This document shows, piece by piece, positions 1-41,111 of a stretch of DNA of 41,111 nucleotides. Location of the stretch: contig JAGAMN010000036.1 in the NCBI GenBank assembly GCA_017624715.1, positions 1 to 41,111 on the forward strand, given 5' to 3'. The translations under genes and the position numbers were made by a program. This DNA comes from Oscillospiraceae bacterium (GTDB lineage Bacteria > Bacillota > Clostridia > Oscillospirales > Oscillospiraceae). How positions within the stretch are numbered: position 1 is the first letter of the stretch; each line of letters begins with the position of its first letter. Below the pieces are notes generated by a model. That model worked only from the letters and a program-made list of their open reading frames with translations, searched no databases and had not been told where the DNA came from.

Positions 1-64
1 CAAGTACTTGCTTTACGATTTCTAGTTTCTCTTCTTTACTGCGCAGTGTATATTTTCTCGACAT
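1..64 (-). CDS. IS3-like transposase OrfA, N-terminal fragment
   Basis: A reading frame enters the window edge with its ATG at 62-64. It encodes about 21 residues starting MSRKYTLRSKEEKLEIVKQV. A basic start followed by a K-L-E-I-V-K helix resembles the N-terminal helix-turn-helix of IS3/IS150-family OrfA proteins. Only the first 21 codons are visible, so the family is a guess from a short motif; another HTH protein remains possible. A GGGGGTG stretch lies upstream as a possible ribosome site. Confidence 0.45.
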   Translation of the reverse strand, partial: MSRKYTLRSKEEKLEIVKQVL

Positions 65-93
65 AATAACACCCCCAATTCCATAATAGCATA

Positions 94-131
94 AAAATAA
101 TGGTAGGCACTTTCGTGTCTACCATTATTTT
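94..131. terminator. Long AT-rich hairpin between transposase fragment and membrane gene
   Basis: A 17-bp inverted repeat (one G/T mismatch) around a TTTC loop; both arms contain ATAATGGTAG or its complement. The arms end in AAAA/TTTT, so it can terminate transcription in either direction. It lies downstream of the membrane gene ending at 165 and could also be the outer end of the insertion element. Confidence 0.6.
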
Positions 132-164
132 ATCACTTCAGTGAACTTCACCTCGCTGTTATAA

Positions 165-1070
165 TCAATTATTCTTACAATAAACTTCTATTCCGTTCTT
201 GTTTATTTCGTTTAACACATCAGAAAATGTGAATTCAAATTCTTCTTCGATGTGTTTGTTTTTAACACCGCGATAAGCCGTTTTTCCAAGTCGAACATAT
301 AACAAATCCACACTGACAACAACTATACGGTTTTCGTCGGTTTCATTAAAGTGAGAAATTTCCGAAACTAGCGTATATGTATATCCTTCTTTGGGTCTGG
401 AAGTTAATTCTTCAAAATCATTTGTGATATATAAATATTTTGGCTTGATATCAAGGTTGTATTGTTTGGCTTGTGCTATAAACGGTTTTAGCCATTCTCT
501 TGTTTCTGCTCTTATTTCTCGCTCCATTGGAACAATCTCGTCTGTTAAATGTGCCTTTGTTTGTGCCTGTTTTCTCGTTTTTCGCTTATTTATCCAGTTT
601 TTAGCATCCTCAAACAGATAGCCCGTTATTGTTCCGTCCCAATACTTTTCAAGTAGGTATTTTGTTCTAAAACTCTTGCGGATATGCCCATTCATATAAA
701 ACCTGCATTTGCCTATGTTGCTCCCCTTAATGCTAAAAACACTTGCATAGAAATAATCAAAGATAGTCACTTCTGATGAGGTGCCAAGTTTTATGTCTTC
801 GACCTCAATGGCGTGTATATCTTTCCATAGATATCTTTCGACAGGAAGAAAAATGTAGCATAAAGATACTCCCTCGTTGTCAAAAGCATAGCAATAGGGC
901 GTAAAGATGGCGGGAAGTACTATAAGAAGCAATGCCACTATACCAAAACCTAAACCCCAAGCGCTATCGTTCTCCCTAAAAAACTCTATTGAACCCCAAG
1001 CAAAAAATAGACCCAAAATAACGCAAAAGTTAAAAAGCTTATTTAATGCAAATTGTTTTCTTTTGTTCAT
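165..1070 (-). CDS. Hypothetical two-TM membrane protein with PH-like middle region
   Basis: A 301-residue protein I do not recognise by name. Two hydrophobic segments near the N-terminus (about residues 11-27 and 38-58) form a membrane hairpin. They are followed by a stretch resembling bacterial PH-type membrane proteins (FDNEGVSL, then W-K-D-I), a basic helix around 160-172, and a soluble C-terminal half of about 120 residues. Base composition is clearly more AT-rich than the genes to its right, as is the adjoining transposase fragment, which suggests horizontal acquisition. It begins with ATG about 15 bases downstream of an AGGTG-like site. Function is unknown. Confidence 0.7.
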   Translation of the reverse strand: MNKRKQFALNKLFNFCVILGLFFAWGSIEFFRENDSAWGLGFGIVALLLIVLPAIFTPYCYAFDNEGVSLCYIFLPVERYLWKDIHAIEVEDIKLGTSSEVTIFDYFYASVFSIKGSNIGKCRFYMNGHIRKSFRTKYLLEKYWDGTITGYLFEDAKNWINKRKTRKQAQTKAHLTDEIVPMEREIRAETREWLKPFIAQAKQYNLDIKPKYLYITNDFEELTSRPKEGYTYTLVSEISHFNETDENRIVVVSVDLLYVRLGKTAYRGVKNKHIEEEFEFTFSDVLNEINKNGIEVYCKNN

Positions 1071-1189
1071 ATAAACACCTCGTTAAATTTATTATAACAC
1101 ATTTCATTTCAAAAGTAAATTGTTGCGGTATAATCTCCTGCCTTTTACAGATACTAACAGCGTAATTTGTAAAATTATTGTAGGGCGAA

Positions 1190-1320
1190 AAGCCTCCCTT
1201 GTGTAAAGGGAGGTGGCACGGCGAAGCCGTGACGGAGGGATTGTAAGGTATCGATATTCGGCAATCCCCCAGTCAGAAATCAAAGATTTCTGCCAGCCCC
1301 CTTTGCACAAGGGGGCCTTT
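1190..1320. repeat. Composite hairpin repeat (MITE/RUP-like)
   Basis: About 130 bases made of successive small palindromes: CCTCCCTT/AAAGGGAGG, CACGGC-GAA-GCCGTG, GAAATC-AAA-GATTTC and CCCCCTT/AAGGGGG. The two ends are also roughly complementary to each other (GCCTCCCTTGTG versus CACAAGGGGGCC). Such elements are dispersed in many copies in gut Clostridia. It ends just upstream of spoVT. Only one copy is in the window. Confidence 0.7.
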
Positions 1321-1353
1321 AGGGCCTGCGACATCTGTAAAGGAGAAAGATAT

Positions 1354-1896
1354 ATGAAAGCAACCGGTATTGTCAGGAGAGTGGACGATTTGGGAAGAAT
1401 CGTCATCCCCAAAGAAATCAGAAGAACCCTCCGTATTCGCGAGGGCGACCCCCTTGAAATTTACACGGAAAAGGATGGGGGCGTGATCTTCCGGAAATAT
1501 TCTCCCATGGGAGACCTGCAGGATTTTGCAGCCCAGATGTGCGAAGCCATCGGGTCTTCCACCGGCCATGTGGCCGCAATTTCCGACCGGGATGCCATCA
1601 TTGCTCTGGCCGGTGCGCCCAAGCGGGAGCTGATGGACAAGCCCAATTCCGACGAGCTTGCCCGGCTGATGGAGCAGCGGAAGAATTATCTTTACACCAC
1701 CGGCGAAAGCCGCATCCAGGCCGCCGAGGGGGCGGACAAGTATCACCTTGGGGCCGCGGCACCCATCCTCAGCCAGGGGGATCTGATGGGCTGCGTGATG
1801 CTTCTGTTGGGGGAAGGGGATTCTCCTCTGACCGAGCAGGATCAGCGGCTGGCCCAGACTGCGGCCTCCTTCCTTGGCAAGCAGATGGAGAACTAA
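1354..1896 (+). CDS. spoVT: Stage V sporulation protein T (AbrB/GAF regulator)
   Basis: A 180-residue protein that closely follows Bacillus SpoVT (178 aa). Residues 1-50 are the AbrB-type swapped-hairpin DNA-binding domain with MKATGIVRRVDDLGRIVIPK and the R-I-R-E-G-D-P-L-E-I strand. Residues 56-178 are the GAF-like domain ending in FLGKQME. SpoVT modulates sigma-G-dependent genes in the forespore, so the organism is probably spore-forming. The ATG at 1354 is preceded by AAGGAGA at 1339-1345. An in-frame upstream extension would read through the hairpin repeat and is rejected. The gene is monocistronic, followed by a repeat-filled gap. Confidence 0.95.
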   Translation: MKATGIVRRVDDLGRIVIPKEIRRTLRIREGDPLEIYTEKDGGVIFRKYSPMGDLQDFAAQMCEAIGSSTGHVAAISDRDAIIALAGAPKRELMDKPNSDELARLMEQRKNYLYTTGESRIQAAEGADKYHLGAAAPILSQGDLMGCVMLLLGEGDSPLTEQDQRLAQTAASFLGKQMEN

Positions 1897-1929
1897 AGTC
1901 ACCTCGCCTCTGCCTATGGGAGAGTTCGT

Positions 1930-1996
1930 GTAGGGACTGGCCTCCCGGACAGTCCTTTTATAACAAATGAGGACCGTCGAGGACGCCGGTCCCTAC
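1930..1996. repeat. GTAGGGAC inverted-repeat element, copy 1
   Basis: Arms GTAGGGACTGGCCTCC (from 1930) and GGACGCCGGTCCCTAC (to 1996) are imperfect inverted repeats around an AT-rich loop, with inner GGAC/GTCC complementarity. A second copy with the same outer arms is at 37120-37187. It is followed after six bases by a different repeat family. Confidence 0.7.
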
Positions 1997-2002
1997 ATAA
2001 AC

Positions 2003-2104
2003 TGTCATCCTGAGCGGAGCGTAGCGGAGTCGAAGGATCCGTTCTCGAAATGTGGTCACGGATTCTTCGACTTCGCAGCCTCCGGCTGCTACGCTCAGAA
2101 TGAC
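2003..2104. repeat. TGTCATCCTGAGC inverted-repeat element
   Basis: The left arm starts TGTCATCCTGAGCGGAGCG and reads into GTCGAAGGATCC. The right arm reads GGATTCTTCGACTTCGCAG and ends GCTCAGAATGACA, so the element folds back on itself over about 100 bases. This type is widespread between genes in gut bacteria. It lies between spoVT and the VanZ-like gene. Confidence 0.7.
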
Positions 2105-2187
2105 AATGGTAAAGCGCCGGCGACCGGCGGTGCTTTACTTTTTGCGCCGGTTGTGGTACACTTGCTTCCGAAAGGAAGGTGCGCGCC

Positions 2188-2679
2188 ATGAAAGCCTGGG
2201 TCCAAAAACATACAATCATAGCCACGCTGATCCCCGTTTTGCTGGTGATGTTGATGATCTTCTGCTTCTCTGCCCAAAATGGCCAGGAATCCGGCCAGGT
2301 CAGCGGAGAAATCACCCGGTTTGTTGTGCGGCTGTTTGCACCGGATTTCGACACCTGGACGGCGCAAATGCAGGATGAGGTTTGCGGCAACGTGGGCCTG
2401 GTGGTGCGAAAACTGGGCCATTTTACGGAATTTTTCCTGCTGGGCTTTTTCCTGATGCTTCATGTGGATGCCATCGGCAGGAAAACCGCCATGACTCTGC
2501 CCTGGCTCATTGCCTGGGGCGTCGGTACGCTGTACGCAGTGACCGATGAATTACATCAGGGCTTCGTAGGTGGACGGCATCCGGCAATTATAGATGTATG
2601 CATCGACAGCTGCGGCGTGATTGTGGGGGTTCTGGTAATGCTTGTGCTTTTACGGAGATTAATCTTCCGTAAATCTTAA
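2188..2679 (+). CDS. VanZ-like family membrane protein
   Basis: A 163-residue integral membrane protein with four predicted transmembrane segments: about 9-27, 77-95, 102-118 and 135-155. Family marks are FSAQNG after helix 1, the R-K-x-G-H-F-x-E-F segment around 75-82, and A-V-T-D-E-L-H-Q-G-F-V-G-G-R before the last helix with D-x-x-I-D-S-x-G. VanZ confers low-level teicoplanin resistance in enterococci. Most homologues like this one are of unknown role, so no resistance is claimed. ATG 2188 is chosen because AAAGGAAGG (2171-2179) sits eight bases upstream; an in-frame GTG at 2179 would overlap that site. Confidence 0.85.
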   Translation: MKAWVQKHTIIATLIPVLLVMLMIFCFSAQNGQESGQVSGEITRFVVRLFAPDFDTWTAQMQDEVCGNVGLVVRKLGHFTEFFLLGFFLMLHVDAIGRKTAMTLPWLIAWGVGTLYAVTDELHQGFVGGRHPAIIDVCIDSCGVIVGVLVMLVLLRRLIFRKS

Positions 2680-2686
2680 AAAAATC

Positions 2687-2715
2687 TTGCATTTACCAGC
2701 ATATGCAGATATAAT
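2687..2715 (+). promoter_or_regulatory. Sigma-A promoter for the 86-residue membrane protein
   Basis: TTGCAT (2687-2692), a 17-base spacer, then TATAAT (2710-2715). The gene start at 2776 follows about 55 bases after the expected transcription start. Seen directly by consensus match. Confidence 0.6.
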
Positions 2716-2775
2716 AACAGTGTTAAACATAGGTCGGCGCTGCCACCTGTAAAATACATATAAGGAGAAATTATT

Positions 2776-3036
2776 ATGGATATGTTGAAGAAGTTTTTCC
2801 CCTACTCCTTCGGTGCGAAGGATACCAATGCCCTGATCGTTAAGATCGTTGTTTACGTTGTCGCTGCTGTGGTGGCTGCCATCGTTCTGGCCCTGGCTGG
2901 CCTGCTGACCGGTTGGATTCCTGTTCTGGGTGCCATCATCGGCCTGCTGCTGAGCATTGTTGGCTGGATCGTTGAGGTTTACGTCATTGTCGGCGTCGTT
3001 CTGCTGCTGCTGGACTACTTCAAGGTCATTAAGTAA
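2776..3036 (+). CDS. Small hydrophobic membrane protein, unknown
   Basis: An 86-residue protein with a short polar N-terminus (MDMLKKFFPYSFGAKDTNAL) and two long Val/Ile/Leu/Ala-rich membrane segments, about 20-46 and 49-80, separated by G-W-I-P-V-L-G. It ends DYFKVIK. It has its own promoter, an AAGGAGA ribosome site (2761-2767) and a strong terminator, so it is a discrete and probably well-expressed gene. Codon use is like that of highly expressed genes here. It resembles short conserved membrane proteins seen in Oscillospiraceae, but I know no function. Confidence 0.8.
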   Translation: MDMLKKFFPYSFGAKDTNALIVKIVVYVVAAVVAAIVLALAGLLTGWIPVLGAIIGLLLSIVGWIVEVYVIVGVVLLLLDYFKVIK

Positions 3037-3043
3037 GAGATAT

Positions 3044-3077
3044 AAAAAAGAGGAGGTGCGAAAGCACCTCCTTTTTT
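3044..3077. terminator. Bidirectional intrinsic terminator
   Basis: The stem GGAGGTGC / GCACCTCC around a GAAA tetraloop is flanked by A6 on the left and T6 on the right. It ends the 86-residue protein gene and may also stop leftward transcription from the SdpI-like gene after the intervening repeat. Confidence 0.9.
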
Positions 3078-3093
3078 CAGACTGTCAAAGAAC

Positions 3094-3229
3094 TGTCATT
3101 GCGAACCAGCGACCCGTGGTCACTGGTGTGGCAATCCCCCAAACAGGAGTAAAATGGCAGTTTTATGAGGGAATTGTTCGAAAACCCGTGAGATTCCCAC
3201 GCCAGTGTGTGCACTGGCTCGGAATGACA
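3094..3229. repeat. TGTCATTGCGA inverted-repeat element, copy 1
   Basis: Starts TGTCATTGCGAACCAGCGAC and ends CACTGGCTCGGAATGACA, with inner GTGGCAATCCC and GATTCCCACGCCAGTG arms and an internal CCAGTG-TGTG-CACTGG palindrome. The same family recurs at 11621-11714, and a minimal hairpin with the same ends is at 8064-8093. Confidence 0.75.
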
Positions 3230-3241
3230 CCACTTTTTTGT

Positions 3242-3703
3242 TTATTTGTAATCTTTTCTCCGGAAACCGTCCTTATCAAATACCACCATGACGGTGATAT
3301 TCACACCCAAGCAGGCAACGCCCACCAGGCCCAACTCCCACAGCAGGCAAGTAACGGCATTCCAAACCATATCCAACGGCTCTAAGTTGTTCCAACCATT
3401 GCAGATCAGCGCCATAATGATGGTCAGCAGCAGACCCAAACCTGCCCAGATCATGCCCGCCAGCCGGTGAGTAAACTGCCAGGCATCCAGGCTGGCCATG
3501 CTCCACCAGAACCGGTAACCGGCGCTGTGGTTGGCCTCCTTGGGTGGGTTCAGAAGGTATAATAGACCAAAGCCCAGCAGGATCAACGGCCCTGCCATGA
3601 CACAAAGACGGCAGATCAGCTGGATCCAGCCCAGGACAGTATCCAATTGGGGCATAAATGCCGCAAAATCAAAGTTGCTGAACAAGCCTTTCAGTGCGTC
3701 CAT
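3242..3703 (-). CDS. SdpI-like integral membrane protein
   Basis: A 153-residue membrane protein with about four hydrophobic segments (23-50, 81-101, 113-135 and a shorter one). The central G-Y-R-F-W-W-S-M-A-S-L-D-A-W-Q-F-T-H-R-L-A-G stretch at about 62-83 matches the conserved GYRT-x-x-SM-K ... W-x-x-A-N-R-x-x-G block of the SdpI/YhfL family. In Bacillus SdpI is immunity protein and signal receptor for the SdpC toxin, but stand-alone homologues are common and there is no toxin gene here, so the role is open. It starts 15 bases downstream of nrdR and is probably cotranscribed with it. Confidence 0.75.
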   Translation of the reverse strand: MDALKGLFSNFDFAAFMPQLDTVLGWIQLICRLCVMAGPLILLGFGLLYLLNPPKEANHSAGYRFWWSMASLDAWQFTHRLAGMIWAGLGLLLTIIMALICNGWNNLEPLDMVWNAVTCLLWELGLVGVACLGVNITVMVVFDKDGFRRKDYK

Positions 3704-3718
3704 AGTATCTTTTGCTCC

Positions 3719-4174
3719 TTACTTTTCCTCGAGAAATGCGTTGATTTCGTGAATGAAGCTGTTGACATCCTGGAAGCGGCGGTAGACAGAGGCGAACCGA
3801 ATGTAGGCGACCTCGTCCAGAGGCTTTAACCGTGCCATAACCATTTCACCCAGCTTATCGGTGCTGACTTCCCGCTCCAGGGTGTTCTGAATGGTCTGCT
3901 CGATCTCGGTAGTGATCCGATCCAGATCCGCCACATCCACCTGGCGCTTGTCAAAAGCCCGAACCATGGAATTGAGAATCTTGTTCCGGTCGAAGGCCTG
4001 GCGGGTGCCATCCCGCTTGACCACGATGATAGGTAGACTTTCCACAGTTTCATAGGTAGTAAAACGGCGCTGGCAGGCAATGCATTCCCGACGGCGGCGA
4101 ATGCTGTTGCCGTCTTCTGCCGGGCGGGAGTCTACGACCTTGCTTTCCTGGTCGCCGCAAAAAGGACATTTCAT
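3719..4174 (-). CDS. nrdR: Transcriptional repressor NrdR
   Basis: A 151-residue protein of normal family length. The N-terminal zinc ribbon uses C3-x2-C6 and C31-x2-C34 with the R-R-R-R-E-C-I-A-C-Q-R-R-F-T-T-Y-E block. An ATP-cone domain follows from about residue 49 (V-V-K-R-D-G-T-R-Q-A-F-D-R-N-K). NrdR senses ATP/dATP and represses ribonucleotide reductase genes by binding NrdR boxes; none of those targets is in the window. A sigma-A promoter lies at 4208-4236, and the SdpI-like gene follows. Confidence 0.97.
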   Translation of the reverse strand: MKCPFCGDQESKVVDSRPAEDGNSIRRRRECIACQRRFTTYETVESLPIIVVKRDGTRQAFDRNKILNSMVRAFDKRQVDVADLDRITTEIEQTIQNTLEREVSTDKLGEMVMARLKPLDEVAYIRFASVYRRFQDVNSFIHEINAFLEEK

Positions 4175-4207
4175 GGGGAAACACTCCTTCTATCCATATT
4201 TTAGATT

Positions 4208-4236
4208 ATTATAGCAGAATTATGTTATCCTGTCCA
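4208..4236 (-). promoter_or_regulatory. Promoter for nrdR
   Basis: On the minus strand TGGACA (4236-4231), a 17-base spacer, then TATAAT (4213-4208), with the start codon about 34 bases beyond the -10. It runs back to back with the promoter of the 135-residue gene. Confidence 0.6.
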
Positions 4237-4247
4237 GCCTTTTTTCC

Positions 4248-4276
4248 TTGCCAATCCGGTGCAAATGGGTTAGAAT
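4248..4276 (+). promoter_or_regulatory. Promoter for the 135-residue membrane protein gene
   Basis: TTGCCA (4248-4253), a 17-base spacer, then TAGAAT (4271-4276). The start codon is at 4309 and an AAGGAG site sits just before it. Confidence 0.5.
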
Positions 4277-4308
4277 AGGGGGAGAAATTGATTCCCAAGG
4301 AGTGAACT

Positions 4309-4716
4309 ATGAAAATTCGGAAACTTGCCATCAGTTGGGCTTTTTTGTACGGCGTTACCGCGGCGCTGGGGTTTGTATCCCGGCCGGATAAGGTGCTGTC
4401 TTTTTGCATGATCTTACTGAGCCTGGCTTTTTTTGTTCCCGGCGGCTTGCTGGTATATGAAGGCGTCAGCCGGCGGGATTACAAGCTGCTGAAAATCATC
4501 CGCAACATTTGCCTGATCAGCCTCAGCGCTACCTTGGTTGCGCTGGTGCTGAACTTCCTTTCCTATGAGGCTTCGGCATTGACTGGCACAGTGCTGTACT
4601 GGTTTTTGATCTTGGTGTCTGCACCCATGGTTTGCAGCCAGCTGTGGATCGTGCCCTTGTTCGGCTGGGCGACCCTGCTGATGGTTTGCCTGGAAAAAGG
4701 TAAGAAAAAAAGCTAA
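4309..4716 (+). CDS. Four-TM hypothetical membrane protein
   Basis: A 135-residue protein with four hydrophobic segments: about 7-24, 30-47, 62-84 and 93-127, the last possibly two helices. Short basic loops lie between them (S-R-R-D-Y-K-L-L-K) and the C-terminus is basic, E-K-G-K-K-K-S. The ATG at 4309 follows AAGGAGTG with normal spacing. No catalytic motif or family signature is visible. It lies between nrdR and a phospholipase C-like gene with its own promoter, and nothing ties it functionally to either. Confidence 0.75.
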   Translation: MKIRKLAISWAFLYGVTAALGFVSRPDKVLSFCMILLSLAFFVPGGLLVYEGVSRRDYKLLKIIRNICLISLSATLVALVLNFLSYEASALTGTVLYWFLILVSAPMVCSQLWIVPLFGWATLLMVCLEKGKKKS

Positions 4717-4800
4717 AATACGACAAAATCCACTAGCTATAGCCCAATGTTTCCTGTAAAATAGAAGCATGAAGAAGACATATGGACAGGAGGGGATGCT

Positions 4801-5583
4801 ATGCCATCCACATACGCCCATTATCGGTTCGGCCTTGCCATGCTGGAGAATTTCCCTGCAGATTCCCGGCGGACTATCCAGCGCTTCCGCAGGCTTTTTG
4901 AGGTCGGCTTGCACGGACCGGATATCTTTTACTATCAATTGCCCGGCCTGAACAGAGCCACTAGCTTCCTGGGGATTAAATTCCATGAACAGACCGGCCA
5001 GGAGTTTTTCCAGAGAGTCTGCCGGGGTATCCGCATGGAGAAATCCGAGGCGGCCCAGGCATATTTGTATGGCGTTTTGTGCCATTACTGTTTGGATTCG
5101 GTGTGCGAGCCTTACATGAAGGAACAGTGCGACGCTGAGGGAGTGACCTCGTTGCAGTTGGAAACGGAATTCGACCGATTCCTGTTGGAAACGGACGGCA
5201 AAGTACCTGCCTGCTCCCAGGATCTGAGCCCCCATTTGAAGCTGACCCCCGGTGAGTGGGAAACGGTAGCAAAATTCTATCCCCCTGCCACACCTCGGAT
5301 GGTGAAGGATAGCTTAAATAACATGATGTTCGTTTTAAAGCTGCTGGCAACCCCCGAAGGTGCAAGAAGAGCAGCGCTTTCCAAGGGCGTAAAAATCCTG
5401 GGCAAGGATTTTGCCGGGGCTGTGATGGGGTCGAGCCCCGACCCTAAGTGCGCCCACATGACCGAGGGTATCCTGGAAAAATACCGGGAGGCAGAAGACC
5501 GTTTTCCTGCTATGCTGACCCAAATCCAGGCGCTGATGACCTACAATGCACCCCTGGATGAATATTTTGCGGTTACATTTTAA
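4801..5583 (+). CDS. Zinc-dependent phospholipase C family protein
   Basis: A 260-residue protein matching the zinc-dependent phospholipase C/S1-P1 nuclease fold as found in Firmicutes. It begins MPSTYAHYRFG with the N-terminal His cluster, then has a G-L-H-G-P-D-I-F-Y-Y block (about 38-47), K-F-H-E-Q-T-G (about 61-67) and the helix A-Y-L-Y-G-V-L-C-H-Y-C-L-D-S (about 86-99), which supplies His/Asp metal ligands. There is no signal peptide, so it is probably cytoplasmic, unlike secreted clostridial alpha-toxins. The substrate is unknown and a toxin role is not implied. An AGGAGG site (4789-4794) sets the ATG. The phosphatase gene follows 18 bases later. Confidence 0.8.
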   Translation: MPSTYAHYRFGLAMLENFPADSRRTIQRFRRLFEVGLHGPDIFYYQLPGLNRATSFLGIKFHEQTGQEFFQRVCRGIRMEKSEAAQAYLYGVLCHYCLDSVCEPYMKEQCDAEGVTSLQLETEFDRFLLETDGKVPACSQDLSPHLKLTPGEWETVAKFYPPATPRMVKDSLNNMMFVLKLLATPEGARRAALSKGVKILGKDFAGAVMGSSPDPKCAHMTEGILEKYREAEDRFPAMLTQIQALMTYNAPLDEYFAVTF

Positions 5584-5601
5584 CCCTATAAAGGAGTCCC
5601 T

Positions 5602-6243
5602 ATGACTACTCTGTTACTGATCCGCCACGGCCAGAGCCAAGCAAATTTGACCCGGCATTTTGCCGGACATTATGATCCGGCTTTGACGGAGCTGGGGATA
5701 AAGCAGGCACAGTGCACAGCGGAATTTTTGACTGCCAACTATCCCATCTCGGCGGTGTACAGCAGCGATTTGAAGCGGGCTTTCCAAACCGGTGAAGCGG
5801 TGGCAGAAAAACTGTCTTTGCCCGTCCGTAAGGATGCAGGCCTGCGGGAGATTTACGCAGGGCAATGGGAAGGAAAGACTTTTGATGAGATCAGTGCCCA
5901 GTTTCCGGAGGATTACCACTGCTGGCTGACGGATGTGGGGCATTGCCGACCCACCGGCGGTGAATCCACAGAGGCGCTTTCTATCCGCATGGAAGATACC
6001 CTGCGGCGCATCGCTGAAGAAAATCCCGATTCCGTGGTGGCGGTGGCTACCCATGCCATGGCGATCCGGGCTCTGCGGAGCAGAGTGTCCGGGGTTGGTA
6101 TGGAAGGCATGAAGGACATCCCCTGGACGGTCAATGCATCGGTAACGGAGCTGCACTATGAAAACGGGCGATTTTCCCTGGGCAAGATTGGTCAGGCAGA
6201 GCATTTACAGGATCTGCGCACCGAAATGCCAGCGAATGTGTAA
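5602..6243 (+). CDS. Histidine phosphatase family protein (phosphoglycerate-mutase-like)
   Basis: A 213-residue protein of branch-1 histidine phosphatases. The phospho-accepting histidine is in L-I-R-H9-G-Q-S. The second basic pocket is formed by R59 (SSDLKRAFQT) and H151 (VATHAMAIRAL), and the acid is E83 in L-R-E-I-Y-A-G-Q-W-E-G. Substrates in this family range from phosphoglycerate to cobalamin or adenosyl phosphates, so no name is given. It follows the phospholipase-like gene with an AAGGAG site and is probably its operon partner. Its transcript ends in the GGGCGGGTC/GACCCGCCC-TTTT hairpin. Confidence 0.9.
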   Translation: MTTLLLIRHGQSQANLTRHFAGHYDPALTELGIKQAQCTAEFLTANYPISAVYSSDLKRAFQTGEAVAEKLSLPVRKDAGLREIYAGQWEGKTFDEISAQFPEDYHCWLTDVGHCRPTGGESTEALSIRMEDTLRRIAEENPDSVVAVATHAMAIRALRSRVSGVGMEGMKDIPWTVNASVTELHYENGRFSLGKIGQAEHLQDLRTEMPANV

Positions 6244-6262
6244 TTGCGAAAACACTATAAAA

Positions 6263-6337
6263 GTAGGGGCGGGTCTTGACCCGCCCTTTTGTGTTTTATG
6301 CCATTTTGGGTTAGGGAGGGTCAAGACCCTCCCCTAC
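6263..6337. repeat. GTAGGGGCGGGTC inverted repeat acting as terminator
   Basis: The outer arms GTAGGGG and CCCCTAC enclose two perfect inner hairpins: GGGCGGGTC-TT-GACCCGCCC followed by TTTT (6267-6290), and GGAGGGTC-AA-GACCCTCC. The first is a convincing rho-independent terminator for the phosphatase gene. This is a dispersed repeat type in gut Clostridia, apparently exapted as a terminator. Confidence 0.7.
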
Positions 6338-6359
6338 AAAAAAACAGCGAACCATATAC

Positions 6360-6394
6360 AAAGCGAGCGTGTTCAGTTAGAACACGCTCGCTTT
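6360..6394. terminator. Perfect 14-bp hairpin, convergent terminator
   Basis: AAAGCGAGCGTGTT and AACACGCTCGCTTT flank a 7-base loop. It ends five bases from the stop of the minus-strand 93-residue gene, so it is the likely terminator of the minD-to-hisS operon. Confidence 0.75.
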
Positions 6395-6398
6395 GATT

Positions 6399-6680
6399 TT
6401 AGAATTTATAGCCGGCGGAGAGCAGGCGAATCAGGGCTTCATTGGCTTCCTCATCGGAAAACAAAACCGTGAAGCGCTTATCCACGGCCAATGCCTCCAG
6501 GGAAAGCTCCAGGCGGCCCAAGTCGGCCAATTGGTCAAAACCGTCGCTGACGCGGCTGCCGGAAAGAAAGCGGTGGGCGGTTTTCATGGCGCTGGATTCC
6601 TCTACAGGGCGCATCCGGACACCCAATTTGGCTGCCTTTTCCCGATTTGCCGCCCAGACAGCAATGAATTTAGCTTCCAT
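6399..6680 (-). CDS. Hypothetical 93-residue protein downstream of hisS
   Basis: A small soluble protein beginning MEAKFIAVWAANREKAAKLG and ending in L-I-R-L-L-S-A-G-Y-K-F. It has mixed alpha/beta character, no membrane segment and no Cys or metal motif. I do not recognise the family. The ATG is one base after the hisS stop, so it is translationally coupled to hisS. The longer in-frame start at 6746 would overlap hisS by 65 bases and is rejected. It is the last gene before the terminator hairpin. Confidence 0.7.
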   Translation of the reverse strand: MEAKFIAVWAANREKAAKLGVRMRPVEESSAMKTAHRFLSGSRVSDGFDQLADLGRLELSLEALAVDKRFTVLFSDEEANEALIRLLSAGYKF

Positions 6681-6681
6681 A

Positions 6682-8037
6682 TTACTTCTCCAGAATGATA
6701 GGACCGTTGTTGGCTTCCAGGGCCTGGCGAATGTAGACGGCGGCATCGGCAGGGGAGAGCTTCACCTGCTGGCCTGTGACCATGTTCTTAACGGAGCACA
6801 TACCCTCAGCGATCTCATCTTCGCCCAGCAGAACCGCAAAGGGCACAGCCAGCTTGTCCGCATAGGCCATTTTCTGCTTGAACTTCTTCTGCTCACTGTA
6901 CAGCTGTACCCGCAGGCCGGTGCTGCGAAGGGTTTCCGCCAGGGCAATGGCCGGGCCGGGCTCGGCGGTCATGGGCAGAACTAGGGCGTCAGCCGGGGCG
7001 CTGGGCAGCTCGGGATTTAACAGACCCTGTTCGTCCAGGACATAGAACAGCCGGGTCAGACCGATGGAAATGCCAACGCCGGGCAGCTGCTTGTCGATGT
7101 AGTAGCCGGCCAGATTGTCGTAACGGCCGCCGGAGCAGACAGAGCCGATCTCCGGATGGTCAAGCAGGGTGGTTTCATAAACGGTGCCGGTGTAGTAGTC
7201 CAGGCCTCTGGCGATGGTCAGATCCACGGCAAAGTTGGCCTCGGGCACGCCAAAGGCAGCCAGATTAGAGCAAACGGCCTTCAGTTCCACAAGACCCTGG
7301 TCAAACAGTTCGTTCCGACCGGCGTAGCCCTCCAAAGCGGACAGAACTTCGTCGTTACTGCCGGTGATGGCGATGAACTTCAGGATCTCATCGGCCTGGG
7401 TTTCGGTCAAGCCGCAGTCGGCAATCAGAATGCCACGAACCTTCTCTGCACCGATCTTATCCAGCTTGTCCACGGTACGCATGATGTCACCGCTCTTGTC
7501 AGACAGCTCCAGCATGGCGTAGAAGCCGGAGAGGATCTTGCGGTTATTCACCCGAATTTGGAACCGGGACAGGCCAAAACCGCGGAATACCTTATAAATG
7601 ATGGCAGGAATTTCTGCCTCGTTGATGATGTCCAGCTTGCCGTCGCCGATGATATCGATGTCTGCCTGGTAAAACTCCCGGAAACGGCCACGCTGTGCCC
7701 GTTCGCCCCGGTAGACCTTACTGATCTGATACCGGCGGAAGGGGAATGCCAGATCGTTGCAATGCAGGGCAACATATTTTGCCAGAGGCACGGTCAGGTC
7801 AAACCGCAGGGCCAGGTCAGAGTCGCCCTTTTGGAAACGGTAGATCTGCTTTTCAGTTTCGCCGCCGCCCTTGGCCAACAAAATCTGGGCATCTTCGATC
7901 ACCGGAGTGTCCAGGGGAGCAAAGCCGTAGGATGCGTAGGTGTTGCGCAGAATTTCCATCATACGCTCGAACCGGGCTTGCTTGGCAGGCAGCAGTTCCA
8001 TAAAACCGGACAAAGTCCGGGGCTTGATAATATCCAT
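6682..8037 (-). CDS. hisS: Histidine--tRNA ligase
   Basis: A 451-residue class II synthetase that charges tRNA-His. Visible are motif 2 (R-G-E-R-A-Q-R-G-R-F-R-E-F-Y-Q-A-D), the histidine-specific signatures R-G-L-D-Y-Y-T-G and S-V-C-S-G-G-R-Y-D-N-L, motif 3 (G-V-G-I-S-I-G-L-T-R-L), and a C-terminal anticodon-binding domain from about 350. The start at MDIIKPRTLSGF fits the family and an AAAGGGA site; the in-frame extension upstream to 8097 runs through a hairpin repeat and is rejected. It lies in the minD-mgsA-like-hisS operon, separated from mgsA by 62 bases. No aspS follows, unlike the common hisS-aspS pair. Confidence 0.97.
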   Translation of the reverse strand: MDIIKPRTLSGFMELLPAKQARFERMMEILRNTYASYGFAPLDTPVIEDAQILLAKGGGETEKQIYRFQKGDSDLALRFDLTVPLAKYVALHCNDLAFPFRRYQISKVYRGERAQRGRFREFYQADIDIIGDGKLDIINEAEIPAIIYKVFRGFGLSRFQIRVNNRKILSGFYAMLELSDKSGDIMRTVDKLDKIGAEKVRGILIADCGLTETQADEILKFIAITGSNDEVLSALEGYAGRNELFDQGLVELKAVCSNLAAFGVPEANFAVDLTIARGLDYYTGTVYETTLLDHPEIGSVCSGGRYDNLAGYYIDKQLPGVGISIGLTRLFYVLDEQGLLNPELPSAPADALVLPMTAEPGPAIALAETLRSTGLRVQLYSEQKKFKQKMAYADKLAVPFAVLLGEDEIAEGMCSVKNMVTGQQVKLSPADAAVYIRQALEANNGPIILEK

Positions 8038-8063
8038 AGTGATTCCCTTTCGTAAAACAATTG

Positions 8064-8093
8064 TGTCATTGCAAGGGTGAACTCGCAATGACA
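8064..8093. repeat. Minimal TGTCATTGC hairpin
   Basis: TGTCATTGC and GCAATGACA flank a 12-base loop between the mgsA-like gene and hisS. The arms equal the outer ends of the larger repeats at 3094-3229 and 11621-11714, so this looks like an internally deleted copy. It could form an RNA hairpin that affects hisS levels within the operon. Confidence 0.6.
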
Positions 8094-8099
8094 ACATCC

Positions 8100-8513
8100 T
8101 TAATATCTGGTCTTGGTGTGGAAAACTTCTCTCCAGTCCAGGTCGCCACGCTGCAGACCCATAACAAACATTTCTGCGCTGGCCAGATTGGTGGCGATGG
8201 GCACATTATGCTTGTCACAGTGGCGGATGGTTTCGATCATCTGGGCATCGTCCCAGGGATCGGTGGTGTTCGGATCGGTGAACAGCAGCACCAGGTCGAT
8301 CTCGTTATAGGCAATACGGGCGTTGATCTGCTGGTGACCGCCCTGCTTATGGCTCAGCAGCAGCGTGATGGGCAGACCGGTATTGTCTGCGATCAGACGG
8401 CCGGTGGTGGCGGTGGCATAGAGGCTATGCTTGCTCAGCACACTCTTATATGCGGTACAAAACTGAACCATCAGCTCTTTTTTCTTGTCGTGGGCCAAAA
8501 ATGCAATATTCAC
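8100..8513 (-). CDS. Methylglyoxal synthase homologue with altered active site
   Basis: A 137-residue protein collinear with MgsA, which converts dihydroxyacetone phosphate to methylglyoxal and phosphate. The N-terminal A-H-D-K-K-K, the T-A-T-T-G phosphate loop and the C-terminal I-P-I-A-T-N are conserved. By recalled alignment to E. coli and B. subtilis MgsA, the catalytic Asp of G-G-D-Q-Q is His60 here (G-G-H-Q-Q), the active-site His of P-H-x-P-D is Trp87, and the second Asp of that motif is Ala90. Asp80 (T-D-P) is kept. The fold is clear, but synthase activity is doubtful, so I give no symbol. It lies 20 bases downstream of minD, a neighbourhood often seen in Clostridia. Confidence 0.85.
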   Translation of the reverse strand: MNIAFLAHDKKKELMVQFCTAYKSVLSKHSLYATATTGRLIADNTGLPITLLLSHKQGGHQQINARIAYNEIDLVLLFTDPNTTDPWDDAQMIETIRHCDKHNVPIATNLASAEMFVMGLQRGDLDWREVFHTKTRY

Positions 8514-8533
8514 GCTGATCTCTCCTTTTCTCT

Positions 8534-9271
8534 TTATCGGATGGAAACGGGCACGGGAAGACCCTGAATCCGTCTTGCAATGCGGCGGCAGGCTGCAGCC
8601 GCACCTTTTTTCGTATATTTCAGCAGCGGTTCATCAAAAACCGTTGCCAGCGTCACATTGGGGTCGTTGGGGACGATGCCCAGCAGGGGCAGGGCAGCTT
8701 CGTCCATTACATCGTCTACGGTCAGACACATGGTTTTGTACAATTTTTTGTTGGTGCGGTTGACCACCAGGCGCACATCGTGCTTGCCCATACCCTCCAG
8801 GATCTGGGCGGTGCGGGCAGCGTCCCGGACAGCGGCGGCATCGCCGTTGGTGACCAGGATCACCCGGTCGGCCAGGGAAGCGCAAAGCTGGAAGCCTGCA
8901 TCCAGACCGGCAGGAGCGTCCAGGAAAATGTACCGGAATTGGGCTCGGGCAGTGCGGAGCATGTCGGAAAATGCGGCTTTGTCGATATCCTCAGCCCGAC
9001 AGTTCACCGGAGCGGTCAAAAATGCCAGGTTGGGATACTTGGGGTGGCGGGTGGCGGCAGACAGAGGGTACGCACCCCGGCAAATATCCAGAAAGGACAG
9101 AGCACCGGCGTTGGACAGCCCCAAAGCCAGATCCAGGTTCTGCAGACCCACATCGCAATCGATGCAAAGCACCTGCTCGCCCCGTTCCGCCAGGGCGGCA
9201 GCAATGCCGGCGCAGAGGGAAGTTTTACCGGTTCCGCCCTTGCCGGAGAGAACCGCAATCAGTTCGCCCAC
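8534..9271 (-). CDS. minD: MinD-like septum-site ATPase
   Basis: A 245-residue ParA/MinD-family P-loop ATPase. The deviant Walker A is S-G-K11-G-G-T-G-K16-T-S, with D-C-D-V-G-L-Q-N-L-D (switch I) and F-L-D-A-P-A-G-L (Walker B). MinD dimerises on the membrane and positions the division septum with MinC. The C-terminus R-R-I-A-R-R-I-Q-G-L could be an amphipathic membrane-targeting helix but is weaker than classical ones. No minC or minE is adjacent, so another MinD/ParA-like role is possible. It starts with GTG behind AAGGAGG and heads the operon with the mgsA-like gene and hisS. Confidence 0.85.
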   Translation of the reverse strand: MGELIAVLSGKGGTGKTSLCAGIAAALAERGEQVLCIDCDVGLQNLDLALGLSNAGALSFLDICRGAYPLSAATRHPKYPNLAFLTAPVNCRAEDIDKAAFSDMLRTARAQFRYIFLDAPAGLDAGFQLCASLADRVILVTNGDAAAVRDAARTAQILEGMGKHDVRLVVNRTNKKLYKTMCLTVDDVMDEAALPLLGIVPNDPNVTLATVFDEPLLKYTKKGAAAACRRIARRIQGLPVPVSIR

Positions 9272-9301
9272 GCTGTTTGCCTCCTTGTACAGTTTGAGAA
9301 C

Positions 9302-9330
9302 ATTATAATGGAATAACGCACAAAAAGCAA
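9302..9330 (-). promoter_or_regulatory. Promoter for the minD operon
   Basis: On the minus strand TTGCTT (9330-9325), a 17-base spacer, then TATAAT (9307-9302), about 30 bases before the GTG start of minD. The rest of the 9331-9530 interval is AT-rich with no convincing gene. Confidence 0.6.
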
Positions 9331-9534
9331 GAGGAAAAACGGCCTTTTTTTCGATTTTTTCATCAGTTTACACAAACCACTGAAAACGCAACCGATTGCG
9401 CACAAAATCAGGGGAACGGAGTATATAAAATGGAAAAAAGCGGTCTTTTTCGCAAGCGTCAGGAAGAGGGTGAAATCAAAAACGCACATCCTGGTAAATT
9501 CATAAAATATTTACGCATTTTTCCAAATTCCCTC

Positions 9535-9563
9535 TTGCATTTTCTCAGAACTTGGGTTATTAT
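9535..9563 (+). promoter_or_regulatory. groESL sigma-A promoter
   Basis: TTGCAT (9535-9540), a 17-base spacer, then TATTAT (9558-9563). The CIRCE operator begins four bases after the -10 and covers the transcription start, the standard arrangement for HrcA repression. Confidence 0.75.
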
Positions 9564-9566
9564 ATC

Positions 9567-9593
9567 TTAGCACTCAAAACACAAGAGTGCTAA
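9567..9593 (+). promoter_or_regulatory. CIRCE operator (HrcA binding site)
   Basis: A perfect consensus: TTAGCACTC, nine bases, GAGTGCTAA. HrcA bound here represses groESL until GroEL is titrated by unfolded protein. hrcA itself is not in the window. Confidence 0.98.
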
Positions 9594-9653
9594 ACAGATA
9601 GACAAAGCAGGGCATGACTCTGCAGACAAATATTTGATATGGAGGCAAAGTAA

Positions 9654-9929
9654 ATGAAACTCAGACCCATGGCAGACAATGTTCTGCTGAAGCAGCACGA
9701 GGCAGAGGAGACCACTTCCTTCGGCATTATCCTGGCTACTACCAGCAAGGAAAAGCCCGCTATTTATGAAGTTGTGTCCGCAGGCCCCGGCACCAAGGAC
9801 GTGACCATGACCGTTAAGGCCGGCGACAAGGTTGTCGTCAGCAAATTCACCGGCAGCGAGATCAAGCTGGACGGCGTGGAGTACAAGTTTGTAAAGCAGG
9901 ACGACATTCTGGCCGTCGTGCTGGACTGA
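9654..9929 (+). CDS. groES: Co-chaperonin GroES
   Basis: A 91-residue protein, the seven-subunit lid of the GroEL chamber. Typical features are MKLRPMADNVLLK, the mobile loop (E-E-T-T-S-F-G-I-I-L-A), A-G-P-G, V-K-A-G-D-K-V-V-V-S-K and the C-terminal D-D-I-L-A-V. It starts behind a GGAGG site 61 bases after CIRCE. groEL follows 17 bases later in the same transcript. Codon use is strongly biased, as expected for an abundant protein. Confidence 0.98.
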   Translation: MKLRPMADNVLLKQHEAEETTSFGIILATTSKEKPAIYEVVSAGPGTKDVTMTVKAGDKVVVSKFTGSEIKLDGVEYKFVKQDDILAVVLD

Positions 9930-9940
9930 TCAGGAGGTAA

Positions 9941-11578
<1,638 letters not shown>

Positions 11579-11586
11579 GACTTTTT

Positions 11587-11615
11587 AAAAGGCGTGCCGA
11601 AAGGCACGCCTTTTT
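11587..11615 (+). terminator. groESL terminator
   Basis: The stem GGCGTGCC / GGCACGCC around GAAA is preceded by AAAA and followed by T5, nine bases after the groEL stop. Confidence 0.92.
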
Positions 11616-11620
11616 GTTTC

Positions 11621-11714
11621 TGTCATTGCGAGGAGCGAAGCGACGTGGCAATCCCCTGGTTGGGAGGAATATTTCGAAGATTGCCACGCCAGTGTGCGCA
11701 CTGGCTCGCAATGA
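11621..11714. repeat. TGTCATTGCGA inverted-repeat element, copy 2
   Basis: Starts TGTCATTGCGAGGAGCGAAG and reads ACGTGGCAATCCC. The right half reads GATTGCCACGCCAGTGTG and ends CACTGGCTCGCAATGA. It is a member of the same family as 3094-3229 and sits between the groESL terminator and the rny promoter. Confidence 0.8.
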
Positions 11715-11772
11715 AATATTCTTTTGACAATGAAATAAGTTGGTGGAAATTTGGTAAACTGAACAAATGTCC

Positions 11773-11801
11773 TTGACATTCAGTGCTTTCGCTAGTACAA
11801 T
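11773..11801 (+). promoter_or_regulatory. Strong promoter upstream of rny
   Basis: A consensus TTGACA (11773-11778), a 17-base spacer, then TACAAT (11796-11801). The predicted start near 11808 leaves about 200 bases of untranslated leader before rny. Confidence 0.75.
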
Positions 11802-11807
11802 ATATTC

Positions 11808-12000
11808 GGTATAATGTGCGCAGTATGGGAACTTTTCCGCTGCGTTTCATGGATATCCGGCGTAAGCCGGGGCACGCGTGTTGCGCCTCGTGGCGTTTAT
11901 ATTTGACAGATCCCCCATTTTTGGGTGAAAAACAGAATATACACCAGGGGCCCATTGCGCCCACCCCTTCGGCTATGCTCTATTTTTAAGAAGGAGGTGC
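11808..12000 (+). promoter_or_regulatory. Long, structured 5' leader of rny
   Basis: About 190 bases of predicted untranslated RNA. It contains a perfect CCGGC-GTAA-GCCGG hairpin with a GNRA-type tetraloop (11857-11870), further GC-rich segments (CACGCGTG, GGGGCCC and CACCCC) and the AAGGAGGTG ribosome site at the end. It matches no riboswitch family I can recall. It may control rny expression or hold a separate small RNA. Confidence 0.4.
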
Positions 12001-12007
12001 TGGAAAT

Positions 12008-13558
12008 ATGGGACCGTTAGAGATCATTTTGATCGTTGTTGGCGTTGTGGTCGGTTTGGCGGCAGGCTTTGGCTTCGGTATTGTGTACCGCAAGAAGGTC
12101 GCTGAGCGAGAGATCGGCTCTGCAGAGCAAGAGGCCACCCGTTTGATCAACGAAGCAATCCGCAGCGGCGAGAGCCGTAAGAAGGAAATGCTTCTGGAAG
12201 CCAAGGACGAGATCCATAAGTCACGCACAGAGTACGAAAAGGAAGTTAAGGAACGCCGGGCGGAGCTGAGCAAACAGGAGCGCCGCTTGCAGCAGAAAGA
12301 AGAAACTCTGGATAAGAAGGTTGACACCTTCGAACGCAAGGAAGAGGAACTGGCTAAGAAGCTGGAAAATCTGGCACAAACCCAGGCTGAGGTCGAGCAG
12401 ATCAAGCGCCTGCAGATGAACGAACTGGAGAAAATTTCCGGTCTGACCCAGGAGCAGGCCAAACAGTTCCTGCTGCAGAGTGTGGAGGACGAGGTTCGCC
12501 ACGAAACTGCTATGAAGATCAAGGAGATCGAGCAGCAGATGAAAGATGAGGCTGAGGACCGTGCCCGTGAGGTCATCGCCACCGCCATCCAGCGCTGCGC
12601 TGCGGATCATGCCGCTGAGACCACCGTTTCCGTTGTGGCCCTGCCCAACGATGAAATGAAGGGTCGCATCATCGGCCGTGAGGGCCGGAACATCCGCACT
12701 TTGGAAACCATTACCGGTGTGGACCTGATTATCGACGATACCCCCGAAGCTATCACAGTTTCCAGCTTCGACCCCGTCCGTCGGGAAATTGCCCGTCTGG
12801 CTCTGGAGAAGCTGATCGCCGACGGCCGTATCCACCCCACCCGCATCGAGGATATGGTGGAAAAGGCCCGTAAGGAAGTGGATCGCGTCATCCGCGAGGA
12901 AGGCGAACGGGCTTGCTACGAGACCGGTGTTCACAACCTGAACCCCGAGCTGGTCAAGATCCTGGGCCGCCAGAAGTACCGCACTTCTTACGGTCAGAAT
13001 GTGCTGAATCACTCCATCGAGGTTGCCCACATTGCCGGTCTGATGGCCGCAGAGCTGGGCATGGATGTGGCCATGGCCAAGCGTGCAGGTCTGCTGCATG
13101 ACCTGGGCAAGTCCATCGACCACGAGGTGGAAGGCAGCCATGTACAGCTGGGCGCCGATATGGCCCGGAAGTACAAGGAGAATCCCATCGTCGTCAATGC
13201 CATCGAGGCACACCATGGCGATGTGGAGCCCAAGAGCATCATCGCTGTGCTGGTGCAGGCCGCCGATGCGGTGTCTGCCGGCCGTCCCGGCGCACGGCGT
13301 GAGAATGTGGAGAACTACATTCGCCGGCTGCAGAAGCTGGAGGAGCTGACCGGTTCTTTCCCCGGCGTGGAGAAGGCGTTTGCCATCCAGGCTGGCCGCG
13401 AGGTTCGTATTATGGTCAAGCCCGAGGTTGTCACCGAGGACAACATGATCCTGCTGGCCCGGGATATGGCCAAGAAGATCGAGGCCGAGCTGGAATACCC
13501 CGGCCAGATCAAGATCAACGTGATCCGGGAAACCAAGGCTGTAGAGTACGCAAAGTAA
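12008..13558 (+). CDS. rny: Ribonuclease Y
   Basis: A 516-residue membrane-anchored endoribonuclease that starts mRNA decay. Residues 3-24 form the N-terminal anchor, followed by a highly charged coiled coil to about 190. A KH RNA-binding domain has [12 protein letters not shown] (about 218-229), and an HD domain has H-S-I-E-V-A-H and the metal-binding L-L-H-D-L-G-K (about 360-366) plus E-A-H-H-G-D. Length and order are normal. The start follows AAGGAGGTG (11992-12000). It is monocistronic with a strong promoter and terminator. Confidence 0.98.
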
Positions 13559-13563
13559 AACAG

Positions 13564-13596
13564 AAGGTGCGCTGCATATTGCAGCGCACCTTTTTT
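13564..13596. terminator. rny terminator
   Basis: The stem GGTGCGCTGC / GCAGCGCACC with an ATATT loop and a T6 tail directly after the rny stop. The convergent glycosidase operon ends at its right edge, so it may serve both directions. Confidence 0.9.
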
Positions 13597-14680
13597 ATTT
13601 ACACTCCGCATCCGCCAGAGCGCAGAATTCCTGGATCAGTTTTATTTCCCTGGGATCGTAGGGGCGGTGATTGGGGCGATACAGATCGTGGAACCACTTG
13701 GTGAAATCCACATCGGCTTTTTCACCGCTTTCGTATTCCAGCCAGGTTTTCTCCCAAGGCTCGTAGGTTTGGTATTTGCCTGCCACGAAGCCCCAGTTGT
13801 AGCAGCCGATCTTTTCCAGATAGAACAGTGGGAACAGGGAGAAAACATCATTGTGCAGGCAGCGCCCCAGCCACTCGGTGTTCATCATGGGGCGGCCTTC
13901 TTTTTTTAGCCGCTTAATGACCCGAATGTGGGAATTATAATCCCGGTAGTAATGATAGCTGACGATGTCGGAGTTATCCAGGGCAAATTGCTCGATGGGC
14001 GACAGGGGCGTGCTTTCGTCCACAGGAATCCGCCAAACGCCGGCGGTCAGGGGCTGAATGGGATCGATTTCCCGGATCATTGAAAACAGTTCCTGCAGGT
14101 AGGGAAGGGAGATTTCTTCCCGGCGGCTGTTGCCTGGCTCGTTGTAAACATCCCAGATGCAGATGCGCGGGTCATTTTTATAAGTAGTCACAAGCTCTCG
14201 AACAAAGCGATAGTAATCCTCCCGGCTTTCCGGGTCGTCCAGATAGAAGTGCGGCGCAGGACCGTTGTGGGCACCGTGCTGGGAATGCTTTTTGCCGCCG
14301 TGGTAGCCCCAGTCATAGGTCTGCTCGCCCACATAGGGCATTTTCCAGCGCTCGGTTTTGGGCGGCATGCAGTCGTTGGCCAGCACGATCATGCAGGAAA
14401 TGCCGTACTTGGCGCACAGGGACAGATATTGGCCAAACCGCTTCATAAAACTGTCGTGCTCTTCTTTCCATACAACATATTCCGGGATCAGCCGGACGGT
14501 GTTGAAGCCGGTTTTTTGCATCAATTCCAGTTCGGCCTCTGTTGTGGCAAAACGCTCCTCGAAGCCGAGGGCCTGCCACTGATCCACGCGGTTGGCGCAG
14601 TCGGCACTCATGTAATTGCAGCCCCGGAACCAAGGCCGGGCATTATACCAATCCCAGATTCTTTCTTTCGTCCATCTCAT
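13595..14680 (-). CDS. GH5-like glycoside hydrolase (clan GH-A)
   Basis: A 361-residue TIM-barrel hydrolase without a signal peptide, so cytoplasmic. The predicted acid/base is E181 in W-D-V-Y-N-E-P and the nucleophile is E269 in M-N-T-E-W, the strand-4 and strand-7 positions of clan GH-A. An early F-R-G-C-N-Y-M and G-F-N-T-V-R-L also fit. Proteins like this are often labelled 1,4-beta-xylanase or cellulase; the substrate cannot be read from sequence, and an intracellular oligosaccharide or glycoside is likely. The ATG at 14680 has GAGGG upstream; an in-frame ATG at 14713 would overlap the dehydrogenase. It is last in the operon. Confidence 0.8.
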   Translation of the reverse strand: MRWTKERIWDWYNARPWFRGCNYMSADCANRVDQWQALGFEERFATTEAELELMQKTGFNTVRLIPEYVVWKEEHDSFMKRFGQYLSLCAKYGISCMIVLANDCMPPKTERWKMPYVGEQTYDWGYHGGKKHSQHGAHNGPAPHFYLDDPESREDYYRFVRELVTTYKNDPRICIWDVYNEPGNSRREEISLPYLQELFSMIREIDPIQPLTAGVWRIPVDESTPLSPIEQFALDNSDIVSYHYYRDYNSHIRVIKRLKKEGRPMMNTEWLGRCLHNDVFSLFPLFYLEKIGCYNWGFVAGKYQTYEPWEKTWLEYESGEKADVDFTKWFHDLYRPNHRPYDPREIKLIQEFCALADAECK

Positions 14681-14703
14681 AGTCAGTCCCTCTTCTTTAT
14701 GAA

Positions 14704-15477
14704 TTAGACCCAAAGTTCCCGTTGAATGTTGGGCGTTAATTGCGCCAGCATACCGCCATCAACGACCAGTTCAGCACCGGTGGTGTTCCGGGATGCTTCA
14801 CTGCCGAAATACCAGACAGCGTTGGCAATATCCTCAAATTCGGCAATATCCTGCAACGGGGTGTAATTTGCCAGGCAGTATTTTGCGTTGTTGACATTGT
14901 TCTCCCAGCGGGTGGTTTTGATCATGCCGGGAAGAACACAGTTGGAGCGGATGCCGTACTTGCCCCAGTCCACCGCCAGGGATTTGGACATGGCAAGAAT
15001 GGCACTCTTACTGGAGCAATAGGCACATCGGTTTTCGGTAACCCGCAGAGCGGAATTGGATGTGATAAATACGATGGAGCCGGAGCCCTTTTCTTTCATT
15101 TGCAGAGCCGCTTGCCGTGCCAGCATAAAGTTCCAGCCCACATTTGTCTGATAGACATCCATAAAATCGTGGATATCCACATTCAGGCTTACTTGATTGA
15201 TGCCAAGATTGGCTGCGTTCAGCACCAGGGTGTCCAGCAGATACCCCTGCTGCCGAATGTCAGAAAAAATGCTTTTTGCATTGTCCTCGTTGAAAATCTC
15301 GGTTTGATAGCCCTTGGCATAAATGCAGTAGGTGTCGCTGAGCTTCCGCGCCGCAGCCTGCGCCTGCTTCAATTGTCGGCTTCCGACAAAAACTGCATAG
15401 CCTTCTTTGGCAAAACGGCAAGCGATGGCATAGCCGGTGCCGGAGGTAGCGCCGGTAATGAATACAGATTTATTCAT
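14704..15477 (-). CDS. Short-chain dehydrogenase/reductase
   Basis: A 257-residue classical SDR. The Rossmann motif is T-G-A-T-S-G-T-G (8-15), with N-A-A-N at 87-90. The catalytic Ser140, Tyr153 and Lys157 lie in the I-T-S-N-S-A and Y-C-S-S-K contexts, and the usual L-P-G-M-I-K-T follows. Arg34 after the second strand (V-G-S-R) hints at NADP(H). The substrate is probably a sugar or sugar acid, from its place between a sugar-acid dehydratase and a glycosidase. The start at MNKSVFITGA is behind AGTGGGG; a longer in-frame start inside dgoD is unlikely. It lies 11 bases after the dehydratase. Confidence 0.88.
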   Translation of the reverse strand: MNKSVFITGATSGTGYAIACRFAKEGYAVFVGSRQLKQAQAAARKLSDTYCIYAKGYQTEIFNEDNAKSIFSDIRQQGYLLDTLVLNAANLGINQVSLNVDIHDFMDVYQTNVGWNFMLARQAALQMKEKGSGSIVFITSNSALRVTENRCAYCSSKSAILAMSKSLAVDWGKYGIRSNCVLPGMIKTTRWENNVNNAKYCLANYTPLQDIAEFEDIANAVWYFGSEASRNTTGAELVVDGGMLAQLTPNIQRELWV

Positions 15478-15488
15478 TTCCCCACTCC

Positions 15489-16640
15489 TTACCAGTCCGC
15501 AATGCTGCCATCTTCGTAGTACTGACGGGGTGTGGTCCACTTGCCGTCATAGATCTTGTCCTGCAGCGCTTCTTCGTCTAATTCCACGCCAAGGCCGGGC
15601 TTGGTGGGCACATCAATGTAACCGTCTTTGATGACGAAGGGTTCTTTGATATAGCCCACACCCAGATCGGAATTGTCCGGATTGCCGGGATGCTCCTGCA
15701 CCAGGAAGTTGGGAATGCAGGTGTCCAGCTGCAGGCAGGATGCCAGGGAGATGGGGCCCAAAGGATTGTGAGGGGCTACGGAACCAAAGTACAGTTCAGC
15801 CAGAGCAGCGATCTTTCTGCCCTCAAAAATGCCACCGCAATGGCAGATATCCGGCTGAACCACGCTGACGGCCTGCTTCTCCAGCAGCTGTCGGTACTCC
15901 CATTTGCCAAACAGACGCTCACCTGCGGCGATGGGAACGGTGGTGGACCGGGCAATGTTGACCATGCAGTCCACATTTTCCGGCAGGCAGGGTTCTTCAA
16001 TGAAGAAGGGATGGTAGGGCTTCAACTCTTCGCACAGGCGAACTGCCATAGCGGGGCTGACCCGACCATGGAAATCGATGGCCAAATCCACGCCGTCACC
16101 GATCAATTCCCGAACCGCGGCAAAGCGCTCCACATGCTTTTTTGTGTTTTCCGGTGTGTCGATTGCTCGAATCGGGGGGATAATGGAGTATTTCAGGGCG
16201 GTATAGCCTGCGTCCAACCGTTCTTTGGCAATCTGGAGCATTTCTTCGATGGGAAACTCGCCTGCCACACCGGCACGCTTTACATGGGTGTACATCCGGA
16301 TTTTCTCCCGGCACTTGCCGCCCAGCATTTCGTATACCGGGCAGTTGTAGTACTTGCCCTTGATGTCCCACATGGCCTGTTCCACACCGCTGATGGCAGA
16401 CAGCATGATAGGACCGCCCCGGTAGAAACCGCCCCGGTACAGCGCCTGCACATGATGCTCGATCATCATGGGATCTTTACCGATGAGGTAGTCCTCAAAT
16501 TCGTGGATCATGGCTTCCACGGCATTGCAATGACCCTCCAGCACAGGCTCGCCTAAGCCGATGATATCGGTGTCGGTGTACATTTTGAGGAACATCCACC
16601 GGGGCTTTACCTTGATGAGTTCCAGCTTCGTAATTTTCAT
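15489..16640 (-). CDS. dgoD: DgoD-like galactonate dehydratase (enolase superfamily)
   Basis: A 383-residue mandelate-racemase-type dehydratase with residue-level resemblance to E. coli DgoD (R-W-M-F-L-K, G-F-Y-R-G-G-P-I, W-D-I-K-G-K, P-L-G-P-I). Metal ligands are D189, E215 and E241, with catalytic H191 (D-F-H-G-R) and H291 (A-P-H-N-P-L-G), all offset by six from the DgoD residues D183, E209, E235, H185 and H285. It would dehydrate a sugar acid to a 2-keto-3-deoxy acid. Related sugar acids are possible substrates, and the downstream kinase and aldolase of the galactonate pathway are not in the window. Confidence 0.85.
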   Translation of the reverse strand: MKITKLELIKVKPRWMFLKMYTDTDIIGLGEPVLEGHCNAVEAMIHEFEDYLIGKDPMMIEHHVQALYRGGFYRGGPIMLSAISGVEQAMWDIKGKYYNCPVYEMLGGKCREKIRMYTHVKRAGVAGEFPIEEMLQIAKERLDAGYTALKYSIIPPIRAIDTPENTKKHVERFAAVRELIGDGVDLAIDFHGRVSPAMAVRLCEELKPYHPFFIEEPCLPENVDCMVNIARSTTVPIAAGERLFGKWEYRQLLEKQAVSVVQPDICHCGGIFEGRKIAALAELYFGSVAPHNPLGPISLASCLQLDTCIPNFLVQEHPGNPDNSDLGVGYIKEPFVIKDGYIDVPTKPGLGVELDEEALQDKIYDGKWTTPRQYYEDGSIADW

Positions 16641-16655
16641 GGTCCTTTACCACCT

Positions 16656-17330
16656 TTACAGAGGAATCTCTTGATAGAATTTCGGGACGATTTTATTTTT
16701 GTATCCAAACTGATTCATATCATAGTCGTCGAACAGACCACAGTGCATGGGAATCGCAACTGCGCCCAATCTTTCGCAGAACGCCTGGGCATCGGCCATA
16801 TTCATGTTGTTGCCGCGACCGTTGATAGGGAGGAATACATAGTCGACTTTTTTCGGCAGATCTGCAAAAATCTGCTCGTTGTAAAGGGTATCGCCAGTGA
16901 TGTACCAGACTTTGTCTTCTGCGTGCAGGAGAAAACCCACAGCGTGATCGTCGGAATGGGCGGCATATACAGCCTCAAACACCAAGCTGCCCTCCGTCCA
17001 GCGGGTCTTGCGGTCGAACATGACGTAGTTATTTTTCAGACCACCCAGTTTCCTCACGGTTTGCCATGCGTTGTAGGATGCCAGCACCACCACAGTGGAA
17101 TCATTGCTGAGATAATGGCGCAGGGTTTCCGGGTCGGTGTGATCCAAATGATTGTGTGTCAGCAGAATGATATCGGGTTTTATTTTCAAAAAGTTCTCTG
17201 CCACCGGAACTCGGCGCTTGTTGTGGGGTTCGATTTTCTCGACACTATCGGACAAATAGGGGTCAGCAATAATGATTTTTCCGCCGGTTTCAAACAATAA
17301 ACCAGCTTGACCAAGCCATGTTATTTTCAT
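16656..17330 (-). CDS. Metallo-beta-lactamase-fold hydrolase, UlaG-like
   Basis: A 224-residue MBL-fold protein. The binuclear zinc motif is T-H59-N-H61-L-D63-H64, with a further H-S-D-D-H near 115, T-G-D-T-L and a late P-M-H-C-G. MKITWLGQAG at the start is typical of the UlaG/YtnP-like branch, where UlaG acts as a lactonase on L-ascorbate-6-phosphate. In this operon it may open a sugar lactone to feed the dehydratase; that link is inference from position. It is the first gene of the operon, divergent from araC, with AAGGAGG upstream. Confidence 0.82.
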   Translation of the reverse strand: MKITWLGQAGLLFETGGKIIIADPYLSDSVEKIEPHNKRRVPVAENFLKIKPDIILLTHNHLDHTDPETLRHYLSNDSTVVVLASYNAWQTVRKLGGLKNNYVMFDRKTRWTEGSLVFEAVYAAHSDDHAVGFLLHAEDKVWYITGDTLYNEQIFADLPKKVDYVFLPINGRGNNMNMADAQAFCERLGAVAIPMHCGLFDDYDMNQFGYKNKIVPKFYQEIPL

Positions 17331-17375
17331 TTGCAGCCTCCTTCGTAAGATATTTCCATTTTATCGCTTCTTAGA

Positions 17376-17404
17376 TTGACAAACCAGCCGTTTTCCGACA
17401 TAAT
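17376..17404 (+). promoter_or_regulatory. Promoter for the AraC-family gene
   Basis: TTGACA (17376-17381), a 17-base spacer, then CATAAT (17399-17404), within the 99-base divergent interval between the MBL-fold gene and the regulator. The operon promoter on the other strand must overlap it, which would suit joint regulation. Confidence 0.55.
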
Positions 17405-17429
17405 ATAGCCAAAAGGTTAGGTGATGCTT

Positions 17430-18203
17430 ATGAAGTACCAACTGGAGAACTTTAACGGAAGCTACGATTTCCGCAGTAACCTTCATTGTGACTGGTATAT
17501 GGAACCCCACATTCACGAATACTGTGAGTTGCTCTATTGCAAAAAGGGTGAGGCAGAGGTAACGGTAAACGGAAAAACGCTTCGGCTGCCGGAAAAGCAG
17601 TTGGTGTGGATTCCGCCAAACTGCGTCCATCAGTATCGATGCGAGGGGGCGGAGGTGGTTTGTGCAGTATTTTCTCACGACTTTATTCCGCTGTACTTTG
17701 CCCAGGTGGGGCAGGGGCGGCCGGCGGTCAATCCTGTGGATGTGTCAGATCTGGCACAAATCATTGAAGGCTTCCCTGATGTGGACAGACGGGAAAGACT
17801 GACCATCAGTGGCTATCTGAATTTAATCTGCGCCAGGACGCTGGGACAGACAGAACTGGAAAGCACAGAGCGGCAGGATGGGATTCTTTACCAAAAGGTG
17901 GTTTCTTATCTTTCGGAGCATTTTCGGGAGGATATTTGCCTTTCGTCTGTAGCGGCCACCTTTGGTTACAATGAGAAGTACCTGTCACACTGCCTGCACA
18001 GCCTGACCGGTGTGCATTTTACCAAGCTGCTTGCGCTGTACCGGATTGAATATGCCAAGAAACGACTGACGGAGCGGCGGGTGAATATCGGCGCTATCGC
18101 CATGGAGTGCGGTTTCTCCGCCATCAACACCTTCAACCGCAATTTTAAGTCCATTACTGGCATGACCCCATCGGAATACAGAAAAACAGCAAGTCAAAGC
18201 TGA
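17430..18203 (+). CDS. AraC-family transcriptional regulator
   Basis: A 257-residue two-domain regulator. Residues 1-145 form an AraC-type cupin sensor (H-I-H-E-Y-C-E-L-L-Y-C, then G-K-T-L-R-L-P, V-W-I-P-P-N-C-V-H-Q-Y). Residues 155-255 hold the double helix-turn-helix ending F-N-R-N-F-K-S-I-T-G-M-T-P-S-E-Y-R-K. Divergent from the MBL-fold/DgoD/SDR/GH5-like operon, it probably activates it in response to a sugar or sugar acid. ATG 17430 is chosen because AGGTG (17419-17423) is well spaced; GTG 17421 and ATG 17424 in frame would overlap that site. Confidence 0.88.
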   Translation: MKYQLENFNGSYDFRSNLHCDWYMEPHIHEYCELLYCKKGEAEVTVNGKTLRLPEKQLVWIPPNCVHQYRCEGAEVVCAVFSHDFIPLYFAQVGQGRPAVNPVDVSDLAQIIEGFPDVDRRERLTISGYLNLICARTLGQTELESTERQDGILYQKVVSYLSEHFREDICLSSVAATFGYNEKYLSHCLHSLTGVHFTKLLALYRIEYAKKRLTERRVNIGAIAMECGFSAINTFNRNFKSITGMTPSEYRKTASQS

Positions 18204-18225
18204 TCAAAGCTGACTTGCTGTTTTT
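18182..18225. terminator. Bidirectional terminator between araC-type gene and glgA
   Basis: AAAAACAGCAAGTCA and TGACTTGCTGTTTTT are perfect inverted repeats around a loop. The left arm lies over the end of the regulator gene; glgA converges from the right. Confidence 0.88.
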
Positions 18226-18232
18226 ATTGGAT

Positions 18233-19678
18233 TTACCAACCCAGCATTCTGTGGAACAGATCCATATATCTGCTGGCAGGCTTGTTCCAGCTAAAGTCCT
18301 GGCACATATCCCGGTACTGGAGGTTACGGAAACCCTCCCGATCCTGGTTGTACAGGTTCAAGCAACGCTTCACGGCCGCATAGAAATCGTCGCCGTTGTA
18401 GCTCTGGAAGGTGAAGCCCAGGCCATTCTGACCGAATTCGTCCACAGGAGGGACAGTGTCCTTCAGACCGCCGGTGGCGTGAACCACGGGTACGGTGCCG
18501 TAGCGCATGGCGTTCATTTGGCTCAGGCCGCAGGGTTCGGACTTAGACGGCATCAGGTAGATGTCGCCGCCGGCGTAGATCCGGCTGGCCAGGCCTAAGT
18601 CGAAGGTGATCTTGGCGGCAACCTGATCCGGGAATTCCGCGGCCAGTTCCTTGAAGAAGTTCTCAAACTGAGGCTCGCCGGTGCCCAGGATCAGCAGCTG
18701 GCAATTCTCCTCCCACAGCAGGCGGCGGGCAATGTAGCACAGCAGATCCAAGCCCTTGTGGCCGGCCAGACGGGTGACCATGACCATCAGGGGTGCATCG
18801 GGCTTGACAGGCAGACCCACTTCCTTCTGCAGGGCGGCCTTGCAGGCGGCCTTGCCTTCTACAAAACTGTCAGCATTGTAGTGGGCAGGCAAAGCCTTGT
18901 CGGTTTCGGGGTTGAAAGTACCTACATCAATGCCGTTGGTAATGCCGGTGAGCTTCCAGCTGGCGTCGGAGATAATGCCGTCCAGGCCGTGAGCAAAGTA
19001 GGGGTACATCAGTTCCCGGGAATAGGTTTCGGAAACGGTGGTGACTAGGTCGGCAGTTTCGATGGCGCCCTTCATCATGTTCACGGAGTGATTCATGTCC
19101 ATAATACCCCGATATTCCCAAGGCAGACCCAGCACGTCGTCGAAGAAGCCGGCATTTGCCCAGCCCTGGTACTCGATGTTGTGGATGGTGTACATACACT
19201 TGGTGTCGGGGAACTTGTCCCGGTACATGGCCCGCAGGTAGGTGGGCACCATGGCGGTTTGCCAGTCGTTGCACTGGATCACGTCGGGAACAAAGCCCAG
19301 GTGGTGCAAGCCGTCCAGACAGGCCCTGGAGAAGAATGCGTAGCGCTCGCTGTCGTCCATGTCGCCGTAGATGGCACCGGGACGGTGGCCAAAGTAGTAA
19401 TTGTTGTCCACAAAGTACACTTTCACGCCATCGGCGCGGTTATTCAAAGCCATAAGACCGGCGTACTGCCGCCGCCAGCCCAGCTGTACCTCATACTGGG
19501 CCATCAGCTCCACCTGGAAGGCGGGGTTTTCTTTGATCTTCTTATAGTAGGGCAGGATCAGCACGACTTCGTTGCCGGGGATCCTGGACAGGGCGGCAGG
19601 CAGGGCTTCCATAACGTCGCCCAGACCACCGGATTTGACATAGGGCGCGCCCTCTGAAGCCAGAATGGCTATCTTCAT
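18233..19678 (-). CDS. glgA: Glycogen synthase
   Basis: A 481-residue GT5 enzyme that extends alpha-1,4-glucan from ADP-glucose. The ADP-glucose-binding motif is K15-S-G-G-L-G-D-V. Also visible are H-N-I-E-Y-Q-G, the glycosyltransferase fold with V-T-R-L-A-G-H-K-G-L-D-L, and a C-terminal S-E-P-C-G-L-S-Q-M-N-A-M-R-Y-G-T nucleotide-binding region. Length is normal. It overlaps the end of glgD by four bases (ATGA) and is last in glgC-glgD-glgA. No branching enzyme or phosphorylase is in the window. Confidence 0.98.
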   Translation of the reverse strand: MKIAILASEGAPYVKSGGLGDVMEALPAALSRIPGNEVVLILPYYKKIKENPAFQVELMAQYEVQLGWRRQYAGLMALNNRADGVKVYFVDNNYYFGHRPGAIYGDMDDSERYAFFSRACLDGLHHLGFVPDVIQCNDWQTAMVPTYLRAMYRDKFPDTKCMYTIHNIEYQGWANAGFFDDVLGLPWEYRGIMDMNHSVNMMKGAIETADLVTTVSETYSRELMYPYFAHGLDGIISDASWKLTGITNGIDVGTFNPETDKALPAHYNADSFVEGKAACKAALQKEVGLPVKPDAPLMVMVTRLAGHKGLDLLCYIARRLLWEENCQLLILGTGEPQFENFFKELAAEFPDQVAAKITFDLGLASRIYAGGDIYLMPSKSEPCGLSQMNAMRYGTVPVVHATGGLKDTVPPVDEFGQNGLGFTFQSYNGDDFYAAVKRCLNLYNQDREGFRNLQYRDMCQDFSWNKPASRYMDLFHRMLGW

Positions 19679-20787
19679 ACGAGTCCTCCTCTTGTGATGA
19701 TAACAGGATTGTCGGGGGTGCCGATGAGCTTAGCACCGGGACGGACGGTGACATCCTTGTCCAGGATCACGTACTTCAGCTCAGCGCCTTCGCCAATGAC
19801 AGCATCGTTCATAATAACGCAGTCGGACACTTCGGCACCGGGATATACGGTGACATTACGGAACAGCACGGAATTGGTGACCTTGCCGCCAATCATACAG
19901 CCATCAGCCAGAACGATGTCGGTTGCTTCGCTGTTTTCACCGTAGAAGGTAGGAACCCGGTCACGGACACGGGTGTAGACGGGATGGTTGTAGCCAAACA
20001 GATCATGGCGGGTCTTGGTGTCGATGAGGGCCAGGGTGTTATGGAAGTACTCGGCCACGGACTCGTTATACAGAACCACGCCAGGGAACTGGTACACATT
20101 GATGCTGCCTTCGCTCTTCTGCCACAGACCCAGAACCAGGTCACGGTCCATGTGGAACAGATTCCGGGCGATGTGCTCACGCACCTGCTCGGCCAACCAC
20201 TTTTTGGAGGTCACGAAGATATCCATGGTGGCAAGGTAGCCCTCGGGGGCAGCATAGTCAACAGCGATGTCTGCAACCTCGCCCTTCTTGTCCAGCTTGA
20301 TGGCCAGATCCAGCTGCTTCTTGCCGTTGGCGACGCCGGCCTTGGTGACAATGGTGATATCCTTACCGCTGGCAATATGGGATGCCAAAACATCCTTCAT
20401 ATTGATGTTGCACAGAATGGTGGAGCCGGTCAGAATGACATAGGCATCTTCTGTGCCGTAGGTCAGAAAGGTCATTGCGGCATAGAGAGATTCCAGCTTG
20501 CCACGGTAGCTGTCAGTAGCGGACATGGCGTAGGGGGTCAGGAACTCCAGACCGCCTTCTTCCAGCTCCAGACCCCATTCTTCACCGGCACCGATGTGGT
20601 TGATCAGAGACTGATAGTGATGACGGGAGATGATGCCCACCTGGCGAACACCGGCGGCGGTCAGATTGCTTAAAGCAAAGTCCACCTGGCGGTAGCGGCC
20701 GCCAAAGGGAACACTGGCGGTGGTGCGGTGTGTGGTCAGGCCCTCCAGAGAGCCGTCATTTGCAAAGATAATACCCATTACTTTCAT
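19675..20787 (-). CDS. glgD: GlgD subunit of glucose-1-phosphate adenylyltransferase
   Basis: A 370-residue paralogue of GlgC, found with it in Firmicutes. The N-terminal domain keeps P-F-G-G-R-Y-R-Q-V-D-F-A-L-S-N, but the glycine-rich nucleotide motif A-G-G-x-G-x-R-L is replaced by A-N-D-G-S-L-E-G-L. That fits a non-catalytic partner which raises GlgC activity, as known for the family. The C-terminal left-handed beta-helix repeats are clear (V-L-F-R-N-V-T-V-Y-P-G-A-E-V). It starts 14 bases after glgC and is translationally coupled to glgA. Confidence 0.96.
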   Translation of the reverse strand: MKVMGIIFANDGSLEGLTTHRTTASVPFGGRYRQVDFALSNLTAAGVRQVGIISRHHYQSLINHIGAGEEWGLELEEGGLEFLTPYAMSATDSYRGKLESLYAAMTFLTYGTEDAYVILTGSTILCNINMKDVLASHIASGKDITIVTKAGVANGKKQLDLAIKLDKKGEVADIAVDYAAPEGYLATMDIFVTSKKWLAEQVREHIARNLFHMDRDLVLGLWQKSEGSINVYQFPGVVLYNESVAEYFHNTLALIDTKTRHDLFGYNHPVYTRVRDRVPTFYGENSEATDIVLADGCMIGGKVTNSVLFRNVTVYPGAEVSDCVIMNDAVIGEGAELKYVILDKDVTVRPGAKLIGTPDNPVIITRGGLV

Positions 20788-20801
20788 GGCGCATACCCTC
20801 C

Positions 20802-21992
20802 TTACAGCATGTCACCGGGCAGCAGCACGGTGTTGGCTTCCACAACGGCACCCTTGGAGGTGACGCTGATCTTCTTCTTATCCTTGGGCTTGAAAGCACC
20901 GCCCACGATGGCGTTGCAGCCTACCCGGCTGTTTTCGCCCAGAATGGCGTGACGGACGATGGCACCGGGCTCGATGACCACACCGGGCATGACTACGCTG
21001 TCCTCAACAATGGCGTTTTCGCCGATGGTGCAGCCGATGGAGATGATGCTGTGGCGGACAGTACCGTAAACCTCGCTGCCTTCGGCGATAAAGCAGTTGA
21101 CCACCTTGGCATCCTTGTCAATGTAGGAAGAGGGCAGGGCGTTGTTACGGGCGTAGATGGTGGCATTTTTGCCGCCCCGGAGGTCGAAGACGGGATCCTT
21201 ACCCAGCACATCCATGTTGGCTTCCCACAGGGATTGGATAGTACCCACGTCCATCCAATAGCCGTCGAACTCGTAAGCCATCAGCTTGTGGCCTGCGTTC
21301 AGCAGGTTGGGGATGATGTTTTTGCCGAAATCGTTGGAGGAGTTGGGGTCTTCCTCGTCGGCAATCAGGAACTCCCGGAGGACCTTCCAATCGAACACAT
21401 AAATACCCATGGAAGCCTTGGTGGACTTGGGCTGCGCGGGCTTCTCTTCGAATTCGTAGACGGAGTTGTCGGGGTTGGTGTTCATGATACCAAAACGACT
21501 GGCTTCTTCCAAAGAAACGTTACGCACAGCGATGGTGCAGGATGCGCCGTTCTTGACATGATAATCCACCATTGCGGAGTAGTCCATCTTGTAGATGTGG
21601 TCACCGCCCAAAACCACAACATATTCCGGGTCAAAGCGTTCGATGAAGTCGATGTTCTGATAGATGGCGTTGGCAGTACCCTTATACCAGCCGCTCTTCT
21701 TATCGTGACGCTCGTAGGGAGGCAGAACCTGGGCGCAGCTGTGGGTTTTGTTCAGACCCCAGGGCTGGCCGTTGCCGATGTATTCATTCAGCTCCAGAGG
21801 CTGGTACTGGGTCAGAATACCCACGGTATCAATGCCGGAGTTGACGCAGTTACTCAAGGGAAAGTCGATAATCCGGTATTTGCCGCCGAAGGGAACAGCG
21901 GGTTTTGCGGTGTTCTCGGTGAGCACCTTCAGACGGCTGCCCTGGCCACCGGCCAGCAGCATGGCAATGCAGCGTTTTTTCTGGAAATACAT
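20802..21992 (-). CDS. glgC: Glucose-1-phosphate adenylyltransferase
   Basis: A 396-residue catalytic subunit that makes ADP-glucose from ATP and glucose-1-phosphate, the committed step of glycogen synthesis. The A-G-G-Q-G-S-R-L motif, [25 protein letters not shown] and F-E-E-K-P are intact. The C-terminal beta-helix domain is [16 protein letters not shown]. It is the first gene of glgC-glgD-glgA, with AAGGAG before the ATG. A promoter must lie in the AT-rich 21993-22080 stretch, but I cannot pick clean hexamers. Confidence 0.98.
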
Positions 21993-22185
21993 GTTGACAG
22001 CTCCTTATGTTATTAGATTTTTACATTCTACGACTTATATAATTCCATATATAACATAACACATTTTTAACGATTAGGAAAGGGGAAAAATGGCTAAAAT
22101 CTTGGGTAACTTTCTAGCATTTTCCACAATAAATTTCTATCAGTAGCAATGAGTCATGGACATATCGACAATTTTTGGGGTTTGG

Positions 22186-22214
22186 TTGACATTATTGGCG
22201 CATAGAAGTACAAT
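22186..22214 (+). promoter_or_regulatory. Promoter for the leader ORF-mgtE transcript
   Basis: TTGACA (22186-22191), exactly 17 bases, then TACAAT (22209-22214). Transcription should start near 22221, eleven bases before a strong ribosome site. This gives a leader of about 148 bases before mgtE. Confidence 0.75.
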
Positions 22215-22245
22215 AAATATAATCATTACAAAAGGAGGCGTAACC

Positions 22246-22311
22246 ATGGAATCCGGCACAAGCGGCAGTATACCCGGACGAAGTAGCCTGCGGGCCATGG
22301 GGCGCCCGTAA
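22246..22311 (+). CDS. 21-codon leader peptide upstream of mgtE
   Basis: A short frame begins ATG at 22246 behind AAAGGAGG (22231-22238). It reads M-E-S-G-T-S-G-S-I-P-G-R and ends R-A-M-G-R-P before TAA at 22309-22311. Its last codons overlap a GC-rich hairpin (CGGGC at 22291-22295 with GCCCG at 22304-22308). Promoter and ribosome site are positioned so that it must be the first frame translated on the mgtE mRNA. It has no resemblance to a functional domain, so a cis-acting leader role is likely. No M-box riboswitch sequence is visible. Confidence 0.55.
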   Translation: MESGTSGSIPGRSSLRAMGRP

Positions 22312-22368
22312 ACTTACCCGGTGTATTTGCCCTCTGAATCAACCCCAAAAAGGGAGGAAGTACACAAA

Positions 22369-23742
22369 ATGGAACGGTTTGAAATCGTTGAAAAAGCACT
22401 CCAGAAAATGCTGGAGGAGAAAAAATACACCGCCCTGCGGGATATTTTGCTGGTAATGAATCCCAACGACATTGCCCAGCTGCTGGACCAGATACAACCG
22501 GAAAGTATTCCGTTACTGTTCCGGTTATTGCCGAAGGAACAGGCGGCGGAAACCTTTGTAGAAATGGAGCCCGATGCCCAGGAGCTGCTGATCCGCAGCT
22601 TTTCGGATAATGAGTTGAAAGAGATCGTGGATGAGCTGTATGTGGATGACGCAGCTGACCTGGTGGAGGAAATGCCTGCCAACGTGGTCAAGCGGATCTT
22701 GAAGCAGGCAGACCCGGAAATGCGCCGGTCTATCAATCAGATCCTGCGCTATCCCGAGAATTCCGCCGGCAGTTGGATGACCACCGAATATGTATCCCTG
22801 CGGCCGGAAATGACTGTGGAGGAAGCTATCCTGCGAATCCGCCGGCAGGGCGTGGACAAGGAAACCATCTATACCTGCTATGTGACCAAGGATCGGGTGC
22901 TGGTGGGTATTGTGACCGTAAAGGATCTGCTGCTGGTCCAGAATGATGAAACTAAGATCGAAGATATTATGTTAACCAACCTGATCTCTGTATCCACCCA
23001 TACGGACCAGGAAGAGGTGGCAAGAATGCTCAGCCACTACAATTTCCTGGCGCTTCCGGTGGTGGATAAGGAAAACCGGATGGTGGGCATCGTCACCTTT
23101 GACGATGCTATGGACGTGCTGGAAGCGGAAACCACCGAGGATATGGAGCTGATGGGCGGTATGACCCCATCGGAAAAATCCTATCTGAAGAGCAGTGCTT
23201 TTGACCTGTTTAAGAATCGAATTCCCTGGCTGATGCTGCTGATGGTGTCGGCAACCTTTACCGGTCTTATTATCACAGCCTTTGAAGGTGCGTTGGCGGC
23301 CCAGGTGGCGCTGACTGCTTTTATTCCTATGCTCATGGGCACCGGCGGAAACTCCGGTTCTCAGTCTTCCGTTACCGTGATTCGCGCGCTGAGCCTGGAT
23401 GAATTGGGCTTTTCCGATGTGTGGCGCGTGCTGTGGAAAGAGCTGCGCACGGCACTGCTGTGCGGCGTGGCCTTGGCGGTGGTGTGTTTCGTCAAAATTT
23501 GGCTGGTGGACAAAATGCTCATGGGTAACGATCAGATCACCTTGATGGTGGATTTGGTGGTGTGTCTTGCGCTGCTGGTTACGGTTGTAGCAGCAAAGGT
23601 AGTTGGATGCCTGCTGCCCATCGGTGCAAAAGCGATCCATGTTGACCCGGCAGTAATGGCAAGCCCTTTTATATCCACCATCGTGGATGCCCTTTCTTTG
23701 CTGGTGTATTTTGTGCTGGCTAAGGCAATTTTGGGCGTATAA
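22369..23742 (+). CDS. mgtE: Magnesium transporter MgtE
   Basis: A 457-residue Mg2+ channel. Residues 1-125 form the helical N domain (R-L-L-P-K-E-Q-A-A-E-T-F). Two CBS domains follow, about 130-190 and 195-255 (F-D-D-A-M-D-V-L-E). The membrane domain from about 285 has five helices and the pore signature M-G-T-G-G-N-S-G-S-Q-S (about 323-333). In MgtE the N and CBS domains bind cytosolic Mg2+ and close the pore. ATG 22369 follows GGGAGGA; a longer in-frame start at 22321 is within the leader. A perfect terminator follows. Confidence 0.97.
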   Translation: MERFEIVEKALQKMLEEKKYTALRDILLVMNPNDIAQLLDQIQPESIPLLFRLLPKEQAAETFVEMEPDAQELLIRSFSDNELKEIVDELYVDDAADLVEEMPANVVKRILKQADPEMRRSINQILRYPENSAGSWMTTEYVSLRPEMTVEEAILRIRRQGVDKETIYTCYVTKDRVLVGIVTVKDLLLVQNDETKIEDIMLTNLISVSTHTDQEEVARMLSHYNFLALPVVDKENRMVGIVTFDDAMDVLEAETTEDMELMGGMTPSEKSYLKSSAFDLFKNRIPWLMLLMVSATFTGLIITAFEGALAAQVALTAFIPMLMGTGGNSGSQSSVTVIRALSLDELGFSDVWRVLWKELRTALLCGVALAVVCFVKIWLVDKMLMGNDQITLMVDLVVCLALLVTVVAAKVVGCLLPIGAKAIHVDPAVMASPFISTIVDALSLLVYFVLAKAILGV

Positions 23743-23752
23743 CAAACAAAAG

Positions 23753-23779
23753 ACCGGCGTTCGGAATCCGAACGCCGGT
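23753..23779. terminator. mgtE / lipoprotein convergent terminator
   Basis: ACCGGCGTTCGG and CCGAACGCCGGT form a perfect 12-bp stem with an AAT loop, ten bases after the mgtE stop and fifteen from the stop of the convergent lipoprotein gene. Confidence 0.85.
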
Positions 23780-23793
23780 TTATGTATTAGGGA

Positions 23794-23994
23794 TTAGCCC
23801 AGCATGTCCTTCAGCTCTTCCAGTTCCTTATGGCAATCGTCGCAGAAGGTGAACTCTTCGCCCATAACCTCTTCCTTATGCATGATGCCGAACTTGTCTT
23901 CGCCACAGCCGTCGCACTTGAAGGCGCCGATGCAGCCAGCCAGCAGAGAAGTCATAGCGACCACGATCAACAGAACACAAATCAGTTTTTTCAT
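23794..23994 (-). CDS. Small zinc-ribbon-like lipoprotein
   Basis: A 66-residue protein. Its signal peptide has a lipobox, L-L-A-G-C (Cys about 21), so the mature protein is lipid-anchored outside the membrane. Mature residues include C-D-G-C-G-E-D-K-F and F-C-D-D-C-H-K-E-L, two C-x2-C knuckles plus a His, which look like a compact zinc ribbon. A metal-binding lipoprotein is the likely description. No partner gene is adjacent, and mgtE is only a convergent neighbour. Its promoter is at 24063-24091. Confidence 0.8.
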   Translation of the reverse strand: MKKLICVLLIVVAMTSLLAGCIGAFKCDGCGEDKFGIMHKEEVMGEEFTFCDDCHKELEELKDMLG

Positions 23995-24062
23995 TGTAAA
24001 TTTACCCCTTTTCTTTTTTGTAGCCCCTCGTTTTTCCGTGACCGATGGGACTTTCTAATCGT

Positions 24063-24091
24063 AAATTAGCACAATCTGTCGAGGGTGTCAA
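24063..24091 (-). promoter_or_regulatory. Promoter for the zinc-ribbon lipoprotein
   Basis: On the minus strand TTGACA (24091-24086), a 17-base spacer, then TAATTT (24068-24063), about 65 bases upstream of the ATG. The rest of the 23995-24305 gap shows an imperfect GCCGC/GCGGC repeat around 24102-24153 and no gene. Confidence 0.5.
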
Positions 24092-24248
24092 GGGTTGACC
24101 GCCGCATAAAGTGTTATCTTAATTAAACCTTAATAATGTTGGCGGCGGACAGATGTGTTCACAATGTAGACGATTGCCGATAATCCCAGACCCAAACCGC
24201 GTTCCTTCCGCGTTTACACGCAAGGAAAGACACTATGTACAATCAATA

Positions 24249-24282
24249 GCACACCCCCTCGGAAATATCCGAGGGGGTGTGC
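24249..24282. terminator. Hairpin at the end of the sipW operon
   Basis: GCACACCCCCTCGGA and TCCGAGGGGGTGTGC form a perfect 15-bp stem around AATA. It lies 24 bases beyond the stop of the last minus-strand operon gene. The minus-strand tail is only moderately U-rich, so termination is likely but not certain. Confidence 0.65.
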
Positions 24283-24305
24283 CGTTGGAGGGGGGTGTGG
24301 GATTT

Positions 24306-24956
24306 TTATGCTGCTTGATCCTCGGACTTGCGCCTGAAGAACACCAGCAGAATAAACAAGGCTGCAAAGCTGCCCACCATCAGGCCGGTAACAAAAACAG
24401 GATCCATGTCGGTGCCGGTCTGGGGAGGCCTGGGATCGTCGGGTTCTACGGGGAGTTCTTCAACCTTGAAGCTCCAGTCGATGTAACCAATTTGATCCTG
24501 GAATTCGTTGCCCATGGTGAGGGGTACATCTAAAGTGATATCCAGAGTGATCTTGCCACCGGAATATACCGTGCCCAGGTAGACCCAATCGGTCAGTTGG
24601 GCAGTCTCGTTGGCAGGCGCGGCGAAGAGAATGGAGTCACCGTCCTGTTTGACGGTCAACGTCATCTGGCTCAGCAGAGCCTCAGAGCCCTCCTGAGCAC
24701 CCTCAGAGCGCATATAGAGCTTAATCTTCACATTGTGAGCAAGATTGTTGTCGATCACGATCTGCTCTGTGAGGGAATCTCCGGGCATCACGTTGCGAAA
24801 ATTTGTAAACAGGTCGGTGGGGTTCTCGTCGTCGCCAGGGGCAAAAATGAATTTTCGCGCGGTGCCGTCATAGGTGACGGAGCCGGCGGCAAAGGCGGTG
24901 GCGCTGAAGGTTAGGATCAGCACTGCAATCAGCAGTAGAGAAAACACACGTTTCAT
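24306..24956 (-). CDS. Cell-wall-anchored surface protein with PPQTG motif
   Basis: A 216-residue exported protein. A classical signal peptide ends A-F-A-A, an Ig-like/beta-rich body covers about 25-165 ([15 protein letters not shown]), followed by a Pro-rich stalk, a sortase-like motif P-P-Q-T-G (177-181), a hydrophobic segment and R-R-K-S-E at the end. This is LPXTG-like with Pro in the first position, a variant known in Clostridia, though no sortase gene is in the window. It is last in the sipW operon, 12 bases after the fifth SipW-type protein. It is a candidate wall anchor for the fibres the operon may build. Confidence 0.8.
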
Positions 24957-24968
24957 AACCGCACCTCC

Positions 24969-25496
24969 TTAGTTGTTGCCCCAGGCATCCAAAATAGCCT
25001 GCAGACCGCTGTCACTGGTGACACCCTCGGCCTGAATGGCCTCTGCCACCACTTCCACGCTGAGGCGATAGCCGTCAGGGGGCGCAACATTCAGGGTGAT
25101 GGCAGTAATCAGGTCATTGGTGTTCTGATCGGGAGCAACGGGACGGGTGTAGTACAAATAGCCGTCATCCATAACTGTCCAATCGGTTTCGTTCACGCTC
25201 AGCGTAACATCTGCGCCGGTGGGCGCAATACCCCGGACATTGCCATTTCCGTCCATCCAGTTGATGACGATGGTAGCCCGGATGAAGGCATTGATGTTGC
25301 CGGTGTTGGTCACATCGAATATGTCCCCATCCCGGTTGACACGGCAGGTAACATAGGCGTCTTCAAACTGATTATTCACAGGGTCGGTGCGAGTCATCAT
25401 GTAGGCAAGGGTGCCGCCCACGGTAAGGGAGAGAACCAGGATGACACTCAGTGCGATCGCCCAGATCTTCAGGCGCTTATTGAGGGATTTACGCAT
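24969..25496 (-). CDS. SipW-type signal exported protein (fifth)
   Basis: A 175-residue protein with the SipW/TasA-type export region: a basic N-terminus, a hydrophobic core, then V-G-G-T-L-A-Y-M-M-T and N-N-Q-F. The mature beta-rich part has D-V-T-N-T-G-N-I-N-A-F-I-R and ends with A-E-A-I-Q-A-E-G-V followed by an Ala/Trp-containing tail, the motif shared with its four relatives upstream. The start overlaps the adhesin gene by eight bases, so translation is coupled. It is more divergent from the first three relatives and may be a minor or adaptor subunit for the adhesin; that is inference. Confidence 0.82.
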   Translation of the reverse strand: MRKSLNKRLKIWAIALSVILVLSLTVGGTLAYMMTRTDPVNNQFEDAYVTCRVNRDGDIFDVTNTGNINAFIRATIVINWMDGNGNVRGIAPTGADVTLSVNETDWTVMDDGYLYYTRPVAPDQNTNDLITAITLNVAPPDGYRLSVEVVAEAIQAEGVTSDSGLQAILDAWGNN

Positions 25497-28400
25497 CCTT
25501 CGTTACCTCCTTCAGGAAAAGTAAGTAGTCAGAACCGCTGAGCCATTTTTCGTTTTCAACCTCACCGAAAGTAAAGGTCAGGGTCTGGTCGCCGTTGTTG
25601 AGGTTGGCAGACTGACTTGAGACAGCATCCTGCCGCCAGCTCCAGTCGTTCTGCTCGGTGACGGTGTATACACCGGCGGGCAGGTCGCGGACGGTGACGT
25701 GCTTGTTGCCGTGGATGGCAACGTTCAGGGTAACGCCATTATCTCCCGCGATAACGAATAGATAGGTTTGGTTGGCATCGGCACCGCTGGCATAGATGGT
25801 CAGGTCGGCATCGTTGCGCTCAAACTGCGCGGTGTAGGTGCCGGAAGTCCACATTTCCGCCTCGGTCTTGGTCAACTGCAGCACCGGGTTAGTGGAAACC
25901 AGAACGCCATCTTTGTACCAACCCACGAAATGGAAGCCTTCGGCAGCGGTGGCAATGACATTTTCGAAAGCGCCGCTCCAGACCTTGAGGGACTGGGTAA
26001 TCAATGCCAAAGGTGTGCCGTTTTCGCCCAGCTGGACGGTACCGCCGCCAACGATGTTGACATTCAGAGTGATGGTGGCTTCATTTTCTACGAACTTTGC
26101 GTAGTAGGTGGTGCCATCCACCCATCTTTCGCCGGGCATTGTGGGTATCCAGTTGGCGGAGCTGCTCAGCTTGTTGCCGTTTGCATCGTACCAGCCTTCA
26201 AACGCATAGCCTGCGGGAATGGTCAGAATACTGCTGCCGGTGGCTCTGCCGGTAAGGATGGAAACGCTTTCAGAAGTCTTGCTCAGTGTGGCTGTGCCCT
26301 TTGCGTTGTCGGGCATAATCACACCGTAGTGGATGTTCACCTTGACCTCTTCGAACTTTGCGTAGTATGTGGTGGCGGTGTAGACACCGTCCTTGGCAGG
26401 AACGAAGGTGGCGCTGGTGGAAACCAGATGGGCATCATCGCAGGCAAAGTTGGAGTACCAGCCCTTGAACACATAGTAGGTGTTGGCAGTGGCGGTAGAA
26501 CCCTTGGCCTGGCCGCTGATCGCCTTGACGCTTTCACTGCCGGAGCTGACCGTACCACCACCGCCTGCACCAACCTGGTAACGGATGGTCACCTGATTTT
26601 CTTCGTAGTAGAAGGTGCGGATGTTGGCGCTGGAGGCCGGGTCTTCCGCTGCAACGGTGATGGACATACTGCCGGCGGAGGTCAGCCGGTAACCAGCAAA
26701 GGATTTTGCCACTTGGTTGATGGTGACACCGTACTTGGCGGTACCGCTGATCCGGGAGTTGGCAAACTCCACTTCTTTTCCGCTGCCGTCACGGTAGACG
26801 AACCGGAACTGGTAGGGGTAGGAATTGCGGGTGTAGTAAAGCTTCAGCACGATACCGGTATCGGGCAGGGTCACGCCGTTGACGGTACCTGTGATGCTAG
26901 GATCGTAAGTAAAGCCGGTAATGCTCAAGGCATTGGCGGTGACCACTGTGCCGATCTTTGCCTTGGTGGTGGGTTCGGTGAAATACAGGGTGTAGCTGGT
27001 GCCGGAGGTATTCTGAATGTAGTGCTCCACTTGAACGGTGGCGTTTTCTTCGTCCTTGGTGAAATAGAAGTAGAACTTATTCAGACTGTCGTCGGCAGAC
27101 AGCGCAAAGGTCTTGCGCATGGCATCGACGGTGTACTTCTTCACATTGATACCCTTTTCCTGCAGGTCAAAGACCAGCGTTGCGCTTCTGCTCTCACCGG
27201 TAACGGTGGGAGCAACCTCTGCGCCGGTTTCCGTATCGATGAAATGCACCTCGTATTTGACCTTTTCTTTCGCGGTGTAAACGAAGGTGTAATTGTTTTG
27301 CGCAGTATTTTGTGCGGTGAAGGTAATGCTGTGGCTGGTGACGTTGGGGAAATAGGTCACATCGGAAGGCGCCAGATTCAGAGCATCGCCTACCTTGGCG
27401 TTGTAGGTTTTGGTGTCACCCACAGAGCCACGGATGGGGGTGGGATCAGCCAGGGTGTTGCCCTGGGTGTCTTTGTAGTAGATATTACCGGTGACAAAGG
27501 TGTCACTGGTCCATTTTGCGTACAGCTCCATATCCTTGTAAACGGGCATGGAGAAGTCGTAGGCCTTTTCCTCACCGTCCTGCTCATAGAACCAGCCGAC
27601 GAAGTTGAAGCCGGCACGGATGGGGTCGGCAACATTGCCGGAGTAGGTGGTGTCGTGGTAGATATCGTAGCTGTTCAGCTTATCGCCGCCCTTGGTCAGG
27701 TAAGTAGTGACCTTGTGCAGCACGGGGACCCACTTGGCGTAGACTGCCAGACCGCCATCGGGCATACGGGTACTGCCCCAGGAAACGGGAACGGTGCAAG
27801 CGGGGTCTAAGTACCAGCCGCCGAAGGCGTAGCCTGCACCGTAGGGGGAAACCATGTCCAAATCCGTTAGGTTATAGCTGCTGGTCAAGACTTCGTTGTA
27901 CTTCATTGTTTTGGTCGTGGCAATTTCACTACCATTAAAGTACGTTAAGTTGAATGTTTTACGGACGTAATAGAAGTTGTTATAGATGCAGCTATCATTT
28001 TTGCCACCCGAAGTCAGTTCATAAGTATCAGCGCCAAAGCTGTCACCGTAGGTAGCCTTAAACAGCTCGTAACCCTGCGGCAAACCGCCAACATAGTCAC
28101 CGCCATAGCCGACATAACTCATCTTGGTAACAAAGGTTGCGCCTTGGACAAAGTATTTGCCGTGTTTGTATGTGCCGGTGCCATCTGTGGTTTCCAGCCA
28201 ATAGGTCATCTGGAAAAGCAGATTCAGAAGCGGGCCACGGTAAAACTCCGTATCACCGCCGGGCATAGAGGTAAAGGTACCAAGCGCGCCGCCATTGGCA
28301 AAGTCAGATCTGCCGGGAAAACCGTCACAATCGCCGGGAATCCATCGATAACCGGCAGCAGTTTGCATTTGCTGATGGATATAGCCAACCTCTTGCTCAT

Positions 28401-30399
28401 ACTTAAAGGTATAGCTGGCATCATTGCCGTTCGGATCCTTTGCCAGAACCCAGTTATCAGGATTGTTCTTAATATGCGCATTTTGACTTTCTGCACAGGC
28501 ACATTTCAAATAGTCCTTTTGTGTTGCGTGGTCGCAGGAAAGGACAGAGGAATAACAGGAACTGCTATGGGTATGCTCGCCACTGGATCCGTTGGGACCG
28601 CCATTTTTCTCTTTGTAGGGACAAGAAGCATAGCCGTGCCAAAGATGCCAGCCACTTACGGAGCAACATTCGTCATGAGAGTGTGTATGCTGAACTTTTC
28701 CGCAAGTGGTGACAGACGTATAACAGCTGGAGCCATGCTTATGCGGACAAACAAACTCCCAATATTTCAGCGTATAAGTATTTCTGCTGAAGTACACATT
28801 GACCACGGTGGAGCCGTCGGCCTGGATTGCCACATTTGTGTCTGCGGTCTTGTAGGTAAAGTGATCATCGTCGCGTCCGGTAAAGGCTTCGTTACGGTAG
28901 TTGTAGCCATTGACCGGGTTGCCGGTCAAGCCTTCCTTGCGGACGCTGCCAACGAAGGTGTAGTCGGGATCATTGGGGTTTTCGTACCAGAAGGCCACCG
29001 TAAAGTAGGTATTGGCCGTGGCCCACTGGGCGGTATAACTGGTATTATAGGCGGGAACGGTGGCAGGCAGGTCATCATGAATCACACCGGTCTGGTCGTA
29101 CAGCCAGCCGGCAAAGGTATAGCCGGTGCGCTGTGGATCGGGAACCACGATGGGCGCGCCGTAACGGGCACACACAGGCTCGGTGCCGTAGCCGCCGTTT
29201 AAGTTTACGGAAACCATGAAGTATTCCCGGTCGTAGTAGATCTTCACCACGGTGGAACCATCGGCTGCCACGGTGATCTGGGAGTCATAGTTCAGGTGGT
29301 CGAAGCCGGTGTAGGTCTTGTGCAGATTGGAGCCCACATAGTCGCCGGTTTTCAGACCGGAAACGGTTTGGGTCTCGTGGAGCTCGTATTCATCCCGGTC
29401 AACATACTGCCAGTAGTGCTCTACAACGAAGTCCACCTCGTCGGGTTCATACTCCACGATGATGGTGACATTGGACTGAATATTGGTGATGTTCTGGGTG
29501 ACCCGGGTCTGGCCGTTCTTGGGAATGTAGCCGGGGATCTCCGGGCAGGGAATGTCCAGAATGTAGTCGCTGCCGGCTGCCAGGTAGGAGGTCCATACCT
29601 GCTCGGTGTCTGCGTACTTAAACAGAACCGTGATGGCATACTGGACGGTGGAGTCCACGGGGCTGACTTCCTCATAGCGAGCGGTCGCCTCTGCCCGGTT
29701 GGAGGGCAGTCGGTAAGATACCGGTGCAGCGGTCATGGTCACGGGGACGGGGTCGCTGATGACCTTTTCGTCGCCGGTGGTAACCACGCAGCGGACGTAG
29801 GTTTTGCCATAGTAGTCCACTACATTGCGCAGCATGGCGCCGGAAATGGGCAGGTCGGAAGCGGTGGCACCGTAGAGGTCGGCCCATTGCAGGCTTGCGT
29901 TGTTATAGCAGATCTGCCACTGGTAGGTGGCGGCGGCGCGGGCGCTCAGCTGAGCGGAAACGGTGATTTTCTCACCCTCGGGCAGGAAAAGACCCTCTTC
30001 CGGGATGGGAGTGCCGTTTTTGTCCACGATGGAAACATTGGGGCCGGGAATCACTTCTTCCAGCAGCTCCAGCTTGGTGCTGTCCACATAGCGGTAAGCT
30101 TTGTATTCTTCCGGCCAGGTATAGCCCTCAGCCGCTTCAATCTCGTACAGGGTTAAGGAGCTGCTGTAAACATGCACACCCACGATCTTCACCTTTTCCG
30201 GCAGAAGACTGCCGTTGACGATGACCTGGGAGGCAGAATTGGTGGGGTCGCTCCACAGGTAGGGGAATTGGGTGGTGAATTTGGCTGTTCGGCCAATGAC
30301 GGAGGGTTCCGTTGCCGTATCTACTGCAAAGACCGATGTGGATACGGAGCTGAATGCCATCAGAAAAGCCAACAGCAGCGACAGTATTCTTTTTTTCAT
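25489..30399 (-). CDS. Giant repeat surface protein (InlB-type repeats, Cys/His-rich insert)
   Basis: A 1636-residue secreted protein with a classical signal peptide (cleavage after S-V-F-A). An Ig-like region follows to about 240. At least six InlB-B-like repeats are recognisable by G-W-x-x-D/N ... Y-x-A-K/Q-W/F, interspersed with MucBP-like strands (V-E-H-Y, T-F-V-Y). Residues 551-642 form an unusual Cys/His-rich insert containing H-K-H-G-S-S-C-Y, H-T-H-S-H-D-E-C-C and H-T-H-S-S-S-C-Y. The C-terminus has a SpaA-like fold (L-P-A-G-V-Y-T-V-T-E-Q) and no LPXTG or membrane anchor. It is probably a large adhesin held by partner proteins of the same operon. Confidence 0.85.
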   Translation of the reverse strand: MKKRILSLLLAFLMAFSSVSTSVFAVDTATEPSVIGRTAKFTTQFPYLWSDPTNSASQVIVNGSLLPEKVKIVGVHVYSSSLTLYEIEAAEGYTWPEEYKAYRYVDSTKLELLEEVIPGPNVSIVDKNGTPIPEEGLFLPEGEKITVSAQLSARAAATYQWQICYNNASLQWADLYGATASDLPISGAMLRNVVDYYGKTYVRCVVTTGDEKVISDPVPVTMTAAPVSYRLPSNRAEATARYEEVSPVDSTVQYAITVLFKYADTEQVWTSYLAAGSDYILDIPCPEIPGYIPKNGQTRVTQNITNIQSNVTIIVEYEPDEVDFVVEHYWQYVDRDEYELHETQTVSGLKTGDYVGSNLHKTYTGFDHLNYDSQITVAADGSTVVKIYYDREYFMVSVNLNGGYGTEPVCARYGAPIVVPDPQRTGYTFAGWLYDQTGVIHDDLPATVPAYNTSYTAQWATANTYFTVAFWYENPNDPDYTFVGSVRKEGLTGNPVNGYNYRNEAFTGRDDDHFTYKTADTNVAIQADGSTVVNVYFSRNTYTLKYWEFVCPHKHGSSCYTSVTTCGKVQHTHSHDECCSVSGWHLWHGYASCPYKEKNGGPNGSSGEHTHSSSCYSSVLSCDHATQKDYLKCACAESQNAHIKNNPDNWVLAKDPNGNDASYTFKYEQEVGYIHQQMQTAAGYRWIPGDCDGFPGRSDFANGGALGTFTSMPGGDTEFYRGPLLNLLFQMTYWLETTDGTGTYKHGKYFVQGATFVTKMSYVGYGGDYVGGLPQGYELFKATYGDSFGADTYELTSGGKNDSCIYNNFYYVRKTFNLTYFNGSEIATTKTMKYNEVLTSSYNLTDLDMVSPYGAGYAFGGWYLDPACTVPVSWGSTRMPDGGLAVYAKWVPVLHKVTTYLTKGGDKLNSYDIYHDTTYSGNVADPIRAGFNFVGWFYEQDGEEKAYDFSMPVYKDMELYAKWTSDTFVTGNIYYKDTQGNTLADPTPIRGSVGDTKTYNAKVGDALNLAPSDVTYFPNVTSHSITFTAQNTAQNNYTFVYTAKEKVKYEVHFIDTETGAEVAPTVTGESRSATLVFDLQEKGINVKKYTVDAMRKTFALSADDSLNKFYFYFTKDEENATVQVEHYIQNTSGTSYTLYFTEPTTKAKIGTVVTANALSITGFTYDPSITGTVNGVTLPDTGIVLKLYYTRNSYPYQFRFVYRDGSGKEVEFANSRISGTAKYGVTINQVAKSFAGYRLTSAGSMSITVAAEDPASSANIRTFYYEENQVTIRYQVGAGGGGTVSSGSESVKAISGQAKGSTATANTYYVFKGWYSNFACDDAHLVSTSATFVPAKDGVYTATTYYAKFEEVKVNIHYGVIMPDNAKGTATLSKTSESVSILTGRATGSSILTIPAGYAFEGWYDANGNKLSSSANWIPTMPGERWVDGTTYYAKFVENEATITLNVNIVGGGTVQLGENGTPLALITQSLKVWSGAFENVIATAAEGFHFVGWYKDGVLVSTNPVLQLTKTEAEMWTSGTYTAQFERNDADLTIYASGADANQTYLFVIAGDNGVTLNVAIHGNKHVTVRDLPAGVYTVTEQNDWSWRQDAVSSQSANLNNGDQTLTFTFGEVENEKWLSGSDYLLFLKEVTKDA

Positions 30400-30417
30400 A
30401 TCGTTGCGTCTCCTTTC

Positions 30418-30993
30418 TTAGGCTTCGGGCCAGCCGGCAGCCTCCAGCACAGTGGTGCCGTTGTTGGCCTGCTGTACCGCCTGGGCGGTGATCTGCAGAA
30501 CCATAGAACATCCTTGGTAATCGTTGCCCATATTGGGACCGGAGAAGGCAATGCTGTCAAACAGGGGCTCGGCAATCTCGCCGAAGCCGATGGCGTTATT
30601 GTAGTACCACCAGCCGTCTACCAGCGTCCAGTTGGTGTCGTCCGGGGTGATGAGAATGATCTGGGCCAATTCCTCGGCGGTCAGAGCTTTTTGCTCGCCG
30701 GAGGCATCGTACACCGTGATCTCGTACTGCAGGCGCACCCAGGCAGATTGCTTGGTGCTCTGAATAGACACAACACGGCTGACGGTGGTGTCCGGCATCA
30801 CCGGTATGGGCTGGTCGGGACAGGGCTGCAGAGCACCGTCCACCAGCTGCTGCTGTACCACAGATACGGCCACGCCGCCGGTGGTGATCACATTCCGGGC
30901 GGTGTCCTCTGCGGTAAAGTAGGCCAGCGTACCTCCGGTGATAATAGACAGGCAGATCAAAAGCGCTGCCACATATAAAATTTTCTTTTTCAT
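30418..30993 (-). CDS. SipW-type signal exported protein (fourth)
   Basis: A 191-residue protein. MKKK plus a hydrophobic core leads to T-G-G-T-L-A-Y-F-T-A, the SipW-type recognition region. The mature part is beta-rich with W-V-R-L-Q-Y-E-I and W-W-Y-Y-N, ending I-T-A-Q-A-V-Q-Q-A-N-N plus a Trp/Ala tail, a diverged form of the A-I-Q-x-E-G motif. The start is taken at the ATG of MKKKIL with GAGAGGA upstream; the in-frame extension to 31071 would run through the intergenic hairpins. It lies between the hairpins and the adhesin gene (18-base gap). It resembles the fifth protein more than the first three. Confidence 0.83.
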   Translation of the reverse strand: MKKKILYVAALLICLSIITGGTLAYFTAEDTARNVITTGGVAVSVVQQQLVDGALQPCPDQPIPVMPDTTVSRVVSIQSTKQSAWVRLQYEITVYDASGEQKALTAEELAQIILITPDDTNWTLVDGWWYYNNAIGFGEIAEPLFDSIAFSGPNMGNDYQGCSMVLQITAQAVQQANNGTTVLEAAGWPEA

Positions 30994-31052
30994 AGGCTTC
31001 GTCCTCTCTGGTTGGGATAAAAACCGTAAAACAGGTCGTAACATGTCAGTTT

Positions 31053-31124
31053 GCGCAGGGCATACAACCATATCCGGAAAAGGTCGGATATCCTTGTATA
31101 CCCTGCGCCCATTTGGGCGCAGGG
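31053..31124 (-). promoter_or_regulatory. Competing intercistronic hairpins
   Basis: Three segments can pair in two exclusive ways. GGGCGCAGGG (31115-31124) pairs perfectly with CCCTGCGCCC (31101-31110) around ATTT. Alternatively the 24-base arm 31085-31108 pairs with 31053-31076 (21 of 24 positions), including GCGCAGGG with CCCTGCGC and ATATCCG with CGGATAT. Neither is followed by a U-run on the minus strand, so mRNA stabilisation or processing after the third SipW-type gene is likelier than simple termination. Confidence 0.6.
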
Positions 31125-31137
31125 TTATTGTGGAAAA

Positions 31138-31860
31138 TTACTTAACGGCCGCGAAAGCAGAGTCGAAAGCGGCGGTAATTGCGCTGTAGCAGTCAGCGAA
31201 GCCGTTGGTCTGGGTGGCATAAGCGGTAACGGTGATGTTCATACCGTTGATCTTAGCCATCTCAGCATTGTCCCATGCAGCGGGGATAGTCAGGGTGTCG
31301 AACAGGACGACCTTTGCGTTGGCAGCCTGGGCAGCCTTCATGAAGATGTACAGAGTCCAGGTGTTGTTAGCCTTGTCGGCATCCTGGTAAATGACGCAGT
31401 CCTCGGTCTCATAAACCATGGACAGACCGTTCCAGCCCTGAACCTGGGTGGAAGCCTTGGCCATCAGACCGCCGCTTGCCAGCTTGGTGATGTCGATATT
31501 GTCGTAGCCGGGCACGCCAATCAGGTCGTAGATATCACCGGTCACGGTGACGATGGCTGCGATGTATGCATCCTCAGAGTCGGCAGCCACGGTGATGGTG
31601 GGATCCTTGGTCACGGTCATGGCGGGGAACAGGTGGTAGCTCTGCAGGGTCTGGGTCTCGTCGGTACGGCTGCCGGTAGCAACCAGGTTGCCGGCTGCGT
31701 CCTTTGCGACGATAGCTTCATCCAGAGAGATGTCTACCTTACCTGCGGTGAAGGTGTTGGTCTGAGCGTCGGTGTCGGTGAAGTAAGCCATGGTGCCGCC
31801 AACAATGGCGATGGCCAGCATAGCCACGCACAGAACCAGAGCGAAAATCTTCTTTTTCAT
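31138..31860 (-). CDS. SipW-type signal exported protein (third; TasA/camelysin-like)
   Basis: A 240-residue protein with the most canonical signal: V-G-G-T-M-A-Y-F-T-D-T-D-A-Q-T-N-T-F-T-A, then V-D-I-S-L-D-E as in TasA/camelysin-type proteins. The mature beta-sandwich region has F-P-A-M-T-V-T-K-D-P-T-I-T-V and ends V-T-A-Y-A-T-Q-T-N-G-F with an Ala-rich helical tail. It is the largest small subunit and sits directly upstream of stabilising hairpins, so it may be the major fibre protein. The ATG at 31860 has AAAGGA upstream; an ATG at 31878 in frame is less well placed. Protease activity as in camelysin is not assumed. Confidence 0.87.
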   Translation of the reverse strand: MKKKIFALVLCVAMLAIAIVGGTMAYFTDTDAQTNTFTAGKVDISLDEAIVAKDAAGNLVATGSRTDETQTLQSYHLFPAMTVTKDPTITVAADSEDAYIAAIVTVTGDIYDLIGVPGYDNIDITKLASGGLMAKASTQVQGWNGLSMVYETEDCVIYQDADKANNTWTLYIFMKAAQAANAKVVLFDTLTIPAAWDNAEMAKINGMNITVTAYATQTNGFADCYSAITAAFDSAFAAVK

Positions 31861-31897
31861 AGTTGTGTGTCCTTTCATATATTAAAATTTAAATTAG

Positions 31898-32485
31898 TTA
31901 ACTAATTTCGTCCCAGGCCAGAGCGGGATCGGTGAAGCCTTCCTTCTGGATGGCGTAGCCGGTGAACTTAAGGCTTGCGGTGGAAGCTTCGGTCATCTTA
32001 TCCAGGGTCAGGGCATCGCTGACAGTAACATAGCCGTTTGCAAAGCCTGTCTTGCCTTCCAGCAGGTAGAAGGACTTGGCGGTGTCAGAAACTTTGACCT
32101 CACGGTAGTATACACCGGCAACACCGGCAAGAGGTTGCCAACCGTCCAGGTTCAGAGTGTAGTCCAGATAATCGCCGGGGTTGTTTTCTTCGACCTTGAA
32201 GAACAGCCAGCAGTCCACGTCGGTAGTGCTCTCAACGGTGAGGACGGGGTCCTTGGCATAAGTTTTGCCGGGGATCAGCTTGTATGTGTTGGCAGTGGCG
32301 GTTCCACCGGTCAGCGGAGTCTCGGTCAGGGAAATCTTGATGTTGCTGGCACTGAAGGTGTTGGTTACGGGGTTGGTGTCGGTCATCAACCAGGCGATGG
32401 TGCCGCCGGCAGCGCAGCCGATCAGCAGGACAACGGCCAGCAGAACAACCACGACCTTCAGGCTGACACTTTTATTTGCTTTCAT
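31898..32485 (-). CDS. SipW-type signal exported protein (second)
   Basis: A 195-residue protein with a basic N-terminus, a long hydrophobic core, A-G-G-T-I-A-W-L-M-T-D-T-N-P-V-T-N-T-F-S and I-K-I-S-L-T-E. The shared body motif L-I-P-G-K-T-Y-A-K-D-P-V-L-T-V matches the equivalent P-G-R-T-I-E-K-N-P-K-I-T-V of the first protein. It ends F-T-G-Y-A-I-Q-K-E-G-F with a W-D-E-I-S tail. AAGGAGG precedes the ATG. It is clearly a paralogue of its neighbours on both sides. Confidence 0.87.
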   Translation of the reverse strand: MKANKSVSLKVVVVLLAVVLLIGCAAGGTIAWLMTDTNPVTNTFSASNIKISLTETPLTGGTATANTYKLIPGKTYAKDPVLTVESTTDVDCWLFFKVEENNPGDYLDYTLNLDGWQPLAGVAGVYYREVKVSDTAKSFYLLEGKTGFANGYVTVSDALTLDKMTEASTASLKFTGYAIQKEGFTDPALAWDEIS

Positions 32486-32512
32486 GTTGTTTTCCTCCTT
32501 TGGAGCAAGATA

Positions 32513-33109
32513 TTAGGGGTTGCTGGTGGGGAACAGAGCGTCAAAAGCGGTGTCGGAGTCCAGACCCTCAGCCTGGATGGCATAAGCGGTGATCACGATG
32601 GTAGCGCCATCGAGAGAAGCCTCGTACTCGGTGATGGTCTCGTTGCACTTGAAGGAGGTGAACACGTCGACCTCATCACCTGCGCTGACAGTGGTGTTGT
32701 AGCGGTAGATGCTGACACCATTCACGTTGGCATCGCCTTCGACGGCAACCCAACCAGTCAGACCATTGATCTTGCCGGCGGTCAGCAGATTGTTCTCAAT
32801 CTTAACGAACAGATAGCACTCTTCGCTGTCAGAGCTGACGGTGATCTTGGGGTTCTTTTCGATGGTACGACCGGGAACCAGCTCAATGTTCTGTAGGTTG
32901 TCAGTAGTACCGGCTTGGTTGCCGGTGAGCTTTTTACCGGTCTCGACATTGATCAGATCTTCGGTCAGGGCGATTTCGACCTTACCGACGGTGAAGGTGT
33001 TGGTAACGGTCTTCTGGGAGGTCAGGTACGCAACGGTACCTGCGATGGTGGCGCCTACCAGCAAAATGGCACACAGGGCCAGCAGCAGGACTTTCTTTGC
33101 AGTTTTCAT
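32513..33109 (-). CDS. SipW-type signal exported protein (first)
   Basis: A 198-residue protein. The signal has A-G-T-V-A-Y-L-T-S then V-T-N-T-F-T-V-G-K-V-E-I-A-L-T-E, the standard SipW-dependent pattern. The body motif is V-P-G-R-T-I-E-K-N-P-K-I-T-V, followed by S-D-S-E-E-C-Y-L-F-V-K-I-E-N. It ends V-I-T-A-Y-A-I-Q-A-E-G-L and a short acidic/aromatic tail. AAAGGA lies before the ATG. It is the first substrate gene after the peptidase (68-base gap). Confidence 0.88.
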   Translation of the reverse strand: MKTAKKVLLLALCAILLVGATIAGTVAYLTSQKTVTNTFTVGKVEIALTEDLINVETGKKLTGNQAGTTDNLQNIELVPGRTIEKNPKITVSSDSEECYLFVKIENNLLTAGKINGLTGWVAVEGDANVNGVSIYRYNTTVSAGDEVDVFTSFKCNETITEYEASLDGATIVITAYAIQAEGLDSDTAFDALFPTSNP

Positions 33110-33177
33110 TTGGGTCTTCCTTTCATTATGTTAATTTTATTGTTTGTATATATAAGCATGCGGTGGCGTGTTTTTTC

Positions 33178-33711
33178 TTAGGATTCTGCAGATTCTTCTT
33201 TCTGCTCCTTTTTCTTCTCGTCCTCGGAGAAAATGTCCGGCAGAAATACCAACAGGATCAAAACTGCACCGGATGCCAGCGCTACATACAGTCCCGGGGG
33301 CTGCTGGATGTAGTTGGATACAAAGCCCAGGTAGGGAATGGAAAATACCGGTTTGCCGATGATGTTCTTGTAATGGACGGAGGTGCCGTCAGGGATGTCG
33401 TTGGCATCGCCCTGGGTGAAGTAGCGCAGGGTATTGGGGTCTTCCTCATCCACCAGAACTTCAATGATCCGGTGCGTGACCACAGTATCCTGGTCCAGCA
33501 TGTAGGTAATGGGATCGCCGACCTTCAATTCCCGGTAGTCCACTTTTTGAACATACACCAGCGATCCTACATGGTAAGTGGGCTCCATACTACCGGACAG
33601 CACCACATAGGGCTGCAGACCCACCAGCCTCACGCCCACCAGCAGAACGGCCAGCAAGACAACCAGACCCACCAGAATGCCGGTGATCACATTACGAATG
33701 GTTTTTAGCAT
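33178..33711 (-). CDS. sipW: SipW-type signal peptidase I
   Basis: A 177-residue membrane peptidase of the archaeal/ER-like S26B branch. The N-terminal membrane helix covers about 9-32. The catalytic Ser41 lies in L-S-G-S-M-E-P-T, and His81 (V-T-H-R-I-I-E-V) takes the place of the Lys of ordinary SPase I. A conserved Q-G-D-A-N-D box follows, then a C-terminal membrane helix (about 141-160) and a Lys/Glu-rich tail. Bacillus SipW processes TasA and TapA; here its likely substrates are the five SipW-type proteins downstream. First gene of the operon, with AAAAGGAGT upstream. Confidence 0.93.
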   Translation of the reverse strand: MLKTIRNVITGILVGLVVLLAVLLVGVRLVGLQPYVVLSGSMEPTYHVGSLVYVQKVDYRELKVGDPITYMLDQDTVVTHRIIEVLVDEEDPNTLRYFTQGDANDIPDGTSVHYKNIIGKPVFSIPYLGFVSNYIQQPPGLYVALASGAVLILLVFLPDIFSEDEKKKEQKEESAES

Positions 33712-33903
33712 ATCTAAAGTTCAAACTCCTTTTAAAGCTGATTAAAAGAAATATAAAATGGTAATAATTGGTAAAACGAGCATAAAAACTATACACAATC
33801 AACAAAATACATATCAACAAAAAGATGTTATTGTTAAAAGGTGACAAAATAAATCATACGATACGGTAAAAAAATAAAAACCCGCAAGGTTTTAGCATCA
33901 GAC

Positions 33904-33957
33904 AAAAAAAGCCGCACCCGACCGCTCTTTGCTTAGCAAAAAGTCGGAGAGTGCGCC
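33904..33957 (-). terminator. Leftward intrinsic terminator between regulator and sipW
   Basis: On the minus strand GCGCAC and CCGAC pair with GTCGG and GTGCGG around an inner TTTGC/GCAAA stem. The hairpin (33911-33957) is followed by T7 (33910-33904). A smaller AAAACC-TTGCG-GGTTTT hairpin with a U-run follows at about 33872-33892. It lies nearly 200 bases before the sipW ATG, so it either ends a short separate RNA or attenuates the sipW transcript. The remaining 33715-33870 stretch is very AT-rich with a possible TTGATA/TATAGT promoter on the minus strand. Confidence 0.8.
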
Positions 33958-33998
33958 ACAGATCGGAATATATGCGAGAAAAAGCGCGGTAAATCTCC

Positions 33999-34014
33999 TA
34001 CTTTTTCTAAAGTA
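33999..34014. promoter_or_regulatory. Candidate operator palindrome
   Basis: TACTTT, four bases, AAAGTA: a perfect 6-4-6 inverted repeat between the divergent XRE gene and the sipW operon. A second symmetric site, CCATA-N9-TATGG, lies at about 34031-34049 over the predicted leftward promoter. Either could bind the XRE protein. Confidence 0.45.
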
Positions 34015-34034
34015 TACCAAATTGGGATATCCAT

Positions 34035-34063
34035 AGAATAGCATTATGGAATAATAATGTCAA
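34035..34063 (-). promoter_or_regulatory. Leftward promoter upstream of the terminator
   Basis: On the minus strand TTGACA (34063-34058), a 17-base spacer, then TATTCT (34040-34035). RNA would start near 34028 and meet the terminator about 120 bases later. Confidence 0.55.
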
Positions 34064-34082
34064 GAGAAAAGAGGTGATTTTT

Positions 34083-34289
34083 GTGCGCCTTAAGGAAATC
34101 AGAAGAAAGCGGGGAATCTCGCAGGTCAAATTGGCGATGGAATTGAATACTACACAGAATACCATCAGCCGGTATGAGACCGGGGATCGGGAACCCGGCA
34201 TAGCGGAACTGATTAAAATAGCGGATTACTTTAATGTATCTGTAGACTATTTATTGGGGCGCACGGAGGATCCGACACTGCATAAGTAA
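34083..34289 (+). CDS. XRE-family HTH regulator, SinR-like position
   Basis: A 68-residue protein that is essentially one Cro/C1-type helix-turn-helix domain: M-R-L-K-E-I-R-R-K-R-G-I-S-Q, L-N-T-T-Q-N-T-I-S-R-Y-E-T-G-D-R-E-P and F-N-V-S-V-D-Y-L-L-G-R. GTG 34083 is chosen because GAGGTG (34071-34076) lies six bases before it; GTG 34074 overlaps that site. It is divergent from the sipW operon. In Bacillus, SinR, also XRE-type, represses tapA-sipW-tasA, so this is a natural candidate to control the operon. It lacks a SinR-like oligomerisation tail. Confidence 0.85.
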   Translation: MRLKEIRRKRGISQVKLAMELNTTQNTISRYETGDREPGIAELIKIADYFNVSVDYLLGRTEDPTLHK

Positions 34290-34342
34290 GACAAGGCATA
34301 TACAGCGAATATATAATACAGAACCGACCCATGGAAAGTCTG

Positions 34343-34371
34343 TTGCTTTCTGTCGACGCAGGTGGTATACT
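34343..34371 (+). promoter_or_regulatory. Promoter for the J-domain-like membrane protein
   Basis: TTGCTT (34343-34348), a 17-base spacer, then TATACT (34366-34371), about 33 bases before the ATG at 34404. Confidence 0.55.
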
Positions 34372-34403
34372 GATGACAGAAAAATAAGCACAGGAGTGTA
34401 ACT

Positions 34404-35657
34404 ATGACAAAGGATGAAGCAAGAAAGGTGCTGTGCCTGCCGGAGCGGTACACCCAGGAGGATCTGGAAAGGGCCTACATCGGCCAGCGGGATGCCTACT
34501 ATCCGCCTATGCATGAACTTTTCAGCAAGCACGACGAAGCCTACATCAAAGAGCAGATGCTGGAGCAAATGAGAGACAACAGCTACATTTACCCGGTGGA
34601 GGATATGGAAAAAGGCCCTAACGGCAGGGATAAGGCTCAGTATGCCTTCATACGCTTTGCGGATGTGTGCGATGCTTACCATATTCTGAAGGGCGACAAA
34701 GATTATGTTCCGTATCGGCTGGATGGCGATGATCCGGAGGGCTATTGGTCTGTGCTCCACGGCAAAGCCAATGCCGCCCTGCGCATGAAAGCGGCTGCTT
34801 TGTCCCGGCGTACCCTGTGGTTGCTGATTCCGCTACTGGTGGCTTGGATTGCAACCGTGGGAGTGCAAAGCCTGCTGCCGGGCATGATCGCCACCGCCGT
34901 ATTCATCGCTTTGCATTGGGGCATTCCGTTCTGGCTGACCCCCATGGATTTCCTGTTTTACATCCCCAAGGGCCTGTGGGAAGGCATGAAAGAGGGTGCA
35001 GATCACGGTCTGTGCATCACCAAGCTGTACAGCATCATTTTTTGCAGCTTGGGATTTGTGATCTGGTGGACCGTCAAATTTCTAATCCTGCCCTACAAGA
35101 TCCTGGAAGAGTGGGAACTGGAATTCCAGGACAGAAGGGACTATGTCCGGCGCTGTGAAAAGCTGGTGCCCCTGCATTATGCGCGGACAAAGGAGCAGGT
35201 GGCGGCCTTTGGCAAAGAATACATGGGCAACAAAGTTGAAAAGGCCCGTTCTGCTTACATGACCATCAGTAAATGGAATCCCCAGGCCCGGAGTGAGGCC
35301 CTGGAGGAAGTGGAGGCGCTGGTGAAGAAGCAGAATCCCCAGTATGGCTGCACAATCAGCCAAGCCAAGTCCGACACACGGGACCTGCGCTTCTTCGAAA
35401 ACTATCTCAAAGAGAAAGATGAACGGGCATACAAATTTGCCGAATGGGCTGCATACACTTCATACGACTACGGTAATGTATCGGTTCTTAAGTATGATGA
35501 GGACTTTGCCAACAGTATGCATGAGCGCCACGATGAGAAGGTGAAGCATAGCTACGACTATGTGGACCGGAAGAAGATGCACTACGTCCTGCAGGCAGAG
35601 ATCGCCCGGCAGCGCCAGCTGCTGGAATGCTGCGTGATGCTGCATGATATGATGTAA
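34404..35657 (+). CDS. J-domain-like membrane protein without HPD
   Basis: A 417-residue protein. The N-terminus M-T-K-D-E-A-R-K-V-L-C-L-P-E-R-Y-T-Q-E-D-L and the later A-F-I-R-F-A-D-V-C-D-A-Y-H-I-L resemble helices I-II and III of a DnaJ domain. The H-P-D loop that activates DnaK is absent, with Y-Y-P-P at that place. Two to three membrane segments follow (about 136-172 and 207-230), and a long charged helical C-terminal half is presumably cytosolic. Function is unknown; it could be a degenerate co-chaperone or scaffold. Own promoter and terminator. Confidence 0.72.
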   Translation: MTKDEARKVLCLPERYTQEDLERAYIGQRDAYYPPMHELFSKHDEAYIKEQMLEQMRDNSYIYPVEDMEKGPNGRDKAQYAFIRFADVCDAYHILKGDKDYVPYRLDGDDPEGYWSVLHGKANAALRMKAAALSRRTLWLLIPLLVAWIATVGVQSLLPGMIATAVFIALHWGIPFWLTPMDFLFYIPKGLWEGMKEGADHGLCITKLYSIIFCSLGFVIWWTVKFLILPYKILEEWELEFQDRRDYVRRCEKLVPLHYARTKEQVAAFGKEYMGNKVEKARSAYMTISKWNPQARSEALEEVEALVKKQNPQYGCTISQAKSDTRDLRFFENYLKEKDERAYKFAEWAAYTSYDYGNVSVLKYDEDFANSMHERHDEKVKHSYDYVDRKKMHYVLQAEIARQRQLLECCVMLHDMM

Positions 35658-35666
35658 CGATAAACA

Positions 35667-35688
35667 CCCCTCGGAGCAATCCGAGGGG
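35667..35688 (+). terminator. Terminator of the J-domain-like gene
   Basis: CCCCTCGGA-GCAA-TCCGAGGGG followed by AATTTCTT, ten bases after the stop codon. Confidence 0.8.
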
Positions 35689-35803
35689 AATTTCTTGTAA
35701 AAAGGGTGGGCCCACTGATAAGAAAAAGATTATTTTTTGATAATTGCTTGATATTATTTGATATTTGTGATATGGTGTGCATATTAAAAAAGGAGGCCTT
35801 CGA

Positions 35804-36481
35804 ATGAATATTAAAGGATTTAAAGTCAATTTTCTGGGCGACAGTATCACCGAAGGTGTGGGCGTTACTGATATCGCAAATTGCCGTTACGATAACCGTC
35901 TGAAAGAGCTGTGTCAGCTGTCTGCGGTCAACAACTACGGCATCAGCGGCACTCGCCTGGCCCACCAGATCCATGCCAGCGAAAAGCCCCGGTTCGATCT
36001 TTGCTTCTGCGGCCGTGTTTACAATATGGATACCACCGCCGATATGGTGGTGGTTTACGGCGGCGTTAATGACTATATCCACGGCGATGCTCCCTTTGGC
36101 GAGATAGGTGATACCACCCCCGCAACCTTCTGCGGAGCGGTGTATTTTCTGATGAATTTCCTTCGGGAAACCTATGGGGATAAGCCTGTGATCTTCATGA
36201 CCCCTGCCCGGATGTTCCTGCGCCATGAGGTGGACGATCTGCAGCCCTCCGTACATCCCCGGAAAATGGCAGTTGGCAAAGTGCTGCTGGACTATGTGGA
36301 TGTGATCGTGGAAACGGCGAAGAAATTTGATATTTCGGTGCTGGATCTATATCATACTTTGGGCCTTGACCCCCACGAGGAAAAATGCTTCGAAACCTAC
36401 ACCGTGGACGGCCTGCACTTCAATGATGCGGGTCATGCTGTTCTTGCTCAGCGGCTGAAGGAATTTATCGAGGCTCTGTAA
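35804..36481 (+). CDS. SGNH/GDSL-type hydrolase
   Basis: A 225-residue esterase-fold protein without a signal peptide. Block I is F-L-G-D-S-I-T-E-G with the nucleophilic Ser, block II has Y-G-I-S-G-T-R, block III is V-Y-G-G-V-N-D-Y-I-H-G, and block V is D-G-L-H-F-N-D-A-G-H with the Asp-His pair. The family deacylates sugars, lipids or acylated peptidoglycan precursors; the substrate here is unknown. ATG 35804 follows AGGAGG (35791-35796); a longer in-frame start at 35777 precedes that site. The gene stands alone with a perfect terminator. Confidence 0.9.
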   Translation: MNIKGFKVNFLGDSITEGVGVTDIANCRYDNRLKELCQLSAVNNYGISGTRLAHQIHASEKPRFDLCFCGRVYNMDTTADMVVVYGGVNDYIHGDAPFGEIGDTTPATFCGAVYFLMNFLRETYGDKPVIFMTPARMFLRHEVDDLQPSVHPRKMAVGKVLLDYVDVIVETAKKFDISVLDLYHTLGLDPHEEKCFETYTVDGLHFNDAGHAVLAQRLKEFIEAL

Positions 36482-36493
36482 TTGAAAAGCATA

Positions 36494-36523
36494 AAAATCG
36501 CCGCTCGGCTGAGCGGCGATTTT
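36494..36523. terminator. Convergent terminator
   Basis: AAAATCGCCGCTC-GGCT-GAGCGGCGATTTT is a perfect 13-bp stem with A and T flanks. It serves the SGNH gene and the convergent lipoprotein gene. Confidence 0.9.
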
Positions 36524-36533
36524 GTTGCATTTA

Positions 36534-37031
36534 TTAGGGTAGGCTGGCACCATTGATAATCTCCTGATAGCAGGCAGGTGCTTCGCTTCCGTTAATGTAG
36601 TAGATCGTACCGGCGAAGTCAACGGTGTCCATACCGGTTCTGAAGACGGCACCGTAGCCATACTCGATTTCCACGTACACCGTATTGGTGCCGGGAGGCA
36701 GAATTTCGGGGGCTGCACCGCCCATGGTGAAAGTGGCCAGCCAGTCGATAATCTCCTGCATATGCTCGGCGGGAACGTCGCTGCCGGTGCCTTGACCGTA
36801 GTAGAGGTAGAAGGTGATGCGGACAACGTTGTCCAGATTGAATATACCGCCGCCCGGTTGCGGACCGAAGGTCTCCTGAGGCAGGGTGGTGGGAGGCGTG
36901 TCGATTGTGGGGTCGGTTACAATGGTAGGAGTGGTAGCTCCCGGCAGTGCAATTCCTGGGTCAGGACGGCAACCGGTGGCACATGAGAGCAACAATATCG
37001 CGGCCAGCATGGTGGCAAAAAGCTGTTTTAT
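36534..37031 (-). CDS. Lipoprotein of unknown function, possible AUA start
   Basis: About 165 residues. The signal is K-Q-L-F-A-T-M-L-A-A-I-L-L-L-S-C-A-T-G-C, a lipobox with Cys as the lipidated residue. A Thr/Pro-rich linker follows (T-T-P-T-I-V-T-D-P-T), then a beta-rich domain of about 105 residues with I-T-F-Y-L-Y-Y-G-Q and Y-V-E-I-E-Y-G-Y-G. AGGAGG (minus strand, 37044-37039) is seven bases before an ATA codon at 37031-37029 that gives a textbook signal peptide. The nearest in-frame ATGs are at 37073, which places the ribosome site inside the gene, and 37010, which removes the basic N-terminus. The domain family is not recognised. Confidence 0.75.
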   Translation of the reverse strand: MKQLFATMLAAILLLSCATGCRPDPGIALPGATTPTIVTDPTIDTPPTTLPQETFGPQPGGGIFNLDNVVRITFYLYYGQGTGSDVPAEHMQEIIDWLATFTMGGAAPEILPPGTNTVYVEIEYGYGAVFRTGMDTVDFAGTIYYINGSEAPACYQEIINGASLP

Positions 37032-37119
37032 AGTTGTACCTCCTAATTTGATGTATCTACTTATATAATACATTAATAGTTGCTTGCTGTAAAGAGTTGT
37101 TTATGAAGATAATGTCCTT

Positions 37120-37187
37120 GTAGGGACCGGCCTCCTCGACGGTCCTTTTCGCAACATTTCCGGACCGTCCGGGAGGCCGGTTCCTAC
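37120..37187. repeat. GTAGGGAC inverted-repeat element, copy 2
   Basis: GTAGGGACCGGCCTCC ... GACGGTCC and GGACCGTC ... GGCCGGTTCCTAC form a near-perfect 26-bp inverted repeat around a 16-base loop. Same family as 1930-1996, about 35 kb away. Confidence 0.8.
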
Positions 37188-37191
37188 AAAA

Positions 37192-37281
37192 AATCCCCAC
37201 CGATAGCTCGGCGGGGATTCGTTATTGGGAAATATTAGCCCTTGATGGCAGCCTGTGGTGCGGTACGCAAAAGGGGGAAAT
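37192..37281 (-). repeat. Gene-end module A (coding tail plus hairpin)
   Basis: On the minus strand this reads N-F-P-L-L-R-T-A-P-Q-A-A-I-K-G then TAA (37237-37235), followed by the hairpin AATCCCCACCGA-TAGC-TCGGCGGGGATT (37219-37192). No start codon precedes the tail, and the CPBP gene ends just upstream at 37329 in a different context. Same tail as at 38134-38187 and 38929-38977. Confidence 0.65.
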
Positions 37282-37328
37282 TAGAAGAATATCCAATCCT
37301 GCGAGCAATTATCTTTCTTCATTTCCGA

Positions 37329-38024
37329 TTATTCTATAATCTTTTTATTTATATAAATCGCATAAACAAGAGGAATAGTTGTCAAAAACACAGGCGCTAT
37401 GTATAAGGACAAGTTGTTTTCAACGTTAAAAACAGAAAGTGAATTTACCAAACAATGCGTTATAATACAGGGAACAAGTGATTTGCTTTTGTGAAATATA
37501 ATAACAAACAAATAACCTATTGCGGTAGCGTAGCAAATTTGCATCAGGGTGGGAATCAACGCTGCTCCGTTGAACAGATTCACTATATGACCTATTCCAA
37601 AAGTCAAGGCGCTTACAATTATGGCACTTTTAACATCATTCTTTGCCATCATTCTGAATAAAAAGCCTCTGAAAATCAGTTCTTCAATAAATCCAATATT
37701 TATCATAGTTAGAATATGGAATATGATCTCGCTTGCTGAATGGTTTATGTTGAAACCGCTCCACAGATTAACTGATATAATCACAGCCAAGGGAATAAAG
37801 TATAAATACTTTTTCGGATTTCGGACTTTTGTAAATCCATAATAGGCGGACTTTTTGAGCGACAACACAATTCCGACTAAACATACAGATAATATTGTGT
37901 TAACAATAAAACTGACACTGCTCGTAGATCCATAATTCTGAACACAGACGGAATTAACTACTATGTATATAATGATAAGCAGCATACAAAACAAGGTTTC
38001 GTGCTTTTCAAATACCTTATTCAT
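37329..38024 (-). CDS. CPBP family intramembrane protease
   Basis: A 231-residue polytopic membrane protein with about seven hydrophobic segments. The CPBP/CAAX-protease motifs are E114-E115-L-I-F-R119-G (motif 1), F-G-I-G-H146 (motif 2) and I-I-T-H190-C-L-V-N194 (motif 3). Such proteins include prenyl-protein proteases and bacteriocin-immunity proteins; the partner is unknown. The base composition is AT-rich (about one third GC), much lower than the core genes of the window, which supports recent acquisition. Confidence 0.88.
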   Translation of the reverse strand: MNKVFEKHETLFCMLLIIIYIVVNSVCVQNYGSTSSVSFIVNTILSVCLVGIVLSLKKSAYYGFTKVRNPKKYLYFIPLAVIISVNLWSGFNINHSASEIIFHILTMINIGFIEELIFRGFLFRMMAKNDVKSAIIVSALTFGIGHIVNLFNGAALIPTLMQICYATAIGYLFVIIFHKSKSLVPCIITHCLVNSLSVFNVENNLSLYIAPVFLTTIPLVYAIYINKKIIE

Positions 38025-38082
38025 AAAATCACCCCTTTAAATTATTATAGCAAAAACCAAATTTCTTTGCAATAGATAGAAA

Positions 38083-38187
38083 ATCTCCCTGCCGAACACT
38101 CGGCAGGGAGATAGTTTTGCTTTGTAAATCTAATTACTTAGATTCTTTGATAGCAGCCTGTGGTGCTATATGCAAAAGAGGGAAATC
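38083..38187 (-). repeat. Gene-end module B (coding tail plus hairpin)
   Basis: Minus-strand reading D-F-P-L-L-H-I-A-P-Q-A-A-I-K-E-S-K then TAA (38136-38134), followed by a perfect 13-bp hairpin ATCTCCCTGCCGA / TCGGCAGGGAGAT (38112-38083). It begins within the stop codon of the 80-residue SHOCT gene. Relative to module A, codon differences in the shared A-P-Q-A-A-I-K part are all in third positions. Confidence 0.65.
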
Positions 38188-38428
38188 ACAGATTTTTAAG
38201 TAATTCAGCCTTCTGTTTTTTGTATTCTTCCTCTGTAATTTTTCCGTCTGCCAAAGCGGTGTTTAGCATAGTGATTTTATCTTCGATAGAAAGTGGTCTA
38301 TTCTTCTTTTTCTTAACCAATGTTCGGATTATTAAGGTTGCCAATATAACCAATGCAAGTATTTCAACTATTACCACTAAATTCACCCCACCAAGCATGA
38401 TTCGTATTCCCGTAAAATACTCAATCAT
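38186..38428 (-). CDS. SHOCT-domain small membrane protein
   Basis: An 80-residue protein with one membrane helix (about 14-36), a K-K-K-K-N-R stop-transfer patch, and a C-terminal SHOCT motif: L-N-T-A-L-A-D-G-K-I-T-E-E-E-Y-K-K-Q-K-A-E-L-L. SHOCT segments are short helical hairpins found at protein ends, often in mobile regions, with no assigned activity. Its start overlaps the previous gene by eight bases. Its stop codon TGA abuts gene-end module B. Confidence 0.82.
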   Translation of the reverse strand: MIEYFTGIRIMLGGVNLVVIVEILALVILATLIIRTLVKKKKNRPLSIEDKITMLNTALADGKITEEEYKKQKAELLKNL

Positions 38429-38837
38429 TTACATTGCTCCCATCTGTAATTGCAGCAATAAACTCTGCTTCTGTGATAAGACCTTTTGCTCGCAGAGATT
38501 CCAGCTTGTCGATTTTCTTCTGTTCTGCTTGTGATTGCACAGAAGATTTTATGCCGCCAGTCGAAGTATTACTATCAATATTACACGCACGATGTACAAG
38601 TTCTCCTAATGCATATAGTGGCCAAGCACTTATCCATACAGCAACTGGCACTATAGCGGCGACCACAATTATTATTAAATATCCTTCAGGAGGAGCTCCC
38701 TCTGACAATAGCACAATGAACGCAATAGGACAGGCAACCCAAACCAACAAAATCGTTATCCAGCAACACCACTTTACAAAATTTTTTATTTTCTGCCCGA
38801 TGTTATCAAAATTGAATATTTCTTTAATTTTTTGCAT
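38421..38837 (-). CDS. Two-TM protein with C-terminal SHOCT motif
   Basis: A 138-residue protein. An amphipathic N-terminus (M-Q-K-I-K-E-I-F-N-F-D-N-I-G-Q) is followed by two membrane segments (about 25-45 and 53-76), a polar linker, and K-L-E-S-L-R-A-K-G-L-I-T-E-A-E-F-I-A-A-I, a SHOCT-type helical hairpin. It overlaps the 80-residue SHOCT gene, so the two are probably cotranslated and may interact. It lies just downstream of the recombinase with AT-rich composition. Function is unknown. Confidence 0.78.
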   Translation of the reverse strand: MQKIKEIFNFDNIGQKIKNFVKWCCWITILLVWVACPIAFIVLLSEGAPPEGYLIIIVVAAIVPVAVWISAWPLYALGELVHRACNIDSNTSTGGIKSSVQSQAEQKKIDKLESLRAKGLITEAEFIAAITDGSNVND

Positions 38838-38854
38838 TATTACACCTCCGTTTT

Positions 38855-40648
38855 CTATATTATAGCTATCTCAATCTCAAATTGCAACAAAAATGCCGAC
38901 CCGAAGGTCGGCATTTTATTGTTAGAAATTAGCCCTTGATGGCAGCCTGTGGGGCTACTATGTATGGCAGGGGAATTTGCCCCTGCCACCACGATTTTTG
39001 TGGTAGTTTTCCGTTTCCCTTCGGTTTTGCAGCGGAGCGGATCCTCCGGGTCGCCATCGAAGCGTAAATACCAATCGAAGCTGTCTTGGTGTACAACAAT
39101 CTTGGCGACGAAGGCTTCAATCACCGATTCCGGCACGTCCTGACCCTCGTCGGGATGGGTGTATTGCTCCAAGGCATATTGCAGGACGGTCAGTTTCTCT
39201 CTGTAGTCCACCACTTTCTTGGGTTTGCTGACAGCGGTCAGTTTTTCAATCTCCTCCTGTAACTGGTGAATTCTGGGTTCCAGTTCGGCGCATTTGCTGC
39301 GGAACAGTTCTCTGCTGATATCACCTTCTGCTCGCATTTCCACATAGCTATCCAGCTTTTTGCTTAAGTGTGCCAGCTCCGTCCTCTTTGCTTCGATCAA
39401 GGCATCGTTGTTGCTGGATTCTTCCGTGTCATCGATGTGCGCCTCTAAAATGGAATTGGCCAAAGCCAGCACCTTATCTTTATCGGACAGATATTTTCGA
39501 AAGATCAGGTTTGCCGTCATCTGCAGTCTCCATTCCGGGATCATGGGGGAGCGGCAGATGCCGGCCAGAGGCAGGCCTTTCCTTTTGCGGCTTTCATAAG
39601 AGCCGGTCTCAACGGAACTGTAGCACTGGTAAGCATTGCCGTTGTAGCGGTCTGTGCGCTCCCACCGGCGCATATTAAAGGTGCGCCCGCATTCGCAGAT
39701 TAGCAGTTTGCCCCAAATGGTGGTACGAGGTTTCTTGCCTTTCTGATTTCCCCGATTCAGGTATGGCATTTTCCTGGTTTTCGATTCCATGATTCTTTGT
39801 ACCCTTTCATATTCTTCTACGGTGACGATAGGCTCGTGGGTTCCCTGCACTTGAGTGAGTTCAATCTCACCGTGGTTTTTGACTTTCTTTTGCTTCAGAT
39901 AATCCGGGACATATTCCTTGTGATAGGTGATGATGCCACAGTAGAAGGAGTTTTTCAGCACGTGGGAAATAACGGTGGGATACCATTGCGATTTACCCAT
40001 AGCGGTTTTGATACCTCGTATCTCCAGCTCGTCCTTGATCTTTATCAAACCCCAGCCACCCAGGTACAGATCGAAGATCAGCCGGACGGTCTGCGCCTGC
40101 TCTGGATTGATGACCATTTCCTTGCCTACACGGTCGTAGCCAAGGATGTTGCCTGTGCCGTAGATCACACCGTTATTCATAGAGGTCTGCTGACCGCTCT
40201 TGACACGGATCGAAGTCTTGCGGCTTTCGTCCTGAGCCAGGGTGGCCATAATGGTGAGCCGAAGTTCACCATCACCGTCAAAGGTCTTGATACCGTCGTT
40301 GATGAAGTATACCTCAACCCGATGCTCTTTCAGCATACGGGTATACTGCAGGGTATCCACCGTATTTCTGGCGAAACGGGAAACCTCACGGGTGAGGATC
40401 ATATCAAACTTGTGCTTTTTGGCATCGTCGATCATCCGCATAAATTCCGGTCGCTTTTCTGCAGAGGTGCCGGTAATGCCTTCGTCGATATACTGCTCCA
40501 CCAGCGTCCATTCCGGATGCAAATCCAGCAGTGGTTTGTACCAATCAATCTGGTTCTCCAGCGCAGAAAGCTGGGCATCGTGATCTGTGGATACACGGGC
40601 ATAGATCACGACCCGTCGTTTTAAATGCTCTCTTTCATATGGCATCAT
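38855..40648 (-). CDS. Large serine recombinase, 3' end probably frameshifted
   Basis: A 597-residue site-specific recombinase. The resolvase domain has V-V-I-Y-A-R-V-S20-T-D with the catalytic serine, R-E-V-S-R-F-A-R-N and E-S-R-K-T-S. A recombinase domain follows with N-I-L-G-Y-D-R and A-M-G-K-S-Q-W-Y, a zinc ribbon (C-E-C-G-R-T-F ... C-R-S-P) near 320-370, and a long coiled coil around 425-480. The last ~25 codons read through a hairpin terminator (38889-38917). In the other frame the same DNA reads P-Q-A-A-I-K-G-stop at 38929, the tail found at two nearby sites. A frameshift near 38975-39000 is therefore likely; the catalytic part is intact. It starts within the stop of the small gene upstream. 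Confidence 0.9.
   Translation of the reverse strand: MMPYEREHLKRRVVIYARVSTDHDAQLSALENQIDWYKPLLDLHPEWTLVEQYIDEGITGTSAEKRPEFMRMIDDAKKHKFDMILTREVSRFARNTVDTLQYTRMLKEHRVEVYFINDGIKTFDGDGELRLTIMATLAQDESRKTSIRVKSGQQTSMNNGVIYGTGNILGYDRVGKEMVINPEQAQTVRLIFDLYLGGWGLIKIKDELEIRGIKTAMGKSQWYPTVISHVLKNSFYCGIITYHKEYVPDYLKQKKVKNHGEIELTQVQGTHEPIVTVEEYERVQRIMESKTRKMPYLNRGNQKGKKPRTTIWGKLLICECGRTFNMRRWERTDRYNGNAYQCYSSVETGSYESRKRKGLPLAGICRSPMIPEWRLQMTANLIFRKYLSDKDKVLALANSILEAHIDDTEESSNNDALIEAKRTELAHLSKKLDSYVEMRAEGDISRELFRSKCAELEPRIHQLQEEIEKLTAVSKPKKVVDYREKLTVLQYALEQYTHPDEGQDVPESVIEAFVAKIVVHQDSFDWYLRFDGDPEDPLRCKTEGKRKTTTKIVVAGANSPAIHSSPTGCHQGLISNNKMPTFGSAFLLQFEIEIAII
38889..38977 (-). repeat. Gene-end module C inside the recombinase 3' end
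   Basis: Minus-strand reading I-P-L-P-Y-I-V-A-P-Q-A-A-I-K-G then TAA (38931-38929), then the hairpin AAAATGCCGACC-TTCG-GGTCGGCATTTTT. An adjacent 8-bp inverted repeat, GGCAGGGG and CCCCTGCC, lies at about 38967-38988. Third copy of the tail seen in modules A and B. Confidence 0.65.
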
Positions 40649-40830
40649 ATGGATGTCTCCTTTTCGGTGGGAGTTATAAATTTGGACAGATCTACCACAT
40701 CTGCGTATTCGATTAGAATGTTGCGGTACATAAATGCGGGGATCTGCCTATCCTTATAAAGCTGCTCGATTAGCTTCAGGGCAGCAAAGTAATGGGCGGG
40801 GGAGTAGGTGTCGGCTTCGCTGGTTTTCAT
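40645..40830 (-). CDS. Small helical protein upstream of the recombinase
   Basis: A 61-residue soluble protein, M-K-T-S-E-A-D-T-Y-S at the start. The helical pair L-K-L-I-E-Q-L-Y-K-D-R-Q-I-P-A-F-M-Y-R-N-I-L resembles SHOCT-type hairpins. Its ATG overlaps the stop of the 52-residue gene upstream (ATGA), and its own stop overlaps the recombinase ATG in the same way, so the three form a tightly coupled unit. Comparable small genes often precede recombinases in Clostridial mobile elements. Function is unknown. Confidence 0.75.
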   Translation of the reverse strand: MKTSEADTYSPAHYFAALKLIEQLYKDRQIPAFMYRNILIEYADVVDLSKFITPTEKETSI

Positions 40831-40985
40831 ACCAACACCTCCCGGCTTCCATTTTCACAATAAAGGACAGTTTTCCAAAAGTCCAGCGAGAATCGGATGA
40901 ATTTTTTGTAAAATTTTGGGGCTTCATGCTCCAGGTGAACGTTTGTGATTAGTTGTGCATTGCCCCGGTGTGGGGCTGTTTTCAT
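40827..40985 (-). CDS. 52-residue protein, first of the recombinase unit
   Basis: A short frame beginning M-K-T-A-P-H-R-G-N-A-Q-L-I-T-N-V-H and ending C-E-N-G-S-R-E-V-L-V. GGAGG lies nine bases before the ATG. Its stop overlaps the next ATG (ATGA). The central F-Y-K-K-F-I-R-F-S-L-D-F-W-K-T-V is amphipathic. The good ribosome site and coupling make it credible as a gene; no family is recognised. Confidence 0.6.
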   Translation of the reverse strand: MKTAPHRGNAQLITNVHLEHEAPKFYKKFIRFSLDFWKTVLYCENGSREVLV

Positions 40986-41014
40986 AGGCGTTATCCTCCA
41001 TAAAATAATAAGGT

Positions 41015-41037
41015 GACCGGCAATGTGCTTGCCGGTC
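41015..41037. terminator. Hairpin between two small accessory genes
   Basis: GACCGGCAA-TGTGC-TTGCCGGTC, a perfect 9-bp stem, between the partial gene at the window edge and the 52-residue gene. The minus-strand tail ACCTTATTATTTT is U-rich, so it may terminate leftward transcripts from the upstream gene. Confidence 0.6.
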
Positions 41038-41047
41038 TGATTTTTCT

Positions 41048-41111
41048 TTACATTCCTTGGTAGCCACGGCGCATTTGACGGGTGTAATAGTCGTCCGGTT
41101 CATCGTCTTCG
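41048..41111 (-). CDS. C-terminus of an unknown accessory protein
   Basis: A frame entering from the right edge ends E-D-D-E-P-D-D-Y-Y-T-R-Q-M-R-R-G-Y-Q-G-M then TAA at 41050-41048. Only 21 codons are visible, so no identification is possible. The acidic-then-basic tail and the following hairpin suggest a real gene end. Confidence 0.5.
   Translation of the reverse strand, partial: EDDEPDDYYTRQMRRGYQGM

Follow-up and report, generated by a model that had tools for sequence, protein, structure and literature searches.

A candidate TasA-related surface fibre with a slot for exchangeable large proteins, encoded by an eight-gene SipW locus of an Oscillospiraceae bacterium

Introduction

What kind of surface structure is encoded where one SipW-type signal peptidase stands together with five small paralogous proteins, a giant repeat protein and a protein carrying a wall-sorting motif? 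Such a locus occurs in the 41,111-nucleotide stretch of DNA analysed here, which we call the window. An earlier note on this DNA had proposed a multi-subunit fibre with a large adhesin and a wall anchor. The eight-gene cluster most likely encodes a TasA-related surface fibre with a wall-anchored base and a slot for an exchangeable large head. The more specific form of this proposal, in which the fibre is linked by donated strands and possesses both a socket for the large protein (the cargo) and a base in the wall, appears to us moderately probable.

Layout of the locus

All eight genes lie on the minus strand, from 33711 down to 24306, within the bounds recognised earlier, and follow one another in the order SipW, s1, s2, s3, s4, the 1636-aa cargo protein, s5 and the 216-aa PPQTG protein. 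The earlier note was right about eight genes on one strand but had all five small proteins preceding the adhesin, whereas four precede it and s5 follows. The gaps between the genes, counted from sipW, are 68, 27, 19, 66, 18, -8 and 12 bp, the negative value being the 8-bp overlap of the s5 gene with the cargo gene. A promoter-like site is found 5' of sipW (33788..33817, minus strand) and a terminator-like hairpin of 16 pairs 3' of the PPQTG gene (24248..24283, minus strand); both are pattern matches only, and across the region such patterns are in little excess over shuffled sequence (10 promoter-like matches against 8.2, and 15 terminator-like matches against 10.2). Given the small gaps, the promoter-like site and the 3' hairpin, the eight genes are likely to form a single transcript. 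A scan of the window against Rfam at gathering thresholds returned zero RNA elements, so that regulation of the locus is not explained by a known riboswitch.

Upstream of sipW and divergent from it lies a gene for a 417-aa protein (34404-35657), for which there are no NCBIfam matches at E 0.001. Near the end of the window, a 597-aa frame (38855-40648) begins with YARVSTDHDA, which we take to be the start of a serine recombinase-like protein.

The peptidase and its presumed substrates

The 177-aa product of the first gene (33178..33711, minus strand) scores 109.1 bits against TIGR02228, past the cut-off of 51.85, and 30.6 bits against Pfam Peptidase_S26, while its 107.2 bits against NF046067, the model for Bacillus SipW, fall under the cut-off of 190. 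We nevertheless use the name SipW, because the adjoining substrates are of SipW type too. The same genome holds a second SipW-like gene of 377 aa (L053:5685-9089), which is a far weaker match (E 8.7e-11), with two further genes of about 370 aa after it.

The small proteins are encoded, all on the minus strand, at 32513..33109 (s1, 198 aa), 31898..32485 (s2, 195 aa), 31138..31878 (s3, 246 aa), 30418..31071 (s4, directly before the cargo gene, with a possible alternative start at Met27, position 30993) and 24969..25496 (s5, 175 aa, between the cargo and PPQTG genes). All five had been credited with SipW-type signals. The curated signal model TIGR04088 bears this out past its cut-off for s1 (34.5 bits), s3 (41.8 bits) and s4 (31.6 bits), but s5 reaches 14.4 bits against a cut-off of 19 and s2 is unreported. 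A signal model built in this analysis detects all five, a result that is partly circular because the model was trained on such proteins, those of the window included. The camelysin/TasA family PF12389 (cut-off 22.5 bits) is passed by s3 (36.8 bits) and s4 (28.1 bits), with s1 (16.7 bits) and s5 (13.0 bits) below the cut-off and s2 without a match; the matches span only about 50 N-terminal residues. The scores of s5, s4, s3 and s1 against TIGR04090 (BsaA) are 37.4, 35.6, 25.3 and 16.4 bits, all under the 60-bit cut-off. No curated family, among Pfam and NCBIfam-type models, is reached by s2 at its cut-off.

The N-terminal segments of these proteins share a register. In each of s1 to s5 an asparagine stands 9 or 10 residues past the first aromatic residue of the mature protein: at +9 in s1 (YLTSQKTVTNTF, 32993..33028), s3 (YFTDTDAQTNTF, 31750..31785) and s4 (YFTAEDTARNVI, 30886..30921), and at +10 in s2 (WLMTDTNPVTNTF, 32354..32392) and s5 (YMMTRTDPVNNQF, 25365..25403), all on the minus strand. 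Among 184 small proteins of such loci, 115 have the asparagine at +9 and 65 at +10, making 180 of 184 together, and a hydrophobic residue usually follows two positions after it. The spacing tends to be characteristic of operon position, although the counts are not independent because spacing is inherited within clades: +9 in 17 of 18 s4 proteins, +10 in 22 of 25 s5 proteins, and +9 in 26 of 27 proteins standing before the PPQTG gene in the type II operons described below. In TasA, contacts of the donor strand involve F29, I32 and F39, according to the accessible text of PMC9674648; F29 and F39 are 10 residues apart, the same distance as between the hydrophobic residues at +1 and +11 in the +9 variant. 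On our reading, SipW would cleave the signal peptides of s1 to s5, and the freed segments (aromatic-hydrophobic-x7/8-Asn-x-hydrophobic) would be donated, the segment of one subunit completing the beta-sandwich of its neighbour in the manner of TasA fibres. The predicted monomer model of s5 (pLDDT 92.1) has its first strand beginning at residue 51, and residues 36-50 are left unpaired as a free donor segment would be. A fold search with this model did not match TasA structures, and a PDB sequence search with the s5 and s4 family profiles yielded no credible relatives.

Conservation of the gene order and the two operon types

Relatives of SipW occur in 28 of 60 genomes, the window's own included. 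A profile of the PPQTG protein leads to 55 loci in named species genomes, mostly metagenome-assembled genomes of Oscillospiraceae and other Clostridia, many of them from goat, sheep, deer, buffalo or chicken. Within the order the profile matches 55 of 394 genomes at E 1e-3 and 42 at about 1e-11 or better; across the phylum it matches 11 of 398 at E 1e-8 (own genome included in all three counts). The A3 profile, s4-like matches included, is found in 71 of the 394 genomes, as against the 42 with PPQTG.

The loci fall into two operon types. Type I, to which the window belongs, consists of SipW, three to five small proteins, a large protein, s5 and the PPQTG protein. Type II has an extra small protein after the PPQTG protein, and its large proteins, where seen, bear SipW signals of their own. 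Of 55 loci (counted with the window and without L107, where the PPQTG gene was not called), 25 are type I with cargo, 28 are type II and 2 were assigned to neither. Both types stand side by side on the same strand of one contig in a genome of the window's genus (L040 and L041); the type I operon there terminates at s5. Cargo and s5 are also present at L038, where the PPQTG gene was not found, so that the full type I order is not universal. Downstream of the operon at L033 (12700-14930), repeated short frames with FQSTLPVRGAT suggest a CRISPR array.

The earlier note had named conservation of gene order in relatives as a test of its proposal. In 41 of 44 loci of the PPQTG family among the 394 genomes of the order, the gene directly before PPQTG is of s5 or s4 type. 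The full form seen in the window is present in 16 of the 55 loci, many of the others being cut by contig ends, and the same eight-gene order recurs in the same-genus genome L036; since it does, and 16 of 55 loci are complete, the order reflects more than chance. The test thus comes out in favour of the note: small subunits with roles of their own stay together with a large functional protein and a protein for wall anchoring.

Do the small proteins represent recent copies of one another or distinct parts? We placed 172 small proteins in a tree (a quick method with SH-aLRT support only, leaving out proteins longer than 300 aa and those truncated by contig ends). In it, the s5 position of type I falls into one clade in 26 of 26 cases (SH-aLRT 99). 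The position before PPQTG in type II (26 of 26) and the protein after PPQTG (28 of 28) each lie on one side of a branch. The number of label changes is 5 for the position before the cargo, compared with a mean of 16.5 in shuffles, 4 against 15.5 for the first position after SipW, 7 against 15.5 for the second and 7 against 9.8 for the third. The window's s1 groups with first-position proteins and s2 mostly with second-position ones, s4 is assigned through alignment A4 as well as its family matches, and s3 groups strongly with one relative only. As several operon positions correspond to single clades, the paralogues would be old, specialised subunits. Recent tandem duplication as their source is disfavoured by the tree for s5, s4, s1 and s2; s3 of the window has only the one strong grouping just mentioned.

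The large protein and its C-terminal tail

The cargo gene (25489..30399, minus strand), whose 1636-aa product the earlier note had called an adhesin, encodes InlB-type repeats (Flg_new 83.5 bits, Flg_new_2 42.9 bits). By eye its signal peptide is ordinary, and it has no wall-sorting motif of its own. In the translation, a Cys/His-rich stretch at about residues 551-644 (window 28468-28749, minus strand; CPHKHGSSCY to SQNAHIK) looks like a metal-binding insertion.

In 25 type I loci the large proteins have C-terminal stretches of 150 residues that all join into one cluster by single-linkage BLAST, while the remaining parts of 24 of the 25 form four groups (at L103 only an 80-aa fragment is available). 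In Pfam terms the 24 proteins are diverse: VWA domains in 7, Flg_new repeats in 7, and GH20, PMP repeat and SHIRT in one each, the last under its cut-off. The cargo at L055:5214-9350 (Candidatus Woodwardibium gallinarum) starts with a GH20 hexosaminidase domain (8e-17), an enzyme-like head. From this contrast between shared ends and varied remainders, the large protein is most likely one of many alternatives occupying an exchangeable slot by means of a common C-terminal domain. In the window this putative docking domain is prealbumin-like, has approximate bounds 25546..25806 (minus strand) and matches the shared domain at E 3.6e-33.

Behind the domain follows a tail, in the window WLSGSDYLLFLKE (25507..25545, minus strand), and the usual motif of this tail is W-L-x7/8-N-x-F. 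The W anchor is found in 60 of 65 cargo C-termini, 46 of them non-redundant; within these 46 tails an asparagine stands at +9 or +10 from the W in 40, against 5.1 expected from composition, and 33 of these 40 have a hydrophobic residue two past it. The cargo tails are homologous to one another, and therefore these counts amount to one family-to-family resemblance rather than 40 independent ones. A scoring matrix made solely from asparagine-bearing N-terminal segments of the small proteins scores best within the C-terminal 55 residues for 13 of the 25 cargo proteins, where 2.1 would be expected, compared with a maximum of 9 for 200 column-permuted matrices; the 13 include five close relatives, the L103 fragment and L097, which scores outside the W tail. 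Because the tail stands in the register of the N-termini, we read it as a C-terminal donor strand that would dock the cargo onto a TasA-type fibre. Six of the 46 tails are exceptions without the asparagine, among them those of the window and of L105, both of which keep W-[LM]-x-G; the window tail is divergent. The candidate rule that the tail has the spacing of its neighbour fails, as tails are mostly +9 and s5 mostly +10 (15 of 20 tabulated loci). The spacing of s4 is mostly +9.

The departure of the window tail from the motif would also fit another reading, a biofilm-matrix operon like those of BsaA and TasA. Fibres or layers would then be built from s1 to s5, the large protein would be secreted into the matrix under common regulation without docking by its tail, and the likeness of the tail would be due to convergence or to an export factor in common. 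The sub-cut-off resemblance of s4 and s5 to BsaA points the same way, and BsaA of C. perfringens polymerises independently of BsaB, BsaC or the adjacent sortase, with less polymer in bsaB and bsaC mutants, according to the accessible part of PMC7395162. We consider such an operon unlikely, on account of two regularities. Across the order, 38 of the 48 C-terminal domains with a tail are encoded immediately 5' of an s5 gene, against 0 of the 15 that lack a tail, in a survey whose profile was built from s5-linked proteins, for which reason distant matches may stop early. Moreover, all 24 type I large proteins carry the C-terminal domain, all 24 type II ones an N-terminal SipW signal, and none of those examined carries both, a contrast that covers large proteins with either device within a set distance of a PPQTG gene and in which the operon types are also lineages. 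At the type I locus L098, a large SipW-signal protein belonging to a second operon lies outside the counted stretch.

The PPQTG protein as a putative base

The 216-aa PPQTG protein (24306..24956, minus strand) begins with what by eye is an ordinary signal peptide and ends with a sorting motif and a hydrophobic helix, residues 186-215 of the predicted model, with a charged end. It scores 15.1 against the LPXTG model, just under 15.9, and a crude pattern finds PPxTG or PPxTN in 21 of 48 relatives. It has no Pfam match, and a PDB sequence search with its family profile gave no credible relatives. The best PDB match of its predicted model is the TasA fibre; other Foldseek matches include PapA (E 1.3e-3) and FimG (E 3.3e-3). 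Confidence in the model is low in the N-terminal segment (below 50 at residues 20-30). A profile alignment relates the protein remotely to s4 and sets its mature N-terminus against the donor segment of s4; proteins in which an s-type domain is naturally fused to a PPQTG-type one also occur. The wall anchor proposed in the earlier note can thus be sharpened from a generic anchor to a candidate with a TasA-like predicted fold and remote kinship to s4.

A sorting motif at the C-terminus of one protein also raises the question of a classical, sortase-assembled pilus of the SpaA type, the more so as VWA or SpaA-like domains occur in some cargo and class C sortases are encoded elsewhere in the genome. 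The class C genes that were seen, however, adjoin frames with an LPxTG motif at their own ends; a search with one class C query found no such sortase in the 55 loci, and by eye s1 to s5 have no sorting motif. With neither a class C sortase found by that query in the cluster nor a motif on a subunit, we rejected this candidate as highly improbable.

A proposed chain and its polarity

In the fibre that we propose, the cargo would be exported by the ordinary route and its tail would dock in the groove of a subunit, s5 being the likeliest. As the base, the PPQTG protein would be a TasA-fold unit lacking a SipW signal, joined to s5 by one face and to the wall by a sortase, plausibly the class B enzyme of this genome. 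The chain would then run from the cargo (donor only) through s5 (donor and groove) to the PPQTG protein (groove and wall), s1 to s4 would form or lengthen the shaft, and the cargo head, here InlB-type repeats, would set what the fibre binds or does. Donor-strand exchange, the receiving groove, polarity, wall attachment and fibre formation are all inferred from sequence and predicted models; we favour the exact polarity cargo-s5-PPQTG, and hold it with less confidence than the general picture.

The constancy of the cargo-s5 and s5-PPQTG neighbourhoods, which exceeds that of other pairs, would also be expected if these three proteins formed a short display complex on the wall and s1 to s4 made a separate polymer from the same operon. 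The natural s-PPQTG fusions fit such a complex, and by our reckoning donors and grooves would balance for three parts. What makes it doubtful is that the cargo gene lies inside the series of subunits, with a protein of s4 type encoded just before it in most of the complete type I loci, and that TasA and BsaA are known to form fibres or filamentous polymers (accessible text of PMC9674648 and PMC7395162).

The polarity might also be reversed, the PPQTG protein being a TapA-like initiator that donates its N-terminal segment and the cargo being attached in some other way. Two features suggest this: the mature PPQTG N-terminus aligns with the donor segment of s4, and the low model confidence at residues 20-30 is what a free donor strand might show; in B. 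subtilis the first donor strand is believed to come from TapA (PMC9674648 and PMC10151520, in their accessible parts). We nevertheless judge this arrangement improbable, since the best match of the PPQTG model is to TasA itself, a protein with a groove, and, if the cargo tail donates, two donor-only ends could not close a linear chain.

Comparison with known systems

The earlier note had measured the locus against a Bacillus archetype of one peptidase, one fibre protein and one anchor, which is too narrow in view of TasA, CalY and CapP in B. cereus (PMC13082335) and sipW-bsaABCRSD in C. perfringens (PMC7395162), as far as the accessible text of these papers goes. The tapA-sipW-tasA system of B. 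subtilis resembles the window in its SipW, in camelysin-type subunits (s3 and s4 pass PF12389), in an N-terminal segment positioned like the TasA donor strand and in the TasA-like predicted fold of our anchor. It differs in that the window has five subunits with kept positions, an exchangeable cargo of a kind that mostly has a donor-like C-terminal tail, and a base with a sorting motif, and no TapA-like protein was recognised among its products. The C. perfringens locus shares SipW and a BsaA-type protein and has a putative sortase gene (srtB) adjacent; the window scores, however, are below the cut-off, its eight genes include no two-component pair, and BsaA polymers are described in the accessible text of PMC7395162 as independent of sortase. 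The B. cereus locus likewise combines several camelysin-type subunits with a wall-located accessory protein (PMC13082335, PMC10151520), but is described as sortase-independent, and the accessible parts of these papers do not mention a cargo slot.

A cargo socket using donor-like tails and a TasA-fold base with a sorting motif are not described for the compared systems in the literature accessible to us, and a search of titles, covering sources other than bioRxiv and most subscription journals, found none on this locus. We entertain the broader possibility, for which the case at present falls somewhat short of even, that gut Clostridia possess a TasA-class display pilus with exchangeable heads held by donor strands, a TasA-fold anchor with a sorting motif and a +9/+10 assembly code. 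If true, the PPQTG-type anchor, the cargo C-terminal domain and the s5 type would acquire a testable role across the order, sequence would predict which large proteins the fibres display, and the C-terminal domain with its tail would represent a natural docking tag.

The closest likeness in logic is to chaperone-usher pili and the F-ENA spore fibres, which are linked by strands or hooks and reserve one protein for the anchor and another for the tip; in F-ENA the cleft for docking belongs to the anchor, and the tip is made by a different protein (PMC11952670, accessible text). These systems show no sequence relation to the window and use other secretion routes, and F-ENA employs N-terminal hooks with a collagen-like anchor and tip. 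Should the proposed assembly hold, Gram-positive gut bacteria would have a counterpart of the chaperone-usher pilus, a non-covalent, strand-linked fibre with positions for base, adaptor and head.
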